This document shows positions 1 through 64,000 of a DNA stretch of 64,000 bases, in pieces. The notes beneath the pieces were generated by a model, which saw only the letters and a list, made by a program, of their open reading frames with translations, was not told where the DNA came from and ran no database searches. The first letter of the stretch is position 1; every line of letters begins with the position of its first letter. This DNA is from an uncultured Bacteroidia bacterium (GTDB taxonomy: Bacteria > Bacteroidota > Bacteroidia > Bacteroidales > F082): positions 26,565 through 90,564 of the forward strand of contig CADCJI010000012.1 in the NCBI GenBank assembly GCA_902801625.1. Direction: 5' to 3'. Both the position numbers and the translations under genes were made by a program.

Positions 1-1
1 G

Positions 2-2863
2 AAAGCGGCAAAAGAATTCAATGTGGGAAAGGACACCATCGTGGAATTCCTTGCTAAAAAAGGATTCCAAGTGGATCCCTCTCCCAACACGAAGCTCACG
101 TCAGACATGTATGCGCTGCTCGTGAAGGAATATCAGGGCGAGAAGGAAGTGAAGAACGAGGCTATGAAATTGGGTAACCTCTCTTTCAAGGGTGGTAGTG
201 TTTCCGTTGATTCGGCATTGCAATCGCAAAAACCCGTCGATGAGGAAGAACACGAGGAAGTGATCATCCGCACGAACACGATAGCATCGCCTACTAAGAA
301 GACGACTAAACCTGTAGCTGCTGAGCCAGAAAAGGTAGAGGCAAAGGAAGAAACTCCGAAGCAAGAAGTTGAAACGACGGCCGAAAAGGCAGAACCTGAA
401 AAGAAGGACGACAGCACTCCGGGCATCTCGCTGAATATCCTCGGCAAGATTGACCTGGAGCCGAAGCCTCGTGAGAAGCAGGAAAAGAAGAAAGAAAAGG
501 AAAAGAAACCCGAAAAGCCTGCCCAACCTCAGGAAAAGAAACAGGAGAAACCTCAGCCTCAGCCAAAACAAGAGGAGAAGAAAAAGGAAGAGCCTGCCAA
601 GGTCGCTCCCGCCAAGGTGGAAGAGAAGCATGTTGAGCCTAAGGTCATCCGTTTGGAAGCTCCCAAACTGACGGGTCCCACCGTTTTGGGTACTTTGGAA
701 CTGCCTGTCGAGAAGAAAGGCGGCAAGCCTGGCGAATCGAAGAAAAAGAAACGTAAACGCATCTCAGGCGCCAAGCCTGAAGGCTCGTCGGAGAATCCTA
801 CAGGCCCGAATGTGAACGCAGGCGGCAAGAAACAGGATGGCAATAAACCTGGCAAGGGCCAAAAACCCGCTGACCAAGGTGGTAAGAAAGGCCAGAAGGA
901 TAATCAGAAACTGAGCAAGAAGGACAAGAAGTCGAAGCGTGAAGAAAAGCCCGAACTGAGCGAAGAGGAAATCTCGAAGCAGATCAAGGACACCTTGGCG
1001 CGTCTCGCTCCCATGGGCAAGTCGAAGACCTCCAAGCACCGCCGTGAGAAGCGTCAGGCCGTGGCCGGCACCATGATGGAAGAGATGATGCGTCAGGAGG
1101 AGGACAAGAAGGTGCTGAAAGTGACCGAATTTGTGACCGCCAACGAACTGGCCACGATGATGAATGTGCCTGTCGTTAAGGTCATCGGCACCTGCATGAG
1201 CCTCGGTATGCCCGTCTCCATCAACCAACGTCTTGATGCCGAAGCCCTGACTGTGGTTGCCGAGGAGTTCGGTTTCCAAGTTGACTTCGTCAGCGCCGAT
1301 GTGCAGGAAGCCATCGCAGAGACAGAAGAGATTGACCACGAAGAAGACCTTGTCCCCCGCGCTCCTGTCGTCACCGTCATGGGTCACGTCGACCATGGTA
1401 AGACTAAACTCTTGGACTACATCCGTAACACCAATGTGGTGGCCGGTGAGGCAGGTGGTATCACCCAGCACATCGGTGCCTATGAGGTGACCACCGAGAG
1501 TGGCAAGAAGATTACCTTCTTGGATACCCCTGGTCACGAAGCCTTCACCGCTATGCGTGCCCGTGGTGCCAAGATCACCGATGTCGCCATCATCGTCATC
1601 GCTACCGACGACAGTGTGATGCCGCAAACCGTCGAGGCTATCAACCATGCCCAGGCCGCTGGTGTGCCTATCGTCTTCGCACTGAACAAGATTGATAAGC
1701 CCACTGCCAACCCCGACAAGATTCGTGAGCAACTGGCTAACATGAATATCCTCGTCGAGAGCTGGGGCGGTAAATACCAAGACCAGGAAATCGCTGCCAA
1801 GATCGGTTTGAATGTCGATGCATTGCTTGAAAAGGTGTTGCTTGAGGCAGAGCTCCTCGACCTGAAGGCTAACCCCAACCGTCTCGCTAAGGGTACGGTC
1901 ATCGAGTCGGCATTGGACAAGGGCCGTGGCTATGTGGCCAAAATCCTGGTGCAGAACGGCACCTTGAAGATTGGTGACATGGTGCTTGCTGGTACCACTT
2001 ACGGTAAGGTGAAGGCCATGTTCGACGACCACAACCGTCCTGTCAAGGAGGCTGGTCCTTCCACGCCGGTGCTGTTGCTGGGTCTGAATGGTGCTCCTAT
2101 GCCGGGTGATGCCTTCAATGTGATGACTGATGAGCGCGAGGTGAAAGCCATCGCCAACCGCCGCGAGCAGTTGCAACGCGAACAGACGCGCCGCACCAGT
2201 CCGCATATCACTTTGGATGAGATTGGTCGTCGTATCGCCATCGGCGACTTCAAGGAGCTTAACATCATCGTCAAGGCCGACGTGGACGGCTCCGTGGAGG
2301 CTCTGGCCGACAGCTTGCTGAAGCTCTCCACTGAGGAGGTGCAAGTCAACGTCATCCACAAGTCGGTGGGTGCCATCAGCGAGTCGGACGTCATGCTGGC
2401 TTCTGCCTCCAACGCCGTCATCGTGGGCTTCAACGTGCGTCCTACCGCACAAGCGCGTAAGATGGCTGAGAATGAGAAGATCGACATCCGCCTCTACTCC
2501 ATCATCTACACCGCCATCGAAGAGATCAAGGCCGCTATCGAAGGTATGTTGGCTCCTGAGATCGAGGAAGTGGTCACCTGCAACCTCGAAATCCGCGAGA
2601 CCTTCAAGATCAGCAAGGTCGGCACTATCGCCGGCTGTATGGTTTTGGACGGCAAGGTCACCCGCAACACCAAGGTTCGTGTCATCCGTGATGGCATCGT
2701 GATTTACACGGGTGTGCTCGGCTCCTTGAAGCGTTACAAGGACGACGTCAAGGAAGTCAGCGCCGGTATGGACTGCGGTTTGAACATCGAGAACTTCAAC
2801 GACATCAAGGTCGGCGACATCATCGAGGGTTACACCGAGAAGGAAGTTGCTAGGAAGTTGTAA
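2..2863 (+). CDS. infB: Translation initiation factor IF-2 (5'-truncated by window edge)
   Basis: IF-2 is the GTPase that places initiator tRNA on the 30S subunit. The reading frame is open from base 2 ([12 protein letters not shown]...), the usual N-terminal IF-2 helix, so the true start lies before the window; the ATG-like codon at 23 (GTG) is internal. A long Lys/Glu/Pro-rich linker follows (about residues 80-340), then the G domain with GHVDHGKT (near 460), DTPGHEAF and NKID, then domains II-IV. The highly charged, low-complexity linker is normal for Bacteroidetes IF-2. A strong hairpin terminator follows the stop, and the next gene is convergent. Identification is secure. Confidence 0.97.
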
Positions 2864-2881
2864 ACGATAGTTTACTGCATG

Positions 2882-2916
2882 ATAAAGCCTCGGCAACAAG
2901 TTTGTCGAGGCTTTAT
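2882..2916. terminator. Bidirectional hairpin terminator between infB and the transglutaminase gene
   Basis: ATAAAGCCTCG at 2882-2892 pairs with CGAGGCTTTAT at 2906-2916. Pairing extends inward by four more base pairs (one G-T) and leaves a small loop. It sits between two convergent genes, so it could serve both. Confidence 0.8.
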
Positions 2917-2938
2917 GTGTTATTTGGATAGTGATATA

Positions 2939-5491
2939 TTAAAGTTTCGCCATTACCTTCAACATCTGCTCGCCCAAACCAATCGTGTAACCCTGCTTCA
3001 CAAACACCACCTCACTGTTGGCATTGCCGATGATGAAGATGGGGCGGATGTCGGTGTTGAGGTGCAGACCGTCAACGATTTCGTCGCGTATCTCACCTTC
3101 ATCTATGCCGTAGACGATGCCTTCGGGCAACTCGCTGAAGTTCTTCAATTTGAATTTGTCGTAGTCGGCTTTGTCGCTGAAGACAAAGACTATCGGCAAG
3201 TTGCTCTCTTCAAAGTCTTTGCGGAAGGCGGCGATGTCCTGCATGGCATGGGTGGTGGGTTCGCTGCCTTGATCTAAGTAACCGAGGATGAAATAGCTGT
3301 CTTTGATCAGTTGTTTCGGGTTGCCTTTTTCGCCCGTTTCAGGGTCGGTGAATTTGCTATCAGCATAGTAACTGCCGACAACACGAAGCTCGTTGTCGGG
3401 CTGGCGCAGGACGAGGTTCACTTGTGTGGTTTCACCCGCCTTGATGGTGAAAAACTCGCTGTGGGTCAGGGCTGTGCCGTCATCCAAGCGCGTGCCTGCC
3501 GTGAGGATATAATAGCCTTCATCCAAAGGTGTGGGATGTTCGAAGGTGGAGAGCATCATGCCATCGTCGATGCCAGGATCTTTGGCATCATAGGCCAAGA
3601 GGCGGAAACTTTGGCCATCGAACTTCTTGATGCTGAAGTGCGTGTAGTATTTCGGGTCGGCCACGGAGGCGATAGGGAAATAATGGATGTCCAGATAGCC
3701 AATGGCAGTGCTAGTTGGCTCAGCGGCTTCAAAGTCCACATTAACCCATTCATTGCCAAAATATTGCACATTACCATTCACAGGGTTGATTTGTGCCGCG
3801 ATACCCAAGCTGCGTGCCATACTGACGAAGAAGATGTCGCGCGAGTGGCGGTCGGCCTTACGCGCTTTCAGGACGCCTAGGGGCGAAATCGGGATGCGCT
3901 GTAAAGCCAAATTGTCGTCGGCTTGTATGTTCTTTTTTACCCAATCGACCAACAAGGCGGGATTGTCATGGTATTGTCTTCTTTCCGCTTCGGGGAAGAA
4001 CTCGGAGAGGGTCTTGCGGTAAGGCACAATCATTTCATTGCTCATTCTAGGGCTGAGGATGTATTGCGCATAGAGTTCAGGCGGCATGGAGATGATGGAT
4101 TGCTCAAGACCGGGTGTGTTGTCAAAATGGTCTTTCAGCACCTCAAGGCTGACATCGCGCAGGTCTTTGTCGGAGATGTTGCTGAGCAGTTCCACGGCTT
4201 TGATTTCTGCGTTTTGGCCTTGGGCGTATTTCACAAAGGCGGCGATGGTCTGGTAGTTACCCCAAGTCTTTTCGTAAATGCTGCACAGCTTTTTGTTGCC
4301 CGTGTTCATAATCACATCCATCTGGGCTTTCTTGCAGTCGGCGATGTAGGCGTTGCGCAGCGAGTCTTCAAAGGCTATGCGGCGGTCGTTTTCGGCACGC
4401 ATCTCAGCCGTCACCTCGGGCAAGATGCTTGTCGGGGCGGGTGGTACCATGTCGAACTCAAAGATGTCGTTTTGGCCCTGCATATGGTCAAGGGTGATGG
4501 TAACATTCTCTTGTTTGCCCGACTTGAACACTTGGAAACCAAACTTACCGTCTTTGGCGGCGTAGGCCATCATGCAGCCCAAACCAGAGGTGAGCCAGGT
4601 CTGACCATTCTCGTCGGTGGTCTTCGTGACGACGGTGCAGAACTCGGCGTAGTTGTAAATTTTGAACTCCACGGGCAGGTTAGCTTGCGGTTTGCCGTTG
4701 TTGTCCACCACGGTGATGGTAGTCTTGGCAGCCTTTCCATAGTTGCCCACCACATTGATTTCCGTGTAGTTGGCACTACGGCTGATGACTTCTTCTGGAC
4801 CGTCGTAGTCACCGAATACGCGGGTGTGTAATAATAAGGTGCGTGAGGCAGGCTCGTTGAACCAACCCAAGTCGAGCACAGGCTCAGGCTCGCAGGCGCC
4901 TAAGAAATGCCAATTCCCGTCTACCCAGGCCTCCACCCAGGCGTGGTTGTCGTCGCAGTGGGCCCAGCGGGGGGTGTAGACTTGACGGGCAGGGATGCCC
5001 ACGGTGCGCAAGGCCGTTACCAGTAGCGTCGACTCCTCGCCGCAGCGCCCCCACGAGGTCTTGATGGTCGCCATTGGTGCACTGGTGCGGCTGTCGCTAC
5101 CTTTATAGTTCACATGCTCGTGACACCAATGGTTCACTTCGAGTACGGCATCGTAAAGCGACAAATCCTTCACGCGGCCTTTCAGCTCCTCATAATAGGT
5201 GGCACGGAAGCGGTCGAGGTTCTCGTTGTTGACGCGCACGGGCACCACGAAATGCTTGAACTCGCGCTCGGGGATGCTATTGCCCCAAGGCATCTCTTGT
5301 TTGGCGAGGAAGGCATAGTGGACACACTCGCGGTAATAGTCCTCGGTGTAGTCCACGCTATCGCCAAGGGGCATGTATTGGTAGAGGAACTGTAAGGCTT
5401 GTTTTTCGTTGAAAGTCGTTTCCTTTTCCGACGAGCAGGCCGAGAAAAGCAGTGCTGATAGAACAGCAAAAGATAGGATGAGGTTTTTCAT
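2939..5491 (-). CDS. Transglutaminase-like lipoprotein with C-terminal thioredoxin-like region
   Basis: An 850-residue protein with a lipoprotein signal (lipobox around LFSAC, Cys 19), so probably attached to a membrane facing the periplasm or outside. A transglutaminase/papain-like core lies near residues 120-200: WGRCGEES supplies the Cys (about 149) and DNHAWVEAW the His. The usual third Asp position reads GACEPE, so the third catalytic residue is uncertain. The middle contains an Ig-like region (about 250-330). The last 130 residues resemble a thioredoxin/AhpC fold but lack a CxxC motif. This is a conserved family in Bacteroidetes; substrate is unknown. It could be a peptidase or amidase rather than a cross-linker. 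Confidence 0.8.
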   Translation of the reverse strand: MKNLILSFAVLSALLFSACSSEKETTFNEKQALQFLYQYMPLGDSVDYTEDYYRECVHYAFLAKQEMPWGNSIPEREFKHFVVPVRVNNENLDRFRATYYEELKGRVKDLSLYDAVLEVNHWCHEHVNYKGSDSRTSAPMATIKTSWGRCGEESTLLVTALRTVGIPARQVYTPRWAHCDDNHAWVEAWVDGNWHFLGACEPEPVLDLGWFNEPASRTLLLHTRVFGDYDGPEEVISRSANYTEINVVGNYGKAAKTTITVVDNNGKPQANLPVEFKIYNYAEFCTVVTKTTDENGQTWLTSGLGCMMAYAAKDGKFGFQVFKSGKQENVTITLDHMQGQNDIFEFDMVPPAPTSILPEVTAEMRAENDRRIAFEDSLRNAYIADCKKAQMDVIMNTGNKKLCSIYEKTWGNYQTIAAFVKYAQGQNAEIKAVELLSNISDKDLRDVSLEVLKDHFDNTPGLEQSIISMPPELYAQYILSPRMSNEMIVPYRKTLSEFFPEAERRQYHDNPALLVDWVKKNIQADDNLALQRIPISPLGVLKARKADRHSRDIFFVSMARSLGIAAQINPVNGNVQYFGNEWVNVDFEAAEPTSTAIGYLDIHYFPIASVADPKYYTHFSIKKFDGQSFRLLAYDAKDPGIDDGMMLSTFEHPTPLDEGYYILTAGTRLDDGTALTHSEFFTIKAGETTQVNLVLRQPDNELRVVGSYYADSKFTDPETGEKGNPKQLIKDSYFILGYLDQGSEPTTHAMQDIAAFRKDFEESNLPIVFVFSDKADYDKFKLKNFSELPEGIVYGIDEGEIRDEIVDGLHLNTDIRPIFIIGNANSEVVFVKQGYTIGLGEQMLKVMAKL

Positions 5492-5508
5492 GTTGCAATT
5501 GTTTGCTG

Positions 5509-5516
5509 CAAAGATA
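5509..5516 (-). promoter_or_regulatory. Probable -7 element for the transglutaminase gene
   Basis: CAAAGATA on the plus strand reads TATCTTTG on the minus strand, matching the Bacteroidetes -7 consensus TAnnTTTG. It lies 18 bp before the start codon at 5491. No TTTG was seen at the ideal -33 distance. Confidence 0.55.
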
Positions 5517-5580
5517 GTGTTTATTTCAATCCTTCCGTCAGGAACTTCCGCAAATGGAGGTGGGTTTTGTCTCGGATTTT

Positions 5581-5678
5581 TCTTTTATGGAAGAAATTTT
5601 CCATAAAATCAGGAAATAATTCTTTTATAGAAGAATTTTTATTGAAAAAGTTGAAATTCTTCTTTTATGGAAGAAATT
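5581..5678. repeat. Three 18-bp dyad repeats at exact 40-bp spacing
   Basis: TCTTTTATGGAAGAAATT at 5581 and 5661 and a near copy (TCTTTTATAGAAGAATTT) at 5621. Each contains the inverted repeat TTCTT-N6-AAGAA when the preceding base is included. The two 22-nt spacers are unrelated to each other. The array lies between the divergent transglutaminase gene and the promoter at 5736. It looks like a set of protein-binding sites; no candidate regulator is obvious in the island. Confidence 0.7.
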
Positions 5679-5706
5679 GTATTGATGGAAAGATTGGTTT
5701 TCTGAA

Positions 5707-5743
5707 TTTGAAATGTAATTATCAGAAAAATACGCTATCTTTG
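5707..5743 (+). promoter_or_regulatory. Probable promoter of the structured leader and methyltransferase
   Basis: TATCTTTG at 5736-5743 matches the Bacteroidetes -7 element, with a TTTG at 5707-5710. The 25-nt gap is longer than the usual 19-21, so the -33 half is doubtful. Transcription would start near 5750 and give a leader of about 320 nt. Confidence 0.55.
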
Positions 5744-5827
5744 CGCCAAATAAAGACCAAAGCATCGTTAGAGATAAAAATAGAGAATAAATAACATATT
5801 ATAAACCAAAGCATTAGCTATTATTTC

Positions 5828-6002
5828 GCGTTTAGCCAAGAGCCTCGCAAACTATTTGGAAATAAACAATCAGAAATAATAACAGGTAGTCATCCGATTG
5901 GAAAACCTGACCAACGAATAAAGCAATGCTTGCATCGAATAGGTGTAAGCATCTTATTTGTTGGTAGAGGTTTCCATGCGAGGCCGCCTCTAAGCTAAAC
6001 GC
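5828..6002 (+). ncRNA. Unassigned structured RNA (long branched hairpin), leader of the methyltransferase gene
   Basis: The ends close perfectly: GCGTTTAGC (5828-5836) with GCTAAACGC (5994-6002). Next come AGAG with CTCT and CCTCGC (5843-5848) with GCGAGG (5978-5983). After an asymmetric 5' bubble of about 50 nt, a long stem forms: 5900-5923 pairs with 5953-5975, and ATGCTTGCA (5926-5934) pairs with TGTAAGCAT (5944-5952). No open frame of note crosses it. A closed hairpin with a large internal bubble is also the general shape of 6S RNA, but the bubble here is almost wholly on one side. The lack of a terminator and the position before a gene favour a regulatory leader. Pairing is seen directly; function is not known. 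Confidence 0.65.
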
Positions 6003-6033
6003 AATAAGTGTAAGTCTTGCACCTTATCTTATT
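6003..6033 (+). promoter_or_regulatory. Small hairpin between structured RNA and start-codon hairpin
   Basis: AATAAG (6003-6008) can pair with CTTATT (6028-6033), with TGTAAG and CTTGCA offering partial pairing inside. There is no T-run after it, so it is not an intrinsic terminator. Confidence 0.35.
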
Positions 6034-6039
6034 GTGTTT

Positions 6040-6071
6040 GCGGAAAATAGAAGTGCTAAACTATTATCCGC
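6040..6071 (+). promoter_or_regulatory. Hairpin abutting the methyltransferase start codon
   Basis: GCGGAAAATAG (6040-6050) pairs with CTATTATCCGC (6061-6071) with a single mismatch around a 10-nt loop. The ATG begins at 6072, directly after the stem. The whole expected ribosome-binding zone is inside the hairpin, and no free Shine-Dalgarno sequence is visible. This suggests translation depends on opening the stem. Confidence 0.55.
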
Positions 6072-7142
6072 ATGGCCAATAAAAACCTGAATCAAGCAAA
6101 GAACGCAAAAAAGGATGAGTTTTATACCCAACTTGTTGATATTGAGAACGAGTTGAGGCATTATAAAGAGCATTTTAAGGGCAAGACGGTGCTTTGTAAC
6201 TGCGACGATCCGCGTGTGAGCAACTTTTTCCATTATTTCAGCTACAATTTCGAGCAATTGGGTTTGAAGAAGCTAATTACCACTTGCTACAAGAACCAAA
6301 ACCGCGACTTGTTCAGTCAAAACGATGCCGAACAAGCCATTTGGTTGGAGTATTTTGGTGACCGCAATGGCAACCGTGTGCCCGACCCCGAGGAAATCGG
6401 TATTCATTATTTCAAAGGTGATGGTGATTTCCGTTCTGCTGAGTGCATCGAGTTGCTCAAAGAAGCCGATATTGTGGTGACCAATCCCCCTTTCTCATTG
6501 TTTCGGGAGTATGTGGCGCAATTGATGAAGTATGATAAGAAGTTTGTTATCTTAGGAAGAATGAGTGCATTGCATTATTCAGAAATATTCCCTTTGATTC
6601 AAGATAACAGAATATGGTTGGGATACGGGTTTAACCTATCGATGATATATAAAACGCCATATTCTAATGATTTAGAGGCAAATAAAAAGTTTGTGCAATC
6701 TAAAGGCTATAATCCTGATGAAAACTATATTAAGGTTCCTGCTATTACTTGGTTTACCAATCTAGATCATCAAAAGCGTCATGAATCACTGATAATGTAT
6801 AAACAGTACAACCCAGAAGAATACCCAAAATATGAGAACTATGATGCTATCAATGTTGATTCTGTAAGTGAAATACCTATGGATTACTTTGATGTGATGG
6901 GTGTGCCAGATTCTTTTCTTGGGCAATTAAACCCTGAGCAATTTGAGATAGTAGGATTAGGAAGCGGTGATTTAGCAAAACAGATTGGAATTAAGAAGAA
7001 TTATAGAGGAAGAACAGATCTTGCTTTGTGCATTAATGGAGTGAATAGATGTCCCTATAGCCGTATCCTCATCCGTCGTAAACAAAAGCCAATAGACTAC
7101 GCTTCGGTAGAACTGACGGTCTCGATGGCGGCAGAAAACTAA
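6072..7142 (+). CDS. EcoRI-family adenine-specific DNA methyltransferase
   Basis: A 356-residue protein resembling M.EcoRI-type N6-adenine methyltransferases. The start region MANKNLNQAKNAKKDEFYTQ, the early segment LCNCDDPRVSNFF and the catalytic motif TNPPF (about 137-141, the NPPF motif of N6-adenine methylases) support this. The product should methylate a short palindromic DNA site. The last 19 or so residues, after RILIRRK, run into a palindromic repeat and may be an acquired extension. The middle of the gene (about 6560-7080) is clearly more AT-rich than the two ends. The next gene on the same strand is a DUF262-HNH nuclease, which suggests a modification/restriction pair. Its leader holds an elaborate RNA fold. 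Confidence 0.88.
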   Translation: MANKNLNQAKNAKKDEFYTQLVDIENELRHYKEHFKGKTVLCNCDDPRVSNFFHYFSYNFEQLGLKKLITTCYKNQNRDLFSQNDAEQAIWLEYFGDRNGNRVPDPEEIGIHYFKGDGDFRSAECIELLKEADIVVTNPPFSLFREYVAQLMKYDKKFVILGRMSALHYSEIFPLIQDNRIWLGYGFNLSMIYKTPYSNDLEANKKFVQSKGYNPDENYIKVPAITWFTNLDHQKRHESLIMYKQYNPEEYPKYENYDAINVDSVSEIPMDYFDVMGVPDSFLGQLNPEQFEIVGLGSGDLAKQIGIKKNYRGRTDLALCINGVNRCPYSRILIRRKQKPIDYASVELTVSMAAEN

Positions 7143-7310
7143 GTCCCGTAGGGACGCAGGACATTAAGCAGGTGGATTCATCCCCTGCGCATAAAACGAC
7201 GATGAAGAAAGGACGCAGCCATAGATCCCAAGCCAACGCGCAAACCTGCGTGGGGATGACATGGCTGCTGCCTCCACCAAGTCCCATAGGGACGTAGGAT
7301 ATTAAGCAGG
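7141..7310. repeat. Two copies of a 32-bp repeat with GTCCC-N3-GGGAC core in the 200-bp gap
   Basis: Copy one is 7141-7172, overlapping the methyltransferase stop codon. Copy two is 7279-7310. They differ at three positions and share AAGTCCC-TAGGGACG and ATTAAGCAGG. The core is palindromic, as in REP-like elements. The rest of the 7143-7342 gap has no convincing gene. Confidence 0.7.
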
Positions 7311-7342
7311 CGACGTAAGTCCTTGCGACAAACAAAGAGAAA

Positions 7343-8434
7343 ATGAACATAGAACTACACAAAATCACCGTCCGCGAGCTGACCAAAGGCTACGTGGATA
7401 ACAATGAAAACGGCGTGCGCGCCTATGGCGGCCGCCTCGACGTGCGCCCGCCCTACCAGCGCGAGTTCGTCTACAAAGAAAAACAGCGCGATGCCGTCAT
7501 CGACACGCTCACCCAAGGCTTTCCGCTCAATGTGATGTATTGGGCCGTACGCGACGACGACACTTTCGAAATCATCGACGGGCAGCAGCGCACCATCAGC
7601 ATCTGCCAATATGTCAATGGCGACTTCGCCTTCAACTTCCGCTATTTCCACAACCTCCAGCCCGATGAGCAAGAACAAATCCTCAACTATGAGTTGCAAA
7701 TCTACATCTGTAGCGGCACCGACAGTGAGAAGCTGAAATGGTTCCGAACCATCAACATCGCGGGAGAGGCGCTCACCGAGCAGGAGCTGCGCAACGCGGT
7801 GTATGCAGGCAGTTGGGTGAGCGACGCCAAACGCTATTTCAGCAAGAACGGTGCACCTGCCGCAAAAATCGGTAGCGACTACCTCAACGGCTCCGCCATC
7901 CGTCAGGACTACCTCGAAACCGCCATCGACTGGATTTCGGACGGCAATATCGAGGTCTACATGTCGAACCACCAGCATGATGCCAGTGCCGCACCGCTGT
8001 GGCAGTTCTTCCAGTCGGTCATCACCTGGATTGAGACCTCGTTCCGCCCGACCAAGGAACGCAAGAAAATCATGAAAGGCGTGGAGTGGGGGATGCTCTA
8101 CAAGCAATACAAAGACCAAGTGTTTGACTACAAAGCCATCGATGAAGAAGTAAAACGCCTTATCCTCGACGATGATGTAACTAAAAATTCAGGTATTTAT
8201 CCCTATATTCTTACACGCAAGGAGAAATATCTGTCGATTCGAGCCTTCACCGATGCACAAAAATTGTCGGCATACGAAAGGCAGATGGGTTTTTGTGCCG
8301 ACTGTAAGCAGCATTTCGAGCTCTCCCAAATGGAAGCCGACCACATCACACCGTGGCACCTCGGCGGCAAGACCATTGCGGAGAATTGTCAGATGCTCTG
8401 CAAGGAATGTAATAGACGGAAGAGTGGAAAATAA
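7343..8434 (+). CDS. DUF262 (GmrSD/ParB-like) protein with C-terminal HNH nuclease domain
   Basis: 363 residues. The N-terminal DUF262 domain has RPPYQREFVY (about 35-44) and the hallmark IIDGQQRT (about 77-84), the motif linked to nucleotide use in GmrSD-type restriction proteins. The C-terminal 47 residues form an HNH domain: CADC, EADHITPWHLGG, then CKECNRRK, with the zinc cysteines and catalytic His all present. It follows the EcoRI-family methyltransferase on the same strand, which points to a DNA-restriction role. Whether it cuts unmodified or modified DNA cannot be told from sequence. It is complete, with a strong terminator after it. Its codon use is richer in G and C than that of the central methyltransferase region. 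Confidence 0.88.
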   Translation: MNIELHKITVRELTKGYVDNNENGVRAYGGRLDVRPPYQREFVYKEKQRDAVIDTLTQGFPLNVMYWAVRDDDTFEIIDGQQRTISICQYVNGDFAFNFRYFHNLQPDEQEQILNYELQIYICSGTDSEKLKWFRTINIAGEALTEQELRNAVYAGSWVSDAKRYFSKNGAPAAKIGSDYLNGSAIRQDYLETAIDWISDGNIEVYMSNHQHDASAAPLWQFFQSVITWIETSFRPTKERKKIMKGVEWGMLYKQYKDQVFDYKAIDEEVKRLILDDDVTKNSGIYPYILTRKEKYLSIRAFTDAQKLSAYERQMGFCADCKQHFELSQMEADHITPWHLGGKTIAENCQMLCKECNRRKSGK

Positions 8435-8457
8435 ACTGCTAAAAGTTGGTTTACCAC

Positions 8458-8488
8458 AAAAAATGGTGGTAAGCTTACCACCTTTTTT
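8458..8488. terminator. Hairpin terminator after the DUF262-HNH gene
   Basis: An A-tract, then the perfect palindrome GGTGGTAAGCTTACCACC (8465-8482), then a T-run. It could work in both directions. The same GTGGTAA/TTACCAC core recurs before and after the Fic gene. Confidence 0.7.
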
Positions 8489-8530
8489 AGAAAATAATGC
8501 GCTAATCCCACGCGATTCAGCAAAAATGTG

Positions 8531-8580
8531 TATTTTTGTCGGCGAAATGGTGGTAATGTTACCACCAAATTTGGTGGTAA
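8531..8580 (+). promoter_or_regulatory. Candidate fic promoter and adjoining palindrome
   Basis: TATTTTTG (8531-8538) matches the -7 consensus. TGGTGGTAATGTTACCACCA (8549-8568) is a near-perfect palindrome just where transcription would begin, followed by another GGTGGTAA half-site (8573-8580). The layout resembles an operator over a start site. Confidence 0.5.
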
Positions 8581-8598
8581 ATGTAAATCTTTGTACTG

Positions 8599-9669
8599 AT
8601 GGAAGCGAAAAAACTGCAAATTGCATTGGAGAAGTGGAATGCTATTCAACCCTTGTCGGAGAAAGATCGAGAAAGGTTGAGTCGAAAGTTTTCCGTTGAT
8701 TTCAATTACAACAGCAACCATATGGAGGGCAATACTCTGACATACGGTCAAACCGAATTGCTTTTGCTGTTTGGGAAGGTCATCGGTGAGGCTGATTTTC
8801 GGGAATATGAGGAGATGAAAGCGAGCAATGTGGGATTGAAAATGATGACCGTCGAGGCAGTTGACCAGGACAAGCCACTCACTCAAAATTTTATTCGGAC
8901 TCTGCATCGCACGTTGCTACGTGAGGATTACACCGTATATAGAACGCTTCCTGGAGGCGTGCAGACCAGTTATGTCATTCATGCGGGGCAGTACAAAACC
9001 CGTCCTAACAGTGTAATTACTCGCTATGGTGACCGTTTCGACTATGCTTCTCCTGAGGAGACACCCTCTTTGATGACTGACTTGGTTGATTGGTATAATC
9101 AAACGGAACAAAGCGGTACTTTGTCGCCTGCTGATTTGGCCATTTTATTTCACTATCGCTACATACGTATTCACCCGTTTGAGGATGGCAACGGACGCAT
9201 AGCCCGACTTCTGATGAATTTCATCCTTTCAAGGCATGGTTATCCGATGATTGTGGTGCGAAGTCGGCAAAAGCAGCAATATCTTGAAGCCTTGCATCGC
9301 TCTGATTTGAAGGTGGGAAGTGAGCCAGCGGTTGGTGCCAAAGCCACTATTAAGCAAATCAAGCCTTTCCAAAAGCACATGACAGACCTCATGGCGCATG
9401 AGATAGAGATGGATACGCTTTTTGTGACGGAGAAATCGGAGGATTTGTGGTGGTATGACGGACAAAGAATCATGTTTCGCACGCCTACCTACGGAAAAAT
9501 CCTAAACGAATTGCTTACCGATAGTCATCCTACATACGCATCTTTGCAGGAAGCGACTGGGGTCAACCGCTCGGCTCTTCAGAAAATGATTCAAACCATG
9601 ATTGAAAAGGGGTATATCGAACGTGATGATGAGGGTGGCTGGCGCGTGTTCATCACCTCATCTATGTAA
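8599..9669 (+). CDS. Fic domain protein (probable AMP-transferase) with N-terminal inhibitory motif
   Basis: 356 residues. The catalytic Fic motif HPFEDGNGR (about 192-200) is intact, with the His and phosphate-binding residues needed to move AMP from ATP to a protein hydroxyl. The N-terminal motif SNHMEGN (about 39-45) fits the [S/T]xxxE[G/N] inhibitory helix of class II Fic proteins, which self-restrains without a separate antitoxin. The C-terminal 80 residues look like a winged-helix DNA-binding domain, suggesting self-regulation. Related palindromes lie upstream and downstream. Target protein is unknown. It is the last gene of the island. Confidence 0.9.
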   Translation: MEAKKLQIALEKWNAIQPLSEKDRERLSRKFSVDFNYNSNHMEGNTLTYGQTELLLLFGKVIGEADFREYEEMKASNVGLKMMTVEAVDQDKPLTQNFIRTLHRTLLREDYTVYRTLPGGVQTSYVIHAGQYKTRPNSVITRYGDRFDYASPEETPSLMTDLVDWYNQTEQSGTLSPADLAILFHYRYIRIHPFEDGNGRIARLLMNFILSRHGYPMIVVRSRQKQQYLEALHRSDLKVGSEPAVGAKATIKQIKPFQKHMTDLMAHEIEMDTLFVTEKSEDLWWYDGQRIMFRTPTYGKILNELLTDSHPTYASLQEATGVNRSALQKMIQTMIEKGYIERDDEGGWRVFITSSM

Positions 9670-9717
9670 AATGTTGGCTAAATAGTGGTAATCTTACCAC
9701 CTTTTAGCCAACATTTT
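9668..9717. terminator. Long hairpin terminator after fic
   Basis: AAAATGTTGGCTAAA (9668-9682) pairs with TTTAGCCAACATTTT (9703-9717). The loop holds another GTGGTAATCTTACCAC palindrome. It overlaps the fic stop codon and separates fic from the convergent ATP-grasp gene. Confidence 0.75.
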
Positions 9718-9760
9718 GTTCGGAACGTCTCGCGTCCCTTGTCTGATAGTCCCGCGTCTA

Positions 9761-10912
9761 TTATACCATAAACTCTTCCAAAGAAGAGAACAGGATTTCT
9801 TTCAATTCCTCTTTATGTTCGGGCGTGGTCTGCGTGAACAGGAAGCCCCAGATGCTCATGGCAGGGTTCATGATGTCGCGGGTCTCCAACACGCCGTGGA
9901 AGTGCCGCTTGATGCGCTCGAAGTCCAAGGCGCGGTTGGTGTCGTAAGGTTTGTCCAGGACAATGAAGCTGAACACATCGTTTTCGATGCCGTTCCACAT
10001 GGTGGCATAGTCGGGGTGTGTGCCTTCGAAGTAGGCCTGCACGGGCAGTAGATGGCAGGTGTGACGCGTCAAGTCGTTGAGGCACATGCCAGCAAAACGC
10101 AGCGGGTTGACCTCAATCGGGATGGCGCGACCCGAGTGCTTGTCGACGCGGAACTCCACATGCATCGGGAAGTTCTTCAATCCAAGCACACCGTTCAAGT
10201 CGATGCAGAACTGGTTGAAAGCCGGATAGTTGGCTTCGAAGATTTGCTTACTCATGCAGTAGAGGCGGTCGCTGACATCGGTTTCGCTCTTGAAGATATG
10301 GTGGAAGATGTTGATGATGTTGGGCTTGCCCTCGGCATCATAATAGGCATCCACGGCATATTCCTCACCTTCGATGAACTGTTCCAACACGAACTTCTCG
10401 CTACGCACCACGGTCTCGGGGAACACGGCGCACTGCTTAGCGAAGTTTTGGTCGATGTCATCCAATGCGGCCTGCCATTCAGCTTTGTTGCGGACGATAT
10501 ACACGCCCACGCTGAGGAAGCCAACTGCGGGTTTCAGCACCAAAGGCAACGGCAACTCGTCAGGGTTGAGGCTGCGCAAGGCTTTCATCTCCACCTCTTT
10601 GTAATAGAAGTCGGGATAGATCTGCTGGCAGATGCGCCGGAAAGCGGCCTTATCTTTCAGGATCTTGACCTTCTTAACCAGTTCCGACTCGGGCATCTGG
10701 GCATAGAGCCACACTAAGGCGTTCTCCGAGACGGCATACAACTGGTGACTTTGTTCGTATTTCTCGACAAAAGCCTTGTCATCCAAAAGGTTAAGGTGAT
10801 GGCCTTGCTGCTTCAGCACCTCGGCCATGTCGTTATGTAAAACGGGGATTTGTTTTTCCTCCAAATAGGCCACCAGCGGGGCGGATACGTATGGTTTTTC
10901 TAAAATGATCAT
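9761..10912 (-). CDS. ATP-grasp domain protein
   Basis: 383 residues with the ATP-grasp layout. An N-terminal region is followed by the nucleotide-binding segment LPLVLKPAVGFLSVGV (about 120-136), EQFIEGEEYAVDAYY (about 175-190) and the metal-binding end EVNPLRFAG. ATP-grasp enzymes join a carboxylate to an amine or thiol through an acyl phosphate. The substrates are not apparent from sequence, and it is not purD, purK or carB by length. It is upstream of purA on the same strand order but is separated from it by a short palindromic repeat. Confidence 0.75.
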   Translation of the reverse strand: MIILEKPYVSAPLVAYLEEKQIPVLHNDMAEVLKQQGHHLNLLDDKAFVEKYEQSHQLYAVSENALVWLYAQMPESELVKKVKILKDKAAFRRICQQIYPDFYYKEVEMKALRSLNPDELPLPLVLKPAVGFLSVGVYIVRNKAEWQAALDDIDQNFAKQCAVFPETVVRSEKFVLEQFIEGEEYAVDAYYDAEGKPNIINIFHHIFKSETDVSDRLYCMSKQIFEANYPAFNQFCIDLNGVLGLKNFPMHVEFRVDKHSGRAIPIEVNPLRFAGMCLNDLTRHTCHLLPVQAYFEGTHPDYATMWNGIENDVFSFIVLDKPYDTNRALDFERIKRHFHGVLETRDIMNPAMSIWGFLFTQTTPEHKEELKEILFSSLEEFMV

Positions 10913-10936
10913 TGTTTAATTATTATTGTGTGGTTT

Positions 10937-10964
10937 GTAGAGACGTAGCGCGCTACGTCTCTAC
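10937..10964. repeat. 28-bp palindromic repeat, GTAGAGACG family
   Basis: GTAGAGACG-N10-CGTCTCTAC, a perfect dyad between purA and the ATP-grasp gene. Same-length copies occur at 17388-17415 (inside a gene) and 17584-17611, and a near copy at 32473-32498. Confidence 0.8.
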
Positions 10965-10968
10965 CAGT

Positions 10969-12246
10969 TTATCTCAAAATATTCTGTGTTCTATCCGGTC
11001 CGTACGAAACGAATTTGATCGGCACGCCGACGTAATCCTCAATGAATTTGATGTAGTCTTCCAATTTCTGCGGAATCTTGCCTTCAATCTTCTGCTGCCA
11101 GCCCGGGATTTCGGTGTAAACGGGTTCCATGGTCTCGGTGCAGGCAGCGAAAGGCAGGTGCTTGGTCTCTTGTCCTTTGTAGCGATAGGCCGTAGCAACT
11201 TTTAGGGTGGCGAAGTCGTCCATCACGTCGCTCTTCATCATCATCAGGTCGGTGACACCGCTGAGCATGACGGCATACTTCAGTGCGGGCAGGTCGAGCC
11301 AGCCGCAACGACGCGGACGACCCGTGGTGGCACCAAACTCGTGTCCGTTTTGGCGGAGCATTTCGCCCGTCTCGTCAAACAACTCGGTGGGGAAGGGACC
11401 TGTACCTACGCGGGTGCAGTAGGCCTTGAAGATACCGTACACCTTGCCGACTCTGCTTGGAGCAACGCCCAAACCTGAGCAGACGCCGGCGGCGATGACA
11501 TTCGAAGAAGTGACGAAAGGATAGCTGCCGAAGTCCACATCGAGCATGGAACCTTGAGCACCTTCGGCCAGCACTTTCTTGCCGTTGTCAAGGGCCTCGT
11601 TGATGAAGTATTCGCCGTCAACGAACTGGTATTGCTTCAGGTATTCGATGCCTTCGAACCACAGCTTTTCGTATTCAGCGAAATCTAGGCCGTCGAGTTG
11701 GAAGCCTTGCATCTCAAAGCCGAGGCCGGCGATTTGCTGCAGATGGGCTTTCTTTAGGCTTTCGTATTTCTCGCGGAAGTCGGCGGAATTGATGTCGCCG
11801 ATGCGGAGTCCCCTACGAGCGGTCTTGTCGGTGTAGGTTGGGCCGATGCCTTTCAGCGTGGTGCCGACTTTCATCTTGCCTAATGCCTTCTCATTGGCGG
11901 CATCCATGGCGCGATGGGTGGGCAGGATGAGATGGGCGCGGTTGGCAATCATCAAAGTCTTGCGCAGGTCGAAACCGGCTTCACGCAAGCCTTCGATTTC
12001 ACCTTTTAATATATGTGGCTCGATGATGACACCGTTGCCAATGAGGTTGATGCAGCCTGGTGTCAGCACACCCGAAGGGATGTTGTGTAACACAAACTTC
12101 CTGCCTTCAAATTCGATGGTATGCCCAGCATTGGGACCGCCTTGGAAGCGGCAGACAATGTCATAATTCGGGGTGAGGGCATCGACTACTTTGCCTTTGC
12201 CTTCGTCGCCCCATTGGAGGCCTAAGAGGATATCTAATTTGTTCAT
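10969..12246 (-). CDS. purA: Adenylosuccinate synthetase
   Basis: 425 residues, full length for PurA, which joins IMP and aspartate using GTP in the first step from IMP to AMP. The signature GLQWGDEGKGKVVDAL near the N terminus contains the phosphate loop and catalytic Asp. RGRPRRCGWLD-like and later GTP-binding segments (TGRPRRCG; FVSYGPDR near the end) follow. The Fur-family regulator lies upstream. A 138-bp gap before this start (12247-12384) holds only low-complexity repeats. Identification is secure. Confidence 0.97.
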   Translation of the reverse strand: MNKLDILLGLQWGDEGKGKVVDALTPNYDIVCRFQGGPNAGHTIEFEGRKFVLHNIPSGVLTPGCINLIGNGVIIEPHILKGEIEGLREAGFDLRKTLMIANRAHLILPTHRAMDAANEKALGKMKVGTTLKGIGPTYTDKTARRGLRIGDINSADFREKYESLKKAHLQQIAGLGFEMQGFQLDGLDFAEYEKLWFEGIEYLKQYQFVDGEYFINEALDNGKKVLAEGAQGSMLDVDFGSYPFVTSSNVIAAGVCSGLGVAPSRVGKVYGIFKAYCTRVGTGPFPTELFDETGEMLRQNGHEFGATTGRPRRCGWLDLPALKYAVMLSGVTDLMMMKSDVMDDFATLKVATAYRYKGQETKHLPFAACTETMEPVYTEIPGWQQKIEGKIPQKLEDYIKFIEDYVGVPIKFVSYGPDRTQNILR

Positions 12247-12384
12247 ATTTTGAAATTCAAGATTTAAAATTCAAAAATTAAAAGATTCAAAAAATGGATT
12301 GCTTCGTTTCTCCAATGACGCAAAGCGTCTTCTAACTTTCAACTCTTAACTAACCACTGACTCTAAACTCTCAACTCTAAACTC
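12247..12384. repeat. Low-complexity tandem repeats between purA and the Fur-family gene
   Basis: Imperfect units of the type AAATTCAA / AAGATTC (12250-12290) and ACTCTCAACTCTAAACT (12340-12384). Similar strings occur at 55080-55195, 63165-63240 and at the right end of the window. No gene or clear promoter is seen. Confidence 0.6.
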
Positions 12385-12828
12385 TCAACTTTTCTTATGT
12401 CCGTAAAATATCAACGAATGATGCGTAATCTCAACACCCAACTGCTCCTCAATCGACCGTTGGATCTCAAGCAGTCGCGGGTCGCAAAACTCCATGACGG
12501 TCTCCGTCTCCAAGTCGATGAAATGGTCGTGTTGACGGAACTTGTAGGAGCGTTCGTACTGCGCACAGTTGTGCCCGAACTGGTGTTTGATGACCAGACC
12601 GCAGTCGAGCAGCAAGTCGATGGTATTATATAAGGTAGCCCGACTGACGCGGTACTTGTTGTCTTTCATTTGGTTGTACAGCGAGTCGATGTCGAAATGC
12701 CCATTGGTCGAGTAAATCTCCTTAAGGATGGCAAAACGCTCTGGAGTCTTGCGAAGCTTCCTCCGTTGCAGGTAATCGACAAATAACTTCTTGACAGCCA
12801 GGTAGGTGTTGTCGAATGAGTCTTTCAT
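12385..12828 (-). CDS. Fur-family transcriptional regulator
   Basis: 147 residues with the Fur winged helix: TPERFAILKEIYSTNGHFDIDSLY, then the recognition-helix region VSRATLYNTIDLL. The dimer/metal domain includes QHDHFIDLETETVMEF, so the regulatory His/Asp/Glu positions remain. The CxxC zinc pair usually found after HDH is missing (it reads IDLE). It may be a Fur, PerR or Zur type; the effector metal cannot be decided. It has its own promoter-like element upstream. Confidence 0.9.
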   Translation of the reverse strand: MKDSFDNTYLAVKKLFVDYLQRRKLRKTPERFAILKEIYSTNGHFDIDSLYNQMKDNKYRVSRATLYNTIDLLLDCGLVIKHQFGHNCAQYERSYKFRQHDHFIDLETETVMEFCDPRLLEIQRSIEEQLGVEITHHSLIFYGHKKS

Positions 12829-12850
12829 TTTTTTACGTCGTGATGAGGCG

Positions 12851-12858
12851 CAAAGGTA
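12851..12858 (-). promoter_or_regulatory. Probable -7 element of the Fur-family gene
   Basis: CAAAGGTA on the plus strand reads TACCTTTG on the minus strand, matching TAnnTTTG, 23 bp before the ATG. Confidence 0.6.
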
Positions 12859-12900
12859 AGAATTATTTTCAGATTGATTCTAAATAGTTTGAATTATTTT

Positions 12901-13021
12901 GAAGGCATAGATTCCAAACCCACAGACCCAAGCGTGGAATGACATGCCTTCAAAAGTTAATTGTCCGACCTCTTATGTCATTCCATGCAGAGGATGTGCG
13001 ATTGGAATCTATAAGAGGTCG
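12901..13021. repeat. Interlocked palindromic repeat element (ATGTCATTCC / GGAATCTATA family)
   Basis: GAAGGCAT (12901) pairs with ATGCCTTC (12944). CGACCTCTTA (12966-12975) pairs with TAAGAGGTCG (13012-13021), and ATTCCA with TGGAAT inside. The core ATGTCATTCC...GGAATCTATA recurs in the terminator at 52669-52723, so it is a dispersed family. It lies between two minus-strand genes. Confidence 0.65.
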
Positions 13022-13044
13022 AGCAACAGATGACCAATCTTTAA

Positions 13045-15249
13045 TTACTTGCTGTTTTTCCTCACCACCTTTTGGATTTCCTTCAGTTGGTTCAGTTTGG
13101 CCATCAGGTCGTCAAGTTCCTTGGTGTTGTGAACATAGATGGAGATGGCGGCTTCCACCACATCTTGCTTGGCCTCCATGTGGAGCGAGTGCAGGTTGAG
13201 TTGCATCTCGTTGGAGAGCAGGTTGGTCATGCGGTTGAGCAGTCCCTTGGTGTCCAAAGCCGTGATTTTCAGCTCTGCGAGGAAGGCAATCTCACTCTTG
13301 GGTTGCCATTTGGCTTTCACGATGTTGTTGCCGAAGCGCGATGAGAGCTGGATGGCCTTGGGACAGTTGCTCCTGTGGATTTGCAGGGGCTCACCGGGGA
13401 AACTGAAGGCGATGACATCATCGCCGGGGATGGGATTGCAGCAGGTCGACACATTGAAGTCGAACTCGCCCGAAGTGGTGATGGACGGTGTTTCATCCTT
13501 TTCCTTGCTGTTGTTGCCCAAAAGTCCGAATGTGATGTAGCGCACAAAACTGCTGCTGCTTGACTGGGGCTTCAGCACGCTGCGAATAAGTCGCTCATCG
13601 ATTTTTCCAGTGGCTACATTGTAATAAAAGTCGATGGTACTGGTAAGCTTTTCAGCCGCCATCACTTCGTTGCGGTTGACTTTTGAAGGCTCCATGTCGA
13701 GCTTGCGCATGATTTCCTCATATTTCTTCTCGCCCTCTTCGCGGAAGCCACGGCGGTATTCCTTGATGCCGCTCTTGAGGCGCGACTTGGCCGTGGCCGT
13801 GGCCAAAAACTCGAACCATTTCTCCTGCGGATGCTGCGATTCGGAGGTGATGATTTCCACTTGGTCGCCTTTGGTGAGCTTACGGTCGAGTTGGGCCAGC
13901 TGGTTGTTGACATTGGCCGCGATGCTGTGGTCGCCAATTTCGGAGTGGATGCTGTAGGCGAAGTCAAGCACGGTCGAGCCTTTGGGCAACGTGATCATTC
14001 TGCCTTGTGGGGTGAAAACATAGATTTCGTCGGAGAAGAGGTCGAGCTTGAAGTTGTCGACAAACTCGATGGCGTTGTCCGATTCGCCACTGATAAGGTC
14101 TTGGGCCTTTTTCAGCCATTCGTCGAAGCCGCTCTCAGTCGTATCGTTGTCGGTCTTGTATTTCCAATAGGCGGAGAAACCCTTCTCGGCAATTTCTTCC
14201 ATGCGTTCGCTGCGGATTTGCACCTCGACCCAGTTGCCCGTTTGACCCATCACCACGGCGTGTAGCGATTCGTAACCGTTGGCTTTCGGGAAGGAGATCC
14301 AGTCCTTCAGTTTTTTGGTATAGGGGCGGTAGCAATTGGTCAGCACGGCATAGATTTTCCAGCATTCCATGCGCTCTTCTTCCCTCGGGCAGTCAGTGAT
14401 GAGGCGCACGATGAAGGAACCATACAGGTCTTCGAAAGCCAACTCCTTGTCCATCATGCGTTTCCATACCGAGTTGACAGAGCGTTCCTTGATCTCGGCC
14501 CTTGCTTTGATGCCGTTTTTCTTCAATTCGGCCTCAATCGGGGCGATAAAGTTGCGCAACTCGCCCATGCTTTTGCTGCGCACATCATCCATGCGCTTGC
14601 GGATGTTGTAGTAGATGGTGGGGTTGGTATATTTCAGCGACAGGTCTTCCAACTCGATTTGGATGGCATGTAGGCCCAGACGGTAGGCGAGGGGAGCGTA
14701 GATATAGGTAGTCTCAGAGGCGATTTTCAGCTGCTTGTGCTTGGGCATCGAGTCCAAGGTGCGCATGTTGTGCAAACGGTCGCTGAGCTTGATGAGCACC
14801 ACGCGGATGTCGTACGACAGCGAGGAGATGACCTTCTTGAAGTTCTCGGCTTGGGCGCTCTCGGCACCTTCCATGTTGGCGAACTTGGTGAGGCCGTCCA
14901 CCACGCGCTCCACCTTTTCGCCGAACATCTCCTTGATGTCGTCGAGGGTATATTTCGTGTCTTCCACCACGTCGTGCAGCAGGGCACAAATGATAGAGGT
15001 GCGGCCTAATCCGATGTCGTGGGCGGCGATGGTGGCCACCTCGATGGGGTGATAGATATAGGGCTCGCCCGAGCGGCGGCGCTGGTCCTTATGCGCCTCA
15101 CAGGCGAAATAGAACGCCTTGTCGACCATCTCCAGGTCGGCGGCTTCCTTGCGCGTCTGCCAAGCGTCGATGAGGCGCTGGTGTCGTCGCTCGATTTCTT
15201 CTTTTTCTTCTTTGGAATAAGTGTCGGGTAAAATGGGCATCATAGGCAA
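13045..15249 (-). CDS. Bifunctional (p)ppGpp synthetase/hydrolase (RelA/SpoT family)
   Basis: 734 residues, full length. The HD hydrolase domain has the HPIEVATI...ALLHDVVEDT pattern (about 45-75), retaining the metal-binding His and HD residues, so hydrolysis is likely. The synthetase domain has FPKANGYESLHAVVMG (about 330), typical of the ppGpp-making site. TGS (VFTPQGRMITLPKGSTVLDFAY) and ACT domains follow. Having both activities fits the single Rel enzyme common in this phylum; a second family member elsewhere cannot be excluded. Confidence 0.95.
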   Translation of the reverse strand: MPMMPILPDTYSKEEKEEIERRHQRLIDAWQTRKEAADLEMVDKAFYFACEAHKDQRRRSGEPYIYHPIEVATIAAHDIGLGRTSIICALLHDVVEDTKYTLDDIKEMFGEKVERVVDGLTKFANMEGAESAQAENFKKVISSLSYDIRVVLIKLSDRLHNMRTLDSMPKHKQLKIASETTYIYAPLAYRLGLHAIQIELEDLSLKYTNPTIYYNIRKRMDDVRSKSMGELRNFIAPIEAELKKNGIKARAEIKERSVNSVWKRMMDKELAFEDLYGSFIVRLITDCPREEERMECWKIYAVLTNCYRPYTKKLKDWISFPKANGYESLHAVVMGQTGNWVEVQIRSERMEEIAEKGFSAYWKYKTDNDTTESGFDEWLKKAQDLISGESDNAIEFVDNFKLDLFSDEIYVFTPQGRMITLPKGSTVLDFAYSIHSEIGDHSIAANVNNQLAQLDRKLTKGDQVEIITSESQHPQEKWFEFLATATAKSRLKSGIKEYRRGFREEGEKKYEEIMRKLDMEPSKVNRNEVMAAEKLTSTIDFYYNVATGKIDERLIRSVLKPQSSSSSFVRYITFGLLGNNSKEKDETPSITTSGEFDFNVSTCCNPIPGDDVIAFSFPGEPLQIHRSNCPKAIQLSSRFGNNIVKAKWQPKSEIAFLAELKITALDTKGLLNRMTNLLSNEMQLNLHSLHMEAKQDVVEAAISIYVHNTKELDDLMAKLNQLKEIQKVVRKNSK

Positions 15250-15266
15250 TCGTCTTTTTCAAACCG

Positions 15267-15274
15267 CAAAATTA
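15267..15274 (-). promoter_or_regulatory. Probable -7 element of the RelA/SpoT gene
   Basis: CAAAATTA on the plus strand is TAATTTTG on the minus strand, fitting TAnnTTTG, 18 bp before the start codon. Confidence 0.55.
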
Positions 15275-15322
15275 GGCATATTCCTTGTTTTTCGTTGCCG
15301 TTTGAGGGCGAATTTTTTATGG

Positions 15323-15356
15323 TTTGGGATGGATTTTTGGAAAATGTTTATATTTG
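15323..15356 (+). promoter_or_regulatory. Promoter of the DUF4160/DUF2442 pair
   Basis: TTTG (15323-15326) and TATATTTG (15349-15356) are 22 nt apart, close to the Bacteroidetes -33/-7 layout. It lies inside the longest possible open frame and so favours the downstream ATG at 15379. Confidence 0.65.
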
Positions 15357-15378
15357 CAGTCGGAAATATAACAAAGTT

Positions 15379-15672
15379 ATGGGCCAGCTCGCATTTATTA
15401 AACTCTTCATGCTTGTGTCGATACCGACTGATATAAATGACAATCGTCGACATGTGCATGTGTTTTATAGGAATGGCCGTCAGCAGCACTCAGTGGCAAA
15501 GATTTGGATTGAGAAGAATGGTGAACGGTGTATTGAAATCGCTGAATCGAAGTTGTCACAAAAAGAGGACAAAATGTTAGTGGATGCAATTTCCAACAAC
15601 TGGGAGTTTATTAACGAGCAGATTACCCGCTGCTTCAATGGAGAAAAGACAAGAGTAAGAAATATTGAATAA
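15379..15672 (+). CDS. DUF4160 domain protein
   Basis: 97 residues from the ATG at 15379, chosen because a promoter sits directly before it; the frame is open back to 15295. The central RRHVHVFYRNG with its HVHV motif, then AKIWIEKNG, resembles DUF4160 proteins. The last bases overlap the next open frame, DUF2442, and these two families are often neighbours. The pair has been suspected of toxin-antitoxin-like behaviour, but the biochemical function is unknown. Confidence 0.7.
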   Translation: MGQLAFIKLFMLVSIPTDINDNRRHVHVFYRNGRQQHSVAKIWIEKNGERCIEIAESKLSQKEDKMLVDAISNNWEFINEQITRCFNGEKTRVRNIE

Positions 15673-15913
15673 AATGTGTAAGATTAAGGAAACCAATATT
15701 GGAATTAAAAGCCTTGATTTCAGTGGACATCGAGGGAAGTTGTGCGCAGTGTTGACTGACGGACGGGTTATCATTGTGCCCATTGGCTTTTTCCCCGACA
15801 TCAAAAAGTTGTCAGTAAAGGAGCGCGAGGATTGGATGATTCTTGATGACCAGTTCTTCACATTCCACAACCTGAGCCGTGTTTATGCTGTAACGGATTT
15901 AATGCGGCTATGA
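15665..15913 (+). CDS. DUF2442 domain protein
   Basis: 82 residues (79 if started at the second ATG, 15674, just after the DUF4160 stop). The sequence LDFSGHRGKLCAVLTDGRVIIVPI and DDQFFTFHNLSRVYAVTDL has the short beta-rich pattern of DUF2442. It overlaps or directly follows the DUF4160 gene, so the two are surely co-transcribed. No enzyme motif is visible. The next 320 bp contain no gene but a structured RNA. Confidence 0.65.
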   Translation: MNKMCKIKETNIGIKSLDFSGHRGKLCAVLTDGRVIIVPIGFFPDIKKLSVKEREDWMILDDQFFTFHNLSRVYAVTDLMRL

Positions 15914-16014
15914 ATCAGTTTGTTATAATGAGATAAATTAAAGTTGAACCAAAATAATCGAACAAAAGAAAAGAAGATAAACACAAAGACATAAAATAAT
16001 CAGATAGCACTTGT

Positions 16015-16182
16015 TGCTGTCCTTGAACACCAAAGTTCCATTTAGACCCCGTTTTGGCGGGGCAACAACTCAAGGACAAGTTGCAAATGCCGTATTGGGT
16101 ACGGCGTGGAATACTTGTTAGAGTTGTAGGGCGTGGAACCCCTGGTGTTCAAGCAAGGAATTGATTCCACGCTGTTTTTTTT
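16015..16182 (+). ncRNA. Unassigned structured RNA ending in an intrinsic terminator
   Basis: CTTGAACACC (16022-16031) pairs with GGTGTTCAAG (16144-16153), and GTTCCA (16035-16040) with TGGAAC (16135-16140). A side hairpin CCCCG/CGGGG occupies 16047-16062. ACAACTC (16065-16071) pairs with GAGTTGT (16121-16127), ACAAGT with ACTTGT, and GCCGTA (16089-16094) with TACGGC (16100-16105). The 3' end offers a terminator: GCGTGGAA (16131-16138) with TTCCACGC (16165-16172) and eight T (16175-16182). An alternative partner, GCGTGGAAT at 16104-16112, could compete. It may be a small RNA or an attenuator for the next gene. No TAnnTTTG promoter was seen directly upstream. Confidence 0.65.
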
Positions 16183-16235
16183 ATGCCTGAAATATCAAGG
16201 AAACTCAATTACATAAAAAAGAAAGGACTTAGCCT

Positions 16236-17570
16236 ATGAAGAAGTTAATTCTCTTAGTTACGATGGTGATAGCCAGTGTTATCTCGGCTCACGCACAAAC
16301 AGACACTGTAATGTATATTACAGAAATGGATGGAGAAGTACACAACATTTGTTTCAATCAACATGAACGTGCTATTATATTTGGACCAGATGGATGTGCT
16401 GAACCACATTGGTTAATTGATTATAACCAGCAGTTGATAGGTGATTCTATTATATTGGATGGGAACAATTCAGGTTCCTATTTAATAGATTGTGGTGGGT
16501 GGAACTGTGGACAGTATAGCTCAGTGATATACTTTAAACACCCTACCACACCTTGCGAAACCACTGACATCCTTTGGAAACATCAGGATGAAACTCTATC
16601 GATAGTACCAGTCGGAGCTGATTCCTTGGAGATGTACGACTTCCACTGGAACACTGGCGAGACCATACCGACTGTCGAAGTATCCGAACCAGGTATCTAT
16701 ACCTGCGGCATCTCAGACCAGTGTGCCACCGCCACGCGTACATTCATCGTCCGTGACAATGTAGAACTTTACCGCGCTACAGTGGATTTGGAGACCAAGT
16801 TGAACAAGGTCACATGGCAGACTACACCCGAGCAAGCTGAATACATCAGCGAGGTGAAGGTGGAACGCGATGGTATGGTCGTAGGCACAGCGCCATACGA
16901 GCAGGGCTATTTCTTGGACAACATCGGCAGCGAGAACGCCGCACGCAACTACCGCCTCACGGCCATCACAACCGATGGCACTGAATGCCCCATCCCAAGC
17001 TACCAGAAAGGCACCCTTCATGTGGACTACAGCCCCAACGCCAGCAATCCCAACAAGCTCAACATGGCTTGGACACCACCGTTCATTGAGGAAGGTGCCT
17101 CCATCTCGGTCAGCTATTTCCAAATCTGCAAATACGACCCTGCAACTAACGAAGTGACCGTCGTTGACCAGCTTGGGGCCAATAACACTATCGGTAGCTA
17201 TGATGTGAACCTTTTTGACGGAGGCTATGCCGTTGTCGCCGCCATGTTCAACGAAGGCAAGGAATATGAGGAACTGGCCTTCTCCAACCTTACGGATTTT
17301 TTGGTGGGAATCGAGGAGAACGAAGGCCCTTCGACAGGCTCAGGGACCTTAACCGTTTATCCGAATCCCGCCAATGGCGTTTTGTATGTAGAGACGCGGC
17401 ACGCCACGTCTCTACCAGTGGAAACCTACCGCATAATGAATCCCATCGGCCAAACCGTGATGGAAGGCCAAATCACGTCGGAAAAACAACAGATTGACGT
17501 GCGCAACTTGCCACAAGGTGTGTATTTCATCACCGTGGGTGGTGCCACAAGGAAATTCGTGGTGGAATGA
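16236..17570 (+). CDS. T9SS-exported surface protein with C-terminal sorting domain
   Basis: 444 residues. It begins with a signal peptide (MKKLILLVTMVIASVISAHA) and ends with a type A sorting domain: LTVYPNPANGVLYVET, YRIMNPIGQTVMEGQI and LPQGVYFITVGG...KFVVE. It should therefore cross the outer membrane through the type IX system. The middle part has Ig/fibronectin-like beta segments; no enzyme motif is recognised. The linker before the sorting domain contains two dispersed repeats translated in frame (GPSTGSG and ETRHATSLP). The first 300 bases are more AT-rich than the rest. Expression may be attenuated by the structured RNA just upstream. Confidence 0.85.
   Translation: MKKLILLVTMVIASVISAHAQTDTVMYITEMDGEVHNICFNQHERAIIFGPDGCAEPHWLIDYNQQLIGDSIILDGNNSGSYLIDCGGWNCGQYSSVIYFKHPTTPCETTDILWKHQDETLSIVPVGADSLEMYDFHWNTGETIPTVEVSEPGIYTCGISDQCATATRTFIVRDNVELYRATVDLETKLNKVTWQTTPEQAEYISEVKVERDGMVVGTAPYEQGYFLDNIGSENAARNYRLTAITTDGTECPIPSYQKGTLHVDYSPNASNPNKLNMAWTPPFIEEGASISVSYFQICKYDPATNEVTVVDQLGANNTIGSYDVNLFDGGYAVVAAMFNEGKEYEELAFSNLTDFLVGIEENEGPSTGSGTLTVYPNPANGVLYVETRHATSLPVETYRIMNPIGQTVMEGQITSEKQQIDVRNLPQGVYFITVGGATRKFVVE
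17322..17415. repeat. Two dispersed repeats inside the T9SS cargo gene
   Basis: 17322-17350 is an inverted near copy of the 34-bp repeat found at 28765 and 35331 (AAGGTCCCTGAGCC...). 17388-17415 is a 28-bp GTAGAGACG-N10-CGTCTCTAC palindrome. Both keep the reading frame. Confidence 0.8.
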
Positions 17571-17583
17571 TATTGTTTTGTTT

Positions 17584-17708
17584 GTAGAGACGGTGTGCAC
17601 ACCGTCTCTACTGTAGGATTGTCACGCCGTGGTTTGTAGGGCTGTCACACCGTGGCAGCCGCAGCATTGTTTTTCGCTGCGGCTGCCGCAATGCGACAGC
17701 CCTACAAA
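17584..17708. repeat. Palindromic repeats after the T9SS cargo gene
   Basis: 17584-17611 is a GTAGAGACG family palindrome. 17629-17708 forms an 80-nt hairpin: TTTGTAGGGCTGTC with GACAGCCCTACAAA and an inner GGCAGCCGCAGC with GCTGCGGCTGCC. It may also act as a terminator. Confidence 0.75.
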
Positions 17709-17743
17709 TTTCCATAAAAATGGGGAATGATTGTGTTTTTATA

Positions 17744-17751
17744 TATCTTTG
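17744..17751 (+). promoter_or_regulatory. -7 element of the zinc-ribbon gene
   Basis: TATCTTTG, 24 bp before the ATG at 17776; this fixes the start, since the longer open frame begins upstream of the promoter. Confidence 0.6.
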
Positions 17752-17775
17752 CCCCAAATTTATTACGATAAAACC

Positions 17776-18225
17776 ATGGAAGGATACAAGAAATGCCCCT
17801 ATTGCGGCGAGGAAATACCTGAGAGCGCTACGAAATGCATGTATTGCACGGCTTGGGTGAACGAGCCACAAGCTGCAACTCAACCTCAACCACGACCTGT
17901 ACAACCTCAACCTCAGCCAATAAATGTTCAGCCCCAGCCCGTGAGACAGAAAAATGGACCTGGGAGCGCGGGTCTCGTATTGTCCATCCTCGGTTTGGCA
18001 CTCTTTTGGATACCATTGGTGAATTTGGTTCTTTGGTTCCTTGGTTTGTTGTTCTCGTTTATTGGAGTCTTCAGGCGCCCCAAGGGTAAAGCCATCGCAG
18101 GATTAATCATTTCTGGGGTCTGTGCCGTGTTTCTCATCGGTATTGGAGCTTCGATTTTTGAGTTAGACCTCTTTGAGGATTTGTTTGATGATTTTGAGGA
18201 TTTGTTCGATACGGTTGCTTTATAA
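17776..18225 (+). CDS. Zinc-ribbon membrane protein
   Basis: 149 residues from the ATG at 17776. The N terminus is a zinc ribbon (CPYCGEEI...ATKCMYC, two CxxC pairs). A Pro/Gln-rich linker (QPQP repeats) follows, then two hydrophobic segments (about 75-105 and 112-135), and an acidic tail rich in Asp, Glu and Phe. It is probably an inner-membrane protein with a cytoplasmic zinc ribbon. This architecture is common among uncharacterised bacterial proteins; function is unknown. It stands alone with its own promoter. Confidence 0.75.
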   Translation: MEGYKKCPYCGEEIPESATKCMYCTAWVNEPQAATQPQPRPVQPQPQPINVQPQPVRQKNGPGSAGLVLSILGLALFWIPLVNLVLWFLGLLFSFIGVFRRPKGKAIAGLIISGVCAVFLIGIGASIFELDLFEDLFDDFEDLFDTVAL

Positions 18226-18292
18226 TTTGTTTTTTGCCTAAACCACCTGCGCTTTTCAATCGTTTTTCTGAGGCTGCAAACGAAATTTTTTC

Positions 18293-18300
18293 TAATTTTG
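18293..18300 (+). promoter_or_regulatory. -7 element of the HipA-like/DUF3037 operon
   Basis: TAATTTTG matches TAnnTTTG, 29 bp before the ATG at 18330. It lies within the longer open frame, so the start at 18234 is unlikely. Confidence 0.6.
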
Positions 18301-18329
18301 CACTCAATTATTCAAGAAAGCAGCCAACC

Positions 18330-19118
18330 ATGCCAATTTCTTTGTTAGACAGCGTAAAATCCATTGAAAGGCAATACTTTACAGGTGAGGAACCCGTTTT
18401 GGTCATGTGCTCCGACAAAAACGCTTATATCTGTAAGTATATGCGTTCGCCTTTTGCTGCGTACAAATTGGTTTGTGAACTGATTGGCGCACAAATGGCC
18501 ATGGCATGGCGACTTAATACGCCAGAAATTGCTTTTGTGAGAATTAGACCTTCCCATTGGTCAAAAGGAAGCAATACCGCTTTGTCGATCGGGAGCAAAA
18601 AAATGGACGGTGTTGTCGACGTTACGCCATCAACTAACAGAGAAGTGAAATCGTCGACAAAGATATTGATGCAACTCTTGAAAATCGCATTGTTCGACTT
18701 TTGGATGGCCAACGAAGACCGAAACGCCAACAATGCGAATTTGCTATACGATGTGGAACGGGAGGACTTGGTTTCAATTGACTATGGGTGCATTTTCAAC
18801 ACCGCCACTTTTGAGTTTCCATTGTCTCAATTGACTTCAACGGATACCATTCTTTATTCCGACATGTTTCAACACTTGACCCAAGAGAGGTCAACTTCTT
18901 CACTTGAAGCAATGGTAAAGCCTTTGAAGTCATACTACTTGGTTTGTGTCAGCCATAGCCGACAGTTGTCCATGCAGATTGTCGATACCGTTCCTAAAGA
19001 GTGGAATGTACCTGCTGATATTGTAAAGAATAAGGTAAACCAACTTTTTGAGCCAGAATGGGTTGAAGGCGTTTGGAATAACTTCACTGAATGTTTGAAA
19101 GAAAATATTGGAAAATGA
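18330..19118 (+). CDS. HipA-like protein kinase
   Basis: 262 residues from 18330. It resembles the short HipA-family kinases (HipA_2 type). The catalytic loop region is FWMANEDRNANNANLL (about 125-140) with the Asp and Asn residues of HipA-type kinases, then SIDYGCIFN, the metal-binding Asp equivalent. An upstream glycine loop is less clear. The gene overlaps the DUF3037 gene by ATGA, so the two are translationally coupled. The arrangement matches HipA_2/DUF3037 pairs seen in other bacteria. A toxin-like or regulatory kinase role is inferred, and the target is unknown. Confidence 0.75.
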   Translation: MPISLLDSVKSIERQYFTGEEPVLVMCSDKNAYICKYMRSPFAAYKLVCELIGAQMAMAWRLNTPEIAFVRIRPSHWSKGSNTALSIGSKKMDGVVDVTPSTNREVKSSTKILMQLLKIALFDFWMANEDRNANNANLLYDVEREDLVSIDYGCIFNTATFEFPLSQLTSTDTILYSDMFQHLTQERSTSSLEAMVKPLKSYYLVCVSHSRQLSMQIVDTVPKEWNVPADIVKNKVNQLFEPEWVEGVWNNFTECLKENIGK

Positions 19119-19486
19119 ATAGTTTAAGATACAGCATTATTTACGCAGTGATTCGTCCGGAAATCTCGGAGCAGCTGAGTGTCGGGCTTATCATAGTTGA
19201 CAATCAAGGTATTGAAGTGCGTTATTCGCAGAAAAAATTGAGCCTTTTGCAGGGCGTTTTTTCTGAGAAGGAATCAAAGTTCATTTCAAGGGTGATCAAT
19301 TCATTGCAAAGAAACAAAAGTTTGAATTCAGTGGACGCTGTTAATTATTTGACGCGATACTCCAACAATTTGATAACGGTTTCGCCTTTGCAAACCATCG
19401 AAATTGAAGCATCCGAGCAAAGTAAGAACTGGTTGTTCCGCAATTATGTTTATGATAGTACACAAAAAGTTGGCAAACGAGCGTAA
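19115..19486 (+). CDS. DUF3037 domain protein
   Basis: 123 residues from the ATG at 19115, which overlaps the stop of the HipA-like gene (ATGA). The sequence [20 protein letters not shown] and LIIVDN fits DUF3037. It is a likely partner of the kinase. lepA starts only 11 bp after its stop, so these accessory genes may be read into lepA. Confidence 0.75.
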
Positions 19487-19497
19487 CTAGAGGTAAA

Positions 19498-21285
19498 ATG
19501 AAAAACATCCGAAATTTTTGCATCATAGCCCATATCGACCACGGCAAATCGACCTTGGCCGATAGGCTTTTGGAACTGACCCATACGCTCAACGACAAAG
19601 AACTTGTCGACCAGGTGCTCGACGACATGGACCTTGAGCGCGAGCGCGGCATCACCATCAAGAGCCACGCCATCCAGATGAAATACAACTACAAGGGCGA
19701 GGAATATACCCTCAACCTTATCGATACTCCTGGCCACGTCGACTTCTCCTACGAAGTGTCGCGCAGCATCGCGGCCTGCGAAGGTGCTTTGCTAGTGGTG
19801 GATGCTACACAAGGTATTCAGGCCCAGACCATTGCTAACCTCTATTCCGCCCTTGAGCATGACCTCGAAATCATCCCCGTGATGAACAAAATCGACATGG
19901 ACAGCGCCATGGTCGACATCGTGGAGGACCAGATGGTTGACCTCTTGGGATGCGACCCGAGCGAAATCCTGAAGGTCAGCGCCCGTACGGGTGAAGGTGT
20001 ACCCGCCGTGCTTGATGCCATCGTGGAGCGCATTCCCTGCCCGAAAGGTGACCCTGAAGCACCGCTTCAGGCCCTCATCTTCGACTCGGTGTTTAACTCG
20101 TTCCGCGGCATCATCGCCTATTTTCGCATCATGAATGGCACCATGCATACCAACGACTTGGTGAAGTTCTTCGCCACGGGTAAGGAATACAACGCTGATG
20201 AAATCGGTGTGCTGCAACTGAAACAGGTGCCTAAGAAAGAGCTTTCCGCAGGCGATGTGGGTTACATCATCTCGGGCATCAAGACCTCGAAGGAGGTCAA
20301 GGTGGGCGACACCATCACACATGTCGAAAGGCCTTGTGCTGAGCCGGTGGCGGGCTTCGAAAATGTGAAACCCATGCTGTTCGCGGGTATCTATCCTGTG
20401 GATGCGGATGACTACGAGGAGTTGCGAGCTTCGTTGGAGAAACTGCAGCTCAACGATGCTTCCCTCGTTTGGGAGCCCGAGTCGTCGGCAGCCTTGGGTT
20501 TCGGCTTCCGTTGTGGCTTCCTTGGCTTGCTTCACATGGAGATTGTGCAGGAGCGCCTTGACCGCGAGTTCGACATGGATGTCATTACCACGGTGCCCAA
20601 CGTCTCGTTCAAGTGCTTCAAGACTGACGGAGAGATGATCGAGGTGCATAACCCCAGCGGATTGCCCGAGGTGACGAAGATTGACCACATCGAGGAACCA
20701 TATATCCTCGCGCAAATCATTTCGAAGAACGACTTTACTGGCCCCATCATGACGCTCTGCATCGACCGTCGTGGCGTGCTGAAGAACCAGGTCTACCTCT
20801 CCACCGACCGTGTGGAGCTGACCTTCCAGATGCCGTTGAGCGAAATCGTCTTCGACTTCTACGACAAGCTGAAATCCATCTCGAAGGGCTATGCCTCCTT
20901 CGACTACCATATTGCCGGCTATCAAGATGCTGACTTGGTGAAGCTCGACATCATGCTCAACGGCGAGTCCGTCGACGCTTTGTCCACCTTGATCCACCGC
21001 GGCCATGCCTACGACTTCGGTCGCCGCATGTGCGAGAAATTGAAGGAATTGATACCAAGACACCAGTTCGATATCGCCATCCAGGCCGCCATCGGCGCTA
21101 AGATTATCGCCCGCGAGACGGTGCGCCAGGTGCGCAAGGACGTGACGGCGAAGTGCTATGGCGGCGACGTCTCCCGTAAGCGCAAGCTACTGGAGAAACA
21201 AAAGGCTGGTAAGAAACGCATGCGCCAAATCGGCAATGTCGAGGTGCCGCAGTCGGCGTTCCTTGCTGTCCTGAAACTGGATTAA
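19498..21285 (+). CDS. lepA: Elongation factor 4 (back-translocating GTPase LepA)
   Basis: 595 residues, full length. The G domain has [14 protein letters not shown] (G1), [15 protein letters not shown] (G3) and NKIDMDSA (G4). EF-G-like domains II, III and V and the specific C-terminal domain follow ([19 protein letters not shown]). It binds ribosomes and helps elongation or assembly under stress. No promoter is visible in the 11-bp gap upstream, so it may be co-transcribed with the HipA-like pair. Confidence 0.98.
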
Positions 21286-21412
21286 TTGTCAACGGAACAA
21301 ATATGATGGAATTGCTTCGCAAGAAATACGCAGTATTCAACGTAGTTAAATTGGTCAAAAATCAAATTGAAAATCAATCAAAAATCGAATGAAAACGAAA
21401 AGAGGAAATAAT

Positions 21413-21496
21413 ATGATTTTGAAAGATTTTGAAAGTCAGATTTTTTGGATGATTTCTACACGAAGTGTATCCCACAAAACAAGGATAACTGAATGA
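21413..21496 (+). CDS. Possible 27-residue leader peptide overlapping dprA start
   Basis: A short frame begins at ATG 21413, 7-12 nt after a purine-rich AGAGGA, and ends at TGA 21494-21496. That stop overlaps the dprA ATG (21493) as ATGA. The product would be MILKDFESQIFWM... with no recognisable domain. It may only couple translation to dprA, or be chance. The rest of 21286-21412 shows nothing clear. Confidence 0.3.
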   Translation: MILKDFESQIFWMISTRSVSHKTRITE

Positions 21497-22590
21497 CTGA
21501 CCTTCAATACCAAATCGCCCTAACACTCTTGCCTGGTATCGGTGATATCAGCGGGAAGAAATTCGTGCAGTATTGCGGTAGTGCCGAGGCCATTTTCAAG
21601 GAGACGCGCAAGTCGCTGGAGAAGATTACGGGAATGCGCGAGGCCTCCATCGATGCCATTTGTAAGCCTAAGGAATACCTGAAGAGGGCAGAGGAGGAGA
21701 TTGAGTTCATAGAGAAAAACGGAATTCAACCTTTGTTTTTCCTTGATTCCGACTATCCACGCCGCTTGTTGCAATGCGATGACGGACCGATGATGCTGTA
21801 TTACAAAGGCAAGGCCAACCTCAACGCCAACCGTGTGGTGGCCATTGTCGGCACCCGCAACATTACCGAATACGGTAAGGAAAACTGCCTCCAATTGGTC
21901 GAGGATTTGAAGGATGACAATGTGTTGATTGTGAGTGGTTTGGCATACGGTGTCGACACCTGTGCCCACAAAGCTTCCGTGAAGCAAGGCATCCCGACCG
22001 TAGGCGTGATGGGCAGTGGAATGCAACAAATCTATCCCGCGCCTAACAAAAAGTTGGCTGCTGACATGGTGGAGCAAGGCGGCGGCATCCTGACGGAGTG
22101 CATGAGTGGCACCTTGCCCGACCGAGAGAACTTCCCGCGTCGCAACCGCATCATCGCGGGCATGGCCGACGCCGTGGTGGTCATCGAGTCTGCGATGAAA
22201 GGCGGCTCGCTGATTACGGCTGATTTGGCTAACTCCTACAGCCGCGATGTGTTCGCTTATCCTGGCCGTGTGTTGGACATCTACAGCCAAGGTTGCAACT
22301 ACCTGATCCGCACCAATCGCGCCCACCTCATGGAGAGCGTGCTTAACTTGCGATATATCATGCGCTGGGACTCAGAGTCGAAGAGCGAGAAACAGACGGC
22401 CTTGTTCCGCGAGTTCACCGCCGAGGAAAAGCTGGTCATGGACTGCTTTGGCGCGAATGCCATGGTCAGTCTCGATGACATCATCGTGAAGACCGAGCTA
22501 CCGACCACGAAAATCGCAGCCATTCTGTTGACCTTGGAATTCGACGGCGTGCTGATGGCCATGCCAGGTAAAAGATACCAGAAATGTTAG
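21493..22590 (+). CDS. dprA: DNA-processing protein DprA (Smf)
   Basis: 365 residues. The Rossmann-like DprA core shows VAIVGTRNITEYG, LIVSGLAYGVD, GVMGSGMQQIYPAPN and FPRRNRIIAGMADAVVVIE with GGSLITA and FAYPG. An N-terminal helix-hairpin-helix-like region (LPGIGDISGKKF) and a C-terminal winged helix follow the usual plan. DprA loads RecA on incoming single-stranded DNA in transformation and protects it. The end overlaps rsgA by 7 bp. Confidence 0.95.
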   Translation: MTDLQYQIALTLLPGIGDISGKKFVQYCGSAEAIFKETRKSLEKITGMREASIDAICKPKEYLKRAEEEIEFIEKNGIQPLFFLDSDYPRRLLQCDDGPMMLYYKGKANLNANRVVAIVGTRNITEYGKENCLQLVEDLKDDNVLIVSGLAYGVDTCAHKASVKQGIPTVGVMGSGMQQIYPAPNKKLAADMVEQGGGILTECMSGTLPDRENFPRRNRIIAGMADAVVVIESAMKGGSLITADLANSYSRDVFAYPGRVLDIYSQGCNYLIRTNRAHLMESVLNLRYIMRWDSESKSEKQTALFREFTAEEKLVMDCFGANAMVSLDDIIVKTELPTTKIAAILLTLEFDGVLMAMPGKRYQKC

Positions 22591-23522
22591 GCAAGGTTAT
22601 CAAATCGACGGGTAGTTGGTATATCGTCCTTGATGAGACGGGGCGACAGTGGGAGTGTCGACTGCGCGGCAAGATTCGTTTGGACGGCATACGCTCCACC
22701 AACCCTGTGGCCGTCGGCGACAATGTGCAGTTTGAGCAGGAACCGGGTAAAGAGACTGGCGTTATCAAGATAATTGAGCCGCGCGACAATGTGATTGTCC
22801 GCCAATCGGTCAATTTGAGCAAGGCCTCGCACATCATCGCCGCCAATGTCGACTTGGCCATTGTGGTGGCGACCATCGCCCAACCACGTACCTCCACGGG
22901 TTTTATCGACCGTTTTCTGGTCACTGCCGAAGCCTATCATATCCCAGCTGCGCTGATTTTCAACAAGTGCGACCTTTACACTGATGAGCAGATAGGGGAG
23001 ATGTGCGTGTTGATGGAATACTACCAGAGCCTTGGTTACACCTCTTTCGGCGTTTCGGCCAAGACAGGCTTCCAAATCGACCAATTGAAAGACTTGATGC
23101 AAGATAAGATTTGCCTCTTTTCGGGTCATTCCGGAGTTGGCAAGTCGGCTCTAGTAAAAGCCCTCGATCCCTCTTTGGATGTCCGCATCGGAGCCATTTC
23201 CGACTACCACGAAAAAGGTAAGCATACAACCACTTTTGCCGAGATGCACCATCTTGGTTTCGGTGCTTGGATTGTGGATACGCCTGGCATCAAGGAGTTT
23301 GTGCTTTACGACCTTGAGAAAGAGACTTTGGCACAGCGTTTCCCCGAGATGCGTAATCTGATGAGCGAGTGCCGTTTCGCCAACTGTACTCATACCCATG
23401 AACCAGGCTGTGCAGTGAAAGCAGCTGTTGAAAACGGAGATATCGCTGACTGGCGTTATGTGAATTACATCCGCATGATGACCGACGAAAGCCATGATTC
23501 AGTAAAAGAAGAAGGAATATGA
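22584..23522 (+). CDS. rsgA: Small ribosomal subunit biogenesis GTPase RsgA
   Basis: 312 residues with the permuted GTPase order: NKCD (G4) first, then GHSGVGKSALVKAL (G1) and DTPGIKEF (G3). An N-terminal OB fold precedes, and a zinc-binding Cys/His cluster (CRFANCTHTHEPGC) follows. RsgA checks late 30S maturation. It overlaps dprA upstream and nadK downstream (ATGA), giving a tight operon. Confidence 0.97.
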   Translation: MLGKVIKSTGSWYIVLDETGRQWECRLRGKIRLDGIRSTNPVAVGDNVQFEQEPGKETGVIKIIEPRDNVIVRQSVNLSKASHIIAANVDLAIVVATIAQPRTSTGFIDRFLVTAEAYHIPAALIFNKCDLYTDEQIGEMCVLMEYYQSLGYTSFGVSAKTGFQIDQLKDLMQDKICLFSGHSGVGKSALVKALDPSLDVRIGAISDYHEKGKHTTTFAEMHHLGFGAWIVDTPGIKEFVLYDLEKETLAQRFPEMRNLMSECRFANCTHTHEPGCAVKAAVENGDIADWRYVNYIRMMTDESHDSVKEEGI

Positions 23523-24394
23523 AAACCATCGCCCTATTTGGAAAGACCCTTGCCCCCGAAAACGGGGAATATATGAAGCAACTATTCAAGGAACTGGCTG
23601 GTAATCAAGCTGAAATCGTTGTGTACCAGCCTTTTGCTGACATTGTAGCCACCTATGTCCCCGAAGGAGTGCAATATAGTGTTTTCCACTCACATGAAGA
23701 CCTGAATGCCGACCTGCTGTTTTCCATCGGTGGCGACGGTACCATACTTGACACGGTGCCCTTTGTCCTAGACTCGGGCATTCCCGTATTGGGCATTAAT
23801 TTGGGACGCTTGGGTTTCCTTTCCAGTATCTCAAAGAATGAGATTGTTAATGCGGTCAACAGCGTGCTCACTGGCGATTACACCGTGGAGCAGCGCACGC
23901 TTTTGGAATTGGTCTCCCCCGAGAAGGTTTTCGACAATGTGAAATATGCCCTTAACGAGTTGAATGTCATTCGTAATCCTGAACATAGCCTATTGGCTAT
24001 CAAGGTGTTTGTTGACAATGTCTACCTTAATACCTATTGGGGCGACGGCATCCTTTTGGCTACCCCGACGGGTTCCACGGCGTATTCGCTGAGTGCAGGC
24101 GGCCCCATCATCGCGCCAAATGCAAAAAACTTTGTCATCACGCCTATCGCCACGCATAACTTGACGGTGCGTCCTGTGGTCATCCCCGACGGCAGCACTA
24201 TCCGCATCCAAGTGGAGGGAAGAGAGAAGAAATTTGTCTTCAGCATGGATTCAAGGAGCTGTACCTTAGATACTTCCGTTCAACTGGAGGTGCGCAAGGC
24301 AGGCTTCTGTCTCAATCTGGTCAGGATGCGTGGCGAGGACTTTTTCGGCACCATTCGCAACAAATTGATGTGGGGCAAAGACAATAGAAATTGA
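23519..24394 (+). CDS. nadK: NAD kinase
   Basis: 291 residues. Hallmarks are SIGGDGTILD (the GGDG phosphate-binding motif) and TPTGSTAYSLSAGGP (the conserved second motif). It phosphorylates NAD to NADP. It overlaps rsgA by four bases (ATGA). porG follows after its own promoter. Confidence 0.97.
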   Translation: MKTIALFGKTLAPENGEYMKQLFKELAGNQAEIVVYQPFADIVATYVPEGVQYSVFHSHEDLNADLLFSIGGDGTILDTVPFVLDSGIPVLGINLGRLGFLSSISKNEIVNAVNSVLTGDYTVEQRTLLELVSPEKVFDNVKYALNELNVIRNPEHSLLAIKVFVDNVYLNTYWGDGILLATPTGSTAYSLSAGGPIIAPNAKNFVITPIATHNLTVRPVVIPDGSTIRIQVEGREKKFVFSMDSRSCTLDTSVQLEVRKAGFCLNLVRMRGEDFFGTIRNKLMWGKDNRN

Positions 24395-24422
24395 TTTCTG
24401 TCGTTTTCATTGGAAAAATTCA

Positions 24423-24430
24423 TACCTTTG
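24423..24430 (+). promoter_or_regulatory. -7 element of the porG-uppS-bamA operon
   Basis: TACCTTTG matches TAnnTTTG, 12 bp before the ATG at 24443. It overlaps the longer frame beginning at 24410, so the later start is preferred. Confidence 0.6.
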
Positions 24431-24442
24431 CACGATAGAATT

Positions 24443-25345
24443 ATGTGGAGAAAAATTCGTTTATTACTGATAATCAGCTGTTTGATTGCTGCTGTTAATG
24501 CTAATGCCCAATTTGACGACCCCAAGACGATTGAGGTGGGGCCACATGTGGGCGTGAGTTATTACATGGGCGACCTTAATCCGACTTTGCCTTTTGCCAT
24601 GGCCGACCTGCAATATGGTGGCCTCGTTCGCTTCAATTACAATAACCGTTGGACGTTCCGCGCCGACTATGCATACGCTACGGTGAAGGCAGATGACAAA
24701 GTCATCAAATGGCGTCCTGAGCGCGAGCTGAACTTTCTGAGTAAGATACACGACCTCAGTTTTGTGGCGGAGTTTAACTTCTGGGAGTATTATACCGGCA
24801 ATCCGAAAAAGAATGTCTCGCCTTATATCTTTGGTGGCATTTCGGTGTTTTATTACACAGCCTATGCTAATGTTAGTGGTACATTGGTTGACTTGAGTGA
24901 CTATAAGACAGAGTCGTTACCTACTGATCCCAAGTGGTATGACCAGGCTTTTGGTAAAACTAGTCCCATCGGCATATCCATTCCTTTTGGTATGGGTGTG
25001 AAGTTCGCTCTTTCCCGCCACATGGCTGGCACGGTGGAGTGGCGCATGCAGAAGACTTTCACCGACTATCTTGATGATGTGGGCACGGTGTATCCTGCCG
25101 ACGACCAACATGCCACTGTTATTGTAGACAACATGTATTATGACCTGACTGACCCTACGGCGACGCCTTCGGGAATACCGGTGAATGCCAGCGGACATCC
25201 TACATCTAATCCTGACGGAATCTACACAAAAGACCAACAACGCGGCAATTCCGCCTTCAACGACTGGTTCGGCATGGCGCGTGTGTCGCTGACTTGGAAA
25301 TTCAATCTGCCCGACGGAAGGGGCTGTAACTTAAGCAAATTCTAA
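24443..25345 (+). CDS. porG: PorG-like outer-membrane protein (T9SS component)
   Basis: 300 residues from the ATG at 24443, with a signal peptide ending near NANAQ. The remainder has the alternating beta pattern of an outer-membrane barrel (GPHVGVSYYMGDL, VRFNYNNRWTFRADY, PYIFGGISVFYY). The family (DUF6089) includes PorG of the type IX secretion system. The position between nadK and uppS-bamA-skp-skp is the conserved context of porG in T9SS-bearing Bacteroidetes, and two T9SS cargo proteins are encoded in this window. The symbol rests on context plus overall pattern. Confidence 0.75.
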   Translation: MWRKIRLLLIISCLIAAVNANAQFDDPKTIEVGPHVGVSYYMGDLNPTLPFAMADLQYGGLVRFNYNNRWTFRADYAYATVKADDKVIKWRPERELNFLSKIHDLSFVAEFNFWEYYTGNPKKNVSPYIFGGISVFYYTAYANVSGTLVDLSDYKTESLPTDPKWYDQAFGKTSPIGISIPFGMGVKFALSRHMAGTVEWRMQKTFTDYLDDVGTVYPADDQHATVIVDNMYYDLTDPTATPSGIPVNASGHPTSNPDGIYTKDQQRGNSAFNDWFGMARVSLTWKFNLPDGRGCNLSKF

Positions 25346-25347
25346 CT

Positions 25348-26103
25348 ATGGAACTGAAAGACCAACTGATGCAACAAATAGACCGCGAACGCTTGCCACA
25401 GCATGTCGCGATTATCATGGACGGTAACGGGCGTTGGGCCAAGGAGAGAGGGAAAGCCCGCCTCTTTGGACACCAAAGTGCCATACAGTCGGTGCGCGAG
25501 GTGTCGGAGGGCTGCGCAGAGCTGGGCGTGGGATTTCTGACCTTATATGCGTTCTCCACAGAGAATTGGAATCGTCCTTTGGCTGAAGTTAGCGGACTGA
25601 TGTCGTTGTTGGCGACGACCATCACGAAGGAGGTCATCACGATGAACAAGAACAGCATCAAGTTGAACGCCATCGGTGACCTGAAGAGCTTGCCCAAAGC
25701 CAATTACGACCAGCTGATGCAAGCCATCGAAGACACAAGTCACAACACGCGCATGGTGCTGACTTTGGCCTTGAGCTATTCAGGCCGTTGGGACTTGAAG
25801 CAAGCCACGCAGCGCATGGCGCAAGATGTGGCTGCAGGTAAACTGGCACCGAATGCTATCGACGATGCGACGATTTCGTCTTACCTTTCCACTTATAATA
25901 TGCCCGACCCCGAACTGCTCATTCGTACCAGTGGCGAGGAACGCATCAGCAACTTCCTGCTGTGGCAGTTGGCTTATTCTGAACTGTATTTCACCCCAAA
26001 ATATTGGCCTGACTTCCGTAAGGCCGACCTCTACGAAGCGATTTTGAACTATCAACACCGTGAACGCCGTTTTGGAAAGACCAGCGAGCAAGTAACGAAA
26101 TAA
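25348..26103 (+). CDS. uppS: Isoprenyl (undecaprenyl diphosphate) synthase
   Basis: 251 residues. The signature HVAIIMDGNGRWAKERG near the N terminus holds the catalytic Asp; LTLYAFSTENWNRP and the late PDPELLIRTSGEERISNFLLWQ are also cis-prenyltransferase motifs. The enzyme makes the C55 lipid carrier for cell wall and O-antigen synthesis. Its stop overlaps the bamA start by one base. Confidence 0.97.
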   Translation: MELKDQLMQQIDRERLPQHVAIIMDGNGRWAKERGKARLFGHQSAIQSVREVSEGCAELGVGFLTLYAFSTENWNRPLAEVSGLMSLLATTITKEVITMNKNSIKLNAIGDLKSLPKANYDQLMQAIEDTSHNTRMVLTLALSYSGRWDLKQATQRMAQDVAAGKLAPNAIDDATISSYLSTYNMPDPELLIRTSGEERISNFLLWQLAYSELYFTPKYWPDFRKADLYEAILNYQHRERRFGKTSEQVTK

Positions 26104-28766
26104 TGATTGAAAGAAGAATTATGCGATTGAGATATTTACCTATAATGCTGTCTCTTGTGGCTCTCTTGGGCTTCGGGAGCAGCGTTTCTGCCCAAATCCA
26201 AATCGGCGACGACCTTTCGGAAATCGACTATGCCCGTCCGCAGAAGTACGAGATTGGCGGTGTGGTCGTCGAGGGTGCCAAATATGTCGACGGCTCCATG
26301 CTGAGCATGATTGCCAATCTGAGGGTGGGAGAGACCATTTCCATCCCTGGCGATGAGATTTCGAATGGCATCCGTAAGATTTGGGAACAAGGCCTGTTTG
26401 AGGATGTGGCCATCAACGCTACCGACTTTGTGGGCAACAAGGTCTTCCTGCAAATCGTCATCAAGGAGAAACCGCGTGTTTCGAGATTTTCTTTCAACGG
26501 CATCAAGAAGAGTGAGGCCGATGACATCCGCGAAAAGATCAATTTGTCGCGCGGTGATATCGCTACTGAGCATTTGATAACCAAGACTACCCGCATCATC
26601 GAGGATTTCTTTTATGACAAGGGCTATCTCAATGTGGACATCGACATCGAACAAAAGCCCGACACTATTCGTGAAAACTATGTTGACATGGTAATCAATG
26701 TCAACAAGGGTGAAAAGGTCAAAATCGGTAAAATCAATGTGATTGGCAATGAGAACCTTTCAGAAGGTCAGATTCTTTCGGCTATGAAAGAGACCAAGCA
26801 GCGTGGCCATTTCGACCCGTTGAATCCACTTGGTCCGACCATTGTGAATGCCATAGCAGATGTGGTGACGCTGCATCCCTTGAGAGCCATCAATGGCATA
26901 GAGGAATATTTCTATGATAACTACCGCCCGCGCATCTTCAAGGCCTCGAAGTACATGGAGAAGAACTACGAGGATGACAAGAAGCTCATTATCGACAAAT
27001 ACAACGCCAAGGGCTATCGCGATGCGCGTATCGTCCGTGACTCAGTGTATCGTATAGATGATAGGAACTTGGGCATCGACCTTGTCATTGACGAAGGCAA
27101 CAAGTACCACTACCGCAACATCACTTGGACGGGTAATACGAAATACACCGCCGAAACCCTCAATTCCATTTTGGGCATAAAGAAGGGCGATGTATATAAT
27201 AAGGAGTTGCTCGACAAGAACCTGAACTATAGTGAGACCAATCTCGACATCAGCTCGCTGTATATGGACGACGGCTACCTCTTCTTCCGCGTCGATCCTG
27301 TGGAAGTAGCCGTTGAAAACGACTCAATCGACATGGAAATACGTCTTACTGAGGGCAAGCAGGCTCGTATTAGCAACATTTCTTTGGTGGGTAACTCGAA
27401 GACATACGACCATGTAGTGCTGCGTGAACTTTATACCCGTCCGGGACAGCTCTTCAGCCGTAGCGATGTGGTGCGCTCTGTGCGTGAATTAGCCACCCTG
27501 GGCTTCTTCAACCAAGAGTCAATCAATCCTGATGTGCAGCCCAATCCTGCCGACAATACTGTTGACATCAAATATTCCGTGGAAGAGGCCGCTTCTGACC
27601 AAATCCGTTTTTCGGCTGGTTTTGCCGCAGGTTATCTGATGTTGGAGGCAGGCTTGCAGTTCTCCAACTTCTCGATGCGCAACATCTTCAACAAGAAGGC
27701 CTGGCGGCCTTTGCCGATGGGCGATGGACAGAAACTCGCTTTGAGCGTGAGCACCTTGGGCAGCCGTTACATCACTTATAACATTTCGTTTACCGAGCCT
27801 TGGCTGGGTGGCCGCAAGCCAAACTCTCTGACTGCTTCGTTCTACCAAGCATTCTATGCTAACAACTATGAGAAGACAGATAATAGATATGGTTGGTTCA
27901 ACATGACAGGCGGTACCATCGGTTTGGGTCGACGCTTGACCTGGCCTGATGACTACTTCTCTTTGTATCAAGGACTCAACTTTAAACGATACAAGTTGAA
28001 CAACTATTCAAATTCATTCCTTTCCGTGGGTGATGGCAATGGTAAGTTCAACCTTATTAGTTACAGTTTTGTACTGTCGCGCAACTCGGTGAGCCAACCC
28101 TTGTATCCGCGAAACGGTTCCGAGTTCCAACTTGGAGTTGAAATCACGCCGCCATATTCATTGCTTGCAAATAAGGACTATTCTAGTCTTTCTGAGAACG
28201 AGAAGTACAAGTGGATAGAGATGCACCGCTGGACCTTCAAGGCGGCTTGGTACACCGAACTATACGAAAAACTCGTGATGATGACCCGCGTGCGCTTTGG
28301 CTATCTGGGTCACTACAACAGCCAAATTGGTCCCACGCCTTTCCACCGTTTCTTCATGGGTGGCGACGGCTTAGCTAACTATTCGTTCGACAGTCGCGAG
28401 CTCGTAGGTATGCGTGGCTATGCCAACAACTCGCTCACGCCTGGTTTTTACAGCAATTCCGGTTCGGGAGGAAATGGCGGCAACCTTATGACAAAGTATA
28501 CCTTGGAGTTGCGTTACCCGCTCTCATTGAACCCACAGGCCACTATCTATGCCTTGACCTTCTTGGAAGCAGGTAACTGCTGGCTCGGTTTCAATAACTT
28601 CAACCCGTTTGATGTGAAGCGTTCGGCTGGTGTCGGCGTGCGCATCTACCTGCCTATGTTCGGCTTGCTCGGCCTCGACTGGGGTTATGGCTTCGACGAT
28701 GTTTATGGCACCGCAGGCAACAACCACAGCCAGTTCCACTTCTCCATCGGCGGCTCCATTGACTAA
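26103..28766 (+). CDS. bamA: Outer-membrane protein assembly factor BamA
   Basis: 887 residues from 26103; the ATG at 26121 gives a better signal peptide (MRLRYLPIMLSLVALLGFGS) and may be the true start. Five POTRA-like repeats (about 45-420, e.g. GGVVVEGAKYVDGSML, GKINVIGNENLSEGQIL) precede an Omp85 beta-barrel with MGGDGLANYSF near residue 750. It folds and inserts outer-membrane proteins. It is coupled to uppS upstream. Confidence 0.96.
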   Translation: MIERRIMRLRYLPIMLSLVALLGFGSSVSAQIQIGDDLSEIDYARPQKYEIGGVVVEGAKYVDGSMLSMIANLRVGETISIPGDEISNGIRKIWEQGLFEDVAINATDFVGNKVFLQIVIKEKPRVSRFSFNGIKKSEADDIREKINLSRGDIATEHLITKTTRIIEDFFYDKGYLNVDIDIEQKPDTIRENYVDMVINVNKGEKVKIGKINVIGNENLSEGQILSAMKETKQRGHFDPLNPLGPTIVNAIADVVTLHPLRAINGIEEYFYDNYRPRIFKASKYMEKNYEDDKKLIIDKYNAKGYRDARIVRDSVYRIDDRNLGIDLVIDEGNKYHYRNITWTGNTKYTAETLNSILGIKKGDVYNKELLDKNLNYSETNLDISSLYMDDGYLFFRVDPVEVAVENDSIDMEIRLTEGKQARISNISLVGNSKTYDHVVLRELYTRPGQLFSRSDVVRSVRELATLGFFNQESINPDVQPNPADNTVDIKYSVEEAASDQIRFSAGFAAGYLMLEAGLQFSNFSMRNIFNKKAWRPLPMGDGQKLALSVSTLGSRYITYNISFTEPWLGGRKPNSLTASFYQAFYANNYEKTDNRYGWFNMTGGTIGLGRRLTWPDDYFSLYQGLNFKRYKLNNYSNSFLSVGDGNGKFNLISYSFVLSRNSVSQPLYPRNGSEFQLGVEITPPYSLLANKDYSSLSENEKYKWIEMHRWTFKAAWYTELYEKLVMMTRVRFGYLGHYNSQIGPTPFHRFFMGGDGLANYSFDSRELVGMRGYANNSLTPGFYSNSGSGGNGGNLMTKYTLELRYPLSLNPQATIYALTFLEAGNCWLGFNNFNPFDVKRSAGVGVRIYLPMFGLLGLDWGYGFDDVYGTAGNNHSQFHFSIGGSID

Positions 28767-28798
28767 AGCAAAGGTCCCTGAGCCCGTCGAAGGGCCGA
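28765..28798. repeat. 34-bp dispersed repeat (AAGGTCCCTGAGCCCGTCGA type)
   Basis: Identical over 34 bp to 35331-35364. An inverted near copy is in the T9SS cargo gene at 17322-17350. Found just after bamA. Confidence 0.8.
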
Positions 28799-28875
28799 CT
28801 TGAGAATAGACAATCTGTTTTTGGAACGATTATTGATAAACCCAACAGAAAAACAATTAGAAACTCAATAAGAAA

Positions 28876-29601
28876 ATGAAAGCATTTAAAACCTTGATCT
28901 TGACCGCTGCCTTGGTTTGTGGCGGCATTATGACTGCCAACGCGCAGCTTGGCGGTGGACAGAAAATCGTCTATGTCGATTCGGAATACATCATGGAAAA
29001 CATTCCCGAATACGGTGACGCACAGGAAGAACTGAATGCCATGTCGGATAAGTGGCAGAAAGAAGTGAAAGCCATTTACGATAAGGTGTCGGAAATGTAC
29101 AGCAAGTACCAAACCGAGATGCTTCTTCTTTCGGAAGACCAAAAACGCGCCCGCGAGCAGGCCATCGTCGACAAGGAACAAGAAGCCAAGAACCTGCAGA
29201 TGCAGTATTTCGGCTCAGAAGGCCAGCTCTATCAAAAGCGTGCTGAACTCATCCAGCCCATCCAAGAGAAGGTCTATACGGCCATGAAGGAATTGGCCCA
29301 AACCAAGGGCTATGCCTTCATCCTTGACTTGGCTTCGGGTACCTCGGTGCTGTATGCTAGCGACAAGAACGATGTCAGCGATGATGTGCTCGACCAACTT
29401 GGCAATGTGATGCAGACCGTGCGTCGCGAGAACCGCCGCAAGACTACTGCAACCGTTGGTACTACTGGATCTAAGGGCGCCAGCGCAGGTAGTAAAGGCA
29501 CGAGTACGGGAGCCAAGAGCCTTAACACTGGTTCGAAAGGCGAATCGAAAACCAAGGCTGGTGGCGGAGGTGAGTCCAAAATGGAGAAAAAGAAGAATTA
29601 A
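28876..29601 (+). CDS. OmpH/Skp-family periplasmic chaperone (first copy)
   Basis: 241 residues with a signal peptide (ends near TANAQ). The OmpH body starts KIVYVDSEYIMENIPEYGDAQ and is largely a coiled coil, as in Skp, which holds unfolded outer-membrane proteins. A C-terminal tail of about 45 residues rich in Gly, Ser, Thr and Lys is unusual and may be disordered. It follows bamA, as is common. Confidence 0.9.
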   Translation: MKAFKTLILTAALVCGGIMTANAQLGGGQKIVYVDSEYIMENIPEYGDAQEELNAMSDKWQKEVKAIYDKVSEMYSKYQTEMLLLSEDQKRAREQAIVDKEQEAKNLQMQYFGSEGQLYQKRAELIQPIQEKVYTAMKELAQTKGYAFILDLASGTSVLYASDKNDVSDDVLDQLGNVMQTVRRENRRKTTATVGTTGSKGASAGSKGTSTGAKSLNTGSKGESKTKAGGGGESKMEKKKN

Positions 29602-29633
29602 CTGAATAATCGCCAAAGAACACAGATTTTTTG

Positions 29634-29641
29634 TATCTTTG
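29634..29641 (+). promoter_or_regulatory. -7 element for the second skp-like gene
   Basis: TATCTTTG matches TAnnTTTG, about 50 bp before the ATG at 29692, so the second gene can be read alone. Confidence 0.6.
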
Positions 29642-29691
29642 CGGCTCGTTAGACCAACTAATAATCGGATAAATCATTAAAAGTCAATAAA

Positions 29692-30210
29692 ATGAAAAGA
29701 GTATTCAAAGTTTTGTTTTTGGGTGTGGCGCTCTTTATGTTGAGTGGCGTGGCAAATGCCCAAGTGAAGATTGCACATGTCAATACGGCAGAAATTCTCG
29801 ATGCCATGCCTGATAAGGCCAAGGCTGAGAAAAACCTGGAGAAGTACTATGACGAATTGCAGAACCAACTGCAGGCTATGGCAAAGGAATACCAGACCAA
29901 GATGCAGGATTACGAAGCCAACCAGGCTACCATGTCGAATCTGGTGAAACAGTCGAAGGAGAAGGAAATCGTTGACCTTCAAACCCGCATTCAGCAGTTC
30001 CAAGTCAATGCTGAGGGCGAATTCGAAGCCAAGCGTGCCGAGTTGCTGAAGCCCATGCTCGACAAGATCCAAAATGCCATCAACACGGTGGGTAAGGAAA
30101 AGGGTTATACCTACATCCTCGACCTGGCCACGGGTGCTGCCGTCTATGTGGGAGACAATGCCGTTGACTGCACCAAGGATGTGAAAGCCAAATTGGGCAT
30201 CACCAAATAA
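29692..30210 (+). CDS. OmpH/Skp-family periplasmic chaperone (second copy)
   Basis: 172 residues, signal peptide ending near GVANAQ, then KIAHVNTAEILDAMPDKAKAE and a long coiled-coil (about 45-110). This is the usual size for Skp. Two tandem ompH genes after bamA are the typical arrangement in Bacteroidales. A strong terminator follows. Confidence 0.93.
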   Translation: MKRVFKVLFLGVALFMLSGVANAQVKIAHVNTAEILDAMPDKAKAEKNLEKYYDELQNQLQAMAKEYQTKMQDYEANQATMSNLVKQSKEKEIVDLQTRIQQFQVNAEGEFEAKRAELLKPMLDKIQNAINTVGKEKGYTYILDLATGAAVYVGDNAVDCTKDVKAKLGITK

Positions 30211-30232
30211 GGATTGTTGAAATCCGAATCAA

Positions 30233-30266
30233 CAAAACAGCCGACTCAATTGAGCCGGCTGTTTTG
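30233..30266. terminator. Hairpin terminator after skp
   Basis: CAAAACAGCCG pairs with CGGCTGTTTTG around an inner CTCAATTGAG dyad. It separates two convergent genes and could act both ways. Confidence 0.85.
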
Positions 30267-30269
30267 TTG

Positions 30270-31337
30270 TTATTTGATGCTCTCTCGCTTGACTTTGGCG
30301 AACCGTAGTAACTTGAGGATGCCCAAGGGTTTGTGGTCATCTTTCTTGGCGAGGTTGAGATAAAGGCCGAATTTTTTCGCAATCGGGATTTTGAAGGTCT
30401 CGACAAACTCGATGAGGGTGCCGTCGGGGTCTTCCACATAGGTGAAGTGTCCGTTGGCGTCGCCCATGTCGAAGTCTACGCCGCTGTCGCAAACAAAGGG
30501 ATGACCCATAAGCTCGGCTTCGTCTTGCACGGCGTTCATGTTGCGCACGTCAAAGCAGAGGTGGATGAAGCCGGGGTCGCCCCAATAACGGCCTTCGTAA
30601 AGTTTCTTGCCTGAAGTTTCAACGCTTTGAATCAATTCAAGATGCGATGTGCCCATGATACGGCATAAAGGCCCTTCGATGGGCTTGGAGCGCTCGAGGA
30701 TGACACGGCGTAGCGTGCCTTCACCTCCAGGGAGGCATTTTAGGTCCTCGAACACGTCCGTTTGGTCAAAGACTACTTTGTCGTATTCCAGCAACTGTGT
30801 ATAAAAGGGGAGGGAACGCTCGATGTCGCTGACGCCAATGATGGCACCGTTGGCACCGCCCGTGGTCTTCTTCTCATCGATGAAGACGTAGTCATCTTGC
30901 TCCAGTTGGAAGAGGTTGCCGTAAGGGTCTTTCATGAAGAATTCCTTTTGGCCCGTGGGAGAGGTCAGAATCTCGCTGATGACATCGAGGCCTTTATTAA
31001 TAAAGGTGTTGTAGGCCGTTTCGATGTCGGGGGTCTTCACCTTGGCGATGAGGATGCCTAAGTCACCGAGTTTGACGGGCTCTTTCAGATAGTTGAGCTC
31101 ACGTCCCTTAGGCTGCCAGATTTCGAAGCCGCCGCCGCCTCGAATGTTGACGGCGATGCCCGAGCGACGGGGCTGGGGCTTGCCGCCTGTGTAGGAAAGC
31201 ATGCGCTCTGCCACGCCTTCATCATCGACAATCTTGATCTCGAAACCGAAGTTGTCGTAATACCATTTCCAGGCCTCCACGAAGTCGTTGACTCCGATGC
31301 CTACTTGTTGTATGCCGCAGATTACTTTTTCTTTCAT
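30270..31337 (-). CDS. VOC-family protein with two glyoxalase/dioxygenase-like domains
   Basis: 355 residues. Two VOC (glyoxalase/bleomycin resistance/extradiol dioxygenase) domains are seen: about 5-150 (IQQVGIGVNDFVEAWKWY; DPYGNLFQLEQ) and about 162-325 (AIIGVSDIERSLPFYTQLL; DPDGTLIEFVE). The ending glutamates of each domain are typical metal ligands. A lysine-rich tail follows. It is shorter than, and not clearly, 4-hydroxyphenylpyruvate dioxygenase; substrate unknown. Upstream on the same strand is an SDR oxidoreductase. Confidence 0.8.
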   Translation of the reverse strand: MKEKVICGIQQVGIGVNDFVEAWKWYYDNFGFEIKIVDDEGVAERMLSYTGGKPQPRRSGIAVNIRGGGGFEIWQPKGRELNYLKEPVKLGDLGILIAKVKTPDIETAYNTFINKGLDVISEILTSPTGQKEFFMKDPYGNLFQLEQDDYVFIDEKKTTGGANGAIIGVSDIERSLPFYTQLLEYDKVVFDQTDVFEDLKCLPGGEGTLRRVILERSKPIEGPLCRIMGTSHLELIQSVETSGKKLYEGRYWGDPGFIHLCFDVRNMNAVQDEAELMGHPFVCDSGVDFDMGDANGHFTYVEDPDGTLIEFVETFKIPIAKKFGLYLNLAKKDDHKPLGILKLLRFAKVKRESIK

Positions 31338-31361
31338 GGTGGTATTTTATTATTTTGCTAT

Positions 31362-31458
31362 TGGCTGCTGGCTTCTGGCCGTTGGCAGCTTCAATCAAGG
31401 TTTGAAGTCTATTCCTTTTGGGGTGCTGCCAGAGGCCAAAAGCCAGTGGCTAGAAGCC
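31362..31458. repeat. Inverted repeat element between VOC and SDR genes
   Basis: GGCTGCTGGCTTCTGGCC...GGCAGC on the left matches GCTGCC...GGCC...AGCCAG on the right, giving several pairing options. It ends at the SDR stop codon. Confidence 0.55.
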
Positions 31459-32250
31459 TTATGTTGCCGATATTTTTCTCGATAGTTTATAATACAAAGG
31501 TAAGCAATATTTATGGATATGTGCCATCAGCAGCTCGGTACGCCCGATGAGCTTGCGGTGCTTCTGTCGTTTGATGGCGCGCACGGCGATAGCGCCGCAT
31601 TTCTCTACACTGAGGCCGTTGGCTTGTCCGGCGTCCATTTTGGCGTGGGCGGTGCCGTCGCCGTGAAGGGCGCTTTTGCTAATTTGCGTGTTGATGCGCC
31701 CGGGGATAAGGAAGGTGACTCCGATGTTGTCGTATTCCAGCTCCAGTGACTCGTAGAAGCCGAACAAGGCATGCTTGGCGGCGCAATAGGCCGAGCGTAG
31801 CGGGAAGCCGAACAAGCCCGATAGGGAAGTGGTCACGCTGAACTGCACATGCTCCTTGGCGAGAATCATCTCCTTGAACTTTTTCACCAGGTAGACGCCG
31901 CTGAGGAAGTCGATTTTTAGGATCTTTTCATCAACGCTAATGTCGGTGTCTAAGGCCTTCTCGCGTTGCGAGATGCCTGCGTTGAGCACGAAGAGGTCGA
32001 TGCTCAGACCCTTTTCGATCACATAATCATAGAGACGGTCGATGGAACTGTAGTCATCGAGTTGGGTCTCGGTGGCATAGGCTTTCACACCGTATTGCTC
32101 GCACATCTCCTTGGTCTTGTTGAGGTCATCGATACCCAAGCCAGTCAGCACGAGGTGACAGCCTTCCTGCGCGAGATGCAGCGCGATGCTTTGCCCGATG
32201 CCTGTGCCACCTCCGGTGATGAGGGCGGTTTTGTTTTTGAGTTGTAACAT
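31459..32250 (-). CDS. Short-chain dehydrogenase/reductase
   Basis: 263 residues. Rossmann motif ALITGGGTGIGQSIA, LNAG, the catalytic Ser in TTSLSG and YCAAK (Tyr and Lys) are all present, so it should be an active NAD(P)H oxidoreductase. The C-terminal hydrophobic segment (HKYCLPLYYKL) suggests membrane contact. It is divergent from an alpha-oxoamine-synthase-like gene. A role reducing a 3-keto lipid is possible but only inferred from this neighbour. Confidence 0.85.
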   Translation of the reverse strand: MLQLKNKTALITGGGTGIGQSIALHLAQEGCHLVLTGLGIDDLNKTKEMCEQYGVKAYATETQLDDYSSIDRLYDYVIEKGLSIDLFVLNAGISQREKALDTDISVDEKILKIDFLSGVYLVKKFKEMILAKEHVQFSVTTSLSGLFGFPLRSAYCAAKHALFGFYESLELEYDNIGVTFLIPGRINTQISKSALHGDGTAHAKMDAGQANGLSVEKCGAIAVRAIKRQKHRKLIGRTELLMAHIHKYCLPLYYKLSRKISAT

Positions 32251-32269
32251 AACAATAATGCTCTTCAGT

Positions 32270-32389
32270 TTCCCTTCGGGAATGGAGTCTGTTGTTGTTT
32301 TCCTGCGGCGGCCTGTGGCGTTTTCGATTAGGCAGCTGACTCTAGCCGCCGCTTGTTAAATATTGCCCCCTTTCCATTCCCGAAGGGAA
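32270..32389. repeat. 120-bp inverted-repeat element, copy 1
   Basis: Outer arms TTCCCTTCGGGAATGGA (32270-32286) and TCCATTCCCGAAGGGAA (32373-32389) are exact complements. Inner arms GCGGCGGC (32305) and GCCGCCGC (32345) also pair. A second copy of the same plan is at 48779-48900. It sits in the divergent promoter region of the SDR and aminotransferase-fold genes. Confidence 0.75.
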
Positions 32390-32472
32390 TCTCCTTTTCT
32401 GCGCTGCAAAGATAAAAATAAATCCTTCATGTTGGGATAATCAATATATTTACTAATTTTGTGGCTCGTTGT

Positions 32473-32545
32473 GTGAGACGCAAACATTGCGTCTCTACAA
32501 CAATCAACAATTAAACAATCAACAATTAAACAATCAACAATTAAA
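32473..32545. repeat. GTAGAGACG-type palindrome and three perfect 15-bp tandem repeats
   Basis: 32473-32498 is a degenerate GTGAGACG...CGTCTCTAC palindrome. CAATCAACAATTAAA is repeated perfectly three times (32501, 32516, 32531), ending 9 bp before the next ATG. A related AT-rich string precedes the DUF4956 gene at 36651-36687. Confidence 0.75.
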
Positions 32546-32554
32546 CATATCTCA

Positions 32555-33814
32555 ATGGACATTTTCGAAAGAATATCAAAGGATTCCGGTGGCCCGATTG
32601 GGCAATACCGCGAACGCGCTGACGGTTATTTCGCATTCCCGCGTCTGGAAGGCGAACTTGGACCTCGCATGACCTTCAACGGCAGGGAGGTGCTCTGCTG
32701 GAGTTTGAACAACTATTTGGGTCTGGCTAACCACCCTGAAATTCGTCGCGTGGATGCCGAAGCCGCCGCCAAATACGGCCTCGCCGCTCCCATGGGCGCC
32801 CGTATGATGACGGGTCACACCCGTATGCACGAGCATTTCGAACATGAGTTGGCCGACTTCGAGAAGAAAGAAGCCGCCTATCTGTTCAACTTCGGTTACC
32901 AAGGCATTGTGTCGACCATCGATACCTTGACCAGCCCCCATGATGTCATTGTCTATGACAACGAAGCTCATGCCTGCCTCTTGGATGGCATCCGTCTGCA
33001 TATTGGCAACAAGTACAAGTACCGCCACAACAATATGGAAGACTTGGAGAAGAAGCTGAAGGTCGCCACTGAGGTGGTGGCCAAGACGGGTGGCGGCATC
33101 CTTGTCATTACCGAAGGCGTGTACGGCATGACGGGCGCTTTGGGCGATCTCGCCGGCATCGTGGCCCTGAAGAAGAAATACAGTTTCCGCATTCTCATTG
33201 ATGACGCCCACGGTTTCGGCGTGATGGGCCCAACAGGTCGCGGTACGTCAGAACACTTCAATGTGATGGATGACATCGACATTTACATTGGTGCCTATGC
33301 CAAAGCTATGGCCATCATCGGTGGCTTTGTGGCTGGACCGAAGTATGTCATTGAATATCTGCGCTATAACATGCGTTCGCAGATGTATGCCAAGAGTCTG
33401 CCGTTAGCCATCGTTGAAGGCTGTGAGAAACGTCTGGAAATCATTCGCAGCGCTGAGGGTGATGCCTTGCGTGCCCAGCTGTGGAAGGTGACCCGCGCCT
33501 TGCAGAAGGGCTTCCGTGACCTAGGCTTCGACATCGGTCCCGCCGAGGCTTGCGTGACGCCGGTGCATGTGCTGGGCGACGTGGTGCAGGCCACCAACAT
33601 CGCTATGGACTTGCGCGAGAACTACAAGATTTTCTGTTCGGTCATCACCTATCCTGTCATCCCCAAAGGCATGATTATCTTCCGCATCATCCCGACGGCG
33701 GCTCACACCATGGATGACGTCAACTACACGCTTAACGCCTTCGCCGAGGTGCGTCAGAAACTCGACAAGGGCTATTACGACGGCACCGAAGTCCCGAATA
33801 TGCGCATCGAGTAA
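32555..33814 (+). CDS. Alpha-oxoamine-synthase-like PLP enzyme (AONS/KBL/serine palmitoyltransferase superfamily)
   Basis: 419 residues, PLP fold type I. Seen are SLNNYLGLANHPEI near 55, NFGYQGIVSTI, TEGVYGMTGALGDL, LIDDAHGFGVMGP (PLP-binding Asp and His) and the Lys-bearing AYAKAMAIIGGFVAG. This group condenses an acyl-CoA with an amino acid. Members in Bacteroidetes include serine palmitoyltransferase (sphingolipids), 8-amino-7-oxononanoate synthase and glycine C-acetyltransferase; which applies here is not settled. The divergent SDR could supply a following reduction. Confidence 0.85.
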   Translation: MDIFERISKDSGGPIGQYRERADGYFAFPRLEGELGPRMTFNGREVLCWSLNNYLGLANHPEIRRVDAEAAAKYGLAAPMGARMMTGHTRMHEHFEHELADFEKKEAAYLFNFGYQGIVSTIDTLTSPHDVIVYDNEAHACLLDGIRLHIGNKYKYRHNNMEDLEKKLKVATEVVAKTGGGILVITEGVYGMTGALGDLAGIVALKKKYSFRILIDDAHGFGVMGPTGRGTSEHFNVMDDIDIYIGAYAKAMAIIGGFVAGPKYVIEYLRYNMRSQMYAKSLPLAIVEGCEKRLEIIRSAEGDALRAQLWKVTRALQKGFRDLGFDIGPAEACVTPVHVLGDVVQATNIAMDLRENYKIFCSVITYPVIPKGMIIFRIIPTAAHTMDDVNYTLNAFAEVRQKLDKGYYDGTEVPNMRIE

Positions 33815-33842
33815 AGCGATACAATCAACAGGGAAGGACTAC

Positions 33843-33956
33843 CCGAAACCTTAAACCCTCATGGCGGAGGAACATCCGCCATCTCCCAAATGCGAAGTCG
33901 ACACCCTTTCGTTTGGGAGATTGCGGGTCAAGCCCGCAATGACGGTTCGGTTTTTG
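33843..33956. repeat. Compound palindromic repeat and terminator
   Basis: CCGAAACC with GGTTCGG encloses three hairpins: ATGGCGGA/TCCGCCAT (33861-33882), TCTCCCAAA/TTTGGGAGA (33882-33920) and ATTGCGGG/CCCGCAAT (33920-33940). A T-run follows, so it could end the upstream transcript. Confidence 0.65.
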
Positions 33957-34000
33957 GTAGTCTTTTTATGTATTCTTTTGCCTCATCTAAATAATTTCCC

Positions 34001-34008
34001 TATTTTTG
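34001..34008 (+). promoter_or_regulatory. -7 element of the MarR gene
   Basis: TATTTTTG matches TAnnTTTG, about 40 bp before the ATG at 34048. Confidence 0.55.
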
Positions 34009-34047
34009 CATTTTCATAAAGCAAGATAATCCCAAAAATATGATAAT

Positions 34048-34470
34048 ATGATACTCGTGAAACAAGTTGGTGTTTACATCAACATCGTCAATTGCAAGCT
34101 CAAGAAGTACATTGCTGAAGCATTCAAGAAGAATAGCGTCAACCTGACGGGCGAACAGTACCTCGTCATGGACGCGCTATGGAATGAGGGCACGCTTACC
34201 CAACAGGCCATCGCCTTCATCATCCAGAAAGACAAGAACTCGGTCACCCAGTTCATTGACAACCTTGAGAAGAAAGGTCTTGTCACCCGTTCGGTGGCCA
34301 AAGAAGACCGCCGTGTGAACAACATCATGCTTACCGAGGAAGGCATGGCGTTGAAAGATTCCACAAAACAGTTGGCCATCGACACGATGAACAAAGCCCT
34401 CGACGGCATTTCGGAGGATGACCTGAACACTTTCGTGGGCGTGTTGAAGAAGGTTTGTGCTAATATTTGA
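34048..34470 (+). CDS. MarR-family transcriptional regulator
   Basis: 140 residues. The winged helix is seen in LTGEQYLVMDALWNEGTLTQQAIAFIIQKDKNSVTQFIDNLEKKGLVTRSVAKEDRRVN (quoted in parts: LTGEQYLVMDAL, NSVTQFIDNLEKKGLV and the wing KEDRRVNNI). Such dimers repress nearby genes and respond to small ligands. Its targets are not evident; it stands alone between two other genes with its own promoter. Confidence 0.9.
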   Translation: MILVKQVGVYINIVNCKLKKYIAEAFKKNSVNLTGEQYLVMDALWNEGTLTQQAIAFIIQKDKNSVTQFIDNLEKKGLVTRSVAKEDRRVNNIMLTEEGMALKDSTKQLAIDTMNKALDGISEDDLNTFVGVLKKVCANI

Positions 34471-34541
34471 CAGATTTCAAGTTTTTTATGGCGATTGGTA
34501 TGATAATTGAATGAAAAATTACGAATAAAGCGTGAATTTCA

Positions 34542-34549
34542 TATTTTTG
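34542..34549 (+). promoter_or_regulatory. -7 element of the lipoprotein gene at 34571
   Basis: TATTTTTG, 21 bp before ATG 34571. It overlaps the earlier in-frame ATG at 34532, ruling that start out. Confidence 0.6.
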
Positions 34550-34570
34550 TACCCCAATTTTTTCGACGAA

Positions 34571-35287
34571 ATGAAAATAATGACAAAATTATTGATGGCG
34601 CTTCTTGTATTGGCCTTGATTATGCCTTCGTGTAATAAAGGTCCAGGAGAGGGCGGTACAGGAACGGTGCAAGGCTTTGTGAAACTTGTGCATCATCCCG
34701 ATGACGACTATACTTTGACCCCTGACACCATGGCTGCCGCCAAAACGGATGTGTTCATCATCTATGGTGACGAGGCGTATTTTGGAAATGATGTGGAAAC
34801 GGGAGCCGATGGCATGTATCAGTTTGAATATCTGCGTCCTGGCGATTATACCGTGTTTGCCTATTCCACTTTGCCCTCAGGCGAAAAGGTAGCCGTTTAC
34901 GAGTCGGTCAACCTGCAACATGGTGCGGTGATGAATGTGCCAACACTCTACATCCACGATGGCAAGGCTTACGGCACTTCCATCGTAAAGGGTCGCGTAC
35001 ATGCCACCTATTACCACAACGGCAGTTACCGTGGCGAGGCTTGGGCTTGTGAGCATCGTGTCTATATCCGCAGGGTAGGCGAGGATATTCCCTTTGATGA
35101 CACCCGTGTGGGTCCCGATGGCTATTTTGCTTTCCAGAAGCTGCAACCCGGCGAATATGAGGTGTTTACGGCTTCCGATGATATTACCACAGAAATCCCC
35201 GATTTTGTCTTCCAGACCGTCAATGTTGAGGAAGCGGGGCAAATCTACGAGATTGAGGAACAATTTGAAGTGATTATCAACGTGTAA
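34571..35287 (+). CDS. Lipoprotein with carboxypeptidase-regulatory-like beta domains
   Basis: 238 residues from 34571. Lipobox ALIMPSC gives a lipidated Cys near residue 21. Two similar beta domains follow: GADGMYQFEYLRPGDYTVFAY and VGPDGYFAFQKLQPGEYEVFT, the pattern of CarboxypepD-regulatory/prealbumin-like domains. No enzyme motif; probably a surface or periplasmic structural lipoprotein. No close functional clue in the neighbours. Confidence 0.75.
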   Translation: MKIMTKLLMALLVLALIMPSCNKGPGEGGTGTVQGFVKLVHHPDDDYTLTPDTMAAAKTDVFIIYGDEAYFGNDVETGADGMYQFEYLRPGDYTVFAYSTLPSGEKVAVYESVNLQHGAVMNVPTLYIHDGKAYGTSIVKGRVHATYYHNGSYRGEAWACEHRVYIRRVGEDIPFDDTRVGPDGYFAFQKLQPGEYEVFTASDDITTEIPDFVFQTVNVEEAGQIYEIEEQFEVIINV

Positions 35288-35330
35288 CAGACGGGGCCTA
35301 TGATAAGCTTAGGCACCCTCGACTTCAGTA

Positions 35331-35364
35331 AAAGCAAAGGTCCCTGAGCCCGTCGAAGGGCCGA
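35331..35364. repeat. 34-bp dispersed repeat, second copy
   Basis: Identical to 28765-28798 over 34 bp. Lies 30 bp before the next start codon. Confidence 0.8.
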
Positions 35365-35394
35365 TTTAAAAGAACCCCAAATCATCTACTGAAT

Positions 35395-35823
35395 ATGAAG
35401 AAACTATTGTTTTTATTGGTATTTTGCGCCTGCGCTTTTGGCACCATGGCCCAGTCGGTTTCGGAGAGCACCATCCAGAAACGTGAGAATCGCAAAGGCA
35501 TGGTGTTGAAGGAGTGGAATACGGCGGCTGGCGACAAACGCGCTTTCCTTGACCGCGTGACGACTTACGACGAGATGGGCCGTAAGATTGAGGAAATCGA
35601 GTATGCCAGCTATGGCCAGAAATGGCGCATCGTGTTCGAGTATCCTCAAAATAGCGACATCACGGCCAAGGTGGTGCGCGAAATCGAGTACAACGACCGC
35701 GACAAGGTGACCCGAATCCGCAAGTACGAGTACAACGACGACGGCTCTAAGAAATGCCAGAAGAACTATTATCCCAATGGCAAGCTGGAATCGGTAAAGA
35801 CCTTCGAATACGTCCCCAAATAA
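35395..35823 (+). CDS. Small exported protein of unknown function
   Basis: 142 residues with a signal peptide (MKKLLFLLVFCACAFGTMA-Q). The mature part has short beta-turn repeats such as RVTTYDEMGRKIEEIEYASYG and KIRKYEYNDDGSKKCQKNYY-like segments, reminiscent of YD/MORN-like antitoxin or rhs-type repeats but too short to assign. It ends 3 bp before the VTC-domain gene, so it may be the first gene of that operon. Confidence 0.65.
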   Translation: MKKLLFLLVFCACAFGTMAQSVSESTIQKRENRKGMVLKEWNTAAGDKRAFLDRVTTYDEMGRKIEEIEYASYGQKWRIVFEYPQNSDITAKVVREIEYNDRDKVTRIRKYEYNDDGSKKCQKNYYPNGKLESVKTFEYVPK

Positions 35824-35826
35824 ACT

Positions 35827-36639
35827 GTGGAAGAGATTCTCGACATAGTGCAAGGCATGAAGTCCATCACCTTGGATGAGATGAGTGCCGTGAAGCTGAT
35901 GAACCGCATCGACACGAAATATGTGGTGACGGAGTGTCAGCTTCGCGCCATTTTGTTGGGAATCTGCGACAACTATTATGCCCAAGAAGTGGAAGGCAAC
36001 CGCCTTTCGCCCTATAGCACAGTCTATTACGACACGCCAGAGCTGACGATGTACCTTATCCACCACGACCGACATCTGGTGCGTGACAAGGTGCGGGTGC
36101 GAACCTATGTTGACTCCCACTTGACTTTCTGCGAGGTGAAGCACAAGAACAACAAAGGGCGCACGAAGAAAAAACGCATCGAAGTGGAGCCTATCCCGAA
36201 CATCCTCGACAACCCCGAGGCGGCGGCATTCTTGGCTGAGAAACAGCCTTACGATGTGAACACCTTGACCCCACATCTTGTCACTATTTTTGACCGGTTT
36301 ACGCTGGTGAATTACGACAAGACTGAGCGTCTCACCATCGACTGCAACCTTCGTTTCGAGAACCTGCGCAATGGACATACCGCCTCGATGGCGCCACTTG
36401 CCGTAATGGAGCTCAAGCAGGACGGGCGCGCTCACTCGCTGCTGAAAGATGTGCTTTTTGAATTGAGAATCAGACCGTTCAAGGTCAGCAAATATTGTAT
36501 CGGCACCTGCCTGACCTGTCCCGAGGTGAAGCAGAACCGGTTTAAGAAGAAACTGAGGAGAATTGAAAAGTTGAAAGTCGTCAGCTATCAGCCGTCAGCC
36601 GTCAGCTTGGTAGAACCAGAGCTGATTGCTGAAGGCTGA
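35827..36639 (+). CDS. VTC-domain polyphosphate polymerase-like protein
   Basis: 270 residues from a GTG start. The VTC tunnel-type fold is indicated by MNRIDTKYVVTECQLRAIL, STVYYDTPELTMY, KVRVRTYVDS, FCEVKHKNNKGRTKKKR and VMELKQDGRAHS, with the basic and acidic residues that bind triphosphate and metal. The last 18 or so residues are encoded by a dispersed palindromic repeat (36577-36652), so the C terminus looks newly acquired. Followed by DUF4956, a frequent partner. Polyphosphate synthesis is inferred from family only. Confidence 0.85.
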   Translation: MEEILDIVQGMKSITLDEMSAVKLMNRIDTKYVVTECQLRAILLGICDNYYAQEVEGNRLSPYSTVYYDTPELTMYLIHHDRHLVRDKVRVRTYVDSHLTFCEVKHKNNKGRTKKKRIEVEPIPNILDNPEAAAFLAEKQPYDVNTLTPHLVTIFDRFTLVNYDKTERLTIDCNLRFENLRNGHTASMAPLAVMELKQDGRAHSLLKDVLFELRIRPFKVSKYCIGTCLTCPEVKQNRFKKKLRRIEKLKVVSYQPSAVSLVEPELIAEG

Positions 36640-36652
36640 ATGCTGATAGCTA
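36577..36652. repeat. Palindromic repeat covering the 3' end of the VTC gene
   Basis: AGCTATCAG (36583-36591) pairs with CTGATAGCT (36642-36650), with repeated GCCGTCAGC-type units inside. The VTC stop codon (36637) lies in it. Confidence 0.7.
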
Positions 36653-36687
36653 ACAATTAAACAATTAAACAAACAACAATCAACAAT

Positions 36688-37416
36688 ATGAACCTACTAC
36701 AAATCAACCTGCAGGATTTCGATCCTGACATTGCGCGCGAGTTTGGCGGTGGTGCCTCCACCATGGATTTCCTCGGTGTGCCGCTTTTCGATGCCCAGAG
36801 TCTTTGGACGACTTTGATCCGCTTCGTGTTCAACATCCTTGTCTGCTGGGTCATCATTCATTTCTTCTATTACAAGAAGGCCAACCGCAAGGATTATTAC
36901 TTCACTTTCATCATGTTTGCCGCGGTCATCTTCCTCATCATCTCGCTGATGGAGAACATGAAGATGAACATCGCCTATGCCTTGGGTCTCTTTGCTATCT
37001 TCGGCATGATACGTTACCGAACGGAGACCATCAAGATCCGTGAGATGACCTACCTCTTCGTGGTGATGGGTTTGAGCATTGTCAACGGCATGGCACTCTC
37101 GACGAGTTATATTGAGCTTTTGGCAGTGAACCTCATGGTGGTGTTGATTATCTGGATGTTAGATGGAACAAAGCTGCTGAAGCACACTGCCACGAAGATT
37201 ATCCTGTACGACCGTATCGAGAACACTAAGCATGGCAAGGAAGAAGACTTGAAGGCTGACCTCATCGAGCGCACGGGCCTCGACATCTCGAAGGTGGAGG
37301 TAGGGCATATCGACTACCTGCGCGATGCGGCTTTCGTAAAAGTGTATTACAAACCTATCGACGGCGAGGTGAATACGATTGATACGATTACGAAGCTAAA
37401 AGACTTTGATGTATAG
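36688..37416 (+). CDS. DUF4956 membrane protein
   Basis: 242 residues. Three to four hydrophobic segments lie between about 45 and 165 (LIRFVFNILVCWVIIHFF, YFTFIMFAAVIFLIISLM, a third near IVNGMALSTSYIELLAVNLM), with the conserved FAIFGMIRYRTETI loop. A cytoplasmic C-terminal domain of about 75 residues follows. DUF4956 proteins are usually next to VTC-domain genes, as here. Function unknown; a membrane partner of the polymerase is a reasonable guess. Confidence 0.88.
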   Translation: MNLLQINLQDFDPDIAREFGGGASTMDFLGVPLFDAQSLWTTLIRFVFNILVCWVIIHFFYYKKANRKDYYFTFIMFAAVIFLIISLMENMKMNIAYALGLFAIFGMIRYRTETIKIREMTYLFVVMGLSIVNGMALSTSYIELLAVNLMVVLIIWMLDGTKLLKHTATKIILYDRIENTKHGKEEDLKADLIERTGLDISKVEVGHIDYLRDAAFVKVYYKPIDGEVNTIDTITKLKDFDV

Positions 37417-37466
37417 ACTATGGCCTATGGCTGCCTTTGCGTAAAGGCAAGCCATTGGCCATAGTC
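37416..37466. repeat. Palindrome between DUF4956 and DUF2490 genes
   Basis: GACTATGGCC (37416-37425) pairs with GGCCATAGTC (37457-37466), with GCCTTTGCGTAAAGGC inside. It begins on the DUF4956 stop codon. Confidence 0.7.
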
Positions 37467-37490
37467 ATAAGCCATAGTCGAAAAAGAAAA

Positions 37491-38168
37491 ATGAAGAGGT
37501 TATTACTCATAGTAATATTGTTGGCATCGCTTAGAACTTTTGCGCAGAGCGAACGGACCACCGACTTCGGCGGCATTGTCTCGGCTGAGGCGGAGGCCTC
37601 TTTGGGTGGACCATGGGGCTTGTCGGCAGAAGAGGAGTTGCGCTTCGACCACAACTTTTCGCAGTTCGACCGTTGGCTCAATTCGGTGGGCGTGGACTAC
37701 AGCTGCCTGCACAACCGCATGAACATTGGCCTCACCGCCGATTATGTCCGTCGCCACAACGACCGAGGCTATTACGAGAACCGTGGCCGTTTGGGTTTGC
37801 AGGTGACCTACACGGAGGAATACCGTCGCTTCAAGTTTCAGGTGCGTAGCAAGGCTATGGGTACTTTCTTCGATGAGCGCACATGCGAACATCGTGTGAA
37901 TCCGAGGCTGTATTGGCGCAACCGCTTGAAGGTGACCTATCAGCCCATGAACAGCCGTTGGAAATATGCGCTCTCCACTGAATTGTTTTGGCTCACCAAC
38001 GACCCCAAGAAAGGCGGCCTCGACAACCTGCGCACGGTGCTTTCGGTGGATTACCGCCTTGCGCGGCGATACACTCTTTCGGCCTTTGCCCGAATGGACA
38101 ACGATCTTTGGGTTAATAATCCAGTTGACAGATTTTATTTAGGCCTGACATTGAAGGCGAAATATTGA
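37491..38168 (+). CDS. DUF2490 outer-membrane beta-barrel protein
   Basis: 225 residues from ATG 37491, which begins a clean signal peptide (MKRLLLIVILLASLRTFA-Q). The mature part alternates charged and aromatic beta strands, such as WGLSAEEELRFDHNFSQFDRWL, and ends in YLGLTLKAKY, a typical outer-membrane barrel end. It closes the VTC-DUF4956 operon. The 38169-38403 gap after it shows no gene. Confidence 0.8.
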   Translation: MKRLLLIVILLASLRTFAQSERTTDFGGIVSAEAEASLGGPWGLSAEEELRFDHNFSQFDRWLNSVGVDYSCLHNRMNIGLTADYVRRHNDRGYYENRGRLGLQVTYTEEYRRFKFQVRSKAMGTFFDERTCEHRVNPRLYWRNRLKVTYQPMNSRWKYALSTELFWLTNDPKKGGLDNLRTVLSVDYRLARRYTLSAFARMDNDLWVNNPVDRFYLGLTLKAKY

Positions 38169-38403
38169 TGGTTTTCTTTGTTGACGCTGCTTGCAGGCTT
38201 CTATTTTGTCTTTGTCATTGGCAAGGAGGGCCAGAAAAATGTGGCAAGATGGTGAAAAACCATAGACAACCCCATAGACAAAGGGGTATGTTCGGATTTC
38301 TTAATAGTTGAAATCCAATTCTTTATAAAATTCATTCATTGCTAATTGATAGACAAGGCGGTCGAAGGGCTTGACATGTCATTTTTCGCATTGGAGGATG
38401 GTA

Positions 38404-38411
38404 TATCTTTG
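38404..38411 (+). promoter_or_regulatory. -7 element of the lipoprotein gene at 38455
   Basis: TATCTTTG matches TAnnTTTG, about 43 bp before ATG 38455. This makes the earlier frame start at 38371 unlikely. Confidence 0.6.
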
Positions 38412-38454
38412 CAGCAAACAAATGTCTGAATTAGTAACCTTAAAATCTACAACT

Positions 38455-39693
38455 ATGAAAACAAAAGTCTTAGCTTTGAGTCTTGTACTCATCGGAATGT
38501 TGGCGGTCACCTCTTGTACTAAGGAAAAGACTGGCGGCAATTTCTCCTTCTCCGGTAAGGTGCAGAAAGGTCCTTTCGTGACGGGCGCCACTATCACCGT
38601 CAACGAACTCAACGAAAACCTTGGACAGACCGGTAAGTCGTTCACCACCTCTATCGCTTCCGACGACGGCAGTTTCAGTCTCAACAATCTTGAGATGGAA
38701 TCGAATTTGGCCTTGCTCTCCGGCAATGGCTTCTATTTTAACGAGGTGCTTGGTCAGCTCTCGTCATCACAAATTACTTTGCAAGCCATCGCTGACTTGA
38801 CTGATGAAGAAACTGTCAACATCAACGTGCTGACCCATATCACCAAGTCCCGCATCGAGACCCTTGTGGGAGAAGGCATGAGTTTCGCTGATGCCAAACG
38901 ACAGGCTGAAGGTGAATTTCAAGATTTTCTCGGTGTGACCGAACATTTCAATCAAGGCTTCGAACAGATGTCCATTGCCTCGCAAGGTGACTTCAACGCC
39001 ATGCTGCTCGCCTTCTCCATCATCCTGCAAAGGCCGTCCAACAACATTGCTGTAGTTCCCACCCTTCCAGCCGAGTTGACCTGGCTCATGACAAGCCTCT
39101 CCACCGATTTTGCTAGCGATGGTGCCGTTAACGACGAAGCATTGGTTGATACGCTGCTCTACAATATCTCAATACAAAACCAGAGGTACATCAGGCAACG
39201 TATCCAAAACTACTATTCCGGACTAGGCCAAAATGTGGAAATTCCTGACTTTGAGTCATATATCGCGATGTTCCAAGCAGCACACCAGGAATTGGTCACC
39301 GAATTCATCTATCCCGACGAGGCCAGTCCTGTACCAGAACTTGGTCCTGGAGGCGAAGTGGCTAACATCCTCGTGAAAGATGTGACACAATTTGACGGCA
39401 CGCATGCCTATGTTGTAGCGGCTATCACGCCTCTACGGAAGAACCTTAAGGTGAAAGTCACGGGTAATGTACGAGTTGATGCAGGCCTCAACAACGGCTG
39501 GGTCATTACCGATAACTCTAATAATGGTTTCACCATTGAGCCACAGCGTCAAAACGAGCTTGTCTCAATGCTTGTTTACCTCAAAGGCGATAGTAAAGAC
39601 GGCTCCGCTACCATTGAATATTATGAAGACTCCGACACGCCGACCTTTACCAAGCAAATCACATGGACAGGCGGTTGGTCTCCTTTCAAATAA
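38455..39693 (+). CDS. Large lipoprotein of unknown function
   Basis: 412 residues from 38455. The lipobox AVTSC puts the lipidated Cys near residue 21. A Carboxypeptidase-like beta segment (FSGKVQKGPFVTGATITVNELN) is followed by a mostly helical region (about 110-290) and a C-terminal beta domain. The N-terminal layout occurs in other Bacteroidetes lipoproteins with no known role. It is closely followed by a terminator and a T9SS cargo gene. Confidence 0.7.
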   Translation: MKTKVLALSLVLIGMLAVTSCTKEKTGGNFSFSGKVQKGPFVTGATITVNELNENLGQTGKSFTTSIASDDGSFSLNNLEMESNLALLSGNGFYFNEVLGQLSSSQITLQAIADLTDEETVNINVLTHITKSRIETLVGEGMSFADAKRQAEGEFQDFLGVTEHFNQGFEQMSIASQGDFNAMLLAFSIILQRPSNNIAVVPTLPAELTWLMTSLSTDFASDGAVNDEALVDTLLYNISIQNQRYIRQRIQNYYSGLGQNVEIPDFESYIAMFQAAHQELVTEFIYPDEASPVPELGPGGEVANILVKDVTQFDGTHAYVVAAITPLRKNLKVKVTGNVRVDAGLNNGWVITDNSNNGFTIEPQRQNELVSMLVYLKGDSKDGSATIEYYEDSDTPTFTKQITWTGGWSPFK

Positions 39694-39721
39694 GTGGAAC
39701 ACACAGGTCCGTTCCAAATTG

Positions 39722-39772
39722 AAAAAGGGGATTGCACATCCCCTTTTCGAGGTCAGCGGATTGCTAATCCGC
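39722..39772. terminator. Terminator followed by a REP-like palindrome
   Basis: AAAAGGGGAT (39723-39732) pairs with ATCCCCTTTT (39738-39747). GCGGATTGCTAATCCGC (39756-39772) is a separate palindrome. Confidence 0.7.
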
Positions 39773-39810
39773 AGGAACAGAATTAGTTAACAATAAAAAC
39801 AAATAATACC

Positions 39811-40557
39811 ATGAAAAAGCATTTGATATTAGCCGTACTTCTAATGGCGGCGCTAGGCCTTAAAGCCCAACAGGGCGAAATCATTTATGTGGACTTTGAA
39901 CCCGATTGGATTGCTCAAGACAGCTTTGACACTTTATGGATTGATTTTGATCAAGATGGAACCCGTGACCTCTTGTTTTATTGGAAATTAAATGGTGCAG
40001 CAACTGTGCAAACATTAGTAACTGCTGAAAGTTGGGAAATTCATCCGATGAGAGACAACGACACCATACCTCCCTACCCCGCTATTTCTGAAATCGAAGA
40101 ATTATGGGTTACGCATCCAAATGTGCTTCCACCTGGTGGATATCATCCGTATGGTTCATCTCTAAAATGGGCAGTGCGCCACAGAGTAGGGGAGCACTAT
40201 TATTATGGATGGTTTCAAATACTACAATATGTGTCCTTTGACAAATACGCCTACTGCACCATTCCCGACTATCCTCTGATGTGGGGCCAAACAGACCTCA
40301 CTGGCATAGAGGAAAACGGAGAATCTTCTGCTTTCGCTATAGTCCATCCTAACCCAACCAAAGCTTTTGTTTCTATTATAGGAGAAGACCTACGACAGGC
40401 CGAGGTAATCAATACACTCGGACAACTGGTGCTCAGCATTCAAGGCAAGGGCAACGAACTCCACATCGATATGGCCGCGCTGCCTGCCGGCGTTTACTTT
40501 GTCACCATTGCCAATGAGGAAGGGAAGAAGTGTGTGCGCAAGGTGTTGAAGGAGTGA
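39811..40557 (+). CDS. T9SS-exported protein with C-terminal sorting domain
   Basis: 248 residues. Signal peptide (MKKHLILAVLLMAALGLKA-Q), then about 150 residues of unassigned beta-rich sequence. The C-terminal type A sorting domain reads VHPNPTKAFVSIIG, AEVINTLGQLVLSIQG and LPAGVYFVTIANEEGKK, ending in KVLKE. Surface or secreted fate is expected. This is the second T9SS cargo in the window. Confidence 0.85.
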   Translation: MKKHLILAVLLMAALGLKAQQGEIIYVDFEPDWIAQDSFDTLWIDFDQDGTRDLLFYWKLNGAATVQTLVTAESWEIHPMRDNDTIPPYPAISEIEELWVTHPNVLPPGGYHPYGSSLKWAVRHRVGEHYYYGWFQILQYVSFDKYAYCTIPDYPLMWGQTDLTGIEENGESSAFAIVHPNPTKAFVSIIGEDLRQAEVINTLGQLVLSIQGKGNELHIDMAALPAGVYFVTIANEEGKKCVRKVLKE

Positions 40558-40609
40558 ATAGAAGGAGCAAACATGCTTAAAGCCTAAACCGAATCACCTT
40601 TTTTTCAAC

Positions 40610-40643
40610 AAAAAGCCATTTTTCTTTGGGAAATGGCTTTTTT
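40610..40643 (+). terminator. Hairpin terminator after the T9SS cargo gene
   Basis: AAAAAGCCATTT pairs with AAATGGCTTTTTT, a stem with a T-run. Confidence 0.85.
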
Positions 40644-40660
40644 GTTTCAGTAAAACTTTC

Positions 40661-40668
40661 TACTTTTG
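40661..40668 (+). promoter_or_regulatory. -7 element of the alpha-2-macroglobulin gene
   Basis: TACTTTTG matches TAnnTTTG, 34 bp before ATG 40703 and directly after the previous terminator. Confidence 0.6.
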
Positions 40669-40702
40669 TACTCTCGAATCTATTCACTAAAACCTAAACG
40701 AT

Positions 40703-43700
40703 ATGAGAACAAAACAAAGAATGAAAAAAATCGGCAGCATCGGCCTGGTGGCTGCCTTGCTGCTGCTCTGCTTCTTGACTTCATGCGGCAAGAAGGGAAC
40801 AGACGGACAGAATGCCTCTTTCGTGGAGCGCATCCAGCCCATCAATGAAGCCCTGCTGCCCTTGCTGGACAGCTACACCTCGGGTGTGGTCGCCGCAGGC
40901 GAGCCCATCGTGGTGCGCTTCAAGAACCCCGAGACGATGAAGGTGAAGTTTGGCGAGCCCATCTCCGCCAAAGCCTTCCAGTTTACACCCGCCCTGAAAG
41001 GCAGTGCCTACTGGGTCGATGAGAACACCGTCGGCTTCCAGTACGACAACATCGACAAGGAACAGAACTATGTCTGCAAGTTCCGCGTCTCCGACTTTGT
41101 GGACTGCGGCTCCGAGCAAGCCCTTGAGTTCGGCTTCGGTGTGCGCCGCCAGAACTTGAGCCTTGTGGCCCAGCAGCCCATCTGCCTGTCGAACGAAACG
41201 ATGAACTACAACCTGCGTATCGCCTTTGCCGTGCCTGTCGACCAAGATGAGGCCGTCAAGATGTTTGATGAGGGCTTCCGCAAGAGCCATCCCGTGGAGA
41301 TGACCTATGTCGGAAATAATGTCTATGACTTTGAGATTCAAAATTTTGAGCGTAAGAGTGAGAACTACAATGTGTATGTCATCCTTGACGGCAAGGCTGT
41401 CGATGCCAAAGCCAAGATGGAACGCGACTTGACCATCTATGCACAAGGTATCTTCATCCCTCTGGCCTTCGATGTCGATCAAAGCTCCGACCATGCCACC
41501 TTGTTCTTCAGTCAGCCGCTGAAGGAGTCGCAAAACCTCATGGGCTTTATCACCAAAGACAATAACTTGGGCTATAAGGCTGACATCAAGGGGAATAAGA
41601 TTGACTTCTATTTCGACAAGAGCAACCTCTACAGATACCAGTTGGATGAACTGAAGCTTGGCGTGAAAAGCGGCATCCGTTCCGACAATGGCATGGTGCT
41701 TCAAGAGGACTATGAGTATGCCTTGGACCTGACCGAAGTGCAGCCTAAGGTGCGTTGGACCGATGATGGCGTCATCATTCCCAATGTGGATGAGACAACG
41801 GTCTATTTCGATGCCATCTGCCTGAATGGCGTGACATTGAGAATCATCCGCGTCTTCGACGACAACATCCTTTCATTCCTGCAGGACAACGAGCTGACCG
41901 AGACCTACGGTGTGCGCAAGGCAGGCCGCTTGGAGAAGAAAGTGCGTCTGGCCATCGACAACCCCTATCCCAACCAGTGGAAGACTTTCCCCATCAAGCT
42001 TTCTGATTATGTGAAGGTAGAGCCGGGTGCCATGTATCAGCTGAGCCTCAACTTCGGTCCAGCCGATTACACTTTCGCCTCCGACGAGATGAGGAATGCT
42101 GTTGTTGACAACAACGATGAGAAAGAAGCCGATTATTGGGACGGTGAGGGCTACGACTACAAGGAATACCGTTATGATGGCGAATACGGTGATCCCAATG
42201 GCTACTATTATTATAACTATGTGGAGAAACAGAAGAACATCGTCGTCAGCGACCTCGCTGTGACGGCCAAGATGGGTCGCAACGATTTGGTGGATGTCTT
42301 TGTCTATCGCATCTCTGATGCCCAGCCGGCAGCGGGCGCACAGGTGGTGGCCTACAACTTCCAGAAACAGGAACTCAGCAAGGGCACTGTCGATGGCAAG
42401 GGTCATCTGCAACTGCAATGCGCCAATCGTCCCGCTTTCGTGGTGGCTACCGACAAGAAAGGTAGCAAGTCAGTTATCAAGCTGAACGATGGTAATGCCT
42501 TGTCGTACAGCCGCTTCAATGTTTCAGGTGAGCCTGTAGAGAAAGGTGTGACAGCCTTTGCTTACTCCAACCGTGGCGTTTGGCGTCCCGGCGATGACCT
42601 GCAACTCAACCTCATGCTTAACGACCTGGAATCCTCGCTGCCCGATGACTATCCCGTTGTCCTCGAGGTGATTGATGCCAATGGCCGTCTCTATGCCAAG
42701 CAGGTGAACACCAAGCCTGTGAACGACATCTATTGTTTCACCGTCCCGACCAATGTGTCGGATGAGACGGGTCTTTGGACGGCACGCTTCAAAGTGGGTA
42801 CAAGCACCATCACCAAGAACCTCCGTGTGGAGACCGTGAAGCCCAACCGTTTGGAGATGAAGTTTGACCTGCCTGAGGTCATCAGCCTCTCGCGCAACGA
42901 GCGTGTCAACCTGAATGCGAAATGGCTCAACGGCATGAAAGCCAATGGTTTGAAGACCGAAGTGGATGTCCAATTGCGTGGCGGACAGACTTCGTTTAAG
43001 GAGTTCCCCAACTATTCTTTTGTCAATGAGATGCAAAGCTTTGAACCTCAAGAGATTTCGCTCTTCAGTGGGCAGCTGACTGCTGAAGGCAACACAAATG
43101 TTGGCTTTGGCCCTCTGGAGGATGTGTATGCCGCTCAGATGATGAACGGTACTTTCATCGTGAAGGTCTTTGAGCAGGGTGGCGATTTCAGCATCGCCTC
43201 GTTCACTTCGAAGCTGTCGCCTTACGAGCGTTATGTGGGTGTCGATTTGCCACCAACTTCCTCGAAATACGGTAGCTATTATGACACGAACAAGGATTGG
43301 AAGTTCAACATCGCCATGGTCAATGAGAATGGCACGGCTTGCAAGTCGTCGGTCGCTTTGGACTATGCTCTTTATAAGCTGGATTACTACTGGTGGTGGT
43401 CGAGCGAGGATGAATACAGCCTGCAACGCTATGCTTCAGGCACTTACAAGGCTCCTTATCAGAATGGTAGCCTGACCTGCAACGGCACCACTTCGGTGAC
43501 CTTCAACATCCCGAACGAGAAATGGGGTAGCTACCTCTTCATTGTCAACGACAAACAGGGTAGACATACCTTCGCCAAGGTCATCAACTTCGACTGGGGT
43601 TATGGCCACTCTTCATCTGCTTCGGGTGCTCCTGCCCAGCTTTCGCTGAAGACCACGGCTGAGAGTTACGAGGTAGGCGAGAAGATGGTGGTGACCTTCC

Positions 43701-46219
43701 CCGCCAACGACAAGGCCAAGGCTCTCGTCACGGTGGAAGCCAACGACAAGGTGCTGCAAACCATGTTGGTGGAGAACCTCGGTGAGGAAGGCAAGGTGGA
43801 AATCACGACTACTGAGGAAATGATTCCGAATGTCTATGTCTATGTGGCCCTGATTCAGCCGCATGACGCCAACAACGACCTGCCGATCCGTCTCTATGGC
43901 GTGGTACCCGTGAAGGTGGAGAACAAGAAACTGCAATTGCAGCCCAACATCCAAATCCCCGAAACGGCCAACACGAAGAAGAAGATTGACGTGAAGGTGA
44001 GCGAAGCCGCCGGACAAGCCATGACCTATACTTTGGCCATCGTTGATGAAGGTATCCTCGGCCTGACCAACTTCTCCACGCCGAATCCATACGGTTACTT
44101 CAACAGCAAGCAGGCTTTGAGTGTGCGCACTTGGGACAACTACGCCAGCATTGTCGATGCGTTCAGCGGTGAGTTGGGCTCGGTCTACGCCATCGGTGGT
44201 GACGGTGTCCTCAACCAAGAAGTTACCTTGGACAAGCGTTTCAAGGCTTACGCAGTCACCTTAGGACCTTTCGAGCTGAAGGCTGGCGATGCCAACACCC
44301 ACAGTTTCGAGGTGCCGCAATGCTCTGGTGCCCTGCGTTTCATGGTGGTGGCCAAGGGTAAAGGTAAGGCTTTCGGTTCATCCGACAAGCGTATGACCGT
44401 GGTCGACCCAATCAACCTCTATGCCTCCGCACCGCGTGTGGTGGCTCCTGGCGACGAGCTCAACCTCAAAGTACAGGTGCAGGCTCCCACGATGAAGAAC
44501 AAGACCTTGGAGGTGAAGTTCAACAATAAGAACCTCAACCCCATTGACGCTTTGCCGACTTCGGTGAAGATTGATGGCAACGGTGAAGGTTTGGTGGCCG
44601 TCAGAACGACCATCCCCAAGACCTTGGGCAACGCTGAGCTGAATGTGTCGGTGACGGGTGAGGGTTACACCGCCGAGTCGTCGACGCAGATGCCTATCCG
44701 TATGCCTTACGCCGAGCGACGCAACACCATCACGAAGGACATCGAGGCCGGTCAGACGGTGACTGTGCCGTTCAACTTGGAAGGTATGGATGGCACGCAG
44801 CAAGGCAACGTCACTGTGTCGTCGCTCTTGCCCATCGACCTCTTTGGTCGCATCGACTATCTCCTAGATTATCCGCATGGTTGCCTCGAACAGACGACCT
44901 CGAAGGCTTTCCCGCAACTCTACCTGAACTATTTCATCCAACTTGACGAAAAGGCCAAGGAAGAGATGAAGAACAATGTGGAGACAGCTATCACCAACCT
45001 GAAGTCGTACCAGAAGTCCGACAACTCGATGACCAACTGGCCTGGTGGCAATTACTCCAATGCTTGGACTGAGATTTATGCCCTGCATTTCTTGGTTGAG
45101 GCCAACAAGCAAGGCTACAATGTGCCGCAGTACTTCATCGACGGTCTGCTGAGCTATCAGGCCGACCGCGCCAAGCAGTGGAAGAACAACATCGACTACA
45201 AGTGGGGCGAGACCATCCAAGCCTACCGTCTCTTCGTGCTGGCCTTGGCTGGCAAGCCTGAGATGGGTGCCATGAACCGCTTCAAGGAGCTTGAGATGCA
45301 TTATGACTTGACTAAGGCATTGTCTGCTGCTGCCTTTGCCCAGACGGGTAAGACCAGCATCGCGCAGAACCTGTTGCCCACCGTGACCGAGGGTCAGGTG
45401 ATGTCAGACTACTACACATCCTTCGGCTCCGATATCCGCGACCTGGCCTTCTTGACCTATGCCCAGATGCTCTGCGATGTCGATAATCAGACGGTGCAGA
45501 ATAATGTCAATAATGTGTGCCGCATGATGAGCTCGCGCCATTATGTGGACACCCAGTCGACGGCCTTCGCGCTCTTCGTCTTGGGTAAGTATGCCGAGAA
45601 GATGAATGTCGTCAATTCTGGTCTCTCTGCTACCGTCAAGGTGAACGGCGAGGAGCGTACGCTGAACACCAATATGGCTTCGGTAGGCTTTGGCTACACA
45701 CCGAAGTTGGGTGGCAACACGATCGAGATTAAAAACAACGGTGACCACAAGATGGTGGCCAACCTCTACACCAAGACCTCGGTCGCTGAATACGACATGA
45801 ACGAATCCGGCAACCTGATCAAAATGTCGGTGAACTACTTCGACAAGAGCGGTGCTTCTGCCAACCTGACTTCGTTGAATGCCGGTACCGACCTGCGCGT
45901 GCAGATCACGGTGCAGAACCCGAGCGAGTGGAAAGTCACCGAGCTGGCTCTGTCATACTACCTGCCTTCGGGTTGGGAGTTGGTCAACGACCGCTTGATG
46001 GGCGACATGACGGGCAACGAAGGCGCCAAGCACCTCGACCTGCGTGACGACCGCGCTTACTTCTACTTCGACCTCTATCCTGGCGACAAGAAGACCTTCA
46101 CGCTGAAGGTCAACGCCACCTACGAGGGCAACTACATGATTCCCGCCATCCGCTGCGAGGACATGTACAACGATGAGATTTATTACCAGATCCCGGCCAG
46201 AGGGTGTGTGGTGAAGTAA
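40703..46219 (+). CDS. Bacterial alpha-2-macroglobulin-family lipoprotein
   Basis: 1838 residues. The N terminus has a lipoprotein signal (lipobox FLTSC; the ATG at 40724 is an equally good start). Many macroglobulin beta domains follow, with WTARFKVGTSTITK-type bait-near regions. The thioester motif CLEQ occurs in YPHGCLEQTTSKAF (about 1390-1400), then the helical thioester domain and a C-terminal receptor-like domain. Such proteins trap proteases and protect the cell envelope. It is directly upstream of pbpC, the usual pairing, suggesting defence plus repair of peptidoglycan. Confidence 0.95.
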   Translation: MRTKQRMKKIGSIGLVAALLLLCFLTSCGKKGTDGQNASFVERIQPINEALLPLLDSYTSGVVAAGEPIVVRFKNPETMKVKFGEPISAKAFQFTPALKGSAYWVDENTVGFQYDNIDKEQNYVCKFRVSDFVDCGSEQALEFGFGVRRQNLSLVAQQPICLSNETMNYNLRIAFAVPVDQDEAVKMFDEGFRKSHPVEMTYVGNNVYDFEIQNFERKSENYNVYVILDGKAVDAKAKMERDLTIYAQGIFIPLAFDVDQSSDHATLFFSQPLKESQNLMGFITKDNNLGYKADIKGNKIDFYFDKSNLYRYQLDELKLGVKSGIRSDNGMVLQEDYEYALDLTEVQPKVRWTDDGVIIPNVDETTVYFDAICLNGVTLRIIRVFDDNILSFLQDNELTETYGVRKAGRLEKKVRLAIDNPYPNQWKTFPIKLSDYVKVEPGAMYQLSLNFGPADYTFASDEMRNAVVDNNDEKEADYWDGEGYDYKEYRYDGEYGDPNGYYYYNYVEKQKNIVVSDLAVTAKMGRNDLVDVFVYRISDAQPAAGAQVVAYNFQKQELSKGTVDGKGHLQLQCANRPAFVVATDKKGSKSVIKLNDGNALSYSRFNVSGEPVEKGVTAFAYSNRGVWRPGDDLQLNLMLNDLESSLPDDYPVVLEVIDANGRLYAKQVNTKPVNDIYCFTVPTNVSDETGLWTARFKVGTSTITKNLRVETVKPNRLEMKFDLPEVISLSRNERVNLNAKWLNGMKANGLKTEVDVQLRGGQTSFKEFPNYSFVNEMQSFEPQEISLFSGQLTAEGNTNVGFGPLEDVYAAQMMNGTFIVKVFEQGGDFSIASFTSKLSPYERYVGVDLPPTSSKYGSYYDTNKDWKFNIAMVNENGTACKSSVALDYALYKLDYYWWWSSEDEYSLQRYASGTYKAPYQNGSLTCNGTTSVTFNIPNEKWGSYLFIVNDKQGRHTFAKVINFDWGYGHSSSASGAPAQLSLKTTAESYEVGEKMVVTFPANDKAKALVTVEANDKVLQTMLVENLGEEGKVEITTTEEMIPNVYVYVALIQPHDANNDLPIRLYGVVPVKVENKKLQLQPNIQIPETANTKKKIDVKVSEAAGQAMTYTLAIVDEGILGLTNFSTPNPYGYFNSKQALSVRTWDNYASIVDAFSGELGSVYAIGGDGVLNQEVTLDKRFKAYAVTLGPFELKAGDANTHSFEVPQCSGALRFMVVAKGKGKAFGSSDKRMTVVDPINLYASAPRVVAPGDELNLKVQVQAPTMKNKTLEVKFNNKNLNPIDALPTSVKIDGNGEGLVAVRTTIPKTLGNAELNVSVTGEGYTAESSTQMPIRMPYAERRNTITKDIEAGQTVTVPFNLEGMDGTQQGNVTVSSLLPIDLFGRIDYLLDYPHGCLEQTTSKAFPQLYLNYFIQLDEKAKEEMKNNVETAITNLKSYQKSDNSMTNWPGGNYSNAWTEIYALHFLVEANKQGYNVPQYFIDGLLSYQADRAKQWKNNIDYKWGETIQAYRLFVLALAGKPEMGAMNRFKELEMHYDLTKALSAAAFAQTGKTSIAQNLLPTVTEGQVMSDYYTSFGSDIRDLAFLTYAQMLCDVDNQTVQNNVNNVCRMMSSRHYVDTQSTAFALFVLGKYAEKMNVVNSGLSATVKVNGEERTLNTNMASVGFGYTPKLGGNTIEIKNNGDHKMVANLYTKTSVAEYDMNESGNLIKMSVNYFDKSGASANLTSLNAGTDLRVQITVQNPSEWKVTELALSYYLPSGWELVNDRLMGDMTGNEGAKHLDLRDDRAYFYFDLYPGDKKTFTLKVNATYEGNYMIPAIRCEDMYNDEIYYQIPARGCVVK

Positions 46220-46237
46220 GAGGTTTTGTAGTTGATA

Positions 46238-46283
46238 TTAAAAGCCGCAGTTTCTTCGAATTAAAGAGGAAGCTGCGGCTTAA
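46238..46283 (+). terminator. Hairpin terminator after the alpha-2-macroglobulin gene
   Basis: AAGCCGCAG (46242-46250) pairs with CTGCGGCTT (46273-46281), extended by flanking A/T pairs. The T-run is weak. Confidence 0.65.
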
Positions 46284-46298
46284 TAATTTGGAATTTGT

Positions 46299-46306
46299 TA
46301 TTTTTG
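46299..46306 (+). promoter_or_regulatory. -7 element of the pbpC gene
   Basis: TATTTTTG matches TAnnTTTG, giving a leader of about 145 nt to ATG 46458. Confidence 0.6.
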
Positions 46307-46343
46307 CACTTTTCAAGTAATAGTAAAATGGCAGCTCCAGTTT

Positions 46344-46432
46344 GGGCGAATTTGTAATTCGCCCACAGAGAGTATAAGAATTTGTAATTCGAAAACTACT
46401 AACAAAGATAAGAGACACGAATTTGTAATTCG
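46344..46432. repeat. Three copies of GAATTTGTAATTCG in the pbpC leader
   Basis: 46344-46364 is a perfect GGGCGAATTTGTAATTCGCCC palindrome, with further core copies at 46378-46391 and 46418-46432. All lie in the probable 5' untranslated leader. Confidence 0.75.
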
Positions 46433-46457
46433 GAAATCAAAATCAAAGAGGAATGAG

Positions 46458-48773
46458 ATGAAAAAGCCTGTAAAACATAGAAAAGCAAAGATAGTTCTAA
46501 TAACTATCGTGAGCCTTTTCATTGCCTTCCTCTGCATTCCCGTGCCGCGCTTCGACAAGCCCTATTCGACGGTCTTGACGGCGAAGAATGGCGAATTGCT
46601 CGGCGCGAAGATTGCCGATGACGGACAGTGGCGCTTCCCTGCCACCAATAATTATTCTCCGAAATATGTGGCCTGCCTTTTGGAATATGAAGACCGTTGG
46701 TTTTTCTTCCATCCGGGTTTCAATCCTGTGGCTTTTGTGAAGTCGTTTATTGATAACATGAAAGCAGGCGAAGTGGTACGCGGCGGCAGCACCATTTCCA
46801 TGCAGGTGGTGCGCATGTCGCGCGACAACCCGCCACGCACATACGCTGAGAAGTTCTGGGAAGTCATCTTGGCCATGCGACTGGAACTGCACTACTCCAA
46901 GAGGTCTATCCTTAATATGTATGCCGCCAACGCGCCCTTTGGGGGCAATGTGGTGGGCATTGATGCGGCGGCTTGGCGTTATTTCCACACCACGCCCGAC
47001 GAGCTCTCTTGGGGTGAGGCAGCCACCCTTGCCGTACTGCCCAATTCTCCGGCACTGATTCACCCAGGTCGTTCCCGCGACCGCTTGGAACAGAAACGCG
47101 ATGAGTTGTTGAAACGTATGCCGAACGCCAAAGCCTATATCCTAAGGCGGTTTCACGCTCCCGAGCTCTCAGAGGAAGATGCCGAGTTGGCCATGATGGA
47201 GAACATCCCCGACAAGCCTTTCGACATGCCCATGCTGGCCTATCATTACCTCAGCGACCAAGACAAACAGCATCATGGGCAGCAAATCTCATCCACTCTT
47301 GACTACAACTTGCAGCGTTCGGTGTTAGACCTCATGCACCGTCACCATGAGTCCAATGTGATGAACAATATCGGCAATGCAGCGGTATATGTCGTTGATT
47401 ATCTGAATGATGAGATTATTGTGTATGTGGGTAATAACAGCGATGCCTCCGATGCAGCCATGGTCGACATGGTGAAGGCGCAACGCTCAACGGGAAGTAT
47501 TTTGAAGCCTTTCCTTTTTGCCGCCATGTTGGATGAAGGCACTTTATTGCCAGAGATGGTCCTGCCCGATGTTCCGATGAGCCTTTCGGGCTTTACGCCG
47601 AAGAACTACAGTGGTGAGTATTGGGGTGCGGTACCTGCCGACAAGGCCTTGCAGAACTCGTTGAACGCGCCTTTCGTTCATCTGTTGCGTGAGTACGGTC
47701 AGCAGCGGTTTCATGCTTTGTTGAAGCAGCTGCCGCTGAAAGGCATTGTATTCGATGCGGAGCATTATGGTCTTTCGCTCATCGTAGGTGGTGGCGAGGC
47801 CTCGCTTTACGACATCACCAATGCTTACGCCAAGATGGGTCGCAAGCTGGCTGTTCATGTGAACGAAAGCTACGATGCAAAGGTGGACGAGAAGGAATCA
47901 CCGTTTTCTGCGGAGGCCATCGCCGAGACCTTCCATGTGATGCAGGGCTTGACGCGTCCCACGAGCCAGATAGGGTGGGGCGGTTTTGCCTCATCGAAAC
48001 AGGTGGCTTGGAAGACGGGCACCAGCTTTGGTTTCAAGGACGCATGGGCAGTGGGCCTTACCGACCGTTATGTGGTGGGTGTTTGGGTGGGTAACTCCGA
48101 CGGTGAAGGTCGCCCAGGACTGACGGGTGTCGGTGTGGCGGCGCCCATATTGTTTGATGTGGTCGGCAAGCTGAATGATAGCTACCGCTATCCCGCCAAC
48201 ACTGCTGAGAGCCTCGAAATAGAGGTCTGCGCTGAGTCAGGTTATCCTAAGTCGGAGTACTGCCCTTCGACGAAGAAGATCCGTGTGCCCAACGTGGAGA
48301 ACCAAACGGGCGTGTGCCCATATCACAAGAAGGTGTTTTTGGATGAGTCGCGGCAATATCAAGTGCGTCCCGACTGCTATCCCGTTGACCAGAAGAATTA
48401 TGAGGTGTATTATGTGTTGCCGCCCGTGATGGAGTGGTTCTACAAGAAGCATTCGCCTTTGTTCAGGCCTTTGCCTGCCTTTTATCCAGGCTGTGGCACA
48501 GCTCATCCCGATGAGGTGATGGCTTTCGTTTACCCCAAGAGCGATGCCAAGGTAAGTATCCCCATCGGTATCCGTGGTGACCGCCAGCAGGTCATCTTTG
48601 AGATTGCCCACCGCAATCCACAAAAGACCATCTATTGGAACCTCAACGATGAGTTTTTAGGCCAAACCCGCCTCAACCATCAGATGCCCATCGATGTGGA
48701 AAAAGGAACCTATCGCCTCCGTTGCGTTGACGAGGATGGTGTGGAGTTGAATCGGAGAATTGTGGTGCAATGA
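46458..48773 (+). CDS. pbpC: Penicillin-binding protein 1C
   Basis: 771 residues. One N-terminal membrane segment (about 10-28) is followed by a GT51 transglycosylase domain (YEDRWFFFHPGFNPVA; GGSTISMQVVR). The transpeptidase domain has the SxxK motif in STGSILKPF (about 343-351) and KTGTSFGFKDAW. The C-terminal BiPBP_C domain holds Cys/His-rich CPSTKK and CPYHKK. It builds glycan strands and cross-links them. The alpha-2-macroglobulin partner is upstream, with its own terminator and promoter in between. Confidence 0.95.
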   Translation: MKKPVKHRKAKIVLITIVSLFIAFLCIPVPRFDKPYSTVLTAKNGELLGAKIADDGQWRFPATNNYSPKYVACLLEYEDRWFFFHPGFNPVAFVKSFIDNMKAGEVVRGGSTISMQVVRMSRDNPPRTYAEKFWEVILAMRLELHYSKRSILNMYAANAPFGGNVVGIDAAAWRYFHTTPDELSWGEAATLAVLPNSPALIHPGRSRDRLEQKRDELLKRMPNAKAYILRRFHAPELSEEDAELAMMENIPDKPFDMPMLAYHYLSDQDKQHHGQQISSTLDYNLQRSVLDLMHRHHESNVMNNIGNAAVYVVDYLNDEIIVYVGNNSDASDAAMVDMVKAQRSTGSILKPFLFAAMLDEGTLLPEMVLPDVPMSLSGFTPKNYSGEYWGAVPADKALQNSLNAPFVHLLREYGQQRFHALLKQLPLKGIVFDAEHYGLSLIVGGGEASLYDITNAYAKMGRKLAVHVNESYDAKVDEKESPFSAEAIAETFHVMQGLTRPTSQIGWGGFASSKQVAWKTGTSFGFKDAWAVGLTDRYVVGVWVGNSDGEGRPGLTGVGVAAPILFDVVGKLNDSYRYPANTAESLEIEVCAESGYPKSEYCPSTKKIRVPNVENQTGVCPYHKKVFLDESRQYQVRPDCYPVDQKNYEVYYVLPPVMEWFYKKHSPLFRPLPAFYPGCGTAHPDEVMAFVYPKSDAKVSIPIGIRGDRQQVIFEIAHRNPQKTIYWNLNDEFLGQTRLNHQMPIDVEKGTYRLRCVDEDGVELNRRIVVQ

Positions 48774-48778
48774 TAAGA

Positions 48779-48900
48779 TTCCCCTTCGGGAATGGAATTA
48801 AGCCTAAAGTAACAAGCGGCGGCCAATGGCAGTTACCCGTCAGTAGCTGTTACAAGCCGCCGTTAATAACAAAATGAAGTACTCCATTCCCGAAGGGAAT
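48779..48900. repeat. 120-bp inverted-repeat element, copy 2
   Basis: Outer arms TTCCCCTTCGGGAATGGA (48779-48796) and TCCATTCCCGAAGGGAA (48883-48899), inner arms GCGGCGG (48815) and CCGCCG (48857). The same plan as 32270-32389. It lies between convergent pbpC and kdsC genes and could also act as a terminator. Confidence 0.75.
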
Positions 48901-48912
48901 CCCTTATAGCAT

Positions 48913-49428
48913 TTACCACGCATACGCCTCAGCCGTCATCCATTTTCCCTGTACTTTTAGCACGCGCTCGATTACATCACGAACAGCACCTTTGCCGCCA
49001 GGGCATTCGCTGACGAACTTGCTGATGGCTTTCACTTCGGGCACGGCATCGGCGGGGCAGGCGGGCAGACCCACACACTGCATCACGCGCAGGTCGGGGA
49101 TGTCATCACCCATGAAGATGATTTCCTCGGGCTTCAAGCCATTTTCTTTCATGTACTCATTGAGCTTCAACACCTTGTCAGGAATGCCTGTGAATACATC
49201 GGTAACGCCAAGGCTGTTCATGCGCACGATGGTCGATGGACATACGGCACCCGAAATGAGTGCTACATGATAGCCCAATTTGGAGGCCAGTTGCAACGCA
49301 TAGCCGTCTTTCACATTGGTGGCACGCAGGGGATGACCTTCAAAGTCGCAGAAGACGGTACCATCGGTCATCACGCCATCGAAATCGAAAATGATGGTGG
49401 TGATAGGGGAGAAGTCTATTTCGTTCAT
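48913..49428 (-). CDS. KdsC-like HAD phosphatase (3-deoxy-D-manno-octulosonate 8-phosphate phosphatase)
   Basis: 171 residues. HAD motif I is FDFDGVMTDG, motif II ALISGA, and motif IV FMGDDIPDL, with the capless tetrameric length of KdsC. It would remove phosphate from KDO-8-P for lipopolysaccharide core synthesis. The same subfamily also includes other sugar-phosphate phosphatases, so the symbol is left open. It is divergent from rsfS. Confidence 0.88.
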   Translation of the reverse strand: MNEIDFSPITTIIFDFDGVMTDGTVFCDFEGHPLRATNVKDGYALQLASKLGYHVALISGAVCPSTIVRMNSLGVTDVFTGIPDKVLKLNEYMKENGLKPEEIIFMGDDIPDLRVMQCVGLPACPADAVPEVKAISKFVSECPGGKGAVRDVIERVLKVQGKWMTAEAYAW

Positions 49429-49496
49429 GGATGCTCGTTTTGAGGCTCAAAAATAGGTAATTTTTCGCAAATGCCGATGGATTGCGCAAAAATGCT

Positions 49497-49504
49497 TAAA
49501 TTTG
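49497..49504 (+). promoter_or_regulatory. -7 element of rsfS-ftsH
   Basis: TAAATTTG matches TAnnTTTG, 20 bp before ATG 49525. The earlier in-frame ATG (49471) is upstream of it. Confidence 0.65.
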
Positions 49505-49524
49505 CAGGCTATTTTTATTCAATT

Positions 49525-49902
49525 ATGAGAGTAAGACATCAAAACGATAATGTTGAAGAGATTGTGGCCGCAACGATAGAGGCCATGGAAGCCGTGAAAG
49601 GCAAGGACATCGTTACCCTCGACTTGAGGGAAATCACCACCGCTGTGACGGATTATTTCGTCATCTGCCATGCTCCCTCCAAAACGCAAGTGGATGCCAT
49701 CGCCGACAAGGTGGAAGAACTGGTCTTTGAAAAAACGCACAGCAAACCCTACCATGTGGAGGGCCGCGACAATACGGAATGGATTTTGATTGACTTCGTG
49801 GATGTCGTCGTCCATGTGTTCCTGGAATCGGCACGAGGCTATTATAAACTTGAAGAGCTTTGGGCCGATGCCGAGCGAATCGTGAAGGCGAACGAGGATT
49901 AA
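49525..49902 (+). CDS. rsfS: Ribosome silencing factor RsfS
   Basis: 125 residues from 49525. The Iojap/RsfS domain shows DIVTLDLREITTAVTDYFVIC, SKTQVDAIADKVEEL, and EWILIDFVDVVVHVF with the surface Tyr/Leu patch that binds ribosomal protein uL14. It keeps subunits apart in starvation. ftsH begins 25 bp downstream, so the two are probably one operon. Confidence 0.93.
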   Translation: MRVRHQNDNVEEIVAATIEAMEAVKGKDIVTLDLREITTAVTDYFVICHAPSKTQVDAIADKVEELVFEKTHSKPYHVEGRDNTEWILIDFVDVVVHVFLESARGYYKLEELWADAERIVKANED

Positions 49903-49927
49903 TCGATTCAAAACCAAGTTTTTACAA

Positions 49928-51985
49928 ATGGAGAACAAAGAGACTAAAGGGGCTGGCAACAATCCGAACCAGCCTTCACAGCCCAACCAACCGAATCAAA
50001 AGCCTAATGGCAAGAGACGGTTCAACCTGATGTGGATTTATGCCATTTTGGCAATCGTCCTCATTGGTGTGAATTTCTTTGGGAGGGATACAAGCACGCC
50101 GCAGGAAGATATCGATCAGGGGAAACTTATCGAGTTACTGGAAAAGCAGCAAGTGCAGAGGATTGATTTGGTCAATGGCAAGGATGCCGAGATTTACTTG
50201 AACCAAAAAGGTCTATCAGAGTATTTTCCCGAGGTGACAGCTACGGATAAGGGGACTACCTCAACGCCAAGCTATACCTATCGCATTGGCGACCTTGGCC
50301 GTTTCGAGGAGATGGTGGAAAATGTGCAGAAGGAAAAGGAAATAAAAAATCCGGTCTATATCAGTAATGTGGAACGCAAAAGTTGGGTTTCCGATTTCTT
50401 GATCGGCTGGCTGCCCTTCATCATCCTGATTGTGATTTGGGTGGTCATCATGCGCAGCATGGGACGCGGAATTGGCGGTGGAGGCGGTGCTGGCTCGATA
50501 TTCAATATTGGCAAGTCGAGGGCGCAGCTTTATGACAAAAACACCAGTGTCAATGTGACATTCAAGGACGTGGCAGGCTTGGAAGAAGCCAAAGTGGAGA
50601 TTATGGAAGTTGTCGACTTCCTGAAGAATCCAGAGAAATATACGAAATTGGGCGGCAAGATTCCGAAGGGTGTGCTTCTGGTAGGCCCTCCCGGAACGGG
50701 TAAGACCTTGTTGGCCAAGTCGGTGGCAGGCGAGGCCAATGTGCCTTTCTTCAGCCTCTCAGGTTCCGACTTCGTGGAGATGTTTGTCGGTGTGGGTGCC
50801 TCGCGTGTCCGTGATCTGTTCAATAACGCCAAGTCGAAGGCACCGTGCATCATCTTCATCGATGAGATTGATGCCATCGGTCGTGCCCGTGGCAAGAGTG
50901 CCCTCACAGGCGGCAACGACGAACGCGAAAGCACATTGAACCAGTTGCTCACCGAAATGGACGGCTTCGGCACCAATTCGGGTGTCATCGTGTTGGCCGC
51001 CACCAACCGTGCCGACATCTTGGATAAGGCTTTGCTTCGTGCTGGCCGTTTCGACCGACAGATTTATGTGGAGTTGCCCGATATTGTTGGCCGTAAGGAA
51101 ATCTTTGAGGTACACATGCGCGGCTTGAAGCTCGGCAACGATGTCGACAAGGACTTTTTGGCCAAGCAGACTCCTGGCTTCTCTGGTGCCGACATCGCCA
51201 ATGTGTGCAACGAAGCCGCATTGATGGCAGCACGCAAAGGCAAGGAAGAAATCGACAAACAAGACTTCCTCGATGCTGTTGACCGTATCATTGGTGGTCT
51301 TGAAAAGAAGAATAAGATCATCACCCCGGAAGAAAAGAAGGTCATCGCCTTCCATGAGGCTGGTCATGCCACAACGAGTTGGCTGCTGCAATATGCCCAT
51401 CCGCTGGTCAAAGTGACCATCGTGCCGCGTGGCAATTCGTTGGGCGCAGCTTGGTATCTTCCCGAAGAACGCCAAATCACTACCAAGGAGCAGATGTATC
51501 ATGAGATGATTGCCACTTTGGGCGGTCGTGCAGCTGAACAGGTGGTTTTCGGCCAGATTTCCACTGGAGCATTGTCCGACCTCGAAAAGGTGACCAAGCA
51601 GGCCTTCGCTATGGTAACTTATTACGGTTTGGACGACGAAATCGGCAACATCAGTTACTACGACTCATCGGGTCAACAGGACTACAGCTTGACGAAGCCC
51701 TATAGCGAGAAGACTGCCGAGACCATCGACAAAGAAGTGAGCAAACTCATCGAAAAGGCCTATCAAGAGGCTATCGCCATCTTGACAGAACATCGCGAAG
51801 GCTTGTCGCAGCTGGCCAACAAACTCATCGAGGAGGAAGTCATCTTCGGCGAAGACCTTGAACATATCTTCGGCAAGCGTCCATGGAACAATTCGGAAGA
51901 CGAGAAGTTGAAGGATGCTGCGCTGAAAGCTGCTGAGAACCGATCTGAGAATCAACCTGAAGAAAACCAATCTCAAAACGCGTAA
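49928..51985 (+). CDS. ftsH: ATP-dependent zinc metalloprotease FtsH
   Basis: 685 residues. Two membrane segments (about 35-52 and 155-180) flank a periplasmic region. The AAA domain has [13 protein letters not shown] (Walker A, near 254) and [13 protein letters not shown] (Walker B). The zinc site is HEAGH (near 475-479). A Gln/Pro/Asn-rich N-terminal tail precedes the first segment. It degrades membrane and regulatory proteins. Confidence 0.97.
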
Positions 51986-51989
51986 CGCC

Positions 51990-52664
51990 ATGGCTTGGGA
52001 CAATAAAGGAGAAAACAAGGATGCGACCTTCAAGGAGCAGATGCTGGCCAAGGTGCGCAATGCCCTCATCGAGCGGCAGGAGGCTTTGTTTAAAGACATC
52101 GACCAACGCACCGAGACCTGGGTGCCCATCAAGGAGGAAGACGGTACAGCCATCACTTTTGTGCAGAATTTCAAGGAACATGGCGGCATCTTCATCTATT
52201 TGGAGAGCGAAGCTGAGTTTGCCGAGTGCATCAAACAGCTGGCTCCCGAAAACGGATGGGAACCGCTGTGGTGTACAAGCCCCGAGATGCAAAGCCTTTT
52301 GGACAAATATGGCATCCCGCATACCGACAGTAAAGATCGTGAGCCTAAACAGAAACTAGTCAGCCTGACGGGCTGCGACTGCTTAGTGGCACAAACAGGT
52401 AGTATTGTCCTATCCGATGCCTTAACGCAAACCCGTGAGGCATACGCCTTGCCTGATATCCTGTTGGTGTATGCCACCACAGAGCAAATTGTTCCCGGCA
52501 TGCGCACGGCTTTCCAGACCGTGAAAAGGAAATATGCCAAAGACAAACCTTCGCAGTTGACCGTCATCACAGGCCCAAGTCGCAGCACCGACATTGAGCA
52601 GACCTTGGTCATCGGTGCCAGCGGCATCCGTCAAGTGGCGGTGTTTTTGGTTGATGAGGAATAA
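51990..52664 (+). CDS. LUD-domain protein (LutC/YkgG-like)
   Basis: 224 residues starting 4 bp after ftsH. The LUD core is seen as GCDCLVAQTGSIVLSD, and VITGPSRSTDIEQTLVIGASG, the motif family of LutC and LutB. Lutated proteins act in lactate use, but LutA and LutB are not nearby, so a different role is likely here. Co-transcribed with ftsH. Confidence 0.85.
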   Translation: MAWDNKGENKDATFKEQMLAKVRNALIERQEALFKDIDQRTETWVPIKEEDGTAITFVQNFKEHGGIFIYLESEAEFAECIKQLAPENGWEPLWCTSPEMQSLLDKYGIPHTDSKDREPKQKLVSLTGCDCLVAQTGSIVLSDALTQTREAYALPDILLVYATTEQIVPGMRTAFQTVKRKYAKDKPSQLTVITGPSRSTDIEQTLVIGASGIRQVAVFLVDEE

Positions 52665-52668
52665 TACT

Positions 52669-52723
52669 AAAAAACCGACCGTCTATGTCATTCCCACGGG
52701 AATCTATAGACGGTCGGTTTTTT
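52669..52723. terminator. Strong terminator shared by convergent LUD and moxR genes
   Basis: AAAAAACCGACCGTCTAT pairs with ATAGACGGTCGGTTTTTT. The loop contains ATGTCATTCC...GGAATC, so it is related to the element at 12901-13021. Confidence 0.85.
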
Positions 52724-52733
52724 AGGCAATCGT

Positions 52734-53699
52734 TTATTTCAATGTATCAATGATGTTTTCAATGCTGATGCCTTCGGCTTCAGCCGTGTAGTTGCGGATG
52801 ATGCGATGCCGTAAAATCGGCACGGCTACACGCTGCACATCCTCGATGTCGGGCGAGTATTTGCCTGTCAGCAGGGCATTGGCCTTGGCACCGATGATGA
52901 GGTACTGCGAGGCACGCGGGCCTGCTCCCCAGCTGAGGTAACGGTTGGCCCATTCGTGGGCCTTCTCCGTATGGGGACGGGTCTTGGCAACCAGATTCAC
53001 TGCATATTCGTACACATTGTCGGGCACGGGCACGCGACGCACCAACTGTTGGAAATACAAGATTTCTTCAGGTGACAATACAGCATTCACCTCGGTCACG
53101 CTGCCAATGGTGGTGCTCTTCACGATGTCGATTTCCTCCTCGTAGGAAGGATAGTCGAGCATGAGGTTGAACATGAAACGGTCTAATTGGGCTTCGGGTA
53201 GGGGATAGGTGCCTTCCTGTTCAATGGGGTTTTGGGTAGCCAAAACAAAGAACGGCTCTTGCAGCTTGTAGGTTTTGCCCGACACGGTGATGCTCTTTTC
53301 CTGCATGGCTTCAAGCAAGGCGGCCTGCGTCTTGGGGGGAGTACGGTTGATTTCGTCAGCCAAGACGATGTTGGCGAAGACGGGGCCCTTGATGAACTTG
53401 AACTGTCGTGACTCATCCAATATCTCGGTACCCACGATGTCGGAAGGCATCAGGTCAGGGGTGAACTGGATGCGGCTGAAACTCAAGCCCAAAGCTTTGC
53501 CAATGGTGTTGACCAATAGGGTTTTGGCTAAGCCAGGCACACCAACGAGCAGCACATGGCCTTGGCAGAAAATGGACAGGATGGTGTCGTGGATGATGTC
53601 ATGCTGTCCGACGATGACTTTACCGATTTCCTTGCGGAGGGTCTCATATTTTTCGACCAGTGCCTTGGCACCGTCGACATCAGATGCGTAGTTTGTCAT
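52734..53699 (-). CDS. MoxR-family AAA ATPase
   Basis: 321 residues from the ATG at 53699, whose first bases overlap the surA stop (ATGA). The MoxR AAA domain includes LLVGVPGLAKTLLV (Walker A variant) and VLADEINRTPPKTQAALLEAMQE (Walker B; quoted here in part as VLADEINRTPPK). MoxR chaperones assemble or activate partners, often with von Willebrand factor proteins. No such partner lies within the window on this side. Last gene of the guaB operon. Confidence 0.92.
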   Translation of the reverse strand: MTNYASDVDGAKALVEKYETLRKEIGKVIVGQHDIIHDTILSIFCQGHVLLVGVPGLAKTLLVNTIGKALGLSFSRIQFTPDLMPSDIVGTEILDESRQFKFIKGPVFANIVLADEINRTPPKTQAALLEAMQEKSITVSGKTYKLQEPFFVLATQNPIEQEGTYPLPEAQLDRFMFNLMLDYPSYEEEIDIVKSTTIGSVTEVNAVLSPEEILYFQQLVRRVPVPDNVYEYAVNLVAKTRPHTEKAHEWANRYLSWGAGPRASQYLIIGAKANALLTGKYSPDIEDVQRVAVPILRHRIIRNYTAEAEGISIENIIDTLK

Positions 53700-55075
53700 T
53701 GAAAATTCCAATCGTAATAAAAATCATAATCTTTGTATGCGTCATCAAGGCGGATATAAGCCTTTTCAGCTTTGTTGCTCACCCATTTGCCGATGGCTTG
53801 CTGGCGTTTCTGACCTAAAGCCCAGTTTTGGATAAGACTGTAGTCGTCTTTCAGATTAGCCCGATGGGCTTCGTTCTTCCGGTTGACCTTGACGAGGCGG
53901 AAAGCGTCGTTGTTCTCATTGGTGGTCATCGGTACAGGGTCGCTAATTTGCCCCACTTCGAGGCGGCTGATGACGAATGCCAGGTTTTTGTATTCGGGGT
54001 AACCCTGCTCAAGCTCTTGTAGGTCTTGCAGGCTAAGCCAGTTGCCTCCCGTAGCGGCATTGCTAAGATAGCCGCCGTTGTTTCGAGAGTCGTCGTCGCT
54101 GTATTTCTTACAAGCTTCTTCGAAGGTCATGTCACCGTTACGGATGAGTTGGGCGACTGAATCGAGTTGGTTTTGGGCTTTTTCAAGGGCTTCGACAGGC
54201 ACTTTGGCAGTAAGCAGGATATGGCGGCAGTTGATAGTCTCGCCACGACGTTCGATGAGTTGGATAATATGGAAGCCAAATTGGGTTTCCACAACATCGG
54301 AAATCTCACCGTCGTGAAGGTTGAAGGCGACATTCTCAAATTCGGTAGCATACACACCTTTACCTGCAAAACCGAGTTCACCGCCCTGACGGGCCGACCC
54401 AGGGTCTTCGGAATAAAGCACGGCCATGGTGGCGAAGCTGCTTTCACCATCTAGGATGCGTCTGCGGATTTGGTAGAGACGGTCTTTCACCTGCAGCTTT
54501 TCGTCGATGCTGACGGGCGGACGTTTCACAATCTGCACGATTTCATAGCTGGGGCTGATGGTCGGTAGGCTGTCTTTCGGGATTTCATAAAAGAAGTCCT
54601 TCACCTCTTGCGGTGTCACCACCACATTCTCCATGATTTTGGCTTGTACTTGTTCCTGCAACATCTGGTCTTTCACCGCTTGACGCACCTCTTCCTTTAT
54701 TTCCGACATGCTCTTGCCAAACTGTTCTTCCATCTTTTCCTGCGAACCAACTCTACTGACGAAATAGCGAATGCGTTGGTCCACTTGAGCATCCACCTGC
54801 TCATCGGTAACCGTGATGCTGTCCATTTCAGCTTGGTTGAGCATGAGTTTTTGAAGAAGTAACTCTTCGAGGATGCGGGCCCGTACTTCTTTTCCTGTGC
54901 CTTCCGCCATGCCTTGCATGCGGTATTGCATGTATTGGTTCTCGATGTCCGATTGTAGGATGATGTTCTTTCCGACCACGGCCACCACCTTGTCAATCAC
55001 TTGGGACTTTTGGTTTTGTGCTATCATCGGCAAGGCCAAAAACAGTAGTGCTATGATAATCCAGTTTCTTTTCAT
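53696..55075 (-). CDS. surA: Peptidyl-prolyl isomerase, SurA family
   Basis: 459 residues from the ATG at 55075, which starts a signal peptide (MKRNWIIIALLFLALPMIA-Q). The SurA N domain (VVGKNIILQSDIENQY) is followed by two parvulin-type rotamase regions (about 170-390, e.g. GGELGFAGKGVYATEFE, NNGGYLSNAATGGNWLS). It chaperones outer-membrane proteins. moxR overlaps its end. Confidence 0.92.
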   Translation of the reverse strand: MKRNWIIIALLFLALPMIAQNQKSQVIDKVVAVVGKNIILQSDIENQYMQYRMQGMAEGTGKEVRARILEELLLQKLMLNQAEMDSITVTDEQVDAQVDQRIRYFVSRVGSQEKMEEQFGKSMSEIKEEVRQAVKDQMLQEQVQAKIMENVVVTPQEVKDFFYEIPKDSLPTISPSYEIVQIVKRPPVSIDEKLQVKDRLYQIRRRILDGESSFATMAVLYSEDPGSARQGGELGFAGKGVYATEFENVAFNLHDGEISDVVETQFGFHIIQLIERRGETINCRHILLTAKVPVEALEKAQNQLDSVAQLIRNGDMTFEEACKKYSDDDSRNNGGYLSNAATGGNWLSLQDLQELEQGYPEYKNLAFVISRLEVGQISDPVPMTTNENNDAFRLVKVNRKNEAHRANLKDDYSLIQNWALGQKRQQAIGKWVSNKAEKAYIRLDDAYKDYDFYYDWNFQ

Positions 55076-55079
55076 TATT

Positions 55080-55194
55080 TCAGGATTCAAAGATTCAAAA
55101 TTCAAGATTTAAAGATTCAAGATTCAAAATTATTCAACTCATTCCACATTCAGCATTCCACATTCAGCATTCAGCATTCCATATTCAGCATTCC
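55080..55194. repeat. Low-complexity tandem repeats upstream of surA
   Basis: AAGATTCAAAATTC-like units then ATTCCACATTCAGC repeated with variants (55140-55195). The neighbouring gene's stop codon at 55195 lies in the last unit. Confidence 0.7.
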
Positions 55195-56067
55195 TCATTC
55201 CAAATTCGGTGATCCCACATAGACCTCAAATGCTTTTTCTCTTTTCGCTTTTTCGTACAACGCCGTCTGCATTTTGTCAATCAAGGACTGCCTGCGCTGG
55301 GCGAGAATAACGCTCTTGATGTTGTCGCGCACCATCTCTATAGGCGTAGTGCTTTCTTCAAGCAGATAGTCCACAAAACGCACCATATAGGTGTATTCGT
55401 TCATGTCGAAGCAAACGAACTTGTTCTTTTTCAGGAAACTCTCCGCGTTGAAGATCTCTATCGGGATGATGTTGGTCAACTCGTCCAATCGCATCCATTG
55501 GTCCACGTCAACAAAGCTTTTCACGGCATAATAGGTGGCCTGGATGTCGATGTTTTGCAACATCAGCGTGTCGGGATCGCTCAACAACTTCTTGAAGTCT
55601 GGTTTTTGCTTGCTGTCTTCCTCAAGAATGACATAGGCCACGCGCACCATCGTATTGCGCAGCTGGAAGTCCTCCTTGTTCTGCTCGTAGTATTCGGCAA
55701 TCTCGTCTTCGCTGACGACGGTATCCAGTTTCTGGTCGATGAGCTGGCTTTCGTAGGTGTAGATGATAAGCGAGTTTCGGTATTCTTCCATCTGTTTGTC
55801 GAGGTCGAGCATTTCCTTGTTGAGGTTGCTCTCGGCCTGATGGATTAGCACTTGCCTCCTGACCCATGAGTCGATGAAGGTGCTGACGCGCTGGATGCTG
55901 TCCATGGTAGGAGTACCTTCTGGTACGAGCCCGATGAGGTCAGACTCATAGAGGTACTTGCCGTAACACTCGGCCACCACCACTTCCTTGGAACTTTTTT
56001 GGAAGTAGTCGCAGCCCGCCAACAGCGTGAGGAAAGCGATGCCGATAAGAACGCCTATTTTCTTCAT
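55195..56067 (-). CDS. PpiC/SurA-N-like lipoprotein lacking a rotamase domain
   Basis: 290 residues with lipobox LLAGC (Cys 19). The SurA-N-like helical region (SDLIGLVP..., SWVRRQVLIHQAESNL, VSEDEIAEYYEQNKEDF) resembles the N-terminal chaperone part of SurA/PpiD, but no parvulin catalytic domain follows. It probably is a non-catalytic folding helper. Overlaps ppiD by four bases (ATGA) and precedes surA. Confidence 0.75.
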   Translation of the reverse strand: MKKIGVLIGIAFLTLLAGCDYFQKSSKEVVVAECYGKYLYESDLIGLVPEGTPTMDSIQRVSTFIDSWVRRQVLIHQAESNLNKEMLDLDKQMEEYRNSLIIYTYESQLIDQKLDTVVSEDEIAEYYEQNKEDFQLRNTMVRVAYVILEEDSKQKPDFKKLLSDPDTLMLQNIDIQATYYAVKSFVDVDQWMRLDELTNIIPIEIFNAESFLKKNKFVCFDMNEYTYMVRFVDYLLEESTTPIEMVRDNIKSVILAQRRQSLIDKMQTALYEKAKREKAFEVYVGSPNLE

Positions 56068-58085
56068 TGATACATCTGCCTGACTTTATCCAGCACTTTT
56101 TCGTTGATTTTCACAGGATAGCGTTCCTTCAGAGATTTCACCCACTTCTGCTCCAGCTCTACCTGATAGTCGGAAGTGACGAGGCCACGGGCTTCCTTGA
56201 GGGTCTTAGGCTCAGGCTTGCGCAGCTCTCTGATGCACACGATGGTAGTTGACTGGTCGACAGTGGAAGGGATCTCGTTTCTCACACCGACCTTCCATTC
56301 GGTTTGGTCGACGAAGTTGTTGTCACCTTTTTGGAAGTAGGCTTTACGCACAAAGACACCAGAGATGGAGTCGTGTTGGAGGACACTTTTCAGACTGTCG
56401 AGTTCGACGCCACTGTCCAAGAGAGCCTTCACTTTGGGTAACGATTCAGAACGTGCTATTGTGATGATGCTAGCATAGGCGCGGTCTTCCCACATATATT
56501 TGGAGGCATTGCGCTGATGGAATTCCTCCAGTCCAAGAGTGTCTTGCACAGCCTTGCTCCACACTTCCTTGTCCATGAGGTCGAAGAGCAGGATGCCGTC
56601 TCTGTATTCCTGCACCAAAGCCTTGAACTCGGGATATTTCTCCTCAAGGTGAGCATCGGCATAATCCATCACTACACCATTGGAGAAACTCTCATACAGC
56701 TGATAGGCGTATGCACCAGGTGAAGCATACTTTTGCATGGTCATGTTCTCCTTGATGTAATTGACGAACTCGCTCACCTTGGTCGGATTGTTTTGTAAAC
56801 TGAACAGGGTGGCGTTCATATCGACTTTTTCAGAGGGTTCATATTCCTTGCGCAGTATGGCACTGTCAACCGTGGCAATGAAAGCTTCCAAGTTCTTGTC
56901 GTTCTGCTTGAACTTATACTCTTTCTTCACCTGCTTCAGCACCACCTCTTCCGATTTCTTGGAACGCATGTCCTTTTCGACGCGTTCGGCCAAACCTTGC
57001 TTTTCCTTTTCAAATGTGCCAATGCCCGACTTGCCCAACAGTTTGATGATGTGGAAACCGTAATTGGTGCGAACAGGTTTGGCTATCTGACCGATTTCCA
57101 ATGATTTGCAGACTTCGATAAACTCTGGAACGATACGGCTGACGGTAAAGCTGCTCAATGCGCCATCGCGGGTGACCGTGCCTTTGTCATCGGAGTATTG
57201 CTTCACCTTTTCGGTCCAGTTCTTGCCGTCTTGCTCCATCAACTCGTTGTAAATGTTGTTAGCCTTTTGCTGCATGGCTGCTACATCCTCTTCGGGAGCG
57301 TCATAGGGGAGTTGAAGGAAGATGTGGGCGGCTTGAATGCTACCCATGGCATCAGTTATGCTTTGCACCTTGATGATATGGTAGCCATAACTACTGCGGA
57401 TGGGCATCGAGATTTCACCTTCCTTGGTGTTGTAGGCACCAGTCTCAAAGGGATAGACCATGTCGAAGACGGTGAAATAACCGAGGTCACCATGGTTGCC
57501 GGGACGTGCTGGGTTTTGGTCGGTGGCCTTCATGCCTTTGGCTGACGGGTCATCGGAGTATTGGTCGGCAAGTGCGCCAAAGTCAGCGCCTTTGGCCAGG
57601 GCTTTCTTGCGGATGCTAATGGCTCTGTTGTAAGCCTTCAACGTGTCGGAGGGCAAGGCGTTCTTTTCGCAGCGGATAAGGATATGCGATGCGCGGATGT
57701 CCTTCAGTTTGCGTTGGTAGGCTTCTTCAAGCAGCTCTTCGGTGACATCGTCGCTGCTCATGAAAGGTTTGGCCAACTGTTTGCGATAGCCTGCCAGTTC
57801 TCTTTGGAACTTCGCGCTGGTATCCAATTGCAGACGTTCAGCCTCCATCACCTTCATGCGGAAGGTTGTGAAGAGGTCGAGATAATCGTCTACTGATTTC
57901 TTCTCGATGACATCGCTCTTAAGGTTGTTCTTGTAATATACGTCGTTGAACTCCTTCACGGTGACGTCTTGGTCGCCAATGGTCATCAAGACCTGCTTGT
58001 CGAGTTTCGATTGCGCATTGGCAAAAAAGGCAGGCATGACAAATGCTGCCAATACAAACATTTTCAAAAAGTTGAACTGTTTCAT
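56064..58085 (-). CDS. PpiD-like peptidyl-prolyl isomerase
   Basis: 673 residues with signal sequence (ending near FFANA-Q). A chaperone N domain (about 30-120) precedes two parvulin domains (about 125-230, with GDLGYFTVFDMVYPFETGAYN, and about 255-350, with GALSSFTVSRIVPEFIEV). A long C-terminal helical part follows. It should be periplasmic. Part of a leftward operon of three related folding factors. Confidence 0.88.
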   Translation of the reverse strand: MKQFNFLKMFVLAAFVMPAFFANAQSKLDKQVLMTIGDQDVTVKEFNDVYYKNNLKSDVIEKKSVDDYLDLFTTFRMKVMEAERLQLDTSAKFQRELAGYRKQLAKPFMSSDDVTEELLEEAYQRKLKDIRASHILIRCEKNALPSDTLKAYNRAISIRKKALAKGADFGALADQYSDDPSAKGMKATDQNPARPGNHGDLGYFTVFDMVYPFETGAYNTKEGEISMPIRSSYGYHIIKVQSITDAMGSIQAAHIFLQLPYDAPEEDVAAMQQKANNIYNELMEQDGKNWTEKVKQYSDDKGTVTRDGALSSFTVSRIVPEFIEVCKSLEIGQIAKPVRTNYGFHIIKLLGKSGIGTFEKEKQGLAERVEKDMRSKKSEEVVLKQVKKEYKFKQNDKNLEAFIATVDSAILRKEYEPSEKVDMNATLFSLQNNPTKVSEFVNYIKENMTMQKYASPGAYAYQLYESFSNGVVMDYADAHLEEKYPEFKALVQEYRDGILLFDLMDKEVWSKAVQDTLGLEEFHQRNASKYMWEDRAYASIITIARSESLPKVKALLDSGVELDSLKSVLQHDSISGVFVRKAYFQKGDNNFVDQTEWKVGVRNEIPSTVDQSTTIVCIRELRKPEPKTLKEARGLVTSDYQVELEQKWVKSLKERYPVKINEKVLDKVRQMYQ

Positions 58086-58139
58086 TTCAGATATTTCTTG
58101 TTTCTATTTATATTCAATAACGAAGGTTGCAGGCAATTA

Positions 58140-58546
58140 TTATTTCAGGTTACCTTCCGCTTCGAGGCCGTCGGCGAGGACGTGTAGGTCTCTGATGTCG
58201 ATATTGTCGAACACGGCTTTCACGTTTTCAATCTGTCCCAAGTGGATTAAAAGGTGGCTTTCGGGGCGTTTTTCAATCAATCCATCAGGAATTTTGTTTT
58301 TCAATAGGCCGAGAAGTGTAGTGACCATGGTGTCGGTGCCCATTCCAGCGGATACTTGCACCAACAAATCGCTGCCTATCAGTTCCTTGATGATCAAGTT
58401 GGCTGAAATATCCTTCTTGATGAAGCCCAAATTGAGCGGATAGCTCACGCGAACAGTCTTTCCGTCGACAAATGCAAAAGAAATCTGTTGGTTGGCTTTG
58501 GCTGCAATGATGTTTTGCAGTTCAGGGAAAGAAATGGATGCTTTCA

Positions 58547-58547
<1 letters not shown>
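58140..58547 (-). CDS. Conserved hypothetical protein between guaB and ppiD
   Basis: 135 residues, no signal or membrane segment. It reads FPELQNIIAAKANQQISFAFVDGKTVRVSY and ends with DLHVLADGLEAEGNLK. No domain is recognised. Its start overlaps the guaB stop by one base (TGATG), so translation is coupled. Position suggests a soluble Bacteroidales-specific protein; no function is proposed. Confidence 0.7.
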
Positions 58548-60025
<1,478 letters not shown>

Positions 60026-60044
60026 TTAGGTTTTAATTAATCTG

Positions 60045-60052
60045 CAAAGGTA
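60045..60052 (-). promoter_or_regulatory. -7 element of the guaB operon
   Basis: CAAAGGTA reads TACCTTTG on the minus strand, 26 bp before the guaB start. Confidence 0.6.
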
Positions 60053-60171
60053 CGGAAATCTTTGATTCAAAGATACGAACTGGGCCAAAATTTAAGTTTG
60101 TGTGGCCAAAAGGTGCAAAAAATCGAGTGTTTTTCTTCTTTTACCTCGATTTTTCTCGGCTGAGCTGTCAA

Positions 60172-61233
60172 TTATTCGTAATGTCTAATCCTCACCTCAA
60201 CCCCATCGTTCTCCAACTGTGCAGGAATTCCGCTCACATCTGTCTGGCCATAATGATACGGGAACAGCACTTTTGGCTTGACCGTCCTTGCTGCATTGAC
60301 AAGTTGCTCAACTGTCATTGTATAAGGTTGGTTGCAGGGTAAGAAAGCGATGTCGATGTCTTTGATGCCGTCCATCTCAGGGATGTCTTCAGTGTCGCCG
60401 GCAATGTAGATTCTCAGTCCGTCGAGGGTGAGGATGAAGCCGTTGTCTCTTCCCTTGGGGTGGAACTGTAGGTGGCCTTCTGTGGTGTTGTAAGCTGGAA
60501 CGGCTTCAACAGTGATGTCGTCTGCGATTTGAAGCATGTCGCCGTTGGCCATCACTTGACCATAGCCGAGCATCTCAGCACAGCGTTGGTTGGTGATCAA
60601 TTGGGTATTGTCGCTTGTGAGTTGCTTGATGGCCGTGCTGTCAAGGTGGTCAAAGTGTTCGTGGGTCACGAAAATGTAATTTGCTTTAGGCAGGGTTGTG
60701 TAGTCGATGGTCTTGTCGCCCAGTTTTGTCACAGGGTCGATCATGATTTCCTTGCCGTCGTATTCGATGCGGATAGAGGCGTGGACCAAGGCGTGGAATT
60801 TGACCGTCATTCCGTTCTTCGTGGTGAAGCTGTCGGTTTCGTAGGCTTCCGTATCAATCACGACAGGTTTCTCGGCTTTTTTCCATGCCAAAATGCCTCC
60901 TTCAAGATTCACGACCTTGTAGCCTTCTGCCGACAATTTGTTGGCTGCCAGAGCCGATCTAACTCCGCTGCGGCAATACACTGCCACCGTCTTTTCGGTC
61001 GGAAGTGTCGCTTTCGCTTTTTCGACAAAGTCATCTTGTTTGATGTCGATGTTGAGTGCATTCTGGATATGTCCTTCATTGAATTCTTTTTCGGTTCTGA
61101 CATCAAGCAAAACCACATTGTTATCTGTGATGCATTCTGCGAACCTGTCGACATTGGCGTTTTCGAAGTTGTGTTGGCCGCAGGCCGAGGCCAAGCCTAA
61201 AAGCGCCAAAAAACTTGTGAGGATGTTTTTCAT
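60172..61233 (-). CDS. Rhodanese-metallo-beta-lactamase fusion lipoprotein
   Basis: 353 residues from ATG 61233, which starts a lipoprotein signal (MKNILTSFLALLGLASAC, lipobox LASAC). An N-terminal rhodanese domain (LLDVRTEKEFNEGHI; VYCRSGVRS with active Cys) is joined to a UlaG-like metallo-beta-lactamase domain (THEHFDHLD metal motif, later YIAGDTEDI and PYHYGQT). Such fusions link sulfur transfer and metal-dependent hydrolysis, but here the protein is exported, and the substrate is unknown. It stands alone. Confidence 0.88.
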   Translation of the reverse strand: MKNILTSFLALLGLASACGQHNFENANVDRFAECITDNNVVLLDVRTEKEFNEGHIQNALNIDIKQDDFVEKAKATLPTEKTVAVYCRSGVRSALAANKLSAEGYKVVNLEGGILAWKKAEKPVVIDTEAYETDSFTTKNGMTVKFHALVHASIRIEYDGKEIMIDPVTKLGDKTIDYTTLPKANYIFVTHEHFDHLDSTAIKQLTSDNTQLITNQRCAEMLGYGQVMANGDMLQIADDITVEAVPAYNTTEGHLQFHPKGRDNGFILTLDGLRIYIAGDTEDIPEMDGIKDIDIAFLPCNQPYTMTVEQLVNAARTVKPKVLFPYHYGQTDVSGIPAQLENDGVEVRIRHYE

Positions 61234-61358
61234 GGTGTTTGTGTGTATAAAGTTTGCGGCGGTAAAGATAGGAAAAAAGATCTGAATGGACATAAAAGAA
61301 AAAGAGGGTGACCATAAAGGTCATCCTCTTCATATAAGTTTAGACGATTGTTGTAGGG

Positions 61359-62868
61359 TTAGTATTCGTAGACATCCCCGCCCCATGGGATACCGTTGCT
61401 ACCCGTGGTCCAACAGGATGCACCCTTGGCCTTGGTGAATGTGCCAGGATTGTTCACTTCGTAGAGCCAGTCTTTGGTGCAGTCAGTGCCATTGATGGTG
61501 GTGGCTAAGCAGGTCACATTTTCGAGGGTACCGCATTGGTAAAACATAGAAGCATAGCACCTATCGACTAATTCCGTGGCGGGCAGATGGGGAGCAGCCG
61601 GTATCATGTCGCACCCCTCGAACATGTTAGAATAGCATCAACTCAACGGGGGTGTCCGACAGATTGGAGCACCCTGCAAACATGCCGGAATAGCAGTCTT
61701 GGCTCAGCGTCGTGGCTGGCAGCAGCAGACCGCTTGCCTCGAAGCCACATGTGTTTCCAGCGAAAAGACCTGCGAAAGAAGCACCTTCCATTGTGGTGAT
61801 CGTCGCAAAGTTTTCCTCGTCCACTAAACTCATGATGTTGCCATACAATGACATATTGATACCGCTGACAATCTTGGTACCGCTATAGTCTGTGCCGTTG
61901 CCGTAAAACTGCACCACGTCGAATTGTTCAAGGTGGATTTCGATGTCGCTTTCTATGGGTATCTTTTCGCCATTGTTTTTCGAGTACTTCATTCCCTGCA
62001 GCGGATTGATCACACTGATATAGCCATTCGTAAAAGGTGCGGCCTCTATCGTCAGCGGGTCGTCGGCCATCATATTTGTCAACTCAAAACTGATAGCATT
62101 CTCGCCATGCAGAAAATCATTTTTCTTGACAGGGGGAATGGTAATATTTTTTTCAATGTAACCTACGGCATTAACGTTAACGGTCACTGAGTCTTCATTG
62201 GGAAGCAGGATGGCCCAGCGGCTGGTGGGAGTTTCGGGGTACAGTGAGATGTTGCCCGTGGTGTTGGTCGTGGTAATGGTGTTGTTTTCAAAGTCAATAG
62301 CCACCTGGTTGTTTATTCCCTGGATATAAAAGTTCGTTTCCTTGAGAATCCTGTTGGTGGTGAACTCCACCAAGGCGCATTGGTTCTCCAATGTGGTGGT
62401 GTAAGCGTTGCTGCTTTCGGAATAGTTAGTCGTTGAAGTGCCGTAAGAAATCACGGGATAGGGATTGAATTGTTGTTCGTAGATGTCAACGAGGTATTGC
62501 TGCGTTTTACCAACTTGGGTAACATCTCCTCCCAAGTAATAGAAATGCAGCGGTTGGTCGCCGTTTTGCAAAAGACTGAGGTCGCCGCTGAATTTGTTCG
62601 TGCTGGCGTTATATTCCAGCGTGCCAGCACAGGCATTGTCGTAGCCGACATAGAGCTTGTCGCCATTCCTGAAAGAGAAAGCACCAGTTGAGGGGTCAAC
62701 ATCAGCTCTTGAGCCGTTGGTTGCTGAACCTGTCGAAGCACCCACGTTCACTGTGAGGTGAACAAGGTTGCCTTCTGTGTTTTGGGGCGTGGCGGGTTGT
62801 TCCTTCTTGCACTGGGCAAGGCCGAGGGCCAGCACAAAGGCTGCCACGAAAATTGCCAACTTTTTCAT
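61359..62868 (-). pseudogene. Frameshifted Cys-rich-repeat lipoprotein
   Basis: The first part (62868 to 61627, 413 codons) has a lipoprotein signal (GLAQC) and beta-rich body, then repeats of PATTLSQDCYSGMFAGC type. It ends at TAA just after SDTPVEL. The second frame (61625 to 61359, 88 codons) continues the same repeats: CYSNMFEGC directly before, then PATELVDRCYASMFYQC. Aligning the repeat units, eight bases seem to be missing between PVEL and CYSN, shifting the frame. It looks like one gene broken near 61630; a programmed shift is less likely. The small gene at 62865 overlaps its start. Confidence 0.65.
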
Positions 62869-63158
62869 TGCTCGTCCTCCTTTTTCTTCAGTGCAACATA
62901 GCCGAGGCCCGCGCCAATCAGAATGGCGATGCCGCTACCCAAAGGAGCGGGGTCTTGGAAATTTTGGATTTGCACGTTGAGATCCAATCCCTTTTCTTCT
63001 GTTCGGTGCATAAGGCTTGTTCCAGACTCGTCATTGTGGCCAAACAATCCTCCAGGTCTTTCGGTGGTATTTTGCGCCATTGCGCTGGCCGGCAACATCA
63101 TGGCCACCAACCCAAGCGAAAGTACGATGGCTTTCAGATTCATTTTTTTAGTTTTCAT
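62865..63158 (-). CDS. Small exported protein with C-terminal membrane anchor
   Basis: 97 residues (92 from the second ATG). A signal peptide (IVLSLGLVAMMLPASAMA-Q) is followed by a short polar stretch, then PLGSGIAILIGAGLGYVAL and a Lys-rich end (KKKEDEQ), which looks like a single membrane span with a basic stop. It overlaps the following lipoprotein by four bases (ATGA). Function unknown; may anchor or present the lipoprotein. Confidence 0.65.
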   Translation of the reverse strand: MKTKKMNLKAIVLSLGLVAMMLPASAMAQNTTERPGGLFGHNDESGTSLMHRTEEKGLDLNVQIQNFQDPAPLGSGIAILIGAGLGYVALKKKEDEQ

Positions 63159-63164
63159 TTTGTT

Positions 63165-63260
63165 AGTTTAGAGTTTTAAAGATTTAATATTTAAAGATTT
63201 AAAGATTCAAAGATTCAAGATTTAAAGATTCAGGGATTAGGATTTCCCTTTTGGGAATGG
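63165..63260. repeat. Low-complexity repeats and a partial TTCCC..GGGAATGGA arm
   Basis: 63165-63240 consists of TTTAAAGATT/AAAGATTCAA units like those at 12247 and 55080. TTTCCCTTTTGGGAATGGA (63242-63260) resembles one arm of the 120-bp element. Confidence 0.6.
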
Positions 63261-63342
63261 AAAGCGTTTTTTTTGTTTGTTTTATTTTTAAAATCTTTGA
63301 TTTACAATAATTTAGTATTGCATTTGTGCTGTTTTGAGGGCG

Positions 63343-63350
63343 CAAAATTA
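63343..63350 (-). promoter_or_regulatory. -7 element upstream of the small exported protein gene
   Basis: CAAAATTA reads TAATTTTG on the minus strand, giving a leader of about 180 nt containing the low-complexity repeats. Confidence 0.4.
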
Positions 63351-63413
63351 CAGAATAATCCTTTTCGTAGGGAAGTTGTTTTCAAAAAAACGACCTATTT
63401 AATACTCTAGTAA

Positions 63414-63536
63414 GCTGCCAGAGTTTTGCAACAATGGAGCCAAGATGTCTGTAGTCAAATTGGAAGCATTATCAGCGATGATTTGGTTGCAGCTTTTATG
63501 GCAAATAAGGGAACTAAAAAAGGGACTATAGGTTGA
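63414..63536 (+). pseudogene. Possible gene remnant (40 codons, no start)
   Basis: Between a TAA (63411) and TGA (63534) an open frame reads AARVLQQWSQDVC...LVAAFMANKGTKKG, with protein-like composition but no start codon or ribosome site. It may be the tail of a lost gene or chance. The rest of 63261-63545 has no feature besides the promoter above. Confidence 0.2.
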
Positions 63537-63544
63537 AATAAAAC

Positions 63545-63572
63545 AAAAACCCGCTGAAAATCAACGGGTTTT
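63545..63572 (-). terminator. tmRNA terminator
   Basis: AAAACCCG (63546-63553) pairs with CGGGTTTT (63565-63572). On the minus strand it is followed by a T-rich stretch. Confidence 0.85.
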
Positions 63573-63584
63573 ACATTCAAAAAG

Positions 63585-63962
63585 TGGAGATGGAGGGAGT
63601 CGAACCCTCGTCCAAACAAGGAACCCCCATGGTTTCTACATGCTTATTCCGCTGTTGGTTTTCGTGCCGCGCAAGGGATTATCTCCTAAAGCTTCGCCTT
63701 GCTGTCGGAGCGCCGACAAGGCTATCCTGAAATTGCTTAGCACCCCGGGCTCAGGCCGGAATCAGGAATCTCCACCTGCGGGATGTCTCGTCCGCCCACC
63801 TTGTGAGCGGATTAAGCCAGTGATCTACTGTGCTTCAATCAGGCAGCGAGAGCGTAGTTGTTTTCGCCAATTAATTTTTTGCAGTCAAGATTAACGAGCG
63901 TCACTGCGAGGCTCGACATGCTTACATGACAATTCATCTTGCTGTCAAAACCATACATCCCC
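63585..63962 (-). tRNA. ssrA: Transfer-messenger RNA (tmRNA)
   Basis: tmRNA rescues stalled ribosomes. On the minus strand the 5' end is GGGGATG..., which pairs with the 3' end CATCTCC-A. The 3' T-arm region reads GAGGGTTCGACTCCCTCCAT and ends in CCA at 63585. The tag reading frame is at 63839-63868: GGC GAA AAC AAC TAC GCT CTC GCT GCC TGA, giving GENNYALAA, a tag of the Bacteroidales type with the protease-directing ALAA end. Several pseudoknot-like pairings lie between. Length is 378 nt. Open frames in this region are not genes. Confidence 0.96.
63839..63868 (-). other. ssrA: tmRNA tag-peptide coding segment (GENNYALAA)
   Basis: The resume codon is GGC and the stop TGA; the A-rich stretch AAAAAATTAATT precedes it on the minus strand, as needed for correct frame choice. 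Confidence 0.85.
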
Positions 63963-64000
63963 TTTGTTTAGTTTAGAGTTTAGTGTTGAGAGTTTAGAGT

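What the first reader, a model, noticed from the sequence alone, without database searches (positions are those of the whole stretch)
5828..6002. Undescribed 175-nt structured RNA leading a methyltransferase gene
The pairings are long and mostly perfect: 9-bp closing stem, two further stems and a terminal hairpin with more than 30 bp. It sits directly after a promoter and before an adenine methyltransferase. I cannot match it to a known RNA family. A regulatory leader of a restriction-modification unit would be unusual, since such units are usually controlled by C proteins. A 6S RNA is an alternative because the overall shape is a closed hairpin with a bubble.
Basis: partly seen in the sequence, partly recalled or inferred. 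Interest (0 to 1): 0.75.

Follow-up and report, generated by a model that had tools for sequence, protein, structure and literature searches.

The report
Bacteroidales RNA leader of methyltransferase genes
The folded stretch is one copy of a family of structured leader RNAs, not matched to any known RNA family here, that Bacteroidales carry in front of DNA-methyltransferase and other defence or surface genes, probably to control how much of the gene is made.

Summary
Window 5828-6002 folds at -71.8 kcal/mol (z -8.6, 0 of 200 shuffles). No Rfam family matches. It is one copy of a dispersed Bacteroidales RNA family. A conserved 34-nt "box" (5794-5827) precedes the fold, and is present in 24 of 28 EcoRI-type methyltransferase loci. 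Searched alone it finds 53 of 99 genomes of the genus and 17 of 393 of the order. Stems covary (95.6% of cells paired, 0 of 500 shuffles).

It is a 5' leader: the next gene is on the same strand in 179 of 189 copies, mostly at a fixed distance, with a TAnnTTTG promoter just upstream in 116 of 202 (reversed motif 16). About 110 of 189 next genes, counted by cluster, are DNA methyltransferases of several unrelated families; others are restriction, toxin, nuclease and surface genes.

Copies differ most in one paired stem. In subclass B, 71 of 117 end in a terminator-like hairpin (shuffled 2), and the region before the ATG competes for the long hairpin's 3' strand. Best mechanism: an attenuator-like switch, trigger unknown. 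The leader is well supported; the switch is inferred.

The parts
5736..5743 (+). Bacteroidota-type promoter element TAnnTTTG (TATCTTTG)
   Evidence: Read in the sequence. TAnnTTTG lies 25-150 nt upstream of the box in 116 of 202 copies against 16 of 202 for the reversed motif. The motif is recalled from knowledge of Bacteroidota promoters.
5794..5827 (+). conserved box ACATATTATAAACCAAAGCATTAGCTATTATTTC, the most conserved part of the family; in subclass B a small hairpin (TAGC-GTTT-GCTA) plus tail
   Evidence: In subclass B a box-tail position pairs with a position inside the fold in 65 of 66 rows.
5828..5849 (+). 5' strand of P1 and P2 (5828-5836 with 5994-6002; 5839-5841 with 5989-5991; 5842-5849 with 5977-5984)
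   Evidence: Fold; helices 1 and 2 paired in 100% and 98% of cells, 6 pairs with changes on both sides.
5910..5921 (+). 5' strand of the fast-changing stem P3 (3' strand 5954-5965)
   Evidence: Read from the fold. Fast change was measured in subclass B only. In the 19 subclass-A rows the 4 P3 pairs counted all change on both sides, but only 73.7% of cells pair (alignment loose there).
5926..5952 (+). apical hairpin P5
   Evidence: helix 5 paired in 99.5% of cells.
5954..6002 (+). 3' strand (S') of the long hairpin
   Evidence: Cis pairing of S1 with S' in subclass A: -47.6 against -31.4 kcal/mol in trans.
6003..6034 (+). hairpin T, at the place of the terminator-like hairpin of other copies; not reported by the terminator scan here
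   Evidence: scan negative at this place; helix 6 (3 pairs) 96.5% paired.
6037..6073 (+). hairpin H3, reaches the start codon
   Evidence: Fold; aligned relatives of subclass A mostly have a hairpin of the type GATTGATAGC...ACTATCAATC at this place.
6072..7142 (+). adenine-specific DNA methyltransferase, EcoRI type
   Evidence: Pfam PF13651 E 2.3e-136; PADLOC MTase_II.
7343..8434 (+). probable cognate restriction enzyme (GmrSD_N + HNH)
   Evidence: Pfam GmrSD_N and HNH; PADLOC REase_II E 4.5e-140.

Best explanation
The element is a cis-acting 5' leader RNA. Supported by sequence comparison: promoter motifs lie 30-90 nt upstream of the box; the leader consists of the box, a long hairpin (5' strand S1 against 3' strand S', capped by P5), a second hairpin T, and a last segment that ends at the ATG; copies sit in front of unrelated genes, on the gene's strand and mostly at a fixed distance. 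Inferred: it sets expression of that gene by choosing between folds. In subclass B, T is often terminator-like (GC hairpin plus T run), and the segment after it (S2) resembles S1 and can pair with S' instead, so that S1:S' and S':S2 exclude each other just before the start codon. In subclass A, which includes the window, there is no such S2; a hairpin (H3) reaches the ATG, so control would lie at termination in some copies and at start-codon access in the window copy. A trans-acting factor at the box is the likely trigger (inferred). For R-M genes this would tune the methyltransferase dose; for defence and surface genes it would keep costly genes low until needed (inferred).
For: Same strand as the next gene in 179 of 189 (A 68 of 68, B 111 of 121 by a crude split on box letters); upstream gene 111 same strand, 57 opposite; box-to-ATG distance peaks at 270-280 nt (A) and 225-255 nt (B). 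Promoter motif 116 of 202 against 16. Covariation in 19 subclass-A rows: 95.6% of cells paired, 80 double-change cells against 27.9 in shuffles, 0 of 500; slid partners 32-47% paired. S1 x S' in cis: B -45.4 against -27.4 kcal/mol in trans (best of all partners in 34 of 49), A -47.6 against -31.4 (30 of 56). S' x S2 in B: -36.1 against -25.8 in trans and -21.5 shuffled; best of all in 12 of 49, top 5% in 24 of 49; control S1 x S2 -17.9 against -18.6. Box tail against internal position: A-T 53, G-C 10, G-T 2, A-C 1; highest mutual information of all columns, 0.42 against a shuffled maximum of 0.28. Hairpin plus T run: B 71 of 117 (shuffled 2), A 35 of 77 (shuffled 1). Next genes by cluster: EcoRI_methylase 55 (all 55 match the Pfam family), an N6_Mtase/Eco57I cluster of 25 (15 match N6_Mtase), N6_N4_Mtase 18 (all 18), MmeI 5, D12 3, C5 3 and one more N6 (representatives only).
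Against: No expression data. The window copy has no convincing terminator: the scan flags only P5 with its tail at this place, and in subclass A some of the 35 may likewise be P5 with a T-rich tail. Subclass A shows no S2 effect (-26.1 against -25.6). P5-3' with T-3' is weak (-14.0 against -10.5; best in 4 of 49, top 5% in 11 of 49). The box tail against S1 is weak by energy (-6.7 against -5.7). On one measure, further pair types, 287 of 500 shuffles do as well. No ligand or protein is identified; NusG-family genes do not discriminate (96 of 99 genomes). 10 of 189 copies were called with an opposite next gene (some of these are reading frames antisense to the element, and in L014 antisense to the methyltransferase; the count was not adjusted). 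Near-identical copies with unrelated flanks (L061 and L070, 98.4% over -2..188) also fit a mobile element.
Confidence: 0.6

Rival explanations
1. A non-autonomous mobile element (MITE-like) with a strong hairpin, inserted before genes or travelling with cargo genes.
For: Near-identical copies with unrelated flanks (L061/L070, L056/L061); pairs alike up to about the start codon and not beyond (L064/L081 to +270); contigs that end inside copies (L053, L079, L087).
Against: Random insertion would not give 179 of 189 on the strand of the next gene nor a fixed distance to the ATG. Ends were compared by eye in a few copies only and no empty-site comparison was made.
Confidence: 0.15
2. An independent small RNA (6S-like or trans-acting) that merely ends before the gene.
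For: Terminator-like hairpin in 71 of 117 subclass-B copies, so a discrete RNA could form; a long hairpin with internal loops recalls 6S.
Against: No Rfam 6S hit; up to seven box matches in one genome (G074); linkage to the next gene; no terminator flagged in the window copy.
Confidence: 0.1
3. A riboswitch for S-adenosylmethionine or S-adenosylhomocysteine in front of methyltransferase genes.
For: Most next genes are SAM-dependent DNA methyltransferases by cluster.
Against: Other next genes have no evident need of SAM: GDSL lipase, glycosyltransferase, acyltransferase, DarT, DUF1016, an Mfd-like gene; no Rfam SAM or SAH family hit.
Confidence: 0.04
4. The RNA partner of the DUF1016/YhcG nuclease.
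For: In 10 of 189 copies the box is followed directly by a DUF1016-cluster gene; in 19 of 99 genus copies a gene of that cluster ends just upstream of the box.
Against: Only 5 of 30 sampled DUF1016 loci carry the box within the stretch held; the family is in 90 of 99 genomes anyway, and none was found in the window's own 84%-complete assembly, which has three copies of the box.
Confidence: 0.04

Closest known systems
Attenuator-type 5' leaders with mutually exclusive hairpins (erm, trp, riboswitch expression platforms; recalled)
   Same: 5' leader, two strands competing for one partner (subclass B), terminator or start-codon occlusion.
   Different: No known ligand; no leader peptide noticed (not searched systematically); one leader family in front of unrelated genes; one fast-changing stem.
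LoaP-dependent leader of the dfn operon (PMC12691694, abstract and outline seen)
   Same: A small leader hairpin and an intrinsic terminator in the same 5' leader.
   Different: Here a long hairpin lies between the two, and no NusG paralogue has been tied to the box.
Known control of R-M systems (PMC3874152; abstract line and 12 passages seen)
   Same: The aim could be the same: dose of methyltransferase and restriction enzyme.
   Different: The passages seen treat regulatory proteins and antisense RNAs (EcoRI, Eco29kI). In that review's main text 'riboswitch' does not occur, 'leader' and 'attenuat' once each. C proteins I know from the titles and abstracts and from recall.

Membership tests
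6S RNA | match to the Rfam 6S models | tested here: not met
   No 6S hit at gathering thresholds over the window or at E up to 10 over 5700-6100.
6S RNA | binds RNA polymerase as a free RNA | not testable with these tools
   Needs biochemistry.
any known Rfam RNA family | gathering-score match | tested here: not met
   The only match in the window is a tmRNA at 63582-63962.
cis-regulatory leader RNA | lies between promoter and gene, on the gene's strand | tested here: met
   179 of 189 same strand; promoter motif 116 of 202 against 16.
cis-regulatory leader RNA | conserved structure with compensating changes | tested here: met
   0 of 500 shuffles reach the paired cells, the double-change cells or the covariation score; 1 of 500 the pairs with a double change; 287 of 500 the further pair types.
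cis-regulatory leader RNA | changes expression of the gene | not testable with these tools
   Needs reporter fusions.
transcription attenuator | intrinsic terminator before the gene | tested here: inconclusive
   Hairpin plus T run in 71 of 117 B and 35 of 77 A copies against 2 and 1 in shuffles; not flagged in the window copy.
attenuator with alternative folds | two strands compete for one partner, in cis | tested here: inconclusive
   Met in subclass B (S' x S2), not met in subclass A.
NusG-paralogue (LoaP/UpxY) antitermination leader | presence tracks a NusG paralogue | tested here: inconclusive
   NusG-family genes in 96 of 99 genomes, mostly one to three each, with or without the box.
retron | adjacent reverse transcriptase | tested here: not met
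   None among the 7 proteins scanned around the window copy nor among the 40 downstream representatives scanned.

The most novel reading that the evidence does not exclude
The fast-changing stem is a barcode: the terminated leader or its 3' strand acts in trans only on leaders with the same stem, so that each defence or methyltransferase gene has its own private RNA circuit and copies in one genome do not interfere.
Probability: 0.1. Interest if true: 0.9.

Novelty: new variant of a known kind. Interest (0 to 1): 0.7.

Why it matters
If right, one RNA leader family controls DNA methyltransferases of several unrelated families, together with restriction, toxin and surface genes, across Bacteroidales. 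The R-M control that I found in the papers seen works through regulatory proteins and antisense RNA. A shared leader would offer one handle on defence expression in gut bacteria, and its fast-changing paired stem inside an otherwise conserved RNA is a puzzle that can be tested directly.

Tried and rejected
Rfam at gathering thresholds and at E up to 10: nothing for this place. IMG/VR scans with two box patterns: 0 matches. Phage and plasmid collections, blastn: no match. 296 genomes of a phylum sample: only the own genome (slightly different pattern). DUF1016 as partner: disfavoured. NusG paralogue by co-occurrence: not discriminating. RNAalifold on the 66-row alignment A1 found only 19 pairs, 11 with double changes, the alignment being loose in the middle; pairing in subclass B was therefore tested by cis/trans duplex energies. 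Literature searches: nothing that describes this RNA in the titles and abstract beginnings listed; one search listed nothing. Only PMC3874152 (passages) and PMC12691694 (abstract and outline) were opened. The candidate RNAs of PMC8040213 (listing only) were not checked. Its Marixanthotalea hit L204 is the one title outside Bacteroidales that I noticed; not followed up, it may be chance.

Rows left out. Methyltransferase loci: 30 fetched, L004 and L015 too short, L028, L029, L030 and L032 without box. A1: 66 of 81 non-redundant subclass-B copies (97 before), 15 left out by hand for insertions or a divergent box tail. A2: the window and 18 others of its type; L183, nearly the same RNA, was replaced by the window, and two rows (L006, L008) end early; 49 of 55 after de-duplication, only copies with a T run and a gene 45-140 nt beyond it; 56 of 64; 63 copies, 87 pairs with frame identity of 80% or more; 190 of 209 copies (at least 800 nt downstream), 189 with a gene called; genes were called by a crude open-frame rule. 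Copies first fetched by the methyltransferase search that entered this count also appear among the box hits. The A/B split is by box letters and differs a little between scripts.

Full report
Observation. Window 5828-6002 folds far better than shuffles (z -8.56), and so does 5748-6090 (z -7.53). It lies between a TATCTTTG promoter element (5736-5743) and an EcoRI-type methyltransferase (6072-7142), followed by a GmrSD_N/HNH gene that PADLOC calls a type II restriction enzyme (7343-8434). Rfam has no match here.

Family. The methyltransferase is found in 48 of 149 genomes of the relatives set, the own one included. Of 30 loci fetched, 28 had enough upstream DNA; 24 of these have the box, and their leaders align. 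Searched alone, the box occurs in 53 of 99 genomes of the genus (one reversed-control match), in 17 of 393 of an order sample, 11 of 206 genera (two control matches), and in none of the 295 other genomes of a phylum sample. Titles in a capped scan are nearly all Bacteroidales, many from ruminant or horse gut, with Bacteroides rodentium among them. The window's genome has three copies: this one, one before a gene of the N6_Mtase/Eco57I cluster (L002) and one before a PDC-S31-like candidate defence gene (L109).

Structure. On 19 subclass-A sequences including the window, the named helices hold in 95.6% of cells (shuffles 87.0), with 80 double-change cells (shuffles 27.9); 0 of 500 shuffles reach either or the covariation score. 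Sliding the partners by 1 to 3 columns drops pairing to 32-47%. One measure, further pair types, is no better than shuffles (287 of 500). Strands S1 and S' of one copy fit each other far better than strands of other copies. In 66 subclass-B rows one box-tail position forms a standard pair with a position inside the fold in 65.

A leader. 209 distinct copies were collected; 190 have at least 800 nt downstream and 189 a called gene. The next gene is on the same strand in 179 of 189, most often at 270-280 nt (A) or 225-255 nt (B) from the box. Promoter motifs peak 30-90 nt upstream.

Genes. Grouped by single-linkage BLAST, about 110 of 189 belong to DNA-methyltransferase clusters: EcoRI_methylase 55 (55 of 55 match Pfam), N6_Mtase/Eco57I 25 (15 match N6_Mtase, 12 Eco57I), N6_N4_Mtase 18 (18 of 18), MmeI 5, D12 3, C5 3, one N6 (representatives only). 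The others include DUF1016 (10), GDSL lipases, glycosyl- and acyltransferases, PAP2, DarT, Tsp45I and ResIII genes, a fimbrillin, an Mfd-like gene and many unknowns.

Fast stem. In subclass-B pairs whose frame is 90-95% identical (16 pairs) the P3 strands are 61% and 70% identical, against 42% for random P3 pairs; at 95% or more (8 pairs) 91% and 95%.

Switch. A hairpin with a T run lies in 71 of 117 subclass-B copies (shuffled 2) and 35 of 77 subclass-A copies (shuffled 1). In subclass B the stretch after it, S2, pairs with S' of its own copy (-36.1 against -25.8 kcal/mol with other copies; top 5% in 24 of 49). Subclass A, and so the window, lacks this; the window has a hairpin up to the ATG instead, and its T is not flagged as a terminator.

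Reading. A cis leader is well supported. A fold switch controlling termination or start-codon access is inferred, its trigger unknown. That the unit moves as a cassette with or without its gene remains possible.

Noticed in passing
window 5576-5598, 5616-5638, 5656-5678: Three 23-nt direct repeats (ATTTTTCTTTTATGGAAGAAATT; 83% and 96% to the first) spaced 40 nt apart upstream of the promoter; possible regulator sites.
   Followed up: no
window 5502-5527 and 5725-5750: 26-nt inverted repeat, 81% complementary, that covers the promoter element and the start region of the opposite gene 2939-5491: perhaps a mirrored promoter pair.
   Followed up: no
window 7142-7172 and 7280-7310: Near-identical repeats around TCCCGTAGGGAC / TCCCATAGGGAC between the methyltransferase and the restriction gene (read).
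   Followed up: no
L063, L079, L084: DUF1016-cluster genes that start about 60 nt after a bare box, next to further copies of the box.
   Followed up: partly
L172: A copy that seems interrupted within its apical hairpin, followed by an opposite-strand gene that looks like a transposase (by eye, not scanned).
   Followed up: no
L057: A copy in front of a gene with a UvrB interaction domain, Mfd-like.
   Followed up: no
window 63582-63962 (-): tmRNA, 141.3 bits.
   Followed up: no
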